The notes under the pieces: generated by a model
Database searches by the model: none
What the model was told of the DNA's origin: nothing
The model's input: the letters and a program-made list of their open reading frames with translations, nothing else
Source of the DNA: Flaviramulus sp.
GTDB taxonomy: Bacteria; Bacteroidota; Bacteroidia; Flavobacteriales; Flavobacteriaceae
Assembly: GCF_013001275.1 (NCBI RefSeq)
Contig: NZ_JABDMV010000046.1
Coordinates: 1-39,287, forward strand
Length of the DNA stretch: 39,287 nt
Direction: 5' to 3'
Made by a program: the position numbers and the translations under genes
In this document: piece after piece, positions 1 to 39,287 of the stretch
How the letters are laid out: each line of letters opens with the position of its first letter
How positions within the stretch are numbered: the stretch's first letter is position 1

Positions 1-1677
1 GCATTATTTGGAGGAAGTTCTGATGATGTGGTTCAAGTAAAAAATAATTCTGTTTTAGAATTAAAATTAGACTTTCCTATAAAAGACTATGCAGGCAAAA
101 CAGTATTCTCTGATTATCCATTTTTAAATGAAAATAAAAAAAATGGACTATTTAATATTATCGATGCGATTAATTATGCGGCTATTGATGATAAAATAAA
201 AGGAATTTCAATTGATAATAGTTTTATTAATGCGGGAATATCGCAAACAAAGGCGTTGCGAGGATCTTTATTAAAGTTTAAAGAGTCAGGTAAATTTGTA
301 GTAGCCTATTCTGATATTTATACTCAAAAAGATTATTATTTAAGTTCGGTTGCCGATACAATTTTTTTAAACCCAGTTGGAATGATGGAATTTAAAGGAT
401 TGTATTCCGAGCAACTTTATTTTAAGTCATTCCAAGAAAAATCTGGACTTAAAATGGAAGTGGTAAGATTCGGAAAATATAAAAGTGCTGTTGAACCATT
501 TTTGCAAAATGAAATGAGCGATGAAAACAGAGAACAAATCTCAGGTTATCTCGAATCACTTTGGAAAGAAATAAAACAAGATATATCTAAAAGCCGCAAT
601 ATTCCTTTAGAAAGATTAAATATAATAGCTGATAGTCTATTAGCGCGTAGTCCTAAATTAGCACTAAATTCTCAATTAATAGACAAAATCTCATATTATG
701 ATGAGTATGTAAATGGGTTAAAACATGCCGTTAAAATAGACTCAAAAAATGAATTAAAATCGATTACCATTGAAGATTATGCAAAACATGTATCTACAAA
801 ATTACTGGCAAAGTATAATAAAAATAAAATTGCTGTAATTTATGCTGAGGGTGATATAATTTATGGCGAAGGTGACGAAAACAATGTGGGGCAAGTTTCA
901 ATGAACAGGTCTTTAAAAGATGCCAGAGAAGATGATAAAATAAAAGCAGTTGTATTGCGTATAAATTCACCTGGCGGTAGCGCCATAGCAAGTGAGCTAA
1001 TTTGGCGAGAAATTGAATTAACAAAAAAAGTAAAGCCGGTTATTGTATCGATGGGAGATTTTGCAGCGTCAGGAGGTTATTATATTGCTTGTAATGCTGA
1101 TAAAATTATTGCAGAACCAACAACTATTACAGGTAGTATAGGTGTTTATGGAATTTTGCCTAATGGGAAAGAACTAGCGGATAACATGGGTATTAATGCA
1201 GAACAGGTAAAAACTAATAAAAATGCGGTTTTGTATAGCTTTTTTGAGCCATTAAATGAGGAACAACGTGTATTTATAAAAGAAGGAATTATAGATATTT
1301 ATGAGTTGTTTACAAGTCGTGTAGCTACTGGAAGGGAAATGGAACAAGACGATGTGAAATCAATTGCTGAAGGACGTGTTTGGACCGGATCTGATGCCTT
1401 GAAAATTGGATTAGTTGATGAATTAGGCGGGTTAGATTTAGCGCTGCAACGAGCTGCTGAGGCGGCAGAAATTGAAGAATATAAAACGAAAGAATTTCCG
1501 GTGTTTAAAAAAGATTTAGATAAAATTCTTGAAGAATTTGGGTTGGTAAAAGCCAAAGAAACTATTTTAAAAGAAGAATTAGGAGAAGAAAATTATAATA
1601 TTCTAAAAAGAATTAAAGGCCTTTCTCAGAAAAAAGGTATTCAGTTATTATTTCCATACAACACGGAAATAAAATGA
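1..1677 (+). CDS. sppA: Signal peptide peptidase SppA, 67K type (5' truncated by window)
   Basis: This is a membrane-anchored serine protease that degrades cleaved signal peptides and other membrane-associated peptides. The frame is open back to base 1, so the N-terminal membrane anchor lies outside the window and the GTG at 28 is not a real start. Two peptidase S49 domains are visible. The N-terminal one carries the general-base lysine in the motif YKSAVEPF (Lys codon at 481-483). The C-terminal one carries the nucleophile in DFAASGGYY (Ser codon at 1069-1071), preceded by INSPGGSA. This split Lys/Ser dyad is the E. coli SppA arrangement. About 558 residues are present, so only a few tens of residues should be missing. 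The gene converges with the DoxX gene, and I see no clear terminator between them. The identification is firm; only the true start is unknown. Confidence 0.95.
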   Translation, partial: ALFGGSSDDVVQVKNNSVLELKLDFPIKDYAGKTVFSDYPFLNENKKNGLFNIIDAINYAAIDDKIKGISIDNSFINAGISQTKALRGSLLKFKESGKFVVAYSDIYTQKDYYLSSVADTIFLNPVGMMEFKGLYSEQLYFKSFQEKSGLKMEVVRFGKYKSAVEPFLQNEMSDENREQISGYLESLWKEIKQDISKSRNIPLERLNIIADSLLARSPKLALNSQLIDKISYYDEYVNGLKHAVKIDSKNELKSITIEDYAKHVSTKLLAKYNKNKIAVIYAEGDIIYGEGDENNVGQVSMNRSLKDAREDDKIKAVVLRINSPGGSAIASELIWREIELTKKVKPVIVSMGDFAASGGYYIACNADKIIAEPTTITGSIGVYGILPNGKELADNMGINAEQVKTNKNAVLYSFFEPLNEEQRVFIKEGIIDIYELFTSRVATGREMEQDDVKSIAEGRVWTGSDALKIGLVDELGGLDLALQRAAEAAEIEEYKTKEFPVFKKDLDKILEEFGLVKAKETILKEELGEENYNILKRIKGLSQKKGIQLLFPYNTEIK

Positions 1678-1736
1678 TGATTGAACGGCAAGCTTAAAAT
1701 TAAAAGGCCGATATCTCAAATTAGGATTCATTTTTA

Positions 1737-2159
1737 TTATTTCTGCATTTTAAAGTAATAGTCTAATGATCTTTTACCTGATCCATAAATCAAAAAAAAG
1801 ATACACACGAAAAGCGTAATTACTGCTAAAGTGAGGTTAGTTGTATTCATTTCCCCAACAAAATTAATAGCAATAGCACCAATAAGAATGGGTAATTGAG
1901 CAATAATTGTCCACCGTGTTAGTAAACCAAATGCTATTAAAGTGCCTCCAACAAAATGCGCGGGAGCTACATAATGAATTATAAGCATACCTCCAGCCAT
2001 ATTCTGGATAGGTTTAAATAACTCCATTAAAATTTCTGTATTAGATATAAAACTTATTCCTTTTATAAATAAGAATACGCCCAAAGCAATACGCAATAAA
2101 TCTAATGGGAAATAAGAGTGTTTATTTGCCCACTTATTAAGTGTTTTAATTGTTCCCAT
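1737..2159 (-). CDS. DoxX family membrane protein
   Basis: This is a small integral membrane protein with about four hydrophobic helices. It matches the DoxX-like family: RIALGVFLFIKGISF near the N-terminus, then a conserved HFVGGTLIAFGLLTRW segment. I prefer the ATG at 2159 (140 residues, MGTIKTLNKW). A longer frame to 2195 adds 12 residues that do not resemble the family start. DoxX proteins are poorly characterised; roles in quinone-linked redox or oxidative-stress complexes have been proposed for some members. It lies 57 bp downstream of the acyl-CoA carboxylase gene on the same strand and may be co-transcribed, although a functional link is not evident. The family call is good; the physiological role is unknown. 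Confidence 0.8.
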   Translation of the reverse strand: MGTIKTLNKWANKHSYFPLDLLRIALGVFLFIKGISFISNTEILMELFKPIQNMAGGMLIIHYVAPAHFVGGTLIAFGLLTRWTIIAQLPILIGAIAINFVGEMNTTNLTLAVITLFVCIFFLIYGSGKRSLDYYFKMQK

Positions 2160-2216
2160 GGCTAAAGTTGTTGGTTTGCAACCAATAAGATACAAAAAAT
2201 AAGGGATTATATAATA

Positions 2217-3845
2217 CTATACTTGTAAAATACCCATATTAAATTTCTTCTCAATAGGGGCGTGGTTTGCAGCTTCAATGCCCAGGCTAATCCAAGTTCT
2301 GGTGTCTAAAGGATCAATAATAGCATCCGTCCATATTCTTGCCGCTGCGTAGTATGGAGATACTTGGTTGTCATATCGATCTTTTATTTTATTGTATAGT
2401 TCTTCTTCTTTTTCTTTAGTAAATTTTTCACCTTGCTTTTCGAGTGATGCCTTTTCTATTTGCAACAATACTTTTGCTGCAGAATTCCCACTCATAACGG
2501 CAAGTTCCGCACTTGGCCATGCAACAATCAATCGTGGGTCGTATGCTTTTCCACACATGGCATAATTTCCTGCACCGTAACTATTCCCAATAATAATTGT
2601 AAACTTAGGTACCACTGAATTACTAACCGCATTTACCATTTTAGCACCATCTTTTATAATACCGCCATGTTCACTTTTACTCCCAACCATAAACCCGGTT
2701 ACATCCTGCAAAAACACTAAAGGAATTTTCTTTTGGTTACAATTAGCAATAAAACGTGTGGCTTTATCGGCGCTATCATTATAAATAACTCCACCAAATT
2801 GCATTTCACCTTTTTTGGTTTTAACTAATTTACGTTGGTTAGCAACAATTCCAATCGCCCAACCATCTATTCTGGCATAACACGTAATTATTGTTTTACC
2901 ATATCCTGCCTTATATTCATCAAATTCTGAATTATCAACTAATCGTTTAATAACTTCATACATATCATATTGATCGGCTCTTGATTTTGGTACGATACCA
3001 TAAATATCTTGTGGATTTTCTTTTGGTTTTATAGGAGTTTTTCGGCTAAAACCAGCTTTATCAAAATCCCCAATTTTATCTACAATATTCTTAATAGTAT
3101 TTAAAGCATCCTTATCATCTTTCGCTTTATAATCTATAACACCCGAAATTTCGCAGTGTGTTGTCGCGCCGCCTAAAGTTTCATTATCAATAGTTTCACC
3201 TATCGCGGCTTTAACAAGGTAACTCCCGGCAAGAAAAATACTTCCTGTTTTATCAACAATTAATGCTTCATCACTCATAATGGGCAAATAAGCACCTCCA
3301 GCAACACAGCTTCCCATTACAGCTGCTATTTGAGTAATTCCCATGCTACTCATAATCGCATTGTTTCTAAAAATACGTCCAAAATGTTCTTTGTCAGGAA
3401 AAATTTCATCTTGCATAGGCAGATATACACCGGCAGAGTCCACTAAGTAAATAATGGGAAGTTTATTTTCAATGGCTATTTCTTGAGCTCGTAAATTCTT
3501 TTTACCTGTAATAGGAAACCAAGCTCCAGCTTTTACCGTGGCATCATTTGCTACCAAAATACATTGTTTACCTTTTATATATCCTATTTTAACAACCACA
3601 CCACCAGAAGGGCATCCGCCATGAGATTCATACATATCTTCACCAGCAAACGCACCAATTTCAATCGATTTAGATTTTTCATCTAAAAGAAAATTTATGC
3701 GTTCTCGAGCCGTCATTTTTCCTTTAGAATGGTGTTTTTCAATGCGGCTTTTACCGCCACCTAATTTTACTTTTGTAAGGCGATTGGTAAGTTCTGAGAC
3801 TAAAAGTTTATTATGATCTTCGTTTTTATTGAAGTTAATGTCCAT
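2217..3845 (-). CDS. Acyl-CoA carboxylase beta subunit (methylcrotonyl/propionyl-CoA carboxylase type)
   Basis: This is the carboxyltransferase subunit of a biotin-dependent acyl-CoA carboxylase, which moves CO2 from carboxybiotin to an acyl-CoA. The crotonase-like halves are clear: an oxyanion segment around GSCVAGGAYLPIMSDEA in the first half and FLQDVTGFMVGS plus GNSYGAGNYAMCGKAY in the second. The GSIFLAGSYLVKAAIGE and LGGATTHCEISGVIDY stretches are closer to methylcrotonyl-CoA carboxylase beta (leucine breakdown) than to PccB. The ATG at 3845 gives 542 residues, typical for the family. The frame can be extended to a TTG at 3872, but the extra residues look non-coding. No alpha (biotin carboxylase) subunit is encoded nearby, so the partner must lie elsewhere. 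Substrate specificity cannot be settled from sequence alone. Confidence 0.9.
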   Translation of the reverse strand: MDINFNKNEDHNKLLVSELTNRLTKVKLGGGKSRIEKHHSKGKMTARERINFLLDEKSKSIEIGAFAGEDMYESHGGCPSGGVVVKIGYIKGKQCILVANDATVKAGAWFPITGKKNLRAQEIAIENKLPIIYLVDSAGVYLPMQDEIFPDKEHFGRIFRNNAIMSSMGITQIAAVMGSCVAGGAYLPIMSDEALIVDKTGSIFLAGSYLVKAAIGETIDNETLGGATTHCEISGVIDYKAKDDKDALNTIKNIVDKIGDFDKAGFSRKTPIKPKENPQDIYGIVPKSRADQYDMYEVIKRLVDNSEFDEYKAGYGKTIITCYARIDGWAIGIVANQRKLVKTKKGEMQFGGVIYNDSADKATRFIANCNQKKIPLVFLQDVTGFMVGSKSEHGGIIKDGAKMVNAVSNSVVPKFTIIIGNSYGAGNYAMCGKAYDPRLIVAWPSAELAVMSGNSAAKVLLQIEKASLEKQGEKFTKEKEEELYNKIKDRYDNQVSPYYAAARIWTDAIIDPLDTRTWISLGIEAANHAPIEKKFNMGILQV

Positions 3846-3930
3846 GAAAATTTTGTTTGTGCTAATGTACAAAAGTTTGAAAAATTTACGAGAGACTTGT
3901 TAATGAAATCATAAAATATATAACATGGAA

Positions 3931-3950
3931 TTAGTTTCCTTGGAAACTAA
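3931..3950. promoter_or_regulatory. Perfect palindrome, putative MarR operator
   Basis: Nine-base arms TTAGTTTCC and GGAAACTAA are separated by TT, an uninterrupted 20-bp inverted repeat. It overlaps the -33 TTG (3940-3942) of the promoter for the downstream operon, which itself encodes a MarR regulator. MarR dimers usually bind 16-20 bp palindromes at their own promoters and block RNA polymerase, so autorepression is a natural inference. The site is also 85 bp upstream of the divergent acyl-CoA carboxylase start and might affect that gene too. Confidence 0.7.
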
Positions 3951-3970
3951 ATATATTAATTATATCTTTG
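3940..3970 (+). promoter_or_regulatory. Bacteroidota-type promoter of the flavin reductase-MarR-pirin operon
   Basis: TTG at 3940-3942 and TATCTTTG at 3963-3970, spaced 20 bp apart, match the Bacteroidota sigma-factor consensus TTG-N~20-TAnnTTTG exactly. The first ATG of the operon is 22 bp downstream of the -7 box. Confidence 0.75.
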
Positions 3971-3992
3971 TACTATAAACAAATATATAAAT

Positions 3993-4523
3993 ATGACAAA
4001 TATTATAGCCTTTGCAGGATCGAATAGTAAAAAATCAATAAACAAGCAATTAGCAATTTATGCATCAAGTTTAGTTGATAATACAAACGTTACTGTACTT
4101 GATTTAAATGATTTTGAACTACCACTTTTTGGTGTTGATTATGAAAGAGAAGTTGGCATACCTGAAAACGCTCATAAGTTTTTACAACATATAAAATCAA
4201 CAGACGGTATTATTATCTCTTTAGCAGAACATAATGGTGCTTATTCAGCTGCATTCAAAAATTTATTAGACTGGTTGAGTAGAATAGAAGGGAAAACTTT
4301 TTTTGGAAAGCCTATGTTGCTTATGGCGGCATCGACCGGTGGTAGAGGAGGAGCTTCGGTATTAGCAATAGCAAAAGATAGATTTCCGAGGCATGATGCT
4401 AAAATAGTAACTGATTTTTCATTCCCATTATTTGAAACTAATTTTTCAGATGGAAAAATAATAAATGAAGAGTTAAATGAACAATTGAAAAAATCTGTTG
4501 ATCAATTTCATAATAACTTATAA
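3993..4523 (+). CDS. NADPH-dependent FMN reductase family oxidoreductase
   Basis: This is a flavodoxin-fold NAD(P)H:flavin or quinone reductase of 176 residues. The N-terminal strand and phosphate-binding loop (FAGSNSKKSINKQLA, residues 6-20) and the family motif EHNGAYSAAFKNLLDWLSR (about residues 79-97) are characteristic of the YieF/azoreductase-like group. It is the first gene of an operon with a 2-bp gap to the GNAT gene and with MarR and pirin genes downstream. Such reductases next to MarR regulators usually respond to quinones, electrophiles or phenolic compounds. The true substrate is not readable from sequence. It follows a well-formed promoter whose -33 element lies inside a palindrome, so expression is probably inducible. 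Confidence 0.88.
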   Translation: MTNIIAFAGSNSKKSINKQLAIYASSLVDNTNVTVLDLNDFELPLFGVDYEREVGIPENAHKFLQHIKSTDGIIISLAEHNGAYSAAFKNLLDWLSRIEGKTFFGKPMLLMAASTGGRGGASVLAIAKDRFPRHDAKIVTDFSFPLFETNFSDGKIINEELNEQLKKSVDQFHNNL

Positions 4524-4525
4524 AC

Positions 4526-4810
4526 ATGGAAGTTAAACATAAAGACATAGGTCAAAAAGGCTCTTTTTATATTGAATTAAAAGGAGATAAAGTGGCAGAA
4601 ATGACTTATTCGCTTGCTAAGCCAAATACTATAATAATAGACCACACAGAAGTTAGCGAAAGTTTGAAAGGGCAAGGTGTGGGATACAAATTAGTTGAAG
4701 AAGCGGTAAAGTATATGCGATTAAAAAAATTAAAAGTTATTCCGTTATGTCCTTTTGCAAACGCGGTTTTCAAAAAAAAGCGAAATGATTATGCAGATGT
4801 TTTAAAGTAA
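4526..4810 (+). CDS. Small GNAT-like N-acetyltransferase (COG2388/YjdJ type)
   Basis: This short protein of 94 residues is a minimal GNAT fold. The acetyl-CoA pyrophosphate-binding loop is visible as SLKGQGVGYKLVEEAV (about residues 49-64), followed by the KVIPLCPFANAVFKKK segment typical of the COG2388 family. The start is 2 bp after the flavin reductase stop, so translation is probably coupled. Members of this family are much smaller than regular GNAT enzymes, and their substrates are unknown in most cases. Its place in a MarR-controlled stress-type operon suggests a role in detoxification or repair, but this is inference. Confidence 0.82.
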   Translation: MEVKHKDIGQKGSFYIELKGDKVAEMTYSLAKPNTIIIDHTEVSESLKGQGVGYKLVEEAVKYMRLKKLKVIPLCPFANAVFKKKRNDYADVLK

Positions 4811-4820
4811 TTTATAGAAA

Positions 4821-5258
4821 ATGGGAAATATAAGTAATGATATTAAATCAAAATTTACCAATAATAGGATTAAGGCCTTATTAAATATTTTATATACTGC
4901 AAATTGGATTTCGAGTCACCAGAATGAGTTTTTTAAAAAATACGAAATTTCACCTCAGCAATATAACATACTTAGAATTTTAAGAGGTGCGGGAGAGCCT
5001 GTAAATGTTCAGGTAATAAAGGATCGAATGATAGAACGTTCTCCGAATGCCACAAGGTTAATGGACAAACTTTGCGCTAAAAACTATATAGAACGGTTGC
5101 CATGTAAAGATGACCGTCGGGTAGTTAAAATAGTTATTACAAAAAAAGGAAATGCATTATTAGAAAGTATTCCTATTAATTTTAATAAAGAATTATTAAA
5201 AAATTTAAGTGAAGAAGAGGCAGGACGATTAAGTAATCTTCTCGATAAAATGAGATAA
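4821..5258 (+). CDS. MarR family transcriptional regulator
   Basis: This 145-residue winged-helix repressor acts as a dimer. The MarR core is clear: a dimerisation helix, then QQYNILRILRGAG (helix 2-3), a recognition helix around ERSPNATRLMDKLCAKNYIERLP, and the wing with DDRRVVKIVITKKGNALLE. No cysteine lies in a position typical of the OhrR group, although two cysteines flank the wing (CAKNY and PCKDD) and could sense thiol-reactive agents. It is the third gene of the operon and probably binds the palindrome at 3931-3950. The effector ligand is unknown. Confidence 0.92.
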   Translation: MGNISNDIKSKFTNNRIKALLNILYTANWISSHQNEFFKKYEISPQQYNILRILRGAGEPVNVQVIKDRMIERSPNATRLMDKLCAKNYIERLPCKDDRRVVKIVITKKGNALLESIPINFNKELLKNLSEEEAGRLSNLLDKMR

Positions 5259-5281
5259 AAATAAAATAAAGTTAAATATTA

Positions 5282-6001
5282 ATGAAAACAGAAATTCATA
5301 AAGCGGAAGATAGAGGGTTTGCTAACCATGGTTGGTTACAAGCTAATCACTCGTTTAGTTTTGCTAATTATTTTGATAAAGAAAAAATACAGTTTGGGGC
5401 CTTACGTGTTTTAAACGATGATATTATCGCACCTAAAATGGGTTTCGGAACACATCCACATAATAACATGGAAATTATTACTATTCCATTAAGCGGTGTT
5501 TTAAAACATAAAGATTCAATGCATAACGAATGGCAGTCTATTTTGCCAGGTGAAGTACAAATAATGAGTGCGGGTACTGGAGTTCAACATTCTGAAATAA
5601 ATGGGTCTAATTCTGAACATTTAAGTTTGTTTCAAATATGGATTATTCCTAATAAAGAAAATGTAGAACCTCGTTATGATCAAAAATCATTCGAACTAAA
5701 TGATCGAAAAAATAAGCTTCAAACATTAGTAAGTTCAATAGATAATGGAATTAACGGAAGTTTAAAAATTCATCAAGATGCCGTAATTTCTAGAATAGAT
5801 TTAGATCAAGGCAAAACCTATGAATATCAATTAAAAAGTAAGAATCACGGTGTGTATGTTATGTCGATATTTGGAGATATATCAATAAACGATGAAAAGC
5901 TTAACAGTAGAGACGCTATTGGAGTTTCTGATACTGCTAAATTTAAAATTACAGCTGAAGAAGATTCAGGACTTTTATTTATCGAAGTCCCAATGATTTA
6001 A
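5282..6001 (+). CDS. Pirin family protein
   Basis: This bicupin protein of 239 residues matches the pirin/YhaK family. The N-terminal cupin holds the metal ligands: two His in HPHNN (about residues 59-61) and the His and Glu in VQHSEIN (about residues 102-108). Bacterial pirins have been reported as quercetin 2,3-dioxygenases, and others modulate metabolic enzymes. The C-terminal cupin is degenerate, as is usual. It is the last gene of the MarR operon, 23 bp after marR and directly before a strong terminator, so it is likely induced along with the flavin reductase. A redox or phenolic-compound role fits the neighbours, but the exact activity is inferred. Confidence 0.92.
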   Translation: MKTEIHKAEDRGFANHGWLQANHSFSFANYFDKEKIQFGALRVLNDDIIAPKMGFGTHPHNNMEIITIPLSGVLKHKDSMHNEWQSILPGEVQIMSAGTGVQHSEINGSNSEHLSLFQIWIIPNKENVEPRYDQKSFELNDRKNKLQTLVSSIDNGINGSLKIHQDAVISRIDLDQGKTYEYQLKSKNHGVYVMSIFGDISINDEKLNSRDAIGVSDTAKFKITAEEDSGLLFIEVPMI

Positions 6002-6021
6002 TATGTGATGGTAATAAAATT

Positions 6022-6049
6022 AAAAAGCATCCATAATTGGATGCTTTTT
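6022..6049 (+). terminator. Rho-independent terminator of the MarR/pirin operon
   Basis: A perfect 12-bp stem AAAAAGCATCCA / TGGATGCTTTTT with a 4-base loop TAAT, followed by a T run. It sits 20 bp after the pirin stop codon. Confidence 0.9.
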
Positions 6050-6106
6050 TTGTTTAAAAATCCGATATTTGTGTTTATACTAACTAAGAATTAATTAAGA
6101 AATATT

Positions 6107-6289
6107 ATGGCAATGAATAAAAACACAGTACTTGCTTGGGCAACAGTTTTAATGGTTATTATGGGCATCGTTTTAATTTTGATGGGCGCATACAGATATG
6201 ATGATGTTGCTGGCTGGGGTTTTGCAACCGTTGGTATTGGTTTTTTTGCAATAGCTTGGGTATTTAATGCATTAAAAGGCCGCGTTTAA
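6107..6289 (+). CDS. Small two-helix membrane protein upstream of EttA
   Basis: This 60-residue protein has two predicted transmembrane helices (about residues 9-27 and 34-54) joined by a short RYDDVAGWGF loop, and ends in a basic tail (KGRV). I recall a protein family annotated in flavobacterial genomes as 'CAL67264 family membrane protein' with this look and this position next to ettA, but cannot confirm it here. The stop is followed after a single base by the ettA ATG, so the two are almost certainly co-translated. No function is known. The tight pairing suggests that it either works with EttA or is expressed in proportion to it. Confidence 0.8.
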   Translation: MAMNKNTVLAWATVLMVIMGIVLILMGAYRYDDVAGWGFATVGIGFFAIAWVFNALKGRV

Positions 6290-6290
6290 A

Positions 6291-7982
6291 ATGAGTGATG
6301 ATAAAAAGGTAATCTTTTCAATGTCTGGTTTAACCAAGACGTTTCCAGGTGCCAATACACCTGTACTAAAAAATATTTATTTAAGTTTTTTTTACGGAGC
6401 TAAAATCGGAATTCTAGGTTTAAATGGTTCTGGTAAATCTACGTTGCTAAAAATTATAGCAGGTGTTGATAAAAACTATCAGGGTGATGTTACGTTTTTA
6501 CAAGACTATTCAGTTGGATTTTTAGAACAAGAGCCAAAACTTGATGATGATAAAACAGTATTGGAAGTAGTTAGAGAAGGTGCCGCAGAAACCGTTGCTA
6601 TTCTTGATGAGTACAATAAAATAAACGATATGTTTGGTTTGGAAGAAGTGTATTCTGATGCTGACAAAATGGAGAAACTGATGAATCGTCAGGCAGAACT
6701 TCAAGATCAAATTGATGCAGCCGGTGCTTGGGAACTTGATACCAAATTAGAAATTGCCATGGACGCTCTAAGAACTCCAGATGGTGATAAAAAAATAGGA
6801 GTGCTTTCGGGTGGAGAACGCCGTCGTGTGGCATTATGCCGTTTACTTCTGCAAGAACCAGATGTGTTGCTTTTAGATGAGCCAACCAACCATTTAGATG
6901 CAGAATCTGTACATTGGTTAGAGCACCATTTAGCACAATATAAAGGAACTGTTATTGCAGTTACCCACGATAGATATTTTTTAGATAACGTTGCTGGTTG
7001 GATTTTAGAATTAGATAGAGGTGAAGGTATTCCTTGGAAAGGGAATTACTCATCTTGGTTAGACCAAAAATCTAAACGAATGGCTCAAGAAAGTAAAGTA
7101 GCTTCAAAACGTCAAAAAACTTTAGAGCGAGAGTTAGAGTGGGTGCGCCAAGGAGCGAAAGGACGCCAAACAAAACAAAAAGCGCGTTTAAATAATTATG
7201 ATAAGCTAATGAGTCAAGACCAGAAGCAACTTGACGAAAAACTGGAAATTTATATTCCAAATGGACCTCGTTTAGGAACCAATGTTATTGAAGCAAAAGG
7301 TGTAAGCAAAGGCTATGATGATAAATTATTATATGAAGATTTAAACTTCAACTTACCACAAGCAGGAATAGTTGGTGTTATTGGCCCCAACGGAGCGGGT
7401 AAAACTACTATTTTTAGAATGATAATGGGAGAGGAATCGCCAAATAAAGGCGAGTTTATCGTTGGTGACACAGCCAAATTAGCGTATGTAGATCAAAAAC
7501 ATTCAAATATAGACCCCGAAAAATCAATCTGGCAAAATTTTAGTGATGAGCAAGAATTGGTGATGATGGGTGGAAGACAAGTTAATTCAAGAGCTTATTT
7601 AAGCCGATTTAATTTCAGTGGTAGTGAGCAAAACAAAAAGGTTAAACTACTTTCTGGTGGAGAACGAAATAGGTTACATTTAGCAATGACTCTCAAAGAG
7701 GAAGGAAATGTGTTGCTTTTGGATGAGCCTACGAACGATTTAGATGTGAATACTCTTCGAGCATTGGAAGAAGGTTTAGAAAACTTTGCAGGTTGTGCGG
7801 TTGTTATTAGTCACGACCGTTGGTTTTTAGATAGAATTTGTACACACATTTTAGCCTTTGAAGGAGATAGTCAAGTATATTTCTTCGAAGGTAGTTTTAG
7901 TGATTACGAAGAAAATAAAAAGAAACGTTTGGGTGGCGATCTAAATCCAAAACGAATAAAGTATAAAAAGTTGGTACGATAA
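6291..7982 (+). CDS. ettA: Energy-dependent translational throttle protein EttA (ABC-F ATPase)
   Basis: This is a cytoplasmic ABC-F protein with two ATPase domains and no membrane segment; it binds the ribosomal E site and gates entry to elongation according to the ADP/ATP ratio. Domain 1 has Walker A GLNGSGKST (residues 43-51), signature LSGGERRRVALC, and Walker B VLLLDEPTNHLD. Domain 2 has Walker A GPNGAGKTT (around residue 365), signature LSGGERNRLHLA and VLLLDEPTNDLD. Between them is the P-site tRNA interaction linker rich in Arg/Lys (KRQKTLERELEWVRQGAKGRQTK region). The arm insertion in domain 1 (residues 90-135) and the length of 563 residues fit EttA rather than Uup or an antibiotic-resistance ABC-F. 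It is preceded by a one-base gap from the small membrane protein gene and followed by a terminator. Confidence 0.95.
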   Translation: MSDDKKVIFSMSGLTKTFPGANTPVLKNIYLSFFYGAKIGILGLNGSGKSTLLKIIAGVDKNYQGDVTFLQDYSVGFLEQEPKLDDDKTVLEVVREGAAETVAILDEYNKINDMFGLEEVYSDADKMEKLMNRQAELQDQIDAAGAWELDTKLEIAMDALRTPDGDKKIGVLSGGERRRVALCRLLLQEPDVLLLDEPTNHLDAESVHWLEHHLAQYKGTVIAVTHDRYFLDNVAGWILELDRGEGIPWKGNYSSWLDQKSKRMAQESKVASKRQKTLERELEWVRQGAKGRQTKQKARLNNYDKLMSQDQKQLDEKLEIYIPNGPRLGTNVIEAKGVSKGYDDKLLYEDLNFNLPQAGIVGVIGPNGAGKTTIFRMIMGEESPNKGEFIVGDTAKLAYVDQKHSNIDPEKSIWQNFSDEQELVMMGGRQVNSRAYLSRFNFSGSEQNKKVKLLSGGERNRLHLAMTLKEEGNVLLLDEPTNDLDVNTLRALEEGLENFAGCAVVISHDRWFLDRICTHILAFEGDSQVYFFEGSFSDYEENKKKRLGGDLNPKRIKYKKLVR

Positions 7983-7992
7983 ATATTTAAAT

Positions 7993-8020
7993 AACGCTCA
8001 CTTTAATGTGGGCGTTTTTT
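7993..8020. terminator. Terminator after ettA, shared with the convergent small gene
   Basis: A 9-bp stem AACGCTCAC / GTGGGCGTT with one G-T pair and a 6-base loop, followed by six T. It overlaps the stop codon of the convergent gene, so it may act in both directions. Confidence 0.75.
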
Positions 8021-8270
8021 AATTGTCGCCGCCGTACATATGGCCTTCCGTAAAATCCTTATATTTTTTGTTTTCATCATCTTCATCCTCATTCTTATTA
8101 TTTAGTGCATCCAAGCGCTCATTTTCCTTTTTAAGTTTATAAGATTTTCTAACACCTAAAAGCAATAATACGGCAAAAAATACCACTACTATAGTAAGAA
8201 CAGTGACAATCTGTGAATGATTAATAAGAAAAATTCCTAAGTTAAATGAGGTAAGTTTAAAGAGTAGCAT
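8019..8270 (-). CDS. Small single-pass membrane protein, unknown function
   Basis: This 83-residue protein has one strongly hydrophobic helix (about residues 20-40, TVLTIVVVFFAVLLLLG) followed by a highly charged cytoplasmic-type tail (KSYKLKKENERLDALNNKNEDEDDENKK). The tail could form a short coiled coil. The start ATG at 8270 is followed by a clean reading frame ending inside the ettA terminator. I do not recognise a named family. The topology resembles small regulatory or scaffold membrane proteins. Coding status rests on length, composition and clear topology only. Confidence 0.6.
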   Translation of the reverse strand: MLLFKLTSFNLGIFLINHSQIVTVLTIVVVFFAVLLLLGVRKSYKLKKENERLDALNNKNEDEDDENKKYKDFTEGHMYGGDN

Positions 8271-8345
8271 ATCCTATGCAAATATTTGGTTTAATAGCGT
8301 ATCAAATATACTATAAATTCCTTAGTTATATAACAAGAATGATAT

Positions 8346-9128
8346 TTATGGTAAGGCGTACCAATCTAATTGTATTACCTCAATATTGGCATTAGAATCA
8401 TTTACAATATTTTTAAACTTTGCAACATCACTCAAGCCATCTGTTCCTCTATAGTGATAAGGATATACTTGTTTAGGTTTAAATTCTAAAACCGCGTCTG
8501 CAGCACTTTCAACGGTCATTGTATAAGGTAAATTCATACAAACAAAAGCCTTATCAATATCTTTTAATGCTCTCATTTCAGGAATGTCTTCAGTATCTCC
8601 AGAGAAATAAACCCGCTCTTCGCCAAAAGTGAAAACATAACCATTCCCTCGTCCTTTGCTATGGAACTTTAATGCTTCCTCCCGTAAATTATACATTGGA
8701 ATAGCTTCAATTTTAAACTTACTAAATGTTTTTATTTCACCATTATTAATTGTAATACTTTTTGGCCTTAATTCTTCAGGTAATTTATCCACAACAGCTT
8801 TTGGCGCGATAATTTGTGTATTACTTAAATCTAAGGCATTAAGGGTTTCTAGTGCCAAGTGATCATAATGAATATCAGTAATTACAACATAGTCCGGTTT
8901 ATTAAAAGTGGCATAAGGGTCTGCACCAAGTGTTGGATCAATGTAAAGGGTTTTACTCCCATATTCAATAACCGCACTAGCATGACTAATGGGATTAATT
9001 TTTAGGCTATCCGTATTTTTATTTTCAGTAACAACTATTAATTCTTCATCAACTGATTTTTCTTCTTTCTGTTTACAATTAGAAAAACACAAAATAGATA
9101 ATAGTAAAATAATAACTTTAAATTTCAT
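8346..9128 (-). CDS. Metallo-beta-lactamase-fold hydrolase, lipoprotein (UlaG-like)
   Basis: This protein of about 260 residues starts at the ATG at 9128; the frame continues to 9173, but the later start gives a proper lipoprotein signal (KVIILLLSILCFSNC, Cys near residue 17). The MBL fold is seen in SHASAVIEYGSKTLYIDPTLG, then the metal motif TDIHYDHLALETL, a YFSGDTED strand (the bridging Asp) and YPYHYRG near the C-terminus. The first His of the usual HxHxDH is replaced by Asp, which I believe recurs in this UlaG-like group. Family members hydrolyse varied phosphodiester, lactone or amide substrates. Export as a lipoprotein places it in the periplasm or outer membrane. Specificity cannot be read. 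Confidence 0.85.
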   Translation of the reverse strand: MKFKVIILLLSILCFSNCKQKEEKSVDEELIVVTENKNTDSLKINPISHASAVIEYGSKTLYIDPTLGADPYATFNKPDYVVITDIHYDHLALETLNALDLSNTQIIAPKAVVDKLPEELRPKSITINNGEIKTFSKFKIEAIPMYNLREEALKFHSKGRGNGYVFTFGEERVYFSGDTEDIPEMRALKDIDKAFVCMNLPYTMTVESAADAVLEFKPKQVYPYHYRGTDGLSDVAKFKNIVNDSNANIEVIQLDWYALP

Positions 9129-9329
9129 TAGCCAAAGTATTGTGGTTTGTATAAAGGTAATTTTTTCAATCATATTAAAAAAATGTATGGAAATTATAAT
9201 TGTGGTATTCTCAAATTATCAGATTGTTTTAGAATTGAAAACAGAGAAAGTAACTGTTTAATTGCTTTTAGAAATGATATTTTTTATCGAAATTGGTTGC
9301 TTATAATTAATTGTAACTGCTTAAAATTT

Positions 9330-9914
9330 ATGAAAAACAATCTTAAAAATATTGCTCATAAAATTCTTTCAAAAGAATGGGCCACTTTATTGAGAATTGA
9401 TTACGATTTTCAATTTAAAGATGGTACTTGGAAACGGTTATCTCGAGAGAGTTATGACAGGGGCAACGGAACAAGTATTTTACTTTATAACAAATTAAAG
9501 AGTAGCGTTATTTTAACCAAGCAGTTTAGAATGCCAGCTTATTATAACAATAATAGCGATGGGTTGTCAATAGAGGTCTGTGCAGGGGCACTTGATAAAA
9601 ATGAAGTTCCAGAAGTTTGTATAACTAGAGAAGTAGAAGAAGAAGTTGGGTATAAGATTAATAGACCGAAGAAAGTTATGGAATGTTATATGTCGCCAGG
9701 AGCAGTAACAGAAAAGATGTATCTCTTTATTGCGGAATATAGTGATGATATGAAAGTAAATGATGGTGGCGGTTTGGAAAGTGAAAATGAAGAAATTGAA
9801 GTGCTCGAAATTCCTTTTTCTAAAGCAATAGCAATGATTGATTCTTTTGAAATTATTGATGCCAAAACAATTCTGCTTTTACAATATGCGGAAATCCATA
9901 AGTTGTTTCATTAG
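9330..9914 (+). CDS. Nudix hydrolase (ADP-sugar / GDP-mannose pyrophosphatase type)
   Basis: This 194-residue Nudix enzyme starts at the ATG at 9330; an open frame extends back to 9147 but overlaps the divergent lipoprotein start and has implausible composition. A full Nudix box is present, Gx5Ex7REUxEExGU, as GALDKNE then REVEEEVGY (about residues 106-130). Upstream, SILLYNKLKSSVILTKQFRMPAYY is the N-terminal sheet domain typical of the NudF/NudK subgroup, which splits nucleoside diphosphate sugars such as GDP-mannose or ADP-ribose. The YMSPGAVTEKMYLFIAEY segment after the box also matches that subgroup. It stands alone between divergent and convergent neighbours. The class is well supported; the actual substrate is inferred. 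Confidence 0.88.
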   Translation: MKNNLKNIAHKILSKEWATLLRIDYDFQFKDGTWKRLSRESYDRGNGTSILLYNKLKSSVILTKQFRMPAYYNNNSDGLSIEVCAGALDKNEVPEVCITREVEEEVGYKINRPKKVMECYMSPGAVTEKMYLFIAEYSDDMKVNDGGGLESENEEIEVLEIPFSKAIAMIDSFEIIDAKTILLLQYAEIHKLFH

Positions 9915-9933
9915 AGCTAATGTTTTATTTAAA

Positions 9934-10398
9934 TTACAGTAGTAACTCCATTTTAATATCGCTACGTTTATAAGGGCTATTTGGCTCAACAGGAATTTCT
10001 ATAAACCCATATTTTCTATATATATAGATGGCGTTTGTTAAAGTAGTATTGGAATAAAGTATAAGCTTTGGTAACCCAATATTTTTGGCATAATCTATAC
10101 AATGCTGCATCAATTTTTGTCCAAATTTATGTCCACGGTAATTAGGAGAAACAGCCATTTTAGTAAGTTCAAAAAGTCCTTCATTACCAACAGGCATTAA
10201 AGCTACGGTTCCAACAACAATATCATTTAATTTAACAAAAAAAATATAGCCGCCTTTATTTATAATATATTTTTCTGGATTTCTTAAAACCTCCTCATCA
10301 TAAGGCTCAACATAAAAAAATGTTTCCAACCATTCTTTATTTAAGGAGTAGAAGTCATTTTCATATTTCTTATCAAAAGTTATGATTTCAACGGTCAT
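9934..10398 (-). CDS. GNAT family N-acetyltransferase
   Basis: This 154-residue protein has a complete GNAT fold: a hydrophobic strand GGYIFFVKLNDIVVGTVALMPV, the AMAVSPNYRGHKFGQKLMQHCIDYA acetyl-CoA loop (RGHKFG, about residues 95-100) and a C-terminal LILYSNTTLTNAIYIYRKYGF motif. The start overlaps the end of the upstream ureohydrolase gene by 11 bp, so both are in one operon. The substrate of the acetyl transfer is unknown; these stand-alone GNATs usually modify small amines or peptides. Family assignment is firm. Confidence 0.88.
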   Translation of the reverse strand: MTVEIITFDKKYENDFYSLNKEWLETFFYVEPYDEEVLRNPEKYIINKGGYIFFVKLNDIVVGTVALMPVGNEGLFELTKMAVSPNYRGHKFGQKLMQHCIDYAKNIGLPKLILYSNTTLTNAIYIYRKYGFIEIPVEPNSPYKRSDIKMELLL

Positions 10399-11407
10399 TC
10401 GCTTTTATAAAATCGGTTATTAAAAAGGTAATCAATTTTCCAATTTGATTTGCTGACTTTTTAGTTGGTGCTGCTTCACAAATATGTAAATAAGTTGCAT
10501 TTTGATGTTTGCCAAAATAATTCAAAAACCTTCGGGTTTTATTTACGCTAAAACCACTAGGAGTCATCGCACTACTTGGTATGTTTTCAATAGCATCACA
10601 ATCTATTTCTATACCAAATGAACTAGTGGAAACATAGTTTAATGCTAATTCCAATTCGTTTTTAAGTTTTATTTCTTTTCTAATTTCTAAATTTTCAAAT
10701 GTATTATATTTTATGTTTTTTGTTTTATCTAGCATTTTTAAAAGATTGGCTGATGTATAATTTTCATGCAGGCCAAAAATGAAATAGTTTCTCAAAAATC
10801 CTTCTGAACACGCGTAGCTAAAACCATTCCCGCTATGTCGGCCTTCTTCAGGTCTAAAATCAGAATGAGCATCAAAATTAATAACATTAATAGGTTTACT
10901 TAATGCCAAACTAGAGCCTTTAATATTTCCGTATGCATTATTATGTCCGCCTCCAATTATAATAGGTTTTTTACCTGCAGAAACAATTTGGAAAATTATT
11001 TCGGATACAGATGCGTCTATAGATTCAACTATTTGGTGAGCTTTTTGAATATCTTTTTTTTTGGAATTATCTAATTTAGAAACCTCTAGTAATTCATTCG
11101 TAAAATCTAAATGTCCTAAAATTAAAACCTTATTTGCTTTTGTATATTGGTTATTTTGAATATTTAATAATATTTTTAAAGTGGCATCCCATGCCTTGGA
11201 AGTACCTGTATTTCCTAAGTTTGCGAACACACCAACATCTTCTGGCAACCCTAAAATTACATACGTAACATCCAAATTTTTAAGTTGACCGTATATATTT
11301 GAAATGCTGGTTAATATTTGAACGTTTTGACCAAATTTGGATTCACCTTTACGTTTGTTTAGTAATTTATTTCGAGTAGTATTATTAAATAAAACTAGGT
11401 TATCCAT
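10388..11407 (-). CDS. Formimidoylglutamase-like ureohydrolase (arginase family)
   Basis: This 339-residue protein belongs to the arginase/agmatinase/formimidoylglutamase superfamily with a binuclear manganese site. Metal-binding motifs are in order: GGGHNNAYG (about residues 151-159), NFDAHSDFRP (about residues 178-187) and EIDCDAIE (about residues 278-285), with the conserved PSSAMTPSGFS after it. The closest fit is the flavobacterial formimidoylglutamase, the last step of histidine breakdown (N-formimino-glutamate to glutamate and formamide). The other hut genes are not nearby, so a different guanidino or formimino substrate is possible. An overlapping GNAT gene follows. The fold is certain; the substrate is only probable. 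Confidence 0.82.
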   Translation of the reverse strand: MDNLVLFNNTTRNKLLNKRKGESKFGQNVQILTSISNIYGQLKNLDVTYVILGLPEDVGVFANLGNTGTSKAWDATLKILLNIQNNQYTKANKVLILGHLDFTNELLEVSKLDNSKKKDIQKAHQIVESIDASVSEIIFQIVSAGKKPIIIGGGHNNAYGNIKGSSLALSKPINVINFDAHSDFRPEEGRHSGNGFSYACSEGFLRNYFIFGLHENYTSANLLKMLDKTKNIKYNTFENLEIRKEIKLKNELELALNYVSTSSFGIEIDCDAIENIPSSAMTPSGFSVNKTRRFLNYFGKHQNATYLHICEAAPTKKSANQIGKLITFLITDFIKANDR

Positions 11408-11520
11408 GAAATTAATAAGTTTAGAGTATTAAAAATACGTCAATATTTATTTACAGCATAAAAAAACATAGTATTAAAATTTAACAAAAATTGACATTAA
11501 AACACTAAAAACAAGTAATT

Positions 11521-12405
11521 ATGGAAAACAACACAAGTAGTAAAGGTCTTAAAATTGCATTAGGTATTGCAGTAGTTTTATTTTTAGGAACTGGTTTTTA
11601 CACCATGAATCTTTACAAAAGTACTAGCGAGGACAAAAAGGAATTAACTGAACAAAAACAGTTAGTTATGAATGATTTAAATGCAATGGCTAAACAATAT
11701 GATGAAGCTATTGGTGAAAATGAAGTTGCGAATGAAAGCTTAATAGAAGCAAGATCGCGAATTCAAGGGTTAATTGATTCATTAAAAATTTCTGAAACTA
11801 ACGTTAAGAGTTTATGGAGATATAAACAAAAATATGCGTCGCTTCAAAAAGAAATGGATGTATTGTTAGCTCAAAATGATTCTTTACGTGTTGAGAATTC
11901 TTATTTAGCTACGTCTTTAGATAGTACTCGTGTTCGTTTAGAAGAGCGTACTATTTTTACAGATTCTTTATTAGTACAAAACAATGCGTTAGCTGAAGTT
12001 GTTTCTGATGCATCTGTATTATCAGCTGTAGATTTAAAAGCTTCAGGTGTCATAGTAAGAACATCTGGAAAAGTTATTCCAACAGAAAGAGCTGGTAGAA
12101 GTGATAAAATAAGAGTTTGCTTTATAGTAGCAAAAAACAAATTAATACAAGCTGGAGATCAAGAATTATATATTCAAGTTATCGACCCTAAAAACAATAC
12201 TTTAGGATTAAATGAACAAGTACAATTTGGTAATAAAACATTAAACTACAGTATAATTAGTAAGTTTAATTACGAAAATGCAAACCTTAATATTTGCGAA
12301 TTCGTTGAAGCTTTAGATGATGCTGATTTTGCAAAAGGACGTTATTTTGTTAACGTATTTAATGAAAAAGATTTAGTTGCTACTTCAGAGTTTACTTTAA
12401 AGTAA
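11521..12405 (+). CDS. Membrane-anchored coiled-coil protein, unknown function
   Basis: This 294-residue protein has one N-terminal transmembrane helix (residues 10-29) followed by a long heptad-rich helical region (about residues 33-165, with many E, Q, L and S residues) and a C-terminal beta-rich domain (about 170-294) that starts at ASGVIVRTSGKVIP. Topology suggests a periplasmic coiled coil. I recall similar flavobacterial proteins being labelled 'chromosome partitioning protein ParA', but there is no Walker motif here, so that name would be wrong. No functional motif is visible. The gene is monocistronic and ends at a clear terminator. Its coding status is secure from its length, composition and coherent domain layout. 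Confidence 0.85.
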   Translation: MENNTSSKGLKIALGIAVVLFLGTGFYTMNLYKSTSEDKKELTEQKQLVMNDLNAMAKQYDEAIGENEVANESLIEARSRIQGLIDSLKISETNVKSLWRYKQKYASLQKEMDVLLAQNDSLRVENSYLATSLDSTRVRLEERTIFTDSLLVQNNALAEVVSDASVLSAVDLKASGVIVRTSGKVIPTERAGRSDKIRVCFIVAKNKLIQAGDQELYIQVIDPKNNTLGLNEQVQFGNKTLNYSIISKFNYENANLNICEFVEALDDADFAKGRYFVNVFNEKDLVATSEFTLK

Positions 12406-12432
12406 TATATTGGTATAACACTTTATTTAATT

Positions 12433-12461
12433 AGCCTCAAACTTTTAGTTTGGGGCTTTTT
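12433..12461 (+). terminator. Rho-independent terminator after the coiled-coil protein gene
   Basis: An 11-bp stem AGCCTCAAACT / AGTTTGGGGCT with one G-T pair and a TTT loop, followed by a run of T. It lies 27 bp after the stop. Confidence 0.85.
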
Positions 12462-12528
12462 TTTGCTTAAAAAATTTATTATAACAAACACGTAAATAAA
12501 TCACCATAAATTTAATTAAAATACAAAA

Positions 12529-12675
12529 ATGTCATATGAAATAGCGCCAATAAACAAAGAAATACGCAAATTGAAGGGAAAATTGCGGTCTCAGGAGTAA
12601 TAGGTGTAATTTTACGATGATTTAATAATTAAGAAACAATTTAAATCAAATGAGATGTATTCACTTTTGGTGTAG
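12529..12675 (+). pseudogene. Possible decayed small gene (frameshifted)
   Basis: An ATG at 12529 opens a 23-codon frame (MSYEIAPINKEIRKLKGK...). A protein-like continuation, IAVSGVIGVIL, appears in another frame from 12582, and a third, YDDLIIKKQFKSNEMY..., from 12613 to a stop at 12675. Read together across two shifts they would make a roughly 49-residue protein with one hydrophobic stretch. This is the only structure I see in the roughly 320-bp gap between the coiled-coil gene and the Crp gene. It may be chance; no homolog is recognised. Confidence 0.25.
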
Positions 12676-12724
12676 TATCTTAACGAAATAACAACATGTA
12701 CAATTTTACCATAAATTTATAATA

Positions 12725-13300
12725 ATGAATCCGAATGTTGAATATTTAAATTCATTTGTTAACGTTTCAGAAGAAATGGTAAATGAACTTAAAAAAATTT
12801 CTGTTCTTAAAAAAATAGATGCTGGAACTGAATTGGTAAAATTAAATGAAGTACCTACTAAACTATATATGCTATTATCTGGTCTTATTAGATGCTATTT
12901 AAGTACCGAATCTGGAAAAAATTTCAATAAAAGTTTTTACTTACCACTTAGTTTTGTAGGTGCCCTTACCGCATTACTTCACAAAGAACCTTCGAAGTTT
13001 GTGTTTGAGGCCCTAGAAGACAGTGAAGTTTATGAAATAGATTTTGATAAATTTATGAATTTGTGCCAAAATAATCCAGAGATAAATACGATGTATTCAC
13101 GGATTTTAGAAGCAATTTACACGAAATATGAAAAGCGTTTAATAGATTTAATATCGTTAAATGCTACAGATCGCTATTTAGAATTAAAAAAACAAATACC
13201 TAATGTTGATAAATTAATTCATCAATATCATATTGCTTCTTTTTTAGGAATAACAGCTGTGCAATTAAGTAGAATTAGAAAGAAAATTGATAGTGATTAA
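12725..13300 (+). CDS. Crp/Fnr family transcriptional regulator
   Basis: This 191-residue protein has an N-terminal cyclic-nucleotide-binding-like beta roll (about residues 20-115: AGTELVKLNEVPTKLYMLLSGLIRCYL and the FYLPLSFVGALTAL segment) and a C-terminal helix-turn-helix (about 165-186: HQYHIASFLGITAVQLSRIRKKI). It lacks the four-Cys iron-sulfur ligands of Fnr, and the beta roll lacks a full cAMP-contact arginine-serine pair, as is common for Bacteroidota members of this group. These proteins are usually small-signal-responsive regulators. It is a single gene. The target genes are unknown. Confidence 0.88.
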   Translation: MNPNVEYLNSFVNVSEEMVNELKKISVLKKIDAGTELVKLNEVPTKLYMLLSGLIRCYLSTESGKNFNKSFYLPLSFVGALTALLHKEPSKFVFEALEDSEVYEIDFDKFMNLCQNNPEINTMYSRILEAIYTKYEKRLIDLISLNATDRYLELKKQIPNVDKLIHQYHIASFLGITAVQLSRIRKKIDSD

Positions 13301-13332
13301 CAAATGTTAACCATTATAAAGTAGCTAAATTA

Positions 13333-13340
13333 TATCTTTG
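13333..13340 (+). promoter_or_regulatory. Orphan -7 box upstream of a terminator
   Basis: TATCTTTG matches TAnnTTTG, but no protein gene starts downstream on this strand before the terminator at 13395-13423. The -33 region has only TTA at 13307. This may mark a short transcript (see findings) or be chance. Confidence 0.35.
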
Positions 13341-13394
13341 ATATGATTTCCTTTTTAGAAAAAATATGAGGATTGATAGCTAACCAACCAAAAA

Positions 13395-13423
13395 AAAAGC
13401 AGATAATTTAATTATCTGCTTTT
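13395..13423. terminator. Bidirectional terminator between crp-type gene and fumC
   Basis: A long A/T-flanked inverted repeat, AAAAGCAGATAATT / AATTATCTGCTTTT, with A runs on the left and T runs on the right. It can end both the rightward Crp-side transcript and the leftward fumC transcript. Confidence 0.8.
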
Positions 13424-13445
13424 TCATATAAATAAGTCATTAAGC

Positions 13446-14843
13446 TTATTTTAAGCCACCAACCATATCTTCTGGCCTTACCCATTTATCATATTCATCA
13501 GCTGTAACATAGCCTAAATTAATAGCTTCTTCTTTTAAAGTCGTACCATTTTTATGTGCCGTATTAGCAATTTCGGCAGCTTTATAGTAGCCTATTTTAG
13601 TATTTAATGCTGTAACTAACATTAACGAATTATTTAAAAGTTTTGTAATTACCTCTTGGTTTGGTTCAATACCTATTGCACAGTTTTCATCAAAACTAAC
13701 ACAGGCATCGCCAATTAATTGAGCAGAATGTAAAACATTAGCTGCCATAACAGGCTTAAATACATTTAATTCATAATGACCTTGTAATCCACCAACAGAA
13801 ATTGCAACATCATTTCCAATAACTTGCGCACAAACCATTGTTAATGCTTCACATTGCGTAGGGTTTACTTTTCCAGGCATAATCGAACTTCCAGGTTCAT
13901 TTGCTGGTATAATTATTTCACCAATACCACTTCTGGGACCAGAAGCCATCATTCTAATATCATTTGCAATTTTATTTAATGAAACTGCCAATTGTTTTAA
14001 AGCGCCATGAGTTTCCACCAAGGCATCATGTGCCGCTAGGGCTTCAAATTTATTAGGAGCTGTTATAAATGGTAATCCAGTAAATTCTGCTATATATTCT
14101 GCCACACGCTTGCTATAGCCTTTAGGAGTGTTTAAACCCGTTCCTACTGCTGTACCACCTAAAGCCAATTCACTTAAATGAGATAACGTGTTTTGTAATG
14201 CATTTAAACCGTGATCTAATTGTGCTACATAACCAGAAATCTCTTGCCCTAATGTTAATGGCGTAGCATCCATGAGGTGTGTTCTGCCAATTTTCACAAT
14301 ATTTTTAAAGGCATCAGATTTTTTTTGAAGCGTGTCACGTAATTGCGTCACTCCCGGTATTGTAGTTTCAACTATTTTTTTATATGAGGCAATATGCATT
14401 CCAGTAGGGAAGGTGTCGTTTGATGATTGCGATTTGTTAACATCATCATTGGGTTGAATAACTTTTTCTCCCTCACCTACAATACGTCCAGCTATTTGTT
14501 GCGCTCTGTTAGCGATGACTTCATTAACGTTCATATTACTCTGTGTACCCGAACCTGTTTGCCATATGACCAATGGGAATTGATCATCATGTTTCCCTTC
14601 TAAAATTTCGTCACAGACAGTAGCAATTAAATCTCTTTTTTCAATTGGTAGTATTCCAGACTCACAATTTGTATAAGCCGCTGCTTTTTTTAAATATGCG
14701 AATCCATATATGATTTCAAGTGGCATTGAAGCAGGAGCTCCTATTTTAAAATTATTTCTAGAGCGTTCAGTCTGTGCTCCCCAAAGTTTATCTGCAGGCA
14801 CTTTTACTTCGCCCATAGTATCTTTTTCTATTCTAAAACCCAT
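13446..14843 (-). CDS. fumC: Class II fumarate hydratase
   Basis: This TCA-cycle enzyme reversibly hydrates fumarate to L-malate; it is iron-independent and tetrameric. Its length of 465 residues is typical. The family signature [16 protein letters not shown] is present (about residues 317-332), along with the substrate-binding [17 protein letters not shown] (about residues 97-113) and [16 protein letters not shown] (about 188). The start ATG at 14843 is supported by a -7 box 26 bp upstream on the same strand. It shares a terminator with the Crp-type gene. The assignment is firm, since aspartase and argininosuccinate lyase differ in these motifs. Confidence 0.97.
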
Positions 14844-14868
14844 TTTAATTATTGTTTAATTAGCATTA

Positions 14869-14876
14869 CAAAGTTA
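14869..14876 (-). promoter_or_regulatory. fumC -7 box
   Basis: On the minus strand the bases read TAACTTTG, an exact TAnnTTTG match 26 bp before the fumC ATG. I find no TTG at the ideal distance for a -33 element. Confidence 0.5.
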
Positions 14877-15032
14877 AGTTTTTTAACATGGTTTTTGGCA
14901 TCATGTAAATTACTTTTTCCAAGAATATCCAAGATTTATTCCGAGCATTATAATTTCTAAAAACAGAAATTTTAAATAATTTCATCACTTTATTTAGATT
15001 AACAACCCTGTTAATAATTTTTAAATTTACTA

Positions 15033-15063
15033 TTGTTTAGCAATACCTGTTGTATTATCTTTG
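15033..15063 (+). promoter_or_regulatory. Promoter of the 57-residue membrane protein gene
   Basis: TTG at 15033-15035 and TATCTTTG at 15056-15063 are separated by exactly 20 bp, matching the Bacteroidota consensus. The ATG of the small gene follows 29 bp after the -7 box. Confidence 0.7.
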
Positions 15064-15092
15064 CGTATATATTATAAATACAAGTTACATTT

Positions 15093-15266
15093 ATGTTTGA
15101 ATTTGATCAATATTTAGGCTTTTTAGCATTTTTAACAATCTTAACACTTGGGTTTTGGTTAATGATATTTTTATTAACCTTTGTAATCCCTTATTGGATT
15201 GGAGGATCTTTGATTGAAAGAATTAAGGAAATTAGAGATGCAAGGAAAGCGAAACGTGATTCATAG
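15093..15266 (+). CDS. 57-residue single-gene membrane protein
   Basis: This short gene begins MFEFDQYLGFLAFLTIL, carries one or two hydrophobic stretches (about residues 9-20 and 22-38, LGFWLMIFLLTFVIPYWIGG) and ends in a charged tail (IERIKEIRDARKAKRDS). It is below most gene-finder length limits. Coding is supported by a consensus promoter 30 bp upstream, an ATG, and a strong terminator 22 bp past the TAG. The membrane segment plus basic amphipathic tail resembles small regulatory or stress membrane peptides. I do not recognise a family and give no function. Confidence 0.6.
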   Translation: MFEFDQYLGFLAFLTILTLGFWLMIFLLTFVIPYWIGGSLIERIKEIRDARKAKRDS

Positions 15267-15287
15267 TAAACTTAAAAATATATTATA

Positions 15288-15317
15288 AAAAAAGGAAGCT
15301 AATTAGCTTCCTTTTTT
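15288..15317. terminator. Bidirectional terminator between small gene and TonB-linked receptor
   Basis: A perfect inverted repeat, AAAAAAGGAAGCTAA / TTAGCTTCCTTTTTT, 15 bases per arm. The A run on one side and T run on the other let it end both convergent transcripts. Confidence 0.9.
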
Positions 15318-15322
15318 ATATG

Positions 15323-17746
15323 TTACATTTCCATACCGCCTCCGCCATCAAAACCACCTTGACGTTCACGTTTTTTCTTTTGATTGAATCTATACGTAAA
15401 AGATAGATTGAAAACCCTTCCACCTCTAAATTGAATTTCTTGATATGCTGTAAATGTTTCAGCAGTAATATCATTACTATAAAAAGCACTATTAAAAAGA
15501 TCTCTTACATTAAAAGCAATTGATGCTTTTTCTTTAAATAAATCCTTACTAAAGGCAAGATTTGTACTAAGTACACCTTTTCTGTTGTTCTGAGCATCTT
15601 GACTCGGCCCTCTGTAATTTAAATTTGTTTGCCAATCAATGTTGTAAGGTAAAGTTAATTTGTTAGTTATTCTTGCTCGCCAGCTAAGGTTATTGGCACT
15701 TAAGTCAACGTCTTCAAATCGTCCTTCTCGCTCGAATTTAAAAATGTTAAAATCACTATTAATTCGCCATTTTTTTGTTGGATTATAATTTAAATTAAAC
15801 TCAAAACCATAGCGTTTATCTTCGCCTAAATTTACCGGACCTCTTTCGATTACAGGGAATTCTTCTCCGTCAACAATAACAGTCTCGTCAGTCTTTCTAC
15901 TAACAAAGGTCATAATGTTTGTTGAGTGAGAATAATAGATTGATGAAGAAATAGTTAATTTATCTATTTGGTTTAGATATCCCAATTCAAAAGTACTTGA
16001 AAATGTTGGATTTAAATCTGGATTTCCTTGAAAGACATTTGTTATACTGGATCGAGATGGGAATGGGTTAAGCATAAAACCTCTTGGTCTACTAATTCTT
16101 CTATTGTATCCTAAAGTAAAACTTTGTGCGCTGCTTATTTCATAATTTAAATTAACAGTAGGAAATAATCCATTTATTATTTTTCTATTAAAATCCCCAG
16201 TAGTAGGTTGATCAAGAGTGATTCTAGTATTTTCAAATCTTAAACCTAACAGGTATGAAAATTTATCAATTTTACTTCCAAATTGAGTGTAAACAGCATT
16301 ATTATATTGCTTAAAATTAAATAGGTTAGTTAGGTCATTGTTAATTACAAAATGACCAGAAGAGGTATCCAAAAGAGCCACTTCAAAATCTGTAGATTTT
16401 GTTGTGAAATCTCCGCGATAACCTAATTCTATTTGACTCATTTCTCCAATAGGTAAAACATAATCAGATTGAAGCAAAATATTCCGTTGATCTTCAAGTG
16501 TAGCGACCATTTCAGTTTCCAAACCATTTACGGTAATAATAGAATTTTGATCTTCATTAGAATCCTCATATTGAAAATCGAAAGTTAATTTATGGTCAGA
16601 AGCCTCAAAATTCTTCGTAAAATTTACAGCATATTGAATAGTTTTATCGGTTTCTTGTTCAGGATCTAATCGTTCACTTTCACTTGTAGTATTATTAATT
16701 TTGTTGAACTGCACAAGTTTGTTAATAGAGTTATTTTCAGAACTATTATCTCGATAAACAACAGAAGTTGTTAAAGATGCTGAATCGTTAATGTACCATT
16801 CAATACCGGTATTTGTAGTAAGACCTTTGCTAGTATCTGTCCAATTACGTTTTTCATCTAAATCCGGAGTATTATTATCGAAGTACTTAACATCATTGTA
16901 CCATCTACCTACTGATTCTTGATATCTATATGAAGATGTGTTAAAAATATTGACATTCCCAGTTCTATAATTTATGTTTCCGGAGATTCCAGCTGCATCA
17001 GGATGCCCAATATTAGTTGTAACAGAGCCGTTTAAACCTAATAATTTGCTTCTACGTAAAATAATATTTAATATTCCAGCAGTTCCTTCAGCTTCATACC
17101 TAGCAGATGGTGAGGTGATTACTTCTACTTTTTCAATAGCTTCTGCAGGTAATTGTCTTAATGCGTCAGTAGAATTAAGTCCAACCAAACCGGAAGGTTT
17201 ACCATTAATAAGAATGCGGACATTATCGTTACCTCTTAAGGCCACATTTCCTTCCGCATCTACAGAAACGGAGGGTACATTATCTAATACATCACTTACG
17301 TTTCCTCCACTAACAGTAAGATCTTTACCAACATTGTATATTTTCTTATCTAAACGAATTTCAACAGTGGTTCGTTCGGCAATAATTTCAACTTCGTCTA
17401 ATGATTCAGTATTAATTTCAAGGGTAAAATTACCAAGATTTTCGGATTTTGATATTTCTTTGTTTGGAATTGTGATAGTACTAAAAGATATGTATTCAAT
17501 AGTAATATCATAAACATCTGTTAATACAGGAATGCTAAAGTTACCATTTACATCTGTTATTCCTCCTGTAATAATTTTGTTTTGAAGCTTGCTAAAAAAT
17601 GCTATTGTGGCATATTCTAAAGGTTGTTTAGTCTCTTTATCAATCACAGTTCCTGTGACTTTAACTTCTTTTCCTTCTGGTCTCTGGGCAAAACTAATTG
17701 CAGTTATCACACAAAATAGTACTAGCAGAAATTTAGATTTATTCAT
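15323..17746 (-). CDS. TonB-dependent receptor-like outer membrane beta-barrel protein
   Basis: This 807-residue outer membrane protein has a signal peptide (NKSKFLLVLFCVITAISFAQ, cleavage near residue 20), a carboxypeptidase-regulatory-like beta domain (about 28-110, GTVIDKETKQPLEYATIAFF), a plug domain (about 115-230, with NVSDVLDNVPSVSVDAEGNVALRGNDNVRILINGKPSG) and a barrel to the end. The barrel matches the Bacteroidota 'outer membrane beta-barrel family' in which the C-terminus ends in a Gly/Met-rich tail (GGFDGGGGMEM) instead of a terminal aromatic. There is no SusD partner, so it is not a SusCD polysaccharide pair. It may import a small ligand or act in envelope assembly. It is monocistronic. 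The receptor class is certain; the ligand is unknown. Confidence 0.92.
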   Translation of the reverse strand: MNKSKFLLVLFCVITAISFAQRPEGKEVKVTGTVIDKETKQPLEYATIAFFSKLQNKIITGGITDVNGNFSIPVLTDVYDITIEYISFSTITIPNKEISKSENLGNFTLEINTESLDEVEIIAERTTVEIRLDKKIYNVGKDLTVSGGNVSDVLDNVPSVSVDAEGNVALRGNDNVRILINGKPSGLVGLNSTDALRQLPAEAIEKVEVITSPSARYEAEGTAGILNIILRRSKLLGLNGSVTTNIGHPDAAGISGNINYRTGNVNIFNTSSYRYQESVGRWYNDVKYFDNNTPDLDEKRNWTDTSKGLTTNTGIEWYINDSASLTTSVVYRDNSSENNSINKLVQFNKINNTTSESERLDPEQETDKTIQYAVNFTKNFEASDHKLTFDFQYEDSNEDQNSIITVNGLETEMVATLEDQRNILLQSDYVLPIGEMSQIELGYRGDFTTKSTDFEVALLDTSSGHFVINNDLTNLFNFKQYNNAVYTQFGSKIDKFSYLLGLRFENTRITLDQPTTGDFNRKIINGLFPTVNLNYEISSAQSFTLGYNRRISRPRGFMLNPFPSRSSITNVFQGNPDLNPTFSSTFELGYLNQIDKLTISSSIYYSHSTNIMTFVSRKTDETVIVDGEEFPVIERGPVNLGEDKRYGFEFNLNYNPTKKWRINSDFNIFKFEREGRFEDVDLSANNLSWRARITNKLTLPYNIDWQTNLNYRGPSQDAQNNRKGVLSTNLAFSKDLFKEKASIAFNVRDLFNSAFYSNDITAETFTAYQEIQFRGGRVFNLSFTYRFNQKKKRERQGGFDGGGGMEM

Positions 17747-17858
17747 TAAATATGTTTTGTGGATTAGACCGCAAATTTCGATTATGGTTTAACAACCAAT
17801 GGTTAAAATTTTGTTAATAGAAAATGTGTGTTAATTCGGTATTAGAACCAATTAAAAT

Positions 17859-18200
17859 TTAAATAATATTTAGTATTAACTCAGGAGGTCTGCCTATAAC
17901 TGCTTTATTGCCATTTATGATTATCGGACGCTCAATTAATTTAGGGTTATCAACCATGGCCTTTATAATTTCTGCATCACTTAATTTTTTGTTTTTGAAG
18001 TTTTCTTTCCAAATAGATTCGGTTTTTCTAACTAAATCAATTGGTTTTATTCCTAATAACTTTATAATGTCTTTTAATTCATTAGATGAAGGAACATCTT
18101 CTAGATATTTAACTATTTTAAAATCTTTTCCAGATTTTTCAAGTATTTCTAATCCTTCTCGAGATTTTCTGCATCTGTTATTATGATATATAGTTACCAT
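17859..18200 (-). CDS. ArsC-like arsenate reductase (thioredoxin-fold)
   Basis: This 113-residue protein belongs to the glutaredoxin-coupled ArsC/Spx/YffB group. The catalytic cysteine is in NNRCRKSREGLEIL (Cys 10). The arginines that bind arsenate in E. coli ArsC appear to be kept: in LVRKTE, in the ERPIII strand and in GRPPE. That favours a true reductase over Spx or YffB. No arsenite exporter is nearby, and such orphan ArsC proteins are frequent in flavobacteria, so the physiological substrate is uncertain. Its start overlaps the upstream HAD stop by one base (TAATG), so it is the third gene of the prfB operon and is translationally coupled. Confidence 0.85.
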   Translation of the reverse strand: MVTIYHNNRCRKSREGLEILEKSGKDFKIVKYLEDVPSSNELKDIIKLLGIKPIDLVRKTESIWKENFKNKKLSDAEIIKAMVDNPKLIERPIIINGNKAVIGRPPELILNII

Positions 18201-18817
18201 TAAATATTTATATTAAAGTTTTTTAATTGCTGAATGAGTTTTTCGGGAGATTTAAATTGGATGATATTAATACCTAATTTATTAGCAGCTTCAATATTTC
18301 TTAGGTTGTCATCAATGAAAATAGCATTTTCAGCTTTGATATTAAATCGTTCTAATGTTAGATTGTAAATCGCATCAAAAGGTTTTCTAGTTTTTTCTTC
18401 ACCAGAAACAATAATGCCTTCAAACCAATGCAAAAAATCAAATCGTTCTAAAGCAATAGGGAAGGTTTCAGCACTCCAATTTGTTAGGGCAACAACCTTA
18501 TAATTTTTGGATTCAAGTAGCTTTTTTAAAATTTCAACGGTTCCGTGAATAGCATCGCCTAACATTTCAACCCATCGTCCGTAAAACATTCGAATTTCTT
18601 TTTCATATTCTGGAAAAAGAGCCACTTTGTCCTCTGTAGCTTGAGCTATAGGATAACCAGCATCTTGATTTTCGTTCCAATCACTCGTGCAAATATTATC
18701 AAAAAACCACTGCATTTTTTTTCTGTCTTTATTGAAAACATCTAAAAAAACGTATTCTGGATTCCAATCAATTAACACGCCTCCTAAATCGAAAATAATA
18801 GTATCTATAGTTTTCAT
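18200..18817 (-). CDS. HAD family phosphatase (YihX / haloacid dehalogenase-like)
   Basis: This 205-residue HAD hydrolase carries motif [14 protein letters not shown] (nucleophile Asp near residue 9), motif II ALTNWS, motif III Lys in EEKTRKP and motif [14 protein letters not shown]. The cap region (about 15-90) is helical, typical of subclass IA, as in YihX glucose-1-phosphate phosphatase. The ATG overlaps the prfB stop (ATGA), and the stop overlaps the arsC-like start, so three genes are coupled. Substrate is unknown; a sugar phosphate is most likely. Confidence 0.88.
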
Positions 18818-19924
18818 AATTGACTGTCGTCTTCAATTTTCTGCCCCATCATCATTAGATAAGCTTTTAAAAACTCATCTATATTTCCATCCATAACCGC
18901 ATCAACATTACCAGTTTCATGAGCAGTTCTAACATCTTTTACTAGTTTATAAGGATGCATCACATAGTTTCGAATTTGACTTCCCCATTCAATTTTCATT
19001 TTACCGGCTTCAATATCATCCCGTTGTGCCAACTGTTTTTGTAATTCAATTTCATACAGTTGAGATTTTAGCATTTGCATGGCTCTACTACGATTATCGT
19101 GCTGCGATCGCGTTTCTGAACACGATATTTGAATTCCTGTAGGTTTATGTGTTAATTGAACTTTAGTCTCAACTTTATTTACGTTTTGCCCACCAGCACC
19201 GCTTGAACGTGCGGTTGTTATTTCAATATCGGCAGGATTTATGTCAATTTCTATGGTGTCGTCTACAAGTGGGTATACATAAACGGAAGCAAAACTAGTG
19301 TGGCGTTTTGCATTACTATCAAACGGCGAAATACGCACTAATCTGTGCACACCGTTTTCTCCTTTCAGCCAACCAAAGGCAAAATCGCCTTCTATCTCAA
19401 GTGTAACTGTTTTTATGCCGGCTACATCACCCTCTTGAAAGTTTAATTCTTTTACTTTAAAACCACTTTTTTCCGCGTACATTAAGTACATACGCATAAG
19501 CATACTTGCCCAATCGCAACTTTCGGTACCACCAGCACCTGCGGTAATTTGCAATACAGCGCTTAGGCTATCACCTTCTTCAGAAAGCATGTTTTTAAAT
19601 TCCAGTTTTTCAATTAGATAAAGAGCCTTGTCATAACGGTTTTGAACATCGTTAGCCGTAGCCTCCTCTTCTTTAAAAAACTCGTAAATAACCTCTAAGT
19701 CTTCTACTAGTGTTTTGGAACTTTTGAAATCTTGAACCCAGCTTTTTTTCTCACGAAGCGATTTCATTACCAGCTCAGCTTTTTTAGAATCGTTCCAGAA
19801 ATTAGGGTCGAAGGTTTGTTCTTCTTCGTTTTGTATTTCTATAAGTTTGGCATCAATGTCAAAGATAGTGCCTAAGCTTGTCGAGGCGGGTATTTAGATC
19901 TTTAATTTGATCGGAAGTAATCAT
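18814..19924 (-). CDS. prfB: Peptide chain release factor 2 with programmed +1 frameshift
   Basis: RF2 recognises UGA and UAA and triggers peptide release. The 317-residue in-frame ORF that starts at 19767 is only the C-terminal part. Reading upstream, the gene begins at an ATG at 19924, runs 21 codons to CTT, meets TGA (19861-19859) followed by C, and must shift +1 to continue as GAC. Coding is therefore 19924-19862 then 19860-18814, giving about 369 residues, the normal RF2 length. The RF2-specific tripeptide SPF is in [12 protein letters not shown], and GGQ is in [15 protein letters not shown]. The frameshift makes synthesis of RF2 self-limiting. It is the first gene of the prfB-HAD-arsC operon. 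Both the identification and the frameshift are firm. Confidence 0.95.
19858..19864 (-). promoter_or_regulatory. prfB +1 programmed frameshift site (CTT TGA C)
   Basis: On the minus strand the bases read CTT TGA C, preceded by TAT, identical to the classical prfB slip site. An AGG lies two codons upstream of CTT, but there is no long AGGGGG stimulator as in E. coli. When RF2 is scarce, the ribosome slips from CUU to UUU, bypasses the UGA and makes RF2. Confidence 0.92.
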
Positions 19925-20088
19925 TTGTAGAATTTATTTGTACAAAAATAGTATTTATACTTTCGGAAGAAAACAATTGTTCATTTAATTTTTACGGGAT
20001 TATTAAGAGTCTTAACGATTTTATTTAATTATAGATTTATTAAGCATTATTTTTAAACTGTTTTTAAACCTAAATTTCACATTAATAG

Positions 20089-21141
20089 ATGAAGTTGAGT
20101 ATTTTAATACCAATGTATAATGCAGAAAACTATATTGGCAATTGTTTGGATAGTTTAATAAATCAAGATATTTCTAATGATGAGTATGAAATTATTGTGA
20201 TGGATGATGGTTCCACAGATAATTGTTCAAAAATTGTAAAGAACTATATTGAAAAAAACGAAAATATCACTTTATATAGTCAAAGTAATGCTGGTTTATA
20301 TTCAACAAGAAATAAGTTATTAAAACTGGCTAAAGGTGAATATATATATAATTTAGATGCAGATGATTATATAATGCCTAATACATTAAAAATATTAGTG
20401 TCGCATGCCATTGACAATAATGTCGATTTAATTTGTTTTGACACTAAAGAAACATTAGATCTAAAAGATAAGTTTGACGAAAGAATTAAGATAGAAAACA
20501 TAGAAATTTTAGATTCAGGTATGGATTTTATTTACCATTACAAACATTTAAGACACGAAGTTTGGTGGTATTTTATTAAAAGAAAATTTTTGAAAGATAA
20601 TGGTCTTGAATTTAGTAATAACCAATATAATGCCGATGTTCTTTTCACTTTAGAGATGCTATTACTATCAAATAAAATACTTTACATAAAACAGCCAATA
20701 CATCGTTATGTGCAAACCGAGAACTCTATAATGCGTAATAACGATTTAGCTTTTAAAATTAGGCGAATTGAAAACATGTTCAATATGATTCTGGACAAAT
20801 CTAAATTTGTCAATAAAATTATTAAGAATGATTTTTCCAACAAAAAACGAATTTTAGAGAATCTAAAATATAGAAGAGATGTATTTACTTATTTTACAAT
20901 AATTAAAATGTTGCAAATCAACTTAAACATTAGAACTTTTAAAAGCAAAATTCAACAATTAGAAAAATTAAAAGCATACCCAATTAAACATTTTATAGGC
21001 AAAGAATACAATACGATTCAATATAAGTTTATTAATTATGTTATTAACCAGAAAATAATTTTATTTTCGATTGTATATATTAGTAACGTTTTCATTAATG
21101 TTTTGGATTGGTTATCTCTAAGAAAAAATATTTTCAAATGA
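20089..21141 (+). CDS. Glycosyltransferase family 2, paralog A
   Basis: This 350-residue protein has the GT-A fold of GT2: KLSILIPMYNAENYIGNCLDS at the start, the nucleotide-binding VMDDGSTDN (about residues 43-51) and the DxD-type metal motif NLDADDY (about residues 89-95). It continues with EVWWYFIKRKF (near residue 160), NADVLFTLEMLL and a C-terminal hydrophobic, possibly membrane-associated, helix. It is the first gene of a four-gene operon, and the next gene overlaps its stop by the ATGA arrangement. The two GTs share motifs along their whole length, indicating tandem duplication. Donor and acceptor sugars are unknown. Confidence 0.9.
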   Translation: MKLSILIPMYNAENYIGNCLDSLINQDISNDEYEIIVMDDGSTDNCSKIVKNYIEKNENITLYSQSNAGLYSTRNKLLKLAKGEYIYNLDADDYIMPNTLKILVSHAIDNNVDLICFDTKETLDLKDKFDERIKIENIEILDSGMDFIYHYKHLRHEVWWYFIKRKFLKDNGLEFSNNQYNADVLFTLEMLLLSNKILYIKQPIHRYVQTENSIMRNNDLAFKIRRIENMFNMILDKSKFVNKIIKNDFSNKKRILENLKYRRDVFTYFTIIKMLQINLNIRTFKSKIQQLEKLKAYPIKHFIGKEYNTIQYKFINYVINQKIILFSIVYISNVFINVLDWLSLRKNIFK

Positions 21142-22172
21142 AATTGAGTATAATCATCCCAGTTTATAATTCTGAAAAATATATAAGGAGATGTCTTGAT
21201 AGTTTGTTATGTCAAAATATTGAATACAAACATTACGAAATCTTTATTATAAATGATGGTTCTACTGATAATAGTTTAGATATTGCTTTAGCTTATGAAA
21301 AAAAATACCCTCAAATCAAGGTATTTAGTCAGCTCAATAGCGGTGTAGGAAGTGCGAGAAATAAAGGCATAGAACTTTCGACTGGAAGTTATTTATACTT
21401 CATTGATCCTGATGATTACCTTGTTCATAATGTTTTAAATAAACTATTAGATTATGCTTTTAATTTTAATTTAGAAATTCTATCGTTTAACTCAAAATCG
21501 ATTAAAAACATTAACGTAGTAACTACTAAAAATACTTTAAAGCGAAACACAAAATTACAAAAACAAACAGGAATAGCATATATTGGAGACCGGTTCTATA
21601 AAAACGAGGTTTGGTGGTACATTATTAATAGAAAATTTTTAAAAAATACTGGAATTAAATTTATTGTAGGAAGATGGATGGAAGATGCTATCTTTACTGC
21701 TCAGCTATTTTTAAAAACGAAGGCAATCGCCCATACAGAAATAGATGTTCATTTACATGTAATTACACGAGGTTCTGCAATGACGAGTAAAGAGCCTGGT
21801 CATTATTTGAATGTTATTAGAGACAATGCGAACGCCGCTATAATTTATAAATCATTAATAAATCAAGCTGAGCTTGCTGAGCCGTATAATGATTTATGTG
21901 TCAATAGGCTAAAAACAAGACAGCAATCTTTTGTTTTTTTCATGATGATTAGAATGTTAAAGTCTACTATAAAATATAAAGAAGTAAAATCAATAATAGA
22001 TGGTATGACTGTTGCAGGAGCATATCCGTTAAGTTCTTTTTTAGGAAAAGATTACAACGGTAAAATTTATTATATACTTGTCAAACTATTTAATAATCGA
22101 TATGTTTATTATATTTTATTCCTAATCTTTAATCCATTATTAAAAAAAGTTATTTTATTTAAAAAAAAATGA
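21138..22172 (+). CDS. Glycosyltransferase family 2, paralog B
   Basis: This protein of about 344 residues starts at the ATG at 21138, which overlaps the stop of the previous gene as ATGA; the frame extends back to a TTG at 21108 but that is unlikely. The fold is GT2: SIIIPVYNSEKYIRRCLDS, INDGSTDN, and FIDPDDY in place of paralog A's LDADDY. It shares EVWWYIINRKFLK, a later RMLK segment and the C-terminal AYPLSSFLGKDYN with paralog A. A basic hydrophobic C-terminal tail suggests membrane association. Donor and acceptor are unknown. Possibly the two paralogs add successive sugars in one glycan. Confidence 0.9.
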   Translation: MKLSIIIPVYNSEKYIRRCLDSLLCQNIEYKHYEIFIINDGSTDNSLDIALAYEKKYPQIKVFSQLNSGVGSARNKGIELSTGSYLYFIDPDDYLVHNVLNKLLDYAFNFNLEILSFNSKSIKNINVVTTKNTLKRNTKLQKQTGIAYIGDRFYKNEVWWYIINRKFLKNTGIKFIVGRWMEDAIFTAQLFLKTKAIAHTEIDVHLHVITRGSAMTSKEPGHYLNVIRDNANAAIIYKSLINQAELAEPYNDLCVNRLKTRQQSFVFFMMIRMLKSTIKYKEVKSIIDGMTVAGAYPLSSFLGKDYNGKIYYILVKLFNNRYVYYILFLIFNPLLKKVILFKKK

Positions 22173-22195
22173 ATATCATCAAAAATTACGAGTAA

Positions 22196-23161
22196 ATGAG
22201 TAATATTTTAATTACTTCAGCGGGAAGAAGAGTTTCACTAGTTAGGGCTTTTAAAAAAGAATTAAAACAATTAATTCCAAATGGAAAAGTATACGTTACC
22301 GATTTTAAACCGGAATTATCAGCAGCTTCACAAATAGCAGATAAGGAATTTAGAGTTTATAAAATAGATGATAAGAATTATATAAATATTTTGCTAGAAC
22401 TATGTGTAAAAAATAATATAAAACTTATTATTCCAACACTTGATTCAGAGCTTCTTATACTTGCTCAAAATATTAATAAATTTAAAGATTCTGGAATTAC
22501 AATTGTTATTTCGGATGAACATTTTGTTAATACATGTTATAATAAAATAGCTACTCAAGATTTTTTTGAAAATTCAAATATCAGAGTAGCTCTTGTGTAT
22601 AATAAAACTAATTTTAAATTACCATTATTCATAAAACCAATAAACGGAAGTAATAGTATAGATACAACCATTGTTAAATATGAGAATCAAATTTCAAAAT
22701 TTCATATTGAGAATGACGAGCTCTTTTTTTTCGAATATATAGATAGTGATATATACGATGAGTTTACCTGCGACCTATATTATGATAAACGTGGCCAGCT
22801 TAAATGTGTAATACCCAGAAAAAGAATAGAAGTAAGGGGAGGTGAGATTAGTAAAGGAGTTACATGTAATAATAGAATTAAAAAAATTATTGAAGAAAAT
22901 TTTAAAACTATTAAAGGCGCACGCGGATGTATAACTATGCAGTTTTTTATGAATAATGATGAAGATGTAATAGGAATTGAAATTAATGCTAGATTTGGCG
23001 GCGGTTTTCCATTATCATATTTAGCTGGTGGTAATTATCCTAAATGGATTATTCAGGAATACTTATTAAATGAAAATATAGCTTATTTCGATGATTGGAA
23101 AACCGATTTGTTAATGCTTCGTTATGACGAGGAAATTTTGGTAGAAAATTATGAAAACTAA
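22196..23161 (+). CDS. ATP-grasp domain protein (carboxylate-amine ligase-like)
   Basis: This 321-residue protein has the ATP-grasp order: an N-terminal Rossmann-like pre-ATP domain (NILITSAGRRVSLVRAFKKE), a PTLDSELLILAQ strand, then the lysine-containing strand PLFIKPINGSNS (about 142-153) and the metal site EINARFGGGFPLSY (about 260-273). It resembles the PylC/carbamoyl-phosphate-synthase-like group found in surface polysaccharide clusters. ATP-grasp enzymes join a carboxylate to an amine or thiol through an acyl phosphate. The stop overlaps the HAD gene start by 11 bp. The natural substrate is not inferable. Its place after two glycosyltransferases suggests decoration of a glycan precursor with an amino acid or similar unit. 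Confidence 0.85.
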   Translation: MSNILITSAGRRVSLVRAFKKELKQLIPNGKVYVTDFKPELSAASQIADKEFRVYKIDDKNYINILLELCVKNNIKLIIPTLDSELLILAQNINKFKDSGITIVISDEHFVNTCYNKIATQDFFENSNIRVALVYNKTNFKLPLFIKPINGSNSIDTTIVKYENQISKFHIENDELFFFEYIDSDIYDEFTCDLYYDKRGQLKCVIPRKRIEVRGGEISKGVTCNNRIKKIIEENFKTIKGARGCITMQFFMNNDEDVIGIEINARFGGGFPLSYLAGGNYPKWIIQEYLLNENIAYFDDWKTDLLMLRYDEEILVENYEN

Positions 23162-23813
23162 TAAAGTAGTCGTTTTCGATTTAGATGATACACTTTATAA
23201 CGAAATTGATTATTTAAAATCTGCCTATTCTGAAATTTCTGATAAAATATCAAAACTTATAATTATTGAAAAAAAAATAATTTATAAAGATCTTTTATAT
23301 TTTTATTATTCAAAAGCTAATCCATTTAAAAAAATTATTAGTAAGTATTCAATCCCTTTAGATGTCAATGATTTACTTGTACTCTATCGTAATCATAGGC
23401 CTAATTTGGTTTTAACTCAGGATAGATTAGAACTATTTAGATATTTAAAACATATAAACATACCAATTGGCTTAATGACTGATGGAAGAAGTGTGCAGCA
23501 AAGAAATAAATTAGAAGCCTTAAATATTTCTAGTTTTTTTTCGGAAATTTTAATTTCAGAAGAATTTGGAAGCGAAAAACCTTCGTTAGAAAATTATAAG
23601 CATTTCGAGAATAAATTTGGAGACGCTTCATATTATTATATTGGAGATAATATTTGTAAAGATTTTGTTACGGCTAACAAACTAAATTGGACCACTATTT
23701 GTTTGATTGACAATGGATTGAATATTCATAAACAAGATAAAGAGGTTCCTGATATAAATTATTTTGCTCAATTTAGAATTACTTCTTTTAAGGATATTGT
23801 CGAACTAGTTTAG
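23151..23813 (+). CDS. HAD family hydrolase, partner of ATP-grasp gene
   Basis: This 220-residue HAD hydrolase shows motif I VVFDLDDTLYNE (nucleophile Asp about residue 10), motif II LMTDGRS, motif III Lys in GSEKPS and motif IV YYIGDNICKDF. The cap is inserted between motifs I and II (subclass I). It overlaps the ATP-grasp gene by 11 bp, so the two are translationally coupled. The pairing of ATP-grasp and HAD enzymes recurs in flavobacterial polysaccharide clusters, which suggests a small-molecule phosphatase acting on the same precursor. It is the last gene of the operon, followed by a bidirectional terminator. Confidence 0.85.
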   Translation: MKTNKVVVFDLDDTLYNEIDYLKSAYSEISDKISKLIIIEKKIIYKDLLYFYYSKANPFKKIISKYSIPLDVNDLLVLYRNHRPNLVLTQDRLELFRYLKHINIPIGLMTDGRSVQQRNKLEALNISSFFSEILISEEFGSEKPSLENYKHFENKFGDASYYYIGDNICKDFVTANKLNWTTICLIDNGLNIHKQDKEVPDINYFAQFRITSFKDIVELV

Positions 23814-23854
23814 TTTTAAAATAGTTTATTTGTATTAAAGTTTAATATAAATAA

Positions 23855-23882
23855 AAAGACCTGAGGTATACTTCAGGTCTTT
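23855..23882. terminator. Bidirectional terminator between glycan operon and lipoprotein gene
   Basis: A 10-bp stem AAAGACCTGA / TCAGGTCTTT with an 8-base loop, flanked by A and T runs. It separates two convergent genes and can end both transcripts. Confidence 0.82.
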
Positions 23883-23904
23883 CATTAATTATTTTCAAGT
23901 TTAA

Positions 23905-26727
23905 TTATGCGGCAATATCTAAGCTGCATTCGTTGCCTTTTCCATCCTTATGATATGTAACTAAAAAGGTTCCATCATTTCGACTATTTTCGTCGTCATC
24001 CTCAGGATCGTCGTAAATACCCATGTTTCCAAAAGTACTTTTGTGTGCATTTACATTTCCTAAGATATCATCTGAACAACTGGTATGAATTGCAGCTTCT
24101 ACAGTCCCATTTACAGACCAGTACCACCAATTACCGATATCACCTAATTCAGCTGTAAGAATTGTTCCTTTTTGAACATTATCCCAGGATTTAGAGTTGT
24201 TTCCATCTTCATCATCACCTACTGTAATGGTTGCTCCATTTGGACCACTATATTCTACACTCATTTTAACGATTTTTCCGTCACAATCACATTCAGTACT
24301 TGCAGGAGGAGTGTCATCCGGTTCAACGGGACATAACTCCCCACCATTACGACTCGCGCCACCTAATACAGCGAAATCACCAAATATAGATCCTGCACCA
24401 ATTTCTACTGAACAACTTGTATGAATTCTTTGATTCTCAACTCCATCAATTTTAATTATGATTTCAGTTCCTAAAGTTCCTTTGTCATCTTTACCATTAA
24501 TCGTGAATTCTGCACCTGAAGAAACAGATCCATCATATACAACCTGTCCATCCTTCTTTTGTGTAATTTCTATAGAACTACCTGAACCATTATATTGAAG
24601 ATCTAATCGTGTGATTTTTCCATCACATTCAGAACAGTCATCTCCAGGAGGTAATTGTGAACATCCATCTACACTTGTTACATTACCATCTTTATCTACA
24701 TATTCTACAACCTTAAGGTCACCATAACTTAAACCTAAAATATTATCTGAACATGATGCATGTATTTCTCCTACATTATTCCCATTAACAAATATTTCAG
24801 GGTTAGATAGTTTATCACCATCAAAAGTAGCTAACGTAACTGTACCGTTACCATTATCTGTAAAGGATGCATCATCGTCATCCGATGATAGGTCATTTAC
24901 ATCACCGCTATAAGTAAAAGTCACTGAAACTATACCGCCATTACACTCACATTCCGTGTTTGTTGGAGGCACGTCAACAGGACATAACTCGCCACCTTCA
25001 CGACTCGCACCGCCTTCAACAGTGAAATCTCCAAATACAGCTCCAGCACCAATAGGATCAGAACAACTAGTATGAATTCTTTGAGCCTCAAAACCGTTTA
25101 CATATATAATTATTTCAGTTCCTAAAGTTCCTTTATCATCTTTACCATAAAAGGTAAAAGTATCACCAGCCATTACATTACTATCAAAAGCAATTAAATT
25201 GTCTTTCTTCTGTACAACTTGAACTAAAGCATCACTTGTACCGTTATATGTAAGATCTAATCTTGTAACTTTTCCTTTACATTCATTACAGTCATCTCCA
25301 CTACCTGGAGGTGTATCTACTGGACATAAATCGCCACCTTCTCGACTTGATCCGCTAATAACTTCAAAATCTCCACTCATTAATCCAGGACCAATAGGTT
25401 GTGAACAACTTGTATGTATTTTAGTGTTTACTACATCATTTACATAAATAGTAATCTCAGTACCTAAAGTTCCTTTTTTATCGTTTCCAACAAAACTAAA
25501 TTCAGCTCCTGCTTCAACCATTCCTTCAAAAACAACTTTTTCTCCATTTTCACCATCTTTTTTAGTTTCAACTCTAATGTTAGCATCTTCGGCACCATTA
25601 TATTGTAAAGTTAAATTGTTAACTTTTCCTTCACATTCATCACACGCCTTAGGGCATAAGTATGCACCATTCGTACTCTTGCCGCTTATAACTTCAATAT
25701 CTTCAAGTATTAAGCCGGGGCCTATATCTTCAGAACAATCTGTTTTAATTTTTACATAATCACCATCAACATATACTTTTATTTCGTCTCCGAATGTTCC
25801 GTTTTCATCATTACCATAAATAGTAAATGTTCCTCCTGGACCAACGTTTCCTTCAAAAACAATTTTACTACCGTTTACACCTTCATCTTTTGTTTTTACT
25901 TCAATGTAAGCATCTTCAGTACCATTATATTGTAATGTTAATTCGGTAACGTTACCTTCGCAATCTTTACATTCTTCTTCTATTTCTTTGCATTCATCTA
26001 TAAGGAAATTAAAATCCATCTTCCATAATCGTTCTTTAGTATCTAAGTCAAATATCCAACCCCAAGTACTTAGTCCAATTGCGCCTTTATTAGAATCATA
26101 ATTAGCTCCACCAGGACCAACATGAGCTCCAAAATTATCGGACTGTGTGAATGGATCTGGTCTTTGTTCTAAACCATATATTTTACCAGATTCTACACCT
26201 GTTCCACAAGTTCCGGTAGCTTTTAGAGTACTGTTTTCTGAATCAATAACGTAAAAATTCATATCACCAGATTGAGATGCATTTCCTGCAGTACCCTCTT
26301 TTTTATGATTGCCAGGAATACCGTTAATTGTAGAAGTACTCCAATCATCCCAGTTTTTTTTATTTATTAACCTAACATCAACTTCAACAACGCATCCTTT
26401 TTCGTTAATTGTAGATCCTATTATACGTGCTGTATTATCATCTACTTCAATAAAATTTAGTTTATGGTCTTCTGAAGATGAAAAATATGTTGATGTTGTA
26501 AAATAATCATTTCCTCCATTTAATGACCACCATAAATTGGCAGCTGGTTGACGATCTCCAAAAGGAGCACGGTCTGCATCGATTACCTTACACTCAACAA
26601 CACCGGATTGTGGCGAACTTGAGAATGATTCCGATTGAATAGAACTTTCTTGCAAATCTAGAAGCTCATTTTGGCAAGAGAAGATTAAAAAGGAAATCCC
26701 TACAAGCGTAAAAATAATTTTTTTCAT
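23905..26727 (-). CDS. Large surface lipoprotein with six cysteine-bearing repeats
   Basis: This 940-residue protein has a lipoprotein signal peptide (FTLVGISFLIFSC; Cys 18, followed by QNELLDLQE). Residues 45-245 form a non-repeated head rich in aromatic and Gly residues (NLWWSLNGG, STWGWIFDL). Residues 253-934 hold six tandem modules of about 100 residues. The consensus runs from CxxC(or CxC)-(D/E)GK.T.L.LQYNG through GKDDKGTLGTEI.IYVNG to IHTSCS..IG.G...GDF.V and GG.LCP. Modules 1, 2, 3 and 5 are close; 4 and 6 are divergent. Each has about four Cys, so disulfides are likely outside the cell. No enzyme motif, SusD-type region or T9SS C-terminal domain is visible. A function in adhesion or the surface layer is inferred only. 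The charge pattern after Cys 18 is only partly like the surface-export signal of flavobacteria. A plausible promoter lies 36 bp upstream. Confidence 0.85.
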   Translation of the reverse strand: MKKIIFTLVGISFLIFSCQNELLDLQESSIQSESFSSSPQSGVVECKVIDADRAPFGDRQPAANLWWSLNGGNDYFTTSTYFSSSEDHKLNFIEVDDNTARIIGSTINEKGCVVEVDVRLINKKNWDDWSTSTINGIPGNHKKEGTAGNASQSGDMNFYVIDSENSTLKATGTCGTGVESGKIYGLEQRPDPFTQSDNFGAHVGPGGANYDSNKGAIGLSTWGWIFDLDTKERLWKMDFNFLIDECKEIEEECKDCEGNVTELTLQYNGTEDAYIEVKTKDEGVNGSKIVFEGNVGPGGTFTIYGNDENGTFGDEIKVYVDGDYVKIKTDCSEDIGPGLILEDIEVISGKSTNGAYLCPKACDECEGKVNNLTLQYNGAEDANIRVETKKDGENGEKVVFEGMVEAGAEFSFVGNDKKGTLGTEITIYVNDVVNTKIHTSCSQPIGPGLMSGDFEVISGSSREGGDLCPVDTPPGSGDDCNECKGKVTRLDLTYNGTSDALVQVVQKKDNLIAFDSNVMAGDTFTFYGKDDKGTLGTEIIIYVNGFEAQRIHTSCSDPIGAGAVFGDFTVEGGASREGGELCPVDVPPTNTECECNGGIVSVTFTYSGDVNDLSSDDDDASFTDNGNGTVTLATFDGDKLSNPEIFVNGNNVGEIHASCSDNILGLSYGDLKVVEYVDKDGNVTSVDGCSQLPPGDDCSECDGKITRLDLQYNGSGSSIEITQKKDGQVVYDGSVSSGAEFTINGKDDKGTLGTEIIIKIDGVENQRIHTSCSVEIGAGSIFGDFAVLGGASRNGGELCPVEPDDTPPASTECDCDGKIVKMSVEYSGPNGATITVGDDEDGNNSKSWDNVQKGTILTAELGDIGNWWYWSVNGTVEAAIHTSCSDDILGNVNAHKSTFGNMGIYDDPEDDDENSRNDGTFLVTYHKDGKGNECSLDIAA
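23926..25971 (-). repeat. Six tandem protein-coding modules in the surface lipoprotein
   Basis: Module boundaries on the minus strand are approximately 25971-25654, 25641-25321, 25287-24979, 24954-24658, 24636-24325 and 24291-23926. The ends of modules 2, 3 and 5 are recognisably similar at the DNA level (for example GGACATAA followed by CGCCACC or CCCCACC), showing fairly recent duplication. Modules 4 and 6 keep the framework but not the details. Four cysteines recur in most modules. Confidence 0.8.
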
Positions 26728-27326
26728 AATTTTTAAATTAAAATAAAGTTAATTAATAGCATTAAACATAAAAAACTAACAAACAAACACCAATTATATA
26801 TTTTCGAGGAGTATGTTGATTGTGAGAGTGTTACTTAACAATTTAGTTAATAAATTTTTATTAAAATAATTAGTTCGATTATTTGGCAATAAAATTCGAT
26901 ATAAGAATAGTTCTTTAAATTTTAACCGGTAAATCTTATACTGGATAAAAAAGTAACTAGTCTGAGAGTTTTAATTAAATTTTCCCAAAAATAATTTAAC
27001 TATATATTGATTAATAACAATTCTAACTACGAATATATTCTTATTACCTCCATTAAGTCAAAATTTTCGTTCTATGAATTATTTATTTGTTTAACAGATT
27101 ATTAGAGCAAAATTTTCGTTAAAATGCAACTAACAAAGAATATTTGGATTATTTTTTATCGACGAACAGATAAAATGTTAGTTTTTTTCGATAACTAACA
27201 ATATTATTTATTTAAATACTGATATTAAATAGGTTTAGTTGCTTTTTACATAAGCAATTGTAAGAATTAATGAAAAATATAAACCTAATCGTTAATATTT
27301 TATAGTTTTATCAAAAATACTGTTTT
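26728..27326. other. 600-bp AT-rich divergent intergenic region
   Basis: This is the longest gap in the window, between the lipoprotein gene (leftward) and threonine aldolase (rightward). I find no ORF with coding character, tRNA or terminator. It holds the lipoprotein promoter near 26763-26793, a 13-base direct repeat CAAAATTTTCGTT at 27059-27071 and 27108-27120, and an 8-bp inverted repeat TGTTAGTT / AACTAACA at 27176-27183 and 27193-27200. No clean TAnnTTTG is visible for the rightward gene. Confidence 0.6.
26763..26793 (-). promoter_or_regulatory. Candidate promoter of the repeat lipoprotein gene
   Basis: On the minus strand, TTG (complement of 26791-26793) and TATGTTTA (complement of 26763-26770) are separated by 20 bp, one mismatch from TAnnTTTG. 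The -7 box lies about 36 bp upstream of the ATG. Confidence 0.4.
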
Positions 27327-28343
27327 ATGATTATTGACCTAAGAAGCGACACCGTTACAAAGCCATCAAAACAGATGTTAGAAGCTATGATGGAAACCCA
27401 AGTTGGAGATGACGTGTTTAGAGAAGATATAACCGTAAACCAATTAGAAACCCGAATTGCAAATATGTTTGGTATGGATGAAGCATTGTTTTTTCCTAGC
27501 GGAACTATGGCAAACCAAACAGCTTTAAAGCTACATACAAATCCTGGAGAACAGGTTATTTGCGATAAATATGCTCATATTTATAATTACGAATCTGGCG
27601 GCGTATCATTTAATAGTGGAGTATCATGTAAACTTTTAGATGAAAATAATGGGATGTTTAAAGCAGATGATGTATTGAAAGCCATAAATCCTGCTGATTA
27701 TTATTACAGTAAAACAAGTTTGGTAGAAATTGAAAACACGGCTAATAGAAGAGGTGGTACCTGTTGGGATTTTAATGAAATAAAAAAAATCAGAATGGTA
27801 TGTGATGAAAATAAACTTGGTTTTCATCTTGATGGCGCGCGCATTTGGAATGCTTTAGTTGCAAAAAACGAAACAGCCAATCAATATGGTGAAGTATTTG
27901 ACACCATTTCGGTTTGCTTAAGTAAAGGATTAGGTTGTCCTGTCGGGTCTGTATTAGTTGGTGACTCTAAAATAATGGAAAACGCGATTAGAATACGAAA
28001 AATATTTGGAGGCAATATGAGGCAAGCTGGATATTTGGCAGCTGCCGGACTTTTTGCTTTAGATAATAATATTGATAGATTAAAAGAAGACCATAAAAAA
28101 GCAAGGGAAATAGGTATAGTTTTAGCACAATTACCAATAATAAAAAACGTGGAGCGTATAGAAACAAATATTGTAATCTTTGAATTAAATGAAGATGTAA
28201 GTCTAAACGATTTTGTAAATAAACTTGCCGATAATAATATCCGTATAATAAGTATGGGAGGAAACAAGCTGCGTATGGTAACCCATTTAGATTACAATAA
28301 TGACATGCATTCCATACTTATTAAATTTTTAAAAAACTTTTAG
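27327..28343 (+). CDS. ltaE: Low-specificity L-threonine aldolase (PLP-dependent)
   Basis: This fold-type I PLP enzyme splits L-threonine or L-allo-threonine into glycine and acetaldehyde. The 338-residue protein opens with IDLRSDTVTKPS, has LFFPSGTMANQTALK (about residues 54-68), HLDGARIWNA (about 166-175) and the PLP-lysine in CLSKGLGCPVGSVLVG (about 196-211). These are diagnostic for the threonine aldolase family. It converges with the EbfC gene with a gap of 4 bp. It supplies glycine or removes threonine and may also act on other beta-hydroxy amino acids. Assignment is firm, though low-specificity status is not tested by sequence. Confidence 0.93.
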   Translation: MIIDLRSDTVTKPSKQMLEAMMETQVGDDVFREDITVNQLETRIANMFGMDEALFFPSGTMANQTALKLHTNPGEQVICDKYAHIYNYESGGVSFNSGVSCKLLDENNGMFKADDVLKAINPADYYYSKTSLVEIENTANRRGGTCWDFNEIKKIRMVCDENKLGFHLDGARIWNALVAKNETANQYGEVFDTISVCLSKGLGCPVGSVLVGDSKIMENAIRIRKIFGGNMRQAGYLAAAGLFALDNNIDRLKEDHKKAREIGIVLAQLPIIKNVERIETNIVIFELNEDVSLNDFVNKLADNNIRIISMGGNKLRMVTHLDYNNDMHSILIKFLKNF

Positions 28344-28347
28344 GGTT

Positions 28348-28671
28348 TTACTTAAACATATCCATTCCCGGAATGTTCGGCATACCCTCTTTTGCAACAG
28401 CTGCAAGTTCAGTTTCGTTTACATTGGTTGCTTTTTCTATGGCTTTATTAAGTGTTAAAATTAAATAATCTTCCAATTGCTCTTTATCTTCTAGCAAAGT
28501 ATCATCAATTTCAATCGCCTTTATAATTCTATTTGCTGTCAACGTAATTTTAAGTTTTCCATCGTTGCTAGCTTCATCAATCAAAACCGTATCTAAACGT
28601 TTTTTAGTTTCTTCAACTTTTTTCTGGGTTTCTTTAAGTTTACCCATCATATTCATCATATCACCAAACAT
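28348..28671 (-). CDS. YbaB/EbfC family nucleoid-associated protein
   Basis: This 107-residue protein is of the YbaB/EbfC type, a small dimeric DNA-binding protein that coats the nucleoid without a sequence motif of the helix-turn-helix kind. The N-terminal methionine-rich helix [27 protein letters not shown] and the central [17 protein letters not shown] sheet are typical. The Met-rich segment NIPGMDMF at the C-terminus is also characteristic of Bacteroidota members. It lies between convergent ltaE and the divergent S9 peptidase, unlike the dnaX-ybaB-recR order in proteobacteria. Confidence 0.92.
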
Positions 28672-28716
28672 ATTTTTATAATTTTCAATTTACATTACAA
28701 AACTATTTAATTTTTC

Positions 28717-28724
28717 TATTTTTG
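28717..28724 (+). promoter_or_regulatory. -7 box of the S9 peptidase gene
   Basis: TATTTTTG matches TAnnTTTG exactly, 31 bp before the TTG start at 28756. A -33 TTG is not found at the standard distance. Confidence 0.4.
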
Positions 28725-28755
28725 AAGACTTATTTTAGAATAAATATAACTTCAT

Positions 28756-30816
28756 TTGAAAAGAATAATTCAACCTCCAGTAGCTAAAAAAACACCCAAA
28801 TCACTTAAAATTCATGGGGATACTAGAATCGATAATTATTATTGGTTGAATGACAGGGGAAACCCGGAAGTTATTGATTATTTGAATGCCGAAAACGCAT
28901 ACACCAAAGAGATAATGCAGCATACCGAAGCTTTTCAAAAGGATTTGTTTGAAGAGATGAAAGGTAGAATAAAAGAAGATGATACCACAGTGCCTTATAA
29001 ATTAAATGGCTATTGGTACATTACACGTTATGAAACCGGAAAAGATTATCCTGTTTATCTACGCAAAAAAGAGACTTTGGAAGCCCCTGAAGAAATATTA
29101 TTCGACTGCAATGAAATGGCAAAAGAACATGCTTATTTTAATTTAGGTGGAATTTCAATTAGTCCAGATAATACATTGGCCGCCTTTTCAACAGATATTG
29201 TTAGCAGAAGACAATACACCGTTCAAATTAAAAATTTACAAACTGGGGAAATTTATTCTGATAAAATTTTAAATACTACAGGAAGAGCTACTTGGGCAAA
29301 CGATAATAAAACGTTGTTTTATGCCATGAAAGATGAAGTAACCCTGCGTTCTCATAAAATATTTAAGCATAAATTACATACTGATTCTAGTGAGGATGTT
29401 GAAGTATATAATGAGGCTGATGAAACTTTTAATACGTTCGTATACAAAACAAAATCAAAAAAATATATCGTAATAGGATCGTCCAGCACTTTATCATCAG
29501 AATATAGATTTTTAAATGCAGATACTCCTGATAATTCATTTACAATTTTTCAAAAACGTTTGCCTAATCTAGAATACTCTATTGCGCATTATGATGATAG
29601 TTTTTACGTTATTTCAAACACAGATAAGGCTACTAATTTTAAAATATCGAAAACCCAAGAATCAAACACACAATTAAAATTTTGGAAAGATTTAATTCCT
29701 CATAGAAAAGATGTACTAATTGAGGATATTGAAATATTTAAAGATTATTTGGTAGTTAATGAACGTGAAAACGGACTTAATAATTTAAGAATAATTAGTT
29801 GGAATGGGGAAGAAGATTATTATTTACCTTTTAACTCTGAAACATATACTGCTTACATTGGAAATAATCCCGATTTTGATAGTGTTACACTTCGCTATGG
29901 GTTCAATTCATTAACAACACCTAGTTCGGTTATAGATTATAATTTTAAAACAAAACAAAAAAAAATTAAGAAAGAACAACAAGTTCTGGGTGGCAAATTC
30001 AAAAAAGAAAACTATGAATCTAAACGAGTTTGGGTTACAGCACGTGATGGCGTAAAAGTGCCAATATCGTTAGTTTATAAAAAAGGAATTAAATTAGATG
30101 GTACAAATCCATTGTTGCAATATGCATATGGTTCATATGGTTCAACTATCGATCCGTCGTTTTCAAGTATTCGCTTAAGTTTGTTAGATAGAGGATTTAT
30201 TTATGCAATATCGCACATTCGAGGTAGTGAATATTTAGGTAGAGCTTGGTATGAAAACGGGAAGTTGCTTAAAAAGAATAACACGTTTACAGATTTTATT
30301 GATTGTTCTAAATATCTAATTGATCAAAAATATACTTCAAATAAACATTTATACGCTTATGGTGGTTCCGCTGGAGGTTTATTAATGGGAGCAATAATTA
30401 ATATGAACCCCGAACTTTATCATGGTGTATTAGCGGCAGTTCCGTTTGTTGACGTGGTTACTACTATGCTTGATGATACCATTCCATTAACCACAGGTGA
30501 GTATGATGAATGGGGCAATCCTAATGATTTGGAGTACTATAATTACATGAAGATGTATTCGCCTTATGATAATGTTGAAGCAAAGAATTACCCAAATATG
30601 CTAGTAACTACCGGTTTGCACGACTCACAGGTTCAGTATTGGGAGCCTGCTAAGTGGGTGGCTAAACTTAGAACCCTAAAAACTGACACTAATAAATTAT
30701 TACTACATACTAACATGGATACCGGTCATGGTGGAGCTTCCGGCCGTTTTGAAAGTTTAAAAGAAGTTGCCTTGGAATATGCATTTTTGTTAGATTTAGA
30801 AGGAATTTATGGATAA
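28756..30816 (+). CDS. Prolyl oligopeptidase / oligopeptidase B (family S9A)
   Basis: This cytosolic serine peptidase of 686 residues cleaves short peptides. It has an N-terminal beta-propeller (about residues 60-400) and a C-terminal alpha/beta hydrolase. The nucleophile is in YGGSAGGLLMG (about residue 538), the Asp in TTGLHDSQVQYWEP and the His in MDTGHGGASGRF, with an ISHIRGSEYLGRAWYE segment before them. There is no signal peptide. The start is TTG at 28756: an in-frame stop lies just upstream and there is no ATG before conserved residues such as HGDTRIDNYYWLNDRG. The PPVAKK opening and the family length favour oligopeptidase B (cleaves after basic residues), but S1 specificity cannot be confirmed. 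Confidence 0.9.
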   Translation: MKRIIQPPVAKKTPKSLKIHGDTRIDNYYWLNDRGNPEVIDYLNAENAYTKEIMQHTEAFQKDLFEEMKGRIKEDDTTVPYKLNGYWYITRYETGKDYPVYLRKKETLEAPEEILFDCNEMAKEHAYFNLGGISISPDNTLAAFSTDIVSRRQYTVQIKNLQTGEIYSDKILNTTGRATWANDNKTLFYAMKDEVTLRSHKIFKHKLHTDSSEDVEVYNEADETFNTFVYKTKSKKYIVIGSSSTLSSEYRFLNADTPDNSFTIFQKRLPNLEYSIAHYDDSFYVISNTDKATNFKISKTQESNTQLKFWKDLIPHRKDVLIEDIEIFKDYLVVNERENGLNNLRIISWNGEEDYYLPFNSETYTAYIGNNPDFDSVTLRYGFNSLTTPSSVIDYNFKTKQKKIKKEQQVLGGKFKKENYESKRVWVTARDGVKVPISLVYKKGIKLDGTNPLLQYAYGSYGSTIDPSFSSIRLSLLDRGFIYAISHIRGSEYLGRAWYENGKLLKKNNTFTDFIDCSKYLIDQKYTSNKHLYAYGGSAGGLLMGAIINMNPELYHGVLAAVPFVDVVTTMLDDTIPLTTGEYDEWGNPNDLEYYNYMKMYSPYDNVEAKNYPNMLVTTGLHDSQVQYWEPAKWVAKLRTLKTDTNKLLLHTNMDTGHGGASGRFESLKEVALEYAFLLDLEGIYG

Positions 30817-30831
30817 TAAAAAAAAATGTTT

Positions 30832-30839
30832 TATTTTTG
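30832..30839 (+). promoter_or_regulatory. Candidate -7 box upstream of the cysteine synthase-like gene
   Basis: TATTTTTG is an exact TAnnTTTG match, 57 bp upstream of the ATG, just after the end of the S9 gene. The -33 element is not evident. Confidence 0.35.
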
Positions 30840-30896
30840 TCCGGTTTTAAGCTGCACTAAATTTTTAAATAAATAAGCAGTTTATAAAAAGCTTTT

Positions 30897-31937
30897 ATGA
30901 AACACAGAAATCAAGTATTTGATAATGTATTAGATTTAGTAGGCAATACACCGCTTATTAAAATTAATAAAATGGCTTCCAAGTTTAAAGGTAACTTTTT
31001 CGCAAAAGTTGAATCTTTTAACCCAGGACAATCTTCAAAAGACAGAATAGCACTTTACATTATAGAGCAAGCAGAGAAGAAAGGAATACTTTCTCCTGGA
31101 GATACAATTATAGAAACTACGTCAGGCAATACCGGTTTTAGTATTGCTATGGTAAGTATTATAAAAGGATATAATTGTGTTTTAGCGGTAAGCTCTAAAT
31201 CTTCTGCTGATAAAATTGATATGCTAAAAACAATGGGAGCAAAGGTTTACGTTTGTCCTGCACATGTAAGTGCCGATGATCCTAGATCCTATTACCAAGT
31301 TGCCAAACGTTTGCACGAAGAAATGAAAGGGTCGGTTTATATCAACCAGTATTTCAACGAATTGAATATTGATGCACATTATAAATCAACGGGGCCAGAA
31401 ATTTGGGAACAAACGGAAGGTAAAATAACACACCTTGTTGCTTGTAGTGGTACAGGTGGAACTATATCTGGTACAGCTAAATACTTAAAAGAGCAAAACC
31501 CTCATATTAAAATTATCGGAGTGGACGCTTTTGGTTCAGTTATAAAAAAATATCATGAAACTAGAGAGTTTGATGATAAAGAAATATATCCTTACAGAAT
31601 TGAAGGACTAGGTAAAAATTTAATTCCTAGCGCTACAGATTTTGATGTAATTGATGAGTTCGTAAAAGTTACAGACGAAGATAGTGCCCATACGGCAAGA
31701 CTTTTAGCAAAAACTGAAGGTATTTTCGCTGGATACACGTCAGGAGCCGCAATGCAGGCCATTTTACAATTAGGTGAAGAAGGTACATTTAAAAAAGGTG
31801 ATAACGTAGTTGTTATATTTCCTGATCATGGTTCAAGGTATATGAGCAAGGTTTATAGCGACAAATGGATGAGTGAACAAGGCTTTTTTGATAGTATTCA
31901 TGAAGCAGCAGCAGAAAAAATACAATACATAAAATAG
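30897..31937 (+). CDS. PLP-dependent cysteine synthase-family enzyme; candidate cysteate synthase
   Basis: This 346-residue fold-type II PLP enzyme has the cysteine synthase/cystathionine beta-synthase pattern. NTPLIKINK lies near residue 19, the PLP lysine is in [10 protein letters not shown] (about residues 45-54), [11 protein letters not shown] is the phosphate/substrate loop (about 80-90), and [15 protein letters not shown] (about 182-196) is the PLP phosphate site. It has no C-terminal CBS domains. Related enzymes make cysteine from O-acetylserine, cystathionine from homocysteine, or cysteate from phosphoserine and sulfite. The next gene is an SPT-like acyltransferase, so cysteate synthesis for capnine is a credible assignment, but direct sequence evidence for sulfite use is not available. 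A terminator stands between the two genes. An ordinary cysteine synthase remains possible. Confidence 0.8.
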
Positions 31938-31953
31938 TAAGAATAATTATTTT

Positions 31954-31998
31954 AAAAGAGATAATTTTTTGCTTAAATGGTAAAAAGTTGTCTCTTTT
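31954..31998 (+). terminator. Terminator after the cysteine synthase-like gene
   Basis: AAAAGAGATAATTTTT and its near-complement AAAAAGTTGTCTCTTTT pair over about 17 bp with two G-T pairs and an 11-base loop, followed by T. It lies 16 bp after the stop. Confidence 0.65.
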
Positions 31999-32028
31999 TT
32001 TATTTTATTAATAAATGAACATTAAAAA

Positions 32029-32060
32029 TTGTGGTCAATCCATATAAATAATTAATTTTG
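32029..32060 (+). promoter_or_regulatory. Promoter of the SPT-like gene
   Basis: TTG at 32029-32031 and TAATTTTG at 32053-32060, spaced 21 bp, match the Bacteroidota consensus. The ATG is 129 bp further on, leaving a roughly 120-base leader with an 8-bp hairpin AATGTTTT / AAAACATT (32112-32119 and 32131-32138). Confidence 0.65.
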
Positions 32061-32189
32061 CAAGAACTAACTAAAGACTTGAAAGTTTTCTTATTTATTT
32101 TAAACACTAATAATGTTTTCATTCCTTAATAAAACATTTTCTTAGTTTAGTTATGTCTTAAAATTTAATAGCAATAAGAATTATTATAG

Positions 32190-33449
32190 ATGAAAGATTT
32201 ATTTGATAAAATTTATAAGGACAAAGGACCATTAGGAAAATGGGCTTCTCAAGCAGAAGGATACTTTGTGTTTCCTAAATTAGAAGGAGAAATTTCTAAT
32301 CGCATGAAATTTCAAGGAAAAGATGTGATTACTTGGAGTATTAATGATTATTTAGGGTTGGCAAATCATCCTGAAGTAAGAAAAGTGGATGCCGAAGCAG
32401 CCGCAAAATATGGGTCGGCTTACCCAATGGGTGCAAGAATGATGTCTGGTCATACAGATTTACACGAAAAACTTCAAAATGAATTAGCATCTTTTGTAAA
32501 TAAAGAGGCGGCTTACTTGTTAAATTTTGGATACCAAGGTATGGTATCAACCATTGATGCGCTAGTATCTAAGGATGATATTATCGTTTACGATGTTGAT
32601 GCTCACGCATGTATTATTGATGGTGTACGTTTACATATGGGAAAACGTTTTACTTATAAGCATAATGATGTTGTAAGCTTAGAAAAAAACTTAGAGCGAG
32701 CTACTAAAATGGCAGAACAAACTGGTGGAGGAATTTTAGTTATTTCTGAAGGGGTTTTTGGAATGCGAGGAGAACAAGGTCGTTTAAAAGAAATTGTTGC
32801 TCTTAAGAAAAAATATAATTTCAGATTTTTTGTTGATGATGCGCACGGTTTTGGAACCTTAGGAAAAACAGGAGCAGGAGCCGGTGAAGAACAAGGTGTT
32901 CAAGATGATATTGACGTTTATTTTGCAACATTTGCCAAATCACTTGCAAGTACGGGTGCATTTATAGCTGGAGATCAGGAAATCATTGATTATTTAAAGT
33001 ATAATTTACGTTCTCAAATGTTTGCTAAATCTTTGCAAATGCAATTAGTTGTAGGCGCATTAAAACGATTGGAAATGCTAAGAACAATGCCTGAGTTGAA
33101 AAATAAGCTTTGGGAGAATGTTAATGCATTACAATCAGGTTTAAAAGAGCATGGTTTTGATATAGGGACTACACAAAGTTGTGTAACACCGGTGTATTTA
33201 AAAGGAAGTATTCCAGAAGCTATGGCGCTGGTAAGAGATTTACGTGAAAATTACGGAATCTTTTGTTCTATAGTTGTTTATCCTGTGATACCTAAAGGAT
33301 TAATTTTACTACGATTAATTCCTACTTCAACGCACACATTACAAGATGTATCAGAAACTCTGGCAGCTTTTGATGCTATTAGAGAGCGATTAGAAAATGG
33401 AACTTACAAGAGATTGTCTGCCGCAGTAATGGCAGCAATGGGCGAGTAG
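32190..33449 (+). CDS. Serine palmitoyltransferase-like alpha-oxoamine synthase; candidate cysteate fatty acyltransferase
   Basis: This 419-residue PLP enzyme joins an amino acid and an acyl-CoA or acyl-ACP with loss of CO2. Motifs are SINDYLGLANHPEV (near residue 50), GARMMSGHTDLHEKLQ, DAHACIIDGVRL, FFVDDAHGFGTLG (about 213-225), and the PLP lysine in TFAKSLASTGAF (Lys near residue 251). The LWENVNALQSGLKEHGFDIG and LLRLIPTSTHTLQDV regions resemble bacterial SPT rather than BioF or KBL. Most flavobacteria lack sphingolipids but make sulfonolipids (capnines), in which cysteate replaces serine. Beside a cysteine synthase-like gene, cysteate fatty acyltransferase is the best guess. SPT and KBL remain alternatives. 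Confidence 0.85.
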   Translation: MKDLFDKIYKDKGPLGKWASQAEGYFVFPKLEGEISNRMKFQGKDVITWSINDYLGLANHPEVRKVDAEAAAKYGSAYPMGARMMSGHTDLHEKLQNELASFVNKEAAYLLNFGYQGMVSTIDALVSKDDIIVYDVDAHACIIDGVRLHMGKRFTYKHNDVVSLEKNLERATKMAEQTGGGILVISEGVFGMRGEQGRLKEIVALKKKYNFRFFVDDAHGFGTLGKTGAGAGEEQGVQDDIDVYFATFAKSLASTGAFIAGDQEIIDYLKYNLRSQMFAKSLQMQLVVGALKRLEMLRTMPELKNKLWENVNALQSGLKEHGFDIGTTQSCVTPVYLKGSIPEAMALVRDLRENYGIFCSIVVYPVIPKGLILLRLIPTSTHTLQDVSETLAAFDAIRERLENGTYKRLSAAVMAAMGE

Positions 33450-33473
33450 TTTTATAAAGAGAATTAATATATT

Positions 33474-33507
33474 AAAAAGTCCGATTTTTATTAAAATCGG
33501 ACTTTTT
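33474..33507. terminator. Bidirectional terminator between SPT-like gene and GNAT
   Basis: A perfect 15-bp stem AAAAAGTCCGATTTT / AAAATCGGACTTTTT with loop TATT, A-run before and T-run after. It separates two convergent genes and ends both. Confidence 0.92.
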
Positions 33508-34629
33508 TTATGCTATATTTTTTCTAAACGTTTTTCTGCGTTTATATACAACCGGATCAAAATGTTTCCATATTTGATGAATGGCAATATTGTCTTCTAG
33601 TTCTGGTGTCCTAAAACAAGTTTCAATACCTTTTTCTTTAAATGTTTCATAGTATTCATTAAAAATAACCGCGTGTACTCCTTTGTTTTGATAATCTGGA
33701 TGAATACCTATTAAATAAAAAATAACATCTTTACTGCGCTTTTTAGCCTGAATGATATGTTTAAATCCAAAAGGAAATAGTTTTCCTTTCGCTTTTTGTA
33801 ATGCCCTCGCAAATGCCGGCATTACAATGGCGAACCCAACCATTTTGTCATCTTTATCAACCACAAATTTGATGTATTCGGGATTTACGAAACTTATAAA
33901 TTTCTTTTTAAAATATTCTTTTTGAACATCATTAATAGCTACAAAGGAAGACAGAGATGCATAACTTTCATTAAATAAATCAAACATTTTGTCTGCATAG
34001 GGCATAACCTCTGAAGTTTTTGTGAGCTTCAATGCTTTAAGCTGATAGCGTCTTTTAATAAGCTCTTGAGCTTTATAAAAAAATTCAGGTTTTACATTTT
34101 CAAAAGGAAACTTACTTTCAGAATAAGATTTTTCAACCTGATAGTTTGCAGCTTCGTAATGTTTTATATAATAAGGGTGGTTATACCATGTAATCATTGG
34201 CGCAATAGAATCAAATCCTTCTGTCATCACACCAACTTTATCTAAATTTGAAAAACCTACCGGTCCTTCTAAGAAATCTAAATTATGTGATTTACCTATT
34301 TTTTCTACTTCGTTTAAAAGCGTTTGAGACACTTCTAAATCATCTATAAAGTCAAACCAGCCAAAACGCATCTTTTTTTGATTTTGGCTTTTTACTTCTA
34401 GCCAATTAATTATAGCAGCAATTCTACCTACTATTTCATTGTTTTTATAGGCTAAAAAAAGTGTAGCTTCGGCATCATTAAAAACAGGGTTTTCCTTCTT
34501 GTTAAATGTTTTAACTTCTTGGCTTATAATAGGTGGAACCCAGTATTTTGAACCCTTATATAATTTAAACGGAAATTTTACAAAAGCCTTTAAATCTTTT
34601 TTAGTTTTTACTTCTTTTAGTGTAATCAT
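33508..34629 (-). CDS. Large GNAT-fold acyltransferase-like protein, unknown substrate
   Basis: This 373-residue protein is about twice the size of a standard GNAT. The N-terminal half has FLAYKNNEIVGRIAAIINW (about residues 77-95), and the C-terminal half has a second GNAT-like unit: VVDKDDKMVGFAIVMP, then FYLIGIHPDYQNKGVHAVIFNEYYETF with the pyrophosphate-binding loop QNKGV (near residue 315). The conserved mid-region EGPVGFSNLDKVGVMTEGFD is unlike common acetyltransferases. It lies in convergent orientation to the SPT-like gene, with only a shared terminator between. Bacterial ceramide synthase has been assigned to an N-acyltransferase superfamily of this general kind, so it might N-acylate capnine; this is speculative. 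It is co-directional, with a 22-bp gap, with an outer-membrane protein gene upstream. Confidence 0.8.
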   Translation of the reverse strand: MITLKEVKTKKDLKAFVKFPFKLYKGSKYWVPPIISQEVKTFNKKENPVFNDAEATLFLAYKNNEIVGRIAAIINWLEVKSQNQKKMRFGWFDFIDDLEVSQTLLNEVEKIGKSHNLDFLEGPVGFSNLDKVGVMTEGFDSIAPMITWYNHPYYIKHYEAANYQVEKSYSESKFPFENVKPEFFYKAQELIKRRYQLKALKLTKTSEVMPYADKMFDLFNESYASLSSFVAINDVQKEYFKKKFISFVNPEYIKFVVDKDDKMVGFAIVMPAFARALQKAKGKLFPFGFKHIIQAKKRSKDVIFYLIGIHPDYQNKGVHAVIFNEYYETFKEKGIETCFRTPELEDNIAIHQIWKHFDPVVYKRRKTFRKNIA

Positions 34630-34651
34630 ATTAAATTTTAAGCCTCAATAA

Positions 34652-35662
34652 TTAGTTGTCAAAATCTATTGTCTTCTTTTTTCTCCTTTTTATGGGAGTA
34701 TCGTCACTTTGGTTAACCTTATTTTTTTTACCTTTTTTATTTGAACGTCTTTTACCTTCTGATTGTGCCGAAGTACCATTATCGACTTCTTTATCTTGGT
34801 GAAAATCCAATCGGTATGATGCGCCCAGAGTAATGCCAAATACAGATGGCGTATCTTTAGTATTAACTGTTAAGGCAGTATCTAACTGAAAATCTTTTCC
34901 AACCAAATAAGCTCCTCCAAATCTAAAAAGATTGTCTGCATAGAAATCACTTTGAATCCCCTGTGTTTCACCAAAAATCACCCATTTGGGGTTAAACGAA
35001 TGTGTTAAGGTTATAATGTATTGAAAATCAGATTGTTCAGTACCAATTCTATCTTTTATTAAGTTAAGTACTAAAACCCAGCCTCCCGAGAAATTGTTTT
35101 GAGTAGCAATCATTACTTTAGGACTAAACCCTTCAATTCCTGGCGCAGTATAAGGATTGTTTTTTGTGTCATAATTTGCGCCTCCATAAATAGCAATAGC
35201 GGGGATTAATGATTTCCATTTAAATCGATGATTTGCTTTCCAACTATATAGATTTGGCTTGTCATCTTCAGAATTTTTATAAGGATCATATATTAAATAT
35301 TTAGCACCAATAGTTAAAAATTTAAAATTAGCTCTTTCATCTTCAGCAATGGTATTATCAGTAAAGATTTTTGTATCGCTTTGAAATGCCCCTTCTATAT
35401 TGAGCTCTAGTTGTTCGAATAAAAATCCGTATCGGGCAGCAAAATCGGCTCCTAATCCGTCCACCTTATAAGAAGTTGCAGGAGTTCTTTCTTCATTAAT
35501 CATATATGGGCCAACTTCAATTTGTGCCACGTTTGTACCAACAGAAAAGGCGCTTCGTGAAACGCCCGGTCTGTTCGAGTTGATTACATCCGTATATTGA
35601 GAAAATCCATTTTGTGCAATTAAGCATACTAAAAAAAACAAGGTAGATTTATATGGGCTCAT
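34652..35662 (-). CDS. Outer membrane beta-barrel transporter-like protein
   Basis: This 336-residue protein has a signal peptide (FFLVCLIAQNGFSQ, cleaved near residue 21) and alternating hydrophobic beta-strands consistent with an outer membrane barrel. It begins after cleavage with TDVINSNRPGVSRSAFSVG, which resembles the 'transporter' family of Bacteroidota (MetA-pathway-of-phenol-degradation-like barrel). An unusual feature is a long basic tail from about residue 300 (KRRSNKKGKKNK and IKRRKKKT), which ends in TIDFDN. A basic tail on an outer membrane protein is odd and may bind anionic LPS or peptidoglycan. It is the first gene of a unit with the GNAT. Its ligand is unknown. Confidence 0.78.
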   Translation of the reverse strand: MSPYKSTLFFLVCLIAQNGFSQYTDVINSNRPGVSRSAFSVGTNVAQIEVGPYMINEERTPATSYKVDGLGADFAARYGFLFEQLELNIEGAFQSDTKIFTDNTIAEDERANFKFLTIGAKYLIYDPYKNSEDDKPNLYSWKANHRFKWKSLIPAIAIYGGANYDTKNNPYTAPGIEGFSPKVMIATQNNFSGGWVLVLNLIKDRIGTEQSDFQYIITLTHSFNPKWVIFGETQGIQSDFYADNLFRFGGAYLVGKDFQLDTALTVNTKDTPSVFGITLGASYRLDFHQDKEVDNGTSAQSEGKRRSNKKGKKNKVNQSDDTPIKRRKKKTIDFDN

Positions 35663-35771
35663 AATAATGGGTTTAATGATTTCTTTGAGATAAATTCTTA
35701 AAGGCTTTTCAAATATAGATATTTTATACTTTTTTTATCATTTTTGACTGTTTTTTAAACATACATAATTG

Positions 35772-35779
35772 TATTTTTG
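35772..35779 (+). promoter_or_regulatory. -7 box for DUF4834-YfhO-GT4 unit
   Basis: TATTTTTG is an exact TAnnTTTG match, 26 bp upstream of the DUF4834 ATG. The nearest TTG (35744-35746) is 25 bp upstream, a little longer than usual spacing. Confidence 0.45.
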
Positions 35780-35805
35780 TTATAAATTATAAACAGTAGT
35801 TTAAT

Positions 35806-36069
35806 ATGGGTTTACTAAGAACCATACTAATAATAGCTTTAGTTTACTATGGTATTAAGATTCTTTCAAGAATTTTTGCACCATTTTTAATAAAATATGC
35901 GGCTAAAAAAGCTGAGCAGCGTTTTGGCGGTCAATTTAAAGGATTTCAAGGAAAACAGAAGCAAGAATCTCCATTGAAAGAAGGAGAAGTTACCATTGAT
36001 AAAATACCAAAAACAAAAAATTCAAATAAAGATGTTGGTGATTATGTTGATTACGAAGAAATTGATTAA
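35806..36069 (+). CDS. DUF4834 family protein
   Basis: This 87-residue protein has one N-terminal hydrophobic helix (GLLRTILIIALVYYGIKIL) followed by a basic amphipathic part (FLIKYAAKKAEQRFGGQF) and an acidic C-terminus ending GDYVDYEEID. This matches DUF4834, a short uncharacterised family I know from flavobacterial genomes in front of yfhO genes. The stop is 30 bp from the yfhO ATG, so co-transcription is likely. Its function is unknown; a small membrane partner of YfhO is a reasonable guess only. Confidence 0.8.
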   Translation: MGLLRTILIIALVYYGIKILSRIFAPFLIKYAAKKAEQRFGGQFKGFQGKQKQESPLKEGEVTIDKIPKTKNSNKDVGDYVDYEEID

Positions 36070-36099
36070 TTTCCGAAATCATTTTCTTAAAAGCAATTC

Positions 36100-38523
36100 A
36101 TGCAATTTTCTATAAAAAAATTACTTCCTCATTTATTAGTTTTAATAGGTTTTTTAGTTCTTGCGGTTGGTTATTTTAACCCTGTTTTAAAGGGTAAGGA
36201 AATATATCAAAATGATATAGTGCAGTTTATCGGCATGAGTAAACAGCAAAAAGACTTTAAGGCAAAAACAGGCGAAGAAACGTATTGGACTAATAGTGCA
36301 TTTAGTGGGATGCCAACCTATCAGTTAGGCGCTAAATACCCACATAACTACGTAAAAAAACTTGATTTAACGCTTCGGTTTCTGCCCCGACCAGCCGATT
36401 ATTTATTTCTTTATTTATTAAGTTTTTATATCCTTTTATTGGTTCTAAAAGTAGATTTTAAGTTAGCTGCACTTGGTGCAATTGCCTTTGGGTTTTCTAC
36501 ATATTTAATTATAATACTCGGGGTTGGTCACAATAGTAAAGCGCATGCAATTGCTTATATGCCGTTGGTGTTAAGCGGAATTATTCTTGTTTTTCAAAAG
36601 AAATATTTGGGCGGATTTTTATTAACTACCGTTGCAATGGGGTTAGAGTTGGTTGCAAACCATTTTCAAATGACGTATTATCTCATGTTTTTGGTTATAA
36701 TATTGGGCATTGCCTATTTAATCGATGCTTTTAAAAGGAAAATGCTACCTCATTATTTTAAATCAGTGGGTATTTTAATTTTGGCGGTAATAATATCATT
36801 AGCTTTAAATGCCACCAATATATTAGCAACGAATGAATACGTAAAAGAAAGTAAGCGTAGTAAAAGCGAATTAACAGTAAATTCTGATGGCACTCCAAAG
36901 GAAGTAACTTCTGGATTAGATAGAGACTATATCACTCAGTTTAGTTACGGTTTTGCCGAAACCTTTAATTTATTTATACCTAGATTCATGGGAGGTGGTA
37001 ATTACGAAAATGTTGGCAAAGACTCAGCTACTTATGAAGCTTTCAGAAAACTAGGAGCCACTCCAAGTCAAGCATTGCAAGAATCAAAACGAGCACCTCT
37101 ATATTGGGGAAAACAACCAATAGTTGAAGCGCCAGCATATATTGGAGCCGTAATTATTTTCTTGTTTGTGTTTGCGTTGTTTTTAGTAAAAGGGCGTTTA
37201 AAATGGTGGCTTGTTGGTGGGACAATTTTTTCACTTTTATTATCTTTCGGAAAGAACCTTGCGTTTTTGACAGATTTTTTTATTGATTATATCCCGCTAT
37301 ACAATAAGTTTAGAGCGGTTACATCAATTCAAGTAATTTTAGAATTATGTATTCCGGCAGTAGCAATTTTCGGACTCGTTAGATTGTTTAATGATTTTGA
37401 AAAGAAAGAAGATAAACTTAAAGCTTTAAAAAAAGCAACCATAATCACGGGAGGATTAGCAGTAGTTTTCTTGTTATTTAAATCATCATTATTTGATTTT
37501 GTTGGTGCTAATGACGGTTTTTATCGTCAGAATTACGGGCAAGAATTTGTGGATGCTTTAAAAGCAGACAGAAAATCAGTTTTTACTACTGATACCATTC
37601 GAACATTTATTTTAGTATTGCTTTCTGCCGGAACAATTTTTATGTTTCTCAAAGATAAGCTCAAAGAAAAAAGGCTAATTATCATATTTGGAGCACTTAT
37701 TCTTTTCGATTTAATTGGGGTTGATAAGCGATATGTAAATAATGACGATTTTGTCTCAGGTTTAGCAATGAACAAACCTTTTCAAGCAAATGAAGTTGAT
37801 AAGGAAATTTTAAAAGATACAACGTATTACCGTGTTTATGATTTAGTTTCTGGGCCTTCAAAACCATCTTATTTTCATAATTCATTGCATGGCTATAATG
37901 CTGCAGAATTGAGGCGTTACAGTGAAGTTTTTGATTTTTATATACGTCAAAATAATATCAACATTCTTAACATGCTTAATACCAAATATATTATTGCTCA
38001 AGATGAAAAGGGCACGATGTTTCCCTATGAAAATGAGGAAGCAAACGGAAATGTTTGGTTTATTGAAAATTTGGTAAAAGTAGATTCGGCTAATGAAGAA
38101 ATTAAGCTCCTTGATAGTTTGGATAATAAAAGAAAAGCTATTTATAGTTCAGATAAAACTATTGATAATTTAAAAACTCGTTATGAGGTTGATTCTTTAG
38201 CGTCTATAAAATTAATTGAAGTACAACCAAACTATATAAAGTATGAATCTAATAACCTTAAAGATGGTTTTGCTGTATTTTCTGAAATATATTACGGAAA
38301 CGGTTGGAAAACGTTTATTGATGGATTAGATACAACTCATATGCGTGTAAATTATATTTTACGAGGCATGCCAATTCCAGCAGGGAAACATATAATAGAA
38401 TTTAAATTTGATCCCGATGTAGTAAAAATAGGAAGTAAGATTACTTTAGCAAGTTCCGTGTTGTTAGGTTTATTATTGCTTGCTGGATTCATATTCGGTT
38501 TAAAAAAACATAAAAGTGCCTAA
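36100..38523 (+). CDS. YfhO family GT-C-type membrane protein
   Basis: This 807-residue polytopic protein has around a dozen hydrophobic helices, with an acidic first extracytoplasmic loop (KEIYQNDIVQFIGM) and a SAFSGMPTYQLGAKYP motif typical of YfhO. It then has a GHNSKAHAIAYMPLVLSG segment. A soluble region (about residues 560-780) precedes the final C-terminal helix. YfhO family members have been linked to glycosylation of lipid-carried or wall polymers, so it may transfer a sugar from a polyprenyl-phosphate donor across the membrane. It overlaps the next glycosyltransferase gene by 8 bp. It is likely part of a surface-glycan synthesis unit. The polymer acted on is unknown. Confidence 0.88.
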   Translation: MQFSIKKLLPHLLVLIGFLVLAVGYFNPVLKGKEIYQNDIVQFIGMSKQQKDFKAKTGEETYWTNSAFSGMPTYQLGAKYPHNYVKKLDLTLRFLPRPADYLFLYLLSFYILLLVLKVDFKLAALGAIAFGFSTYLIIILGVGHNSKAHAIAYMPLVLSGIILVFQKKYLGGFLLTTVAMGLELVANHFQMTYYLMFLVIILGIAYLIDAFKRKMLPHYFKSVGILILAVIISLALNATNILATNEYVKESKRSKSELTVNSDGTPKEVTSGLDRDYITQFSYGFAETFNLFIPRFMGGGNYENVGKDSATYEAFRKLGATPSQALQESKRAPLYWGKQPIVEAPAYIGAVIIFLFVFALFLVKGRLKWWLVGGTIFSLLLSFGKNLAFLTDFFIDYIPLYNKFRAVTSIQVILELCIPAVAIFGLVRLFNDFEKKEDKLKALKKATIITGGLAVVFLLFKSSLFDFVGANDGFYRQNYGQEFVDALKADRKSVFTTDTIRTFILVLLSAGTIFMFLKDKLKEKRLIIIFGALILFDLIGVDKRYVNNDDFVSGLAMNKPFQANEVDKEILKDTTYYRVYDLVSGPSKPSYFHNSLHGYNAAELRRYSEVFDFYIRQNNINILNMLNTKYIIAQDEKGTMFPYENEEANGNVWFIENLVKVDSANEEIKLLDSLDNKRKAIYSSDKTIDNLKTRYEVDSLASIKLIEVQPNYIKYESNNLKDGFAVFSEIYYGNGWKTFIDGLDTTHMRVNYILRGMPIPAGKHIIEFKFDPDVVKIGSKITLASSVLLGLLLLAGFIFGLKKHKSA

Positions 38524-39287
38524 AAAAGTACTCATTATTACATATTATTGGCCGCCAGCTGGAGGTCCTGGAGTACAGCGTTGGTTGAAGTTTGTTAAAT
38601 ATTTACCAGAATTTGGCATTGAACCCATTGTGTATGTTCCAGAGAATCCACATTACCCTATAATTGATGAAACCTTAGCCACTGAAATCCCAAAGAGCAT
38701 AACTATATTAAAACAGTCTATTAAAGAACCTTATAAATGGGCTAGTTTGTTTTCTAAAAAAGCTTCAAAGACAATTAGTAAAGGCATTATTTCAGAACGC
38801 AAAAGACAGAATATTATTGAAAAGGCACTACTTTATGTTCGAGGAAATTTTTTTATTCCAGATGCACGTAAAAACTGGGTAAAACCATCTGTCGAGTATC
38901 TAAAAGCTTATATTTCAAAGGAAAATATTGAAGTGGTTATTACAACCGGTCCGCCTCATAGTTTGCACTTAATTGGTTTAAAGCTTAAAGAACAACTAGG
39001 AGTAAAGTGGTTAGCAGATTTTAGAGACCCATGGACTACGATAGGTTATCATAAGCAATTGAAGCTTACAAAAGCATCACTAGAGAAGCATAAAGATTTA
39101 GAAAAGCAAGTTTTAAATACAGCTGACCAAGTTCTTGCAACTAGCTTTACAACTAAAACTGAGTTTCAACAAATAACAAACAAACCTATTGAAGTTATTA
39201 CGAATGGTTATGATGCTGAAACTCCAGTTGATTTTAAATTAGATTCAAAATTTTCTTTAGCACATATAGGTTCATTATTATCAAAGC
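38516..39287 (+). CDS. Glycosyltransferase family 4-like (3' truncated by window)
   Basis: This gene has a GTG start at 38516, 8 bp inside the yfhO end, and runs off the window at 39287, so 257 codons are visible without a stop. It opens with PKKVLIITYYWPPAGGPGVQ and RWLKFVKYLPEFG, the N-terminal Rossmann domain typical of GT4 enzymes. Later ITTGPPHSLHLIGLKLK and WLADFRDPWT are family-typical, and VITNGYDAE marks the linker to the C-terminal donor-binding domain, which starts with the LAHIGSLL segment at the edge. The donor and acceptor sugars are unknown. Its overlap with yfhO supports a shared pathway. Confidence 0.88.
   Translation, partial: MPKKVLIITYYWPPAGGPGVQRWLKFVKYLPEFGIEPIVYVPENPHYPIIDETLATEIPKSITILKQSIKEPYKWASLFSKKASKTISKGIISERKRQNIIEKALLYVRGNFFIPDARKNWVKPSVEYLKAYISKENIEVVITTGPPHSLHLIGLKLKEQLGVKWLADFRDPWTTIGYHKQLKLTKASLEKHKDLEKQVLNTADQVLATSFTTKTEFQQITNKPIEVITNGYDAETPVDFKLDSKFSLAHIGSLLSK

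Follow-up and report, generated by a model that had tools for sequence, protein, structure and literature searches.

Six four-cysteine DUF7467-type modules behind an exchangeable N-terminal domain in a predicted lipoprotein of an Algibacter-related bacterium

Gram-positive adhesins with a thioester domain (TED) display it at the outer tip of a stalk that is anchored in the cell wall. The closest likeness to such TED (PF08341) adhesins, of which SfbI is an example in the available part of PMC4450167, lies in relatives of the lipoprotein described here, which combine a TED-type domain with modules of the Pfam family DUF7467 (PF24269). These systems differ in that the lipoprotein of the window (the whole 39,287-nucleotide stretch of DNA that was analysed) itself carries no TED, while the TED-type domain of its relatives stands behind a lipoprotein leader, in a Gram-negative family. 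TED lipoproteins or adhesins in Bacteroidota were not found among the matches listed in our literature searches, which is no proof of their absence from print; the match to a search on thioester domains, Bacteroidetes and adhesins was a review of monoderm bacteria, and a survey of isopeptide domains places those domains, not TEDs, in Bacteroidota, as far as the available parts of both sources extend. The same searching returned no paper that mentions DUF7467. DUF4590 (PF15257), a second Pfam family touched by the protein, appears in the literature with the ciliary protein ERICH3, again in the part of the source that was available.

The lipoprotein gene (P0001), from a bacterium related to Algibacter, is an intact open reading frame for 940 amino acids that exactly spans 23905..26727 on the minus strand, the plus-strand reading being riddled with stops. 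The encoded protein has 29 cysteines and a pI of about 4.2, and its leader is lipobox-like, ending in FLIFSC18, from which we read a signal peptide and a presumed lipidated Cys18 directly after FLIFS (26674..26727, minus strand). A first-pass annotation made from the sequence had described a 940-residue lipoprotein with a distinct, non-repeated head and no known enzymatic motif. The intact frame and lipoprotein-type leader bear this out, the N-terminal part is free of repeats up to about residue 250, and no enzyme family appeared among the profile-search matches of the protein. Residues following the cysteine (CQNELLD) are polar and then include a single acid at +4, a loose fit to the published surface-lipoprotein export signals of Bacteroidota, which lie just after the cysteine and are of the QKDDE, SDDDD or SDDFE types in the available part of PMC5080379. 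Status as a cargo of the type IX secretion system (T9SS) was considered and rejected, there being by eye no T9SS-type C-terminal domain. The C-terminal ends of DUF7467 proteins in L035, L040 and L044 resemble such a domain. An NCBIfam scan of the protein gave nothing over cut-off, PDB sequences gave no match at E<=1, plasmid and phage records none at 1e-5, and Rfam none within the window at gathering score; promoter-like sites in 19700-27400 numbered 41 against a shuffle mean of 48.5, and so showed no excess.

Most of the protein consists of six modules. Against Pfam the whole protein matches DUF7467 at 175.4 bits over four stretches (cut-off 27). We also used an outside profile, an HMM for which 17 modules were taken from other genomes and none from the window, and this detected all six modules, the best of 200 residue shuffles reaching 3.9 bits. 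On the minus strand these are M1 (aa 252-360, 25648..25974; 32.7 bits to DUF7467 alone and 122 bits to the outside profile), M2 (aa 361-470, 25318..25647; 55.5 and 140.5 bits), M3 (aa 479-584, 24976..25293; 53.8 and 123 bits), M4 (aa 592-692, 24652..24954; 18.2 bits against the cut-off of 27, and 22.7 bits), M5 (aa 697-801, 24325..24639; 49.2 and 119 bits) and the C-terminal M6 (aa 812-940, 23908..24294; no Pfam match, and 29.7 bits). Taken singly, M1, M2, M3 and M5 are members of DUF7467 above cut-off, M4 falls below it and M6 is undetected by Pfam. The recovery of all six by a profile built without them agrees with the six four-cysteine modules originally proposed, and the Pfam search suggested at that time gives a module known to databases, although in a family to which no function is assigned. 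The motif set then attributed to every module (IHTSCSxxIG, the loop GKDDKGTLGTE and an LCP end) is complete and exact in M3 and M5 and not in the other four. IHTSCSxxIG is present in M2, M3 and M5, with the variants IKTDCSEDIG in M1, IHASCSDNIL in M4 and IHTSCSDDIL in M6; the exact loop is found in M3 and M5 only, reads GNDKKGTLGTE in M2 and GNDENGTFGDE in M1, and is absent from M4 and M6; the LCP end is present in M1, M2, M3 and M5. Judged by these sequences, four modules are canonical (M1, M2, M3 and M5) and two divergent (M4 and M6).

An alignment of 21 module rows has as invariant positions four cysteines and one glycine, and because the four cysteines are invariant two putative disulfides per module are plausible. 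DUF4590 is matched by the whole protein at 33.5 bits (cut-off 27) and by no single module above 18.7 bits, which probably means either that weak matches add up or that a fold is shared. The module profile gave just two PDB entries, at E 0.14 (the hemolytic lectin CEL-III) and 0.4, both taken as chance. DUF7467 matches were present in 13 of 299 Flavobacteriaceae genomes (11 of them above cut-off), in 8 of 395 genomes of a phylum sample that overlaps the Flavobacteriaceae sample, and in none of 14 control genomes.

Each module is predicted to form a small beta-sandwich, as had been expected, with AlphaFold2 models of the head plus M1 (mean pLDDT 92.4, pTM 0.75) and of M5-M6 (mean pLDDT 82.0, pTM 0.54) in agreement. 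The M5 and M6 models have an identical order of seven strands, M6 bearing an added insertion whose loop has a pLDDT <50. Fold comparison of the modules yielded generic Ig-, FnIII- or C2-like matches only. VIA Z was about 5 for M1 and M5, the best being 5.3, in rows covering M5 only with M6 scarcely covered. Foldseek with M5-M6 returned top rows including FnIII pairs and Fim pilins, at E of at least 0.0092 and an rmsd mostly >12. Foldseek gave no match to any solved structure at E<=0.001. The modules thus probably share a common arrangement with fibronectin-III/Ig-like and pilin tandem domains rather than membership of those families.

At the DNA level the canonical modules are 62-72% identical to one another, and pairs that include M4 or M6 44-51%, which gives no sign of recent duplication inside the window gene. 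The suggestion of continuing copy-number change is consequently not borne out within this gene, but stands across relatives, whose lipoproteins carry from 1 to 6 modules, with 7 in one large protein. A module tree, which leaves 11 of its 27 inner forks open and in which W_M4, on a long branch, is unsafely placed, joins W_M1 to the Algibacter luteus module AlB_1 (98/93) and W_M6 to the C-terminal modules of A. luteus (96/89), and contains the lineage-specific duplicates G124_2 with G124_3 (96/96) and A. luteus AlB_2-4 (100/100). From these lineage-specific groups and the pairings of W_M1 and W_M6, module duplication is ongoing in the family, while the modules of the window gene look old.

The N-terminal domain, which we call head A (aa 44-246; 25990..26598, minus strand), matched no Pfam family at E<=10, and a profile of head plus M1 matched no PDB sequence at E<=10; homologues are present in 21 of 397 Flavobacteriaceae genomes (24 matches). 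The best structural matches of the head A model are barrels, led by a designed barrel (Z 9.2) and continuing with others at 7.8, 7.7, 6.5 and 6.4, and TbpB at 5.7, all except the designed barrel falling under the Z of 8 below which common arrangements are expected. On this model, whose confidence is high, head A is predicted to be a beta-barrel. What follows it among the 24 matches, by reading, is DUF7467 in 4, a third domain (CETAFARG...) in 11, nothing in 2 and the remainder of a larger multidomain protein in 7; the third domain was assigned by BLAST in nine cases and by eye in one, the other being the reference itself. Read from the sequence, head A has no WC...QxAIW thioester pattern. C46 and C246 are lost jointly in one row (L069), the sole support for their pairing; two other head cysteines, absent from P0001, are co-lost in 3 of 23 rows and co-kept in 20. 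The first of these extra cysteines is shifted one residue onward in L052 and L054. Given an N-terminal lipid anchor, head A would be the membrane-proximal part and the modules would lie distal to it, with M6 outermost if the N-terminus is indeed anchored.

Comparison with A. luteus, a relative found by a contig scan using six peptide patterns of one protein, indicates that the domain in this position has been exchanged. In A. luteus the same chromosomal slot contains genes for three DUF7467-type lipoproteins; prfB, HAD, ArsC-like and TonB-receptor genes flank it on one side, and genes for threonine aldolase, YbaB and POP flank it on the opposite side. The public A. luteus contig has unknown bases within the array. 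Two of the three have leaders near-identical to that of P0001 (FLIFSC-QNELLDLQE in the window, FLFFSC-QNELLDLQE in A. luteus). The first module of a 971-aa A. luteus protein is 84% identical to M1, and M6 shares 66% identity with a C-terminal A. luteus module (G162:C7:56626-57027) over its length; a 431-aa A. luteus protein scores 18.1 bits to DUF7467, under the cut-off. By sequence, the A. luteus lipoproteins carry a thioester-type (TED) domain, which resembles known domains for covalent attachment, in place of the barrel. One A. luteus domain alone scores 24.8 bits to the TED family PF08341 (cut-off 22), two full-length A. luteus proteins score 21.8 and 19.6 bits, and the TED-type protein of G264 has no PF08341 match at E<=0.1. 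The WC cysteine, the Q-[WY]-AIW helix and the late Q are kept in all nine aligned TED-type copies, from six genomes, and these conserved Cys/Gln motifs fit those described for Gram-positive TEDs in the available part of PMC4450167. Further combinations occur elsewhere: the TED-type protein of G181 has the third domain and not DUF7467, the third domain precedes a DUF7467 module in L106 and L098, and a DUF7467 module (about aa 240-346) interrupts head A (aa 54-233 and 347-368) in G124, at a point that corresponds to the loop joining two long strands of the window head model. Barrel, TED, third domain and DUF7467 have been recombined across relatives, and the toolbox is therefore combinatorial.

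The reading that we favour, as probably but far from certainly correct, is that P0001 is an outer-membrane lipoprotein and acts as a tether or adhesin at the cell surface, its membrane-proximal domain being exchangeable and its modules pointing outward. It builds on the lipobox-like N-terminus, the leader, the modules and the domain exchange seen in the sequences compared, and on predicted folds; a surface position, disulfides and a ligand are inferred. Anchored by its lipid in the outer leaflet, the protein would have its barrel or thioester-type domain at the membrane, where this domain would engage a partner associated with the cell. The modules, strengthened by disulfides, would project outward as a stalk, although the divergent M4 and M6 may bind as well. 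If instead the modules were the binding part, the protein would be a multivalent adhesin in which every bead binds a glycan or a protein and the barrel is no more than a base. We consider this possible though doubtful. It accords with the variable number of modules, with their presence in large SprB-type or other proteins that lack these heads, with the divergence of M4 and M6 and with the conservation of the TSCS and GTLG regions in the module alignment. However, an invariant core of cysteines and a glycine is in keeping with a structural role, TED-type lipoproteins with a single module are common, and no ligand-binding residues were identified in the modules.

For the partner engaged by the tether, the genes next door offer a candidate. 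Across a terminator-like hairpin (23854..23883, found on both strands), and convergent with the lipoprotein gene, lie four genes on the plus strand: the family 2 glycosyltransferases GT2a (20089..21141; PF00535, 115.5 bits) and GT2b (21108..22172; PF00535, 115.1 bits), a PylC-like/ATP-grasp ligase (22196..23161; PF21360, 94.2 bits, and PF15632, 43.5 bits) and a HAD hydrolase (23151..23813; PF13419, 60.3 bits). Because of these neighbours a connection to a glycan is plausible. Neighbourhoods in 22 genomes were screened for the members of a set list of reference genes, by which other glycan genes may be missed. Sixteen genomes carry head A (G000, G124, G350, G327, G302, G168, G019, G006, G239, G102, G086, G104, G395, G217, G315 and G134; G239 was placed by coordinates alone) and six the TED-type head (G162, G044, G264, G131, G245 and G181), seven larger multidomain head-A proteins, G103 (a short contig) and DUF7467 lipoproteins with neither head being left out. 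The names MnmE, DnaN, CapK-like, ArsC-like, POP and SprB-type were given by eye unless a Pfam match is stated. In 14 of the 22 genomes the head-A or TED-type lipoprotein has a gene for a GT2 enzyme or a sugar transferase close by (12 with head A, plus G131 and G245). The count rises to 18 with G162, G044, G264 and G181, whose sole candidate glycan gene is CapK-like, a name given by eye to proteins that had no match to Pfam in two tests. G395, G217, G315 and G134 have no glycosyltransferase, sugar-transferase or CapK-like gene near the lipoprotein, and no GT2 relative above 86 bits anywhere in the genome.

Two chromosomal slots recur, one running from prfB to threonine aldolase/YbaB and the other beside MnmE and DnaN. 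Relatives of GT2a at 245 bits or more, a threshold chosen after the list had been viewed, are found in 12 of 289 genomes; nine of these 12 have them no more than about 9 kb away from such a lipoprotein. This co-occurrence has a Fisher p of 2.8e-9, calculated post hoc with kinship ignored, from a table that has a different set of 22 head-carrying genomes (including the larger proteins and G103) among 289 assumed to be G000-G288 of the head-A and module search samples. A CapK-like gene is present beside the TED head in 4 of 6 genomes and beside head A in none of 15, of which 14 were searched and the window was read from its list of open reading frames (p = 15/5985 = 0.0025, kinship ignored). The association between glycosyltransferase and lipoprotein is real in the sample, but may be one of shared residence in a hot spot. 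GT2a occupies the prfB slot in G072, G070 and G208 with no such lipoprotein in the stretch examined; other glycosyltransferases occupy that slot in G017 and G013, and one occupies the second slot in G188, likewise without such a lipoprotein. Two close GT2 relatives lie far from a lipoprotein (G006:C35 and G086:C4:57592). The slots are thus glycan islands also where the lipoprotein is missing, so that shared hot-spot residence could explain the neighbourhood. The idea of a glycan partner, raised in the first-pass annotation, therefore keeps its plausibility from the neighbouring genes but is weakened by such slots, and the stronger statement that glycosyltransferase genes always accompany the lipoprotein was dropped on the same grounds.

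How far these neighbourhoods reflect function divides the remaining alternatives. P0001 could be a hitch-hiker in a variable genomic island, a product of surface antigen variation with no functional link to the glycan genes. This we regard as rather unlikely: both slots carry glycosyltransferases without the lipoprotein and the second slot carries lipoproteins without glycosyltransferases (G395, G217 and G315), yet the division of CapK-like genes between the two head types, kinship being ignored there, and the co-occurrence of GT2a with the lipoprotein speak against it. Less probable still, and by some way improbable, is that the lipoprotein is itself the acceptor decorated by the adjacent glycosyltransferases, a surface glycoprotein. 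Such a relationship would suit the close GT2a relatives that sit beside the lipoprotein in most genomes holding them, and a pairing that recurs in two different chromosomal slots. Against it, G222, G288 and G080 have GT2b, ATP-grasp and HAD genes together with a sugar transferase, the set expected for polysaccharide synthesis, without the lipoprotein in the stretch examined, and the lipoproteins of 4 of the 22 genomes have no glycosyltransferase near. Use as a nutrient-capture or periplasmic lipoprotein, in the manner of SusD, is very unlikely: a TonB-dependent receptor-type gene is present at 15323-17746, but this receptor accompanies prfB also in G072, G070 and G208, where the lipoprotein was not found, and is therefore not specific to it, and no SusD-type family appeared among the profile matches of P0001.

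Returning to the tether or adhesin with an exchangeable base, its likeliest partner, though a doubtful one, may be the cell's own glycan, the surface polysaccharide to whose synthesis the neighbouring glycosyltransferase, ATP-grasp and HAD genes would contribute. An extension that we put forward as speculative, and on balance unlikely, is a form of Gram-negative glycan anchoring in which a DUF7467 stalk stands on a swappable base matched to the polysaccharide made next door. The TED-type base would then form a covalent bond with a glycan that carries amine or hydroxyl groups, the head A base would hold a different glycan non-covalently, and head and glycan genes would be exchanged jointly as cassettes at the two chromosomal slots.

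These comparisons now place DUF7467 as a putative shared stalk on lipoproteins in which the base domain is exchanged. The exchange takes place, in the clearest case, at one chromosomal site, and one of the domains involved is of the thioester type, which is familiar chiefly from adhesins of Gram-positive bacteria. Recognition of the neighbouring glycan by the base domain, if it occurs, would provide a testable answer to how flavobacterial capsule or exopolysaccharide is retained on the outer membrane.

Head A, the N-terminal, probably membrane-proximal domain of the 940-aa lipoprotein P0001 (23905-26727, minus strand), predicted to be barrel-like, varies in its surroundings among related proteins. 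What follows it in 11 of 24 cases (loci L050, L051, L054, L055, L060-L063 and L066-L068) is a third domain, conserved and cysteine-bearing, recognisable by the pattern CETAFARG...RWGW...AGAGQCD...VAPGQYTI; a search with one protein containing this domain (L119, 7696-8856) returned no Pfam families at E ≤ 0.1. In the relative G124 (L041, 8146-9954; also L049) the head-A domain is itself split by one complete DUF7467 (PF24269) module, the insertion point of which is predicted to lie in a loop between two strands. The tandem array of A. luteus contains a run of unknown bases in the public contig (L033, 5863-8071), which may be a gap left by assembly where modules are nearly identical, or bases that the collection has masked.

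Large proteins that are not among these lipoproteins also carry DUF7467 arrays, with 4 and 7 modules (L079, L074 of genome G521 and L035 of genome G008). The sole further match to P0001 in the window's own genome, on contig C32 (L002, L047), carries one DUF7467 module within a frame of at least ~871 aa, in which DUF7507 and SprB repeats are matched as well. DUF7507 is among the domains with predicted isopeptide bonds named in an isopeptide survey (PMC12617251).

Ahead of the P0001 gene lies an AT-rich intergenic stretch of ~600 bases (26728-27326), for which an Rfam search gave no matches. The gene is situated in the prfB to threonine aldolase interval (18814-27327), a variable glycan island among the Flavobacteriaceae genomes compared, with family 2 glycosyltransferase, ATP-grasp, HAD, CapK-like and sugar-transferase gene sets differing between genomes at this position.
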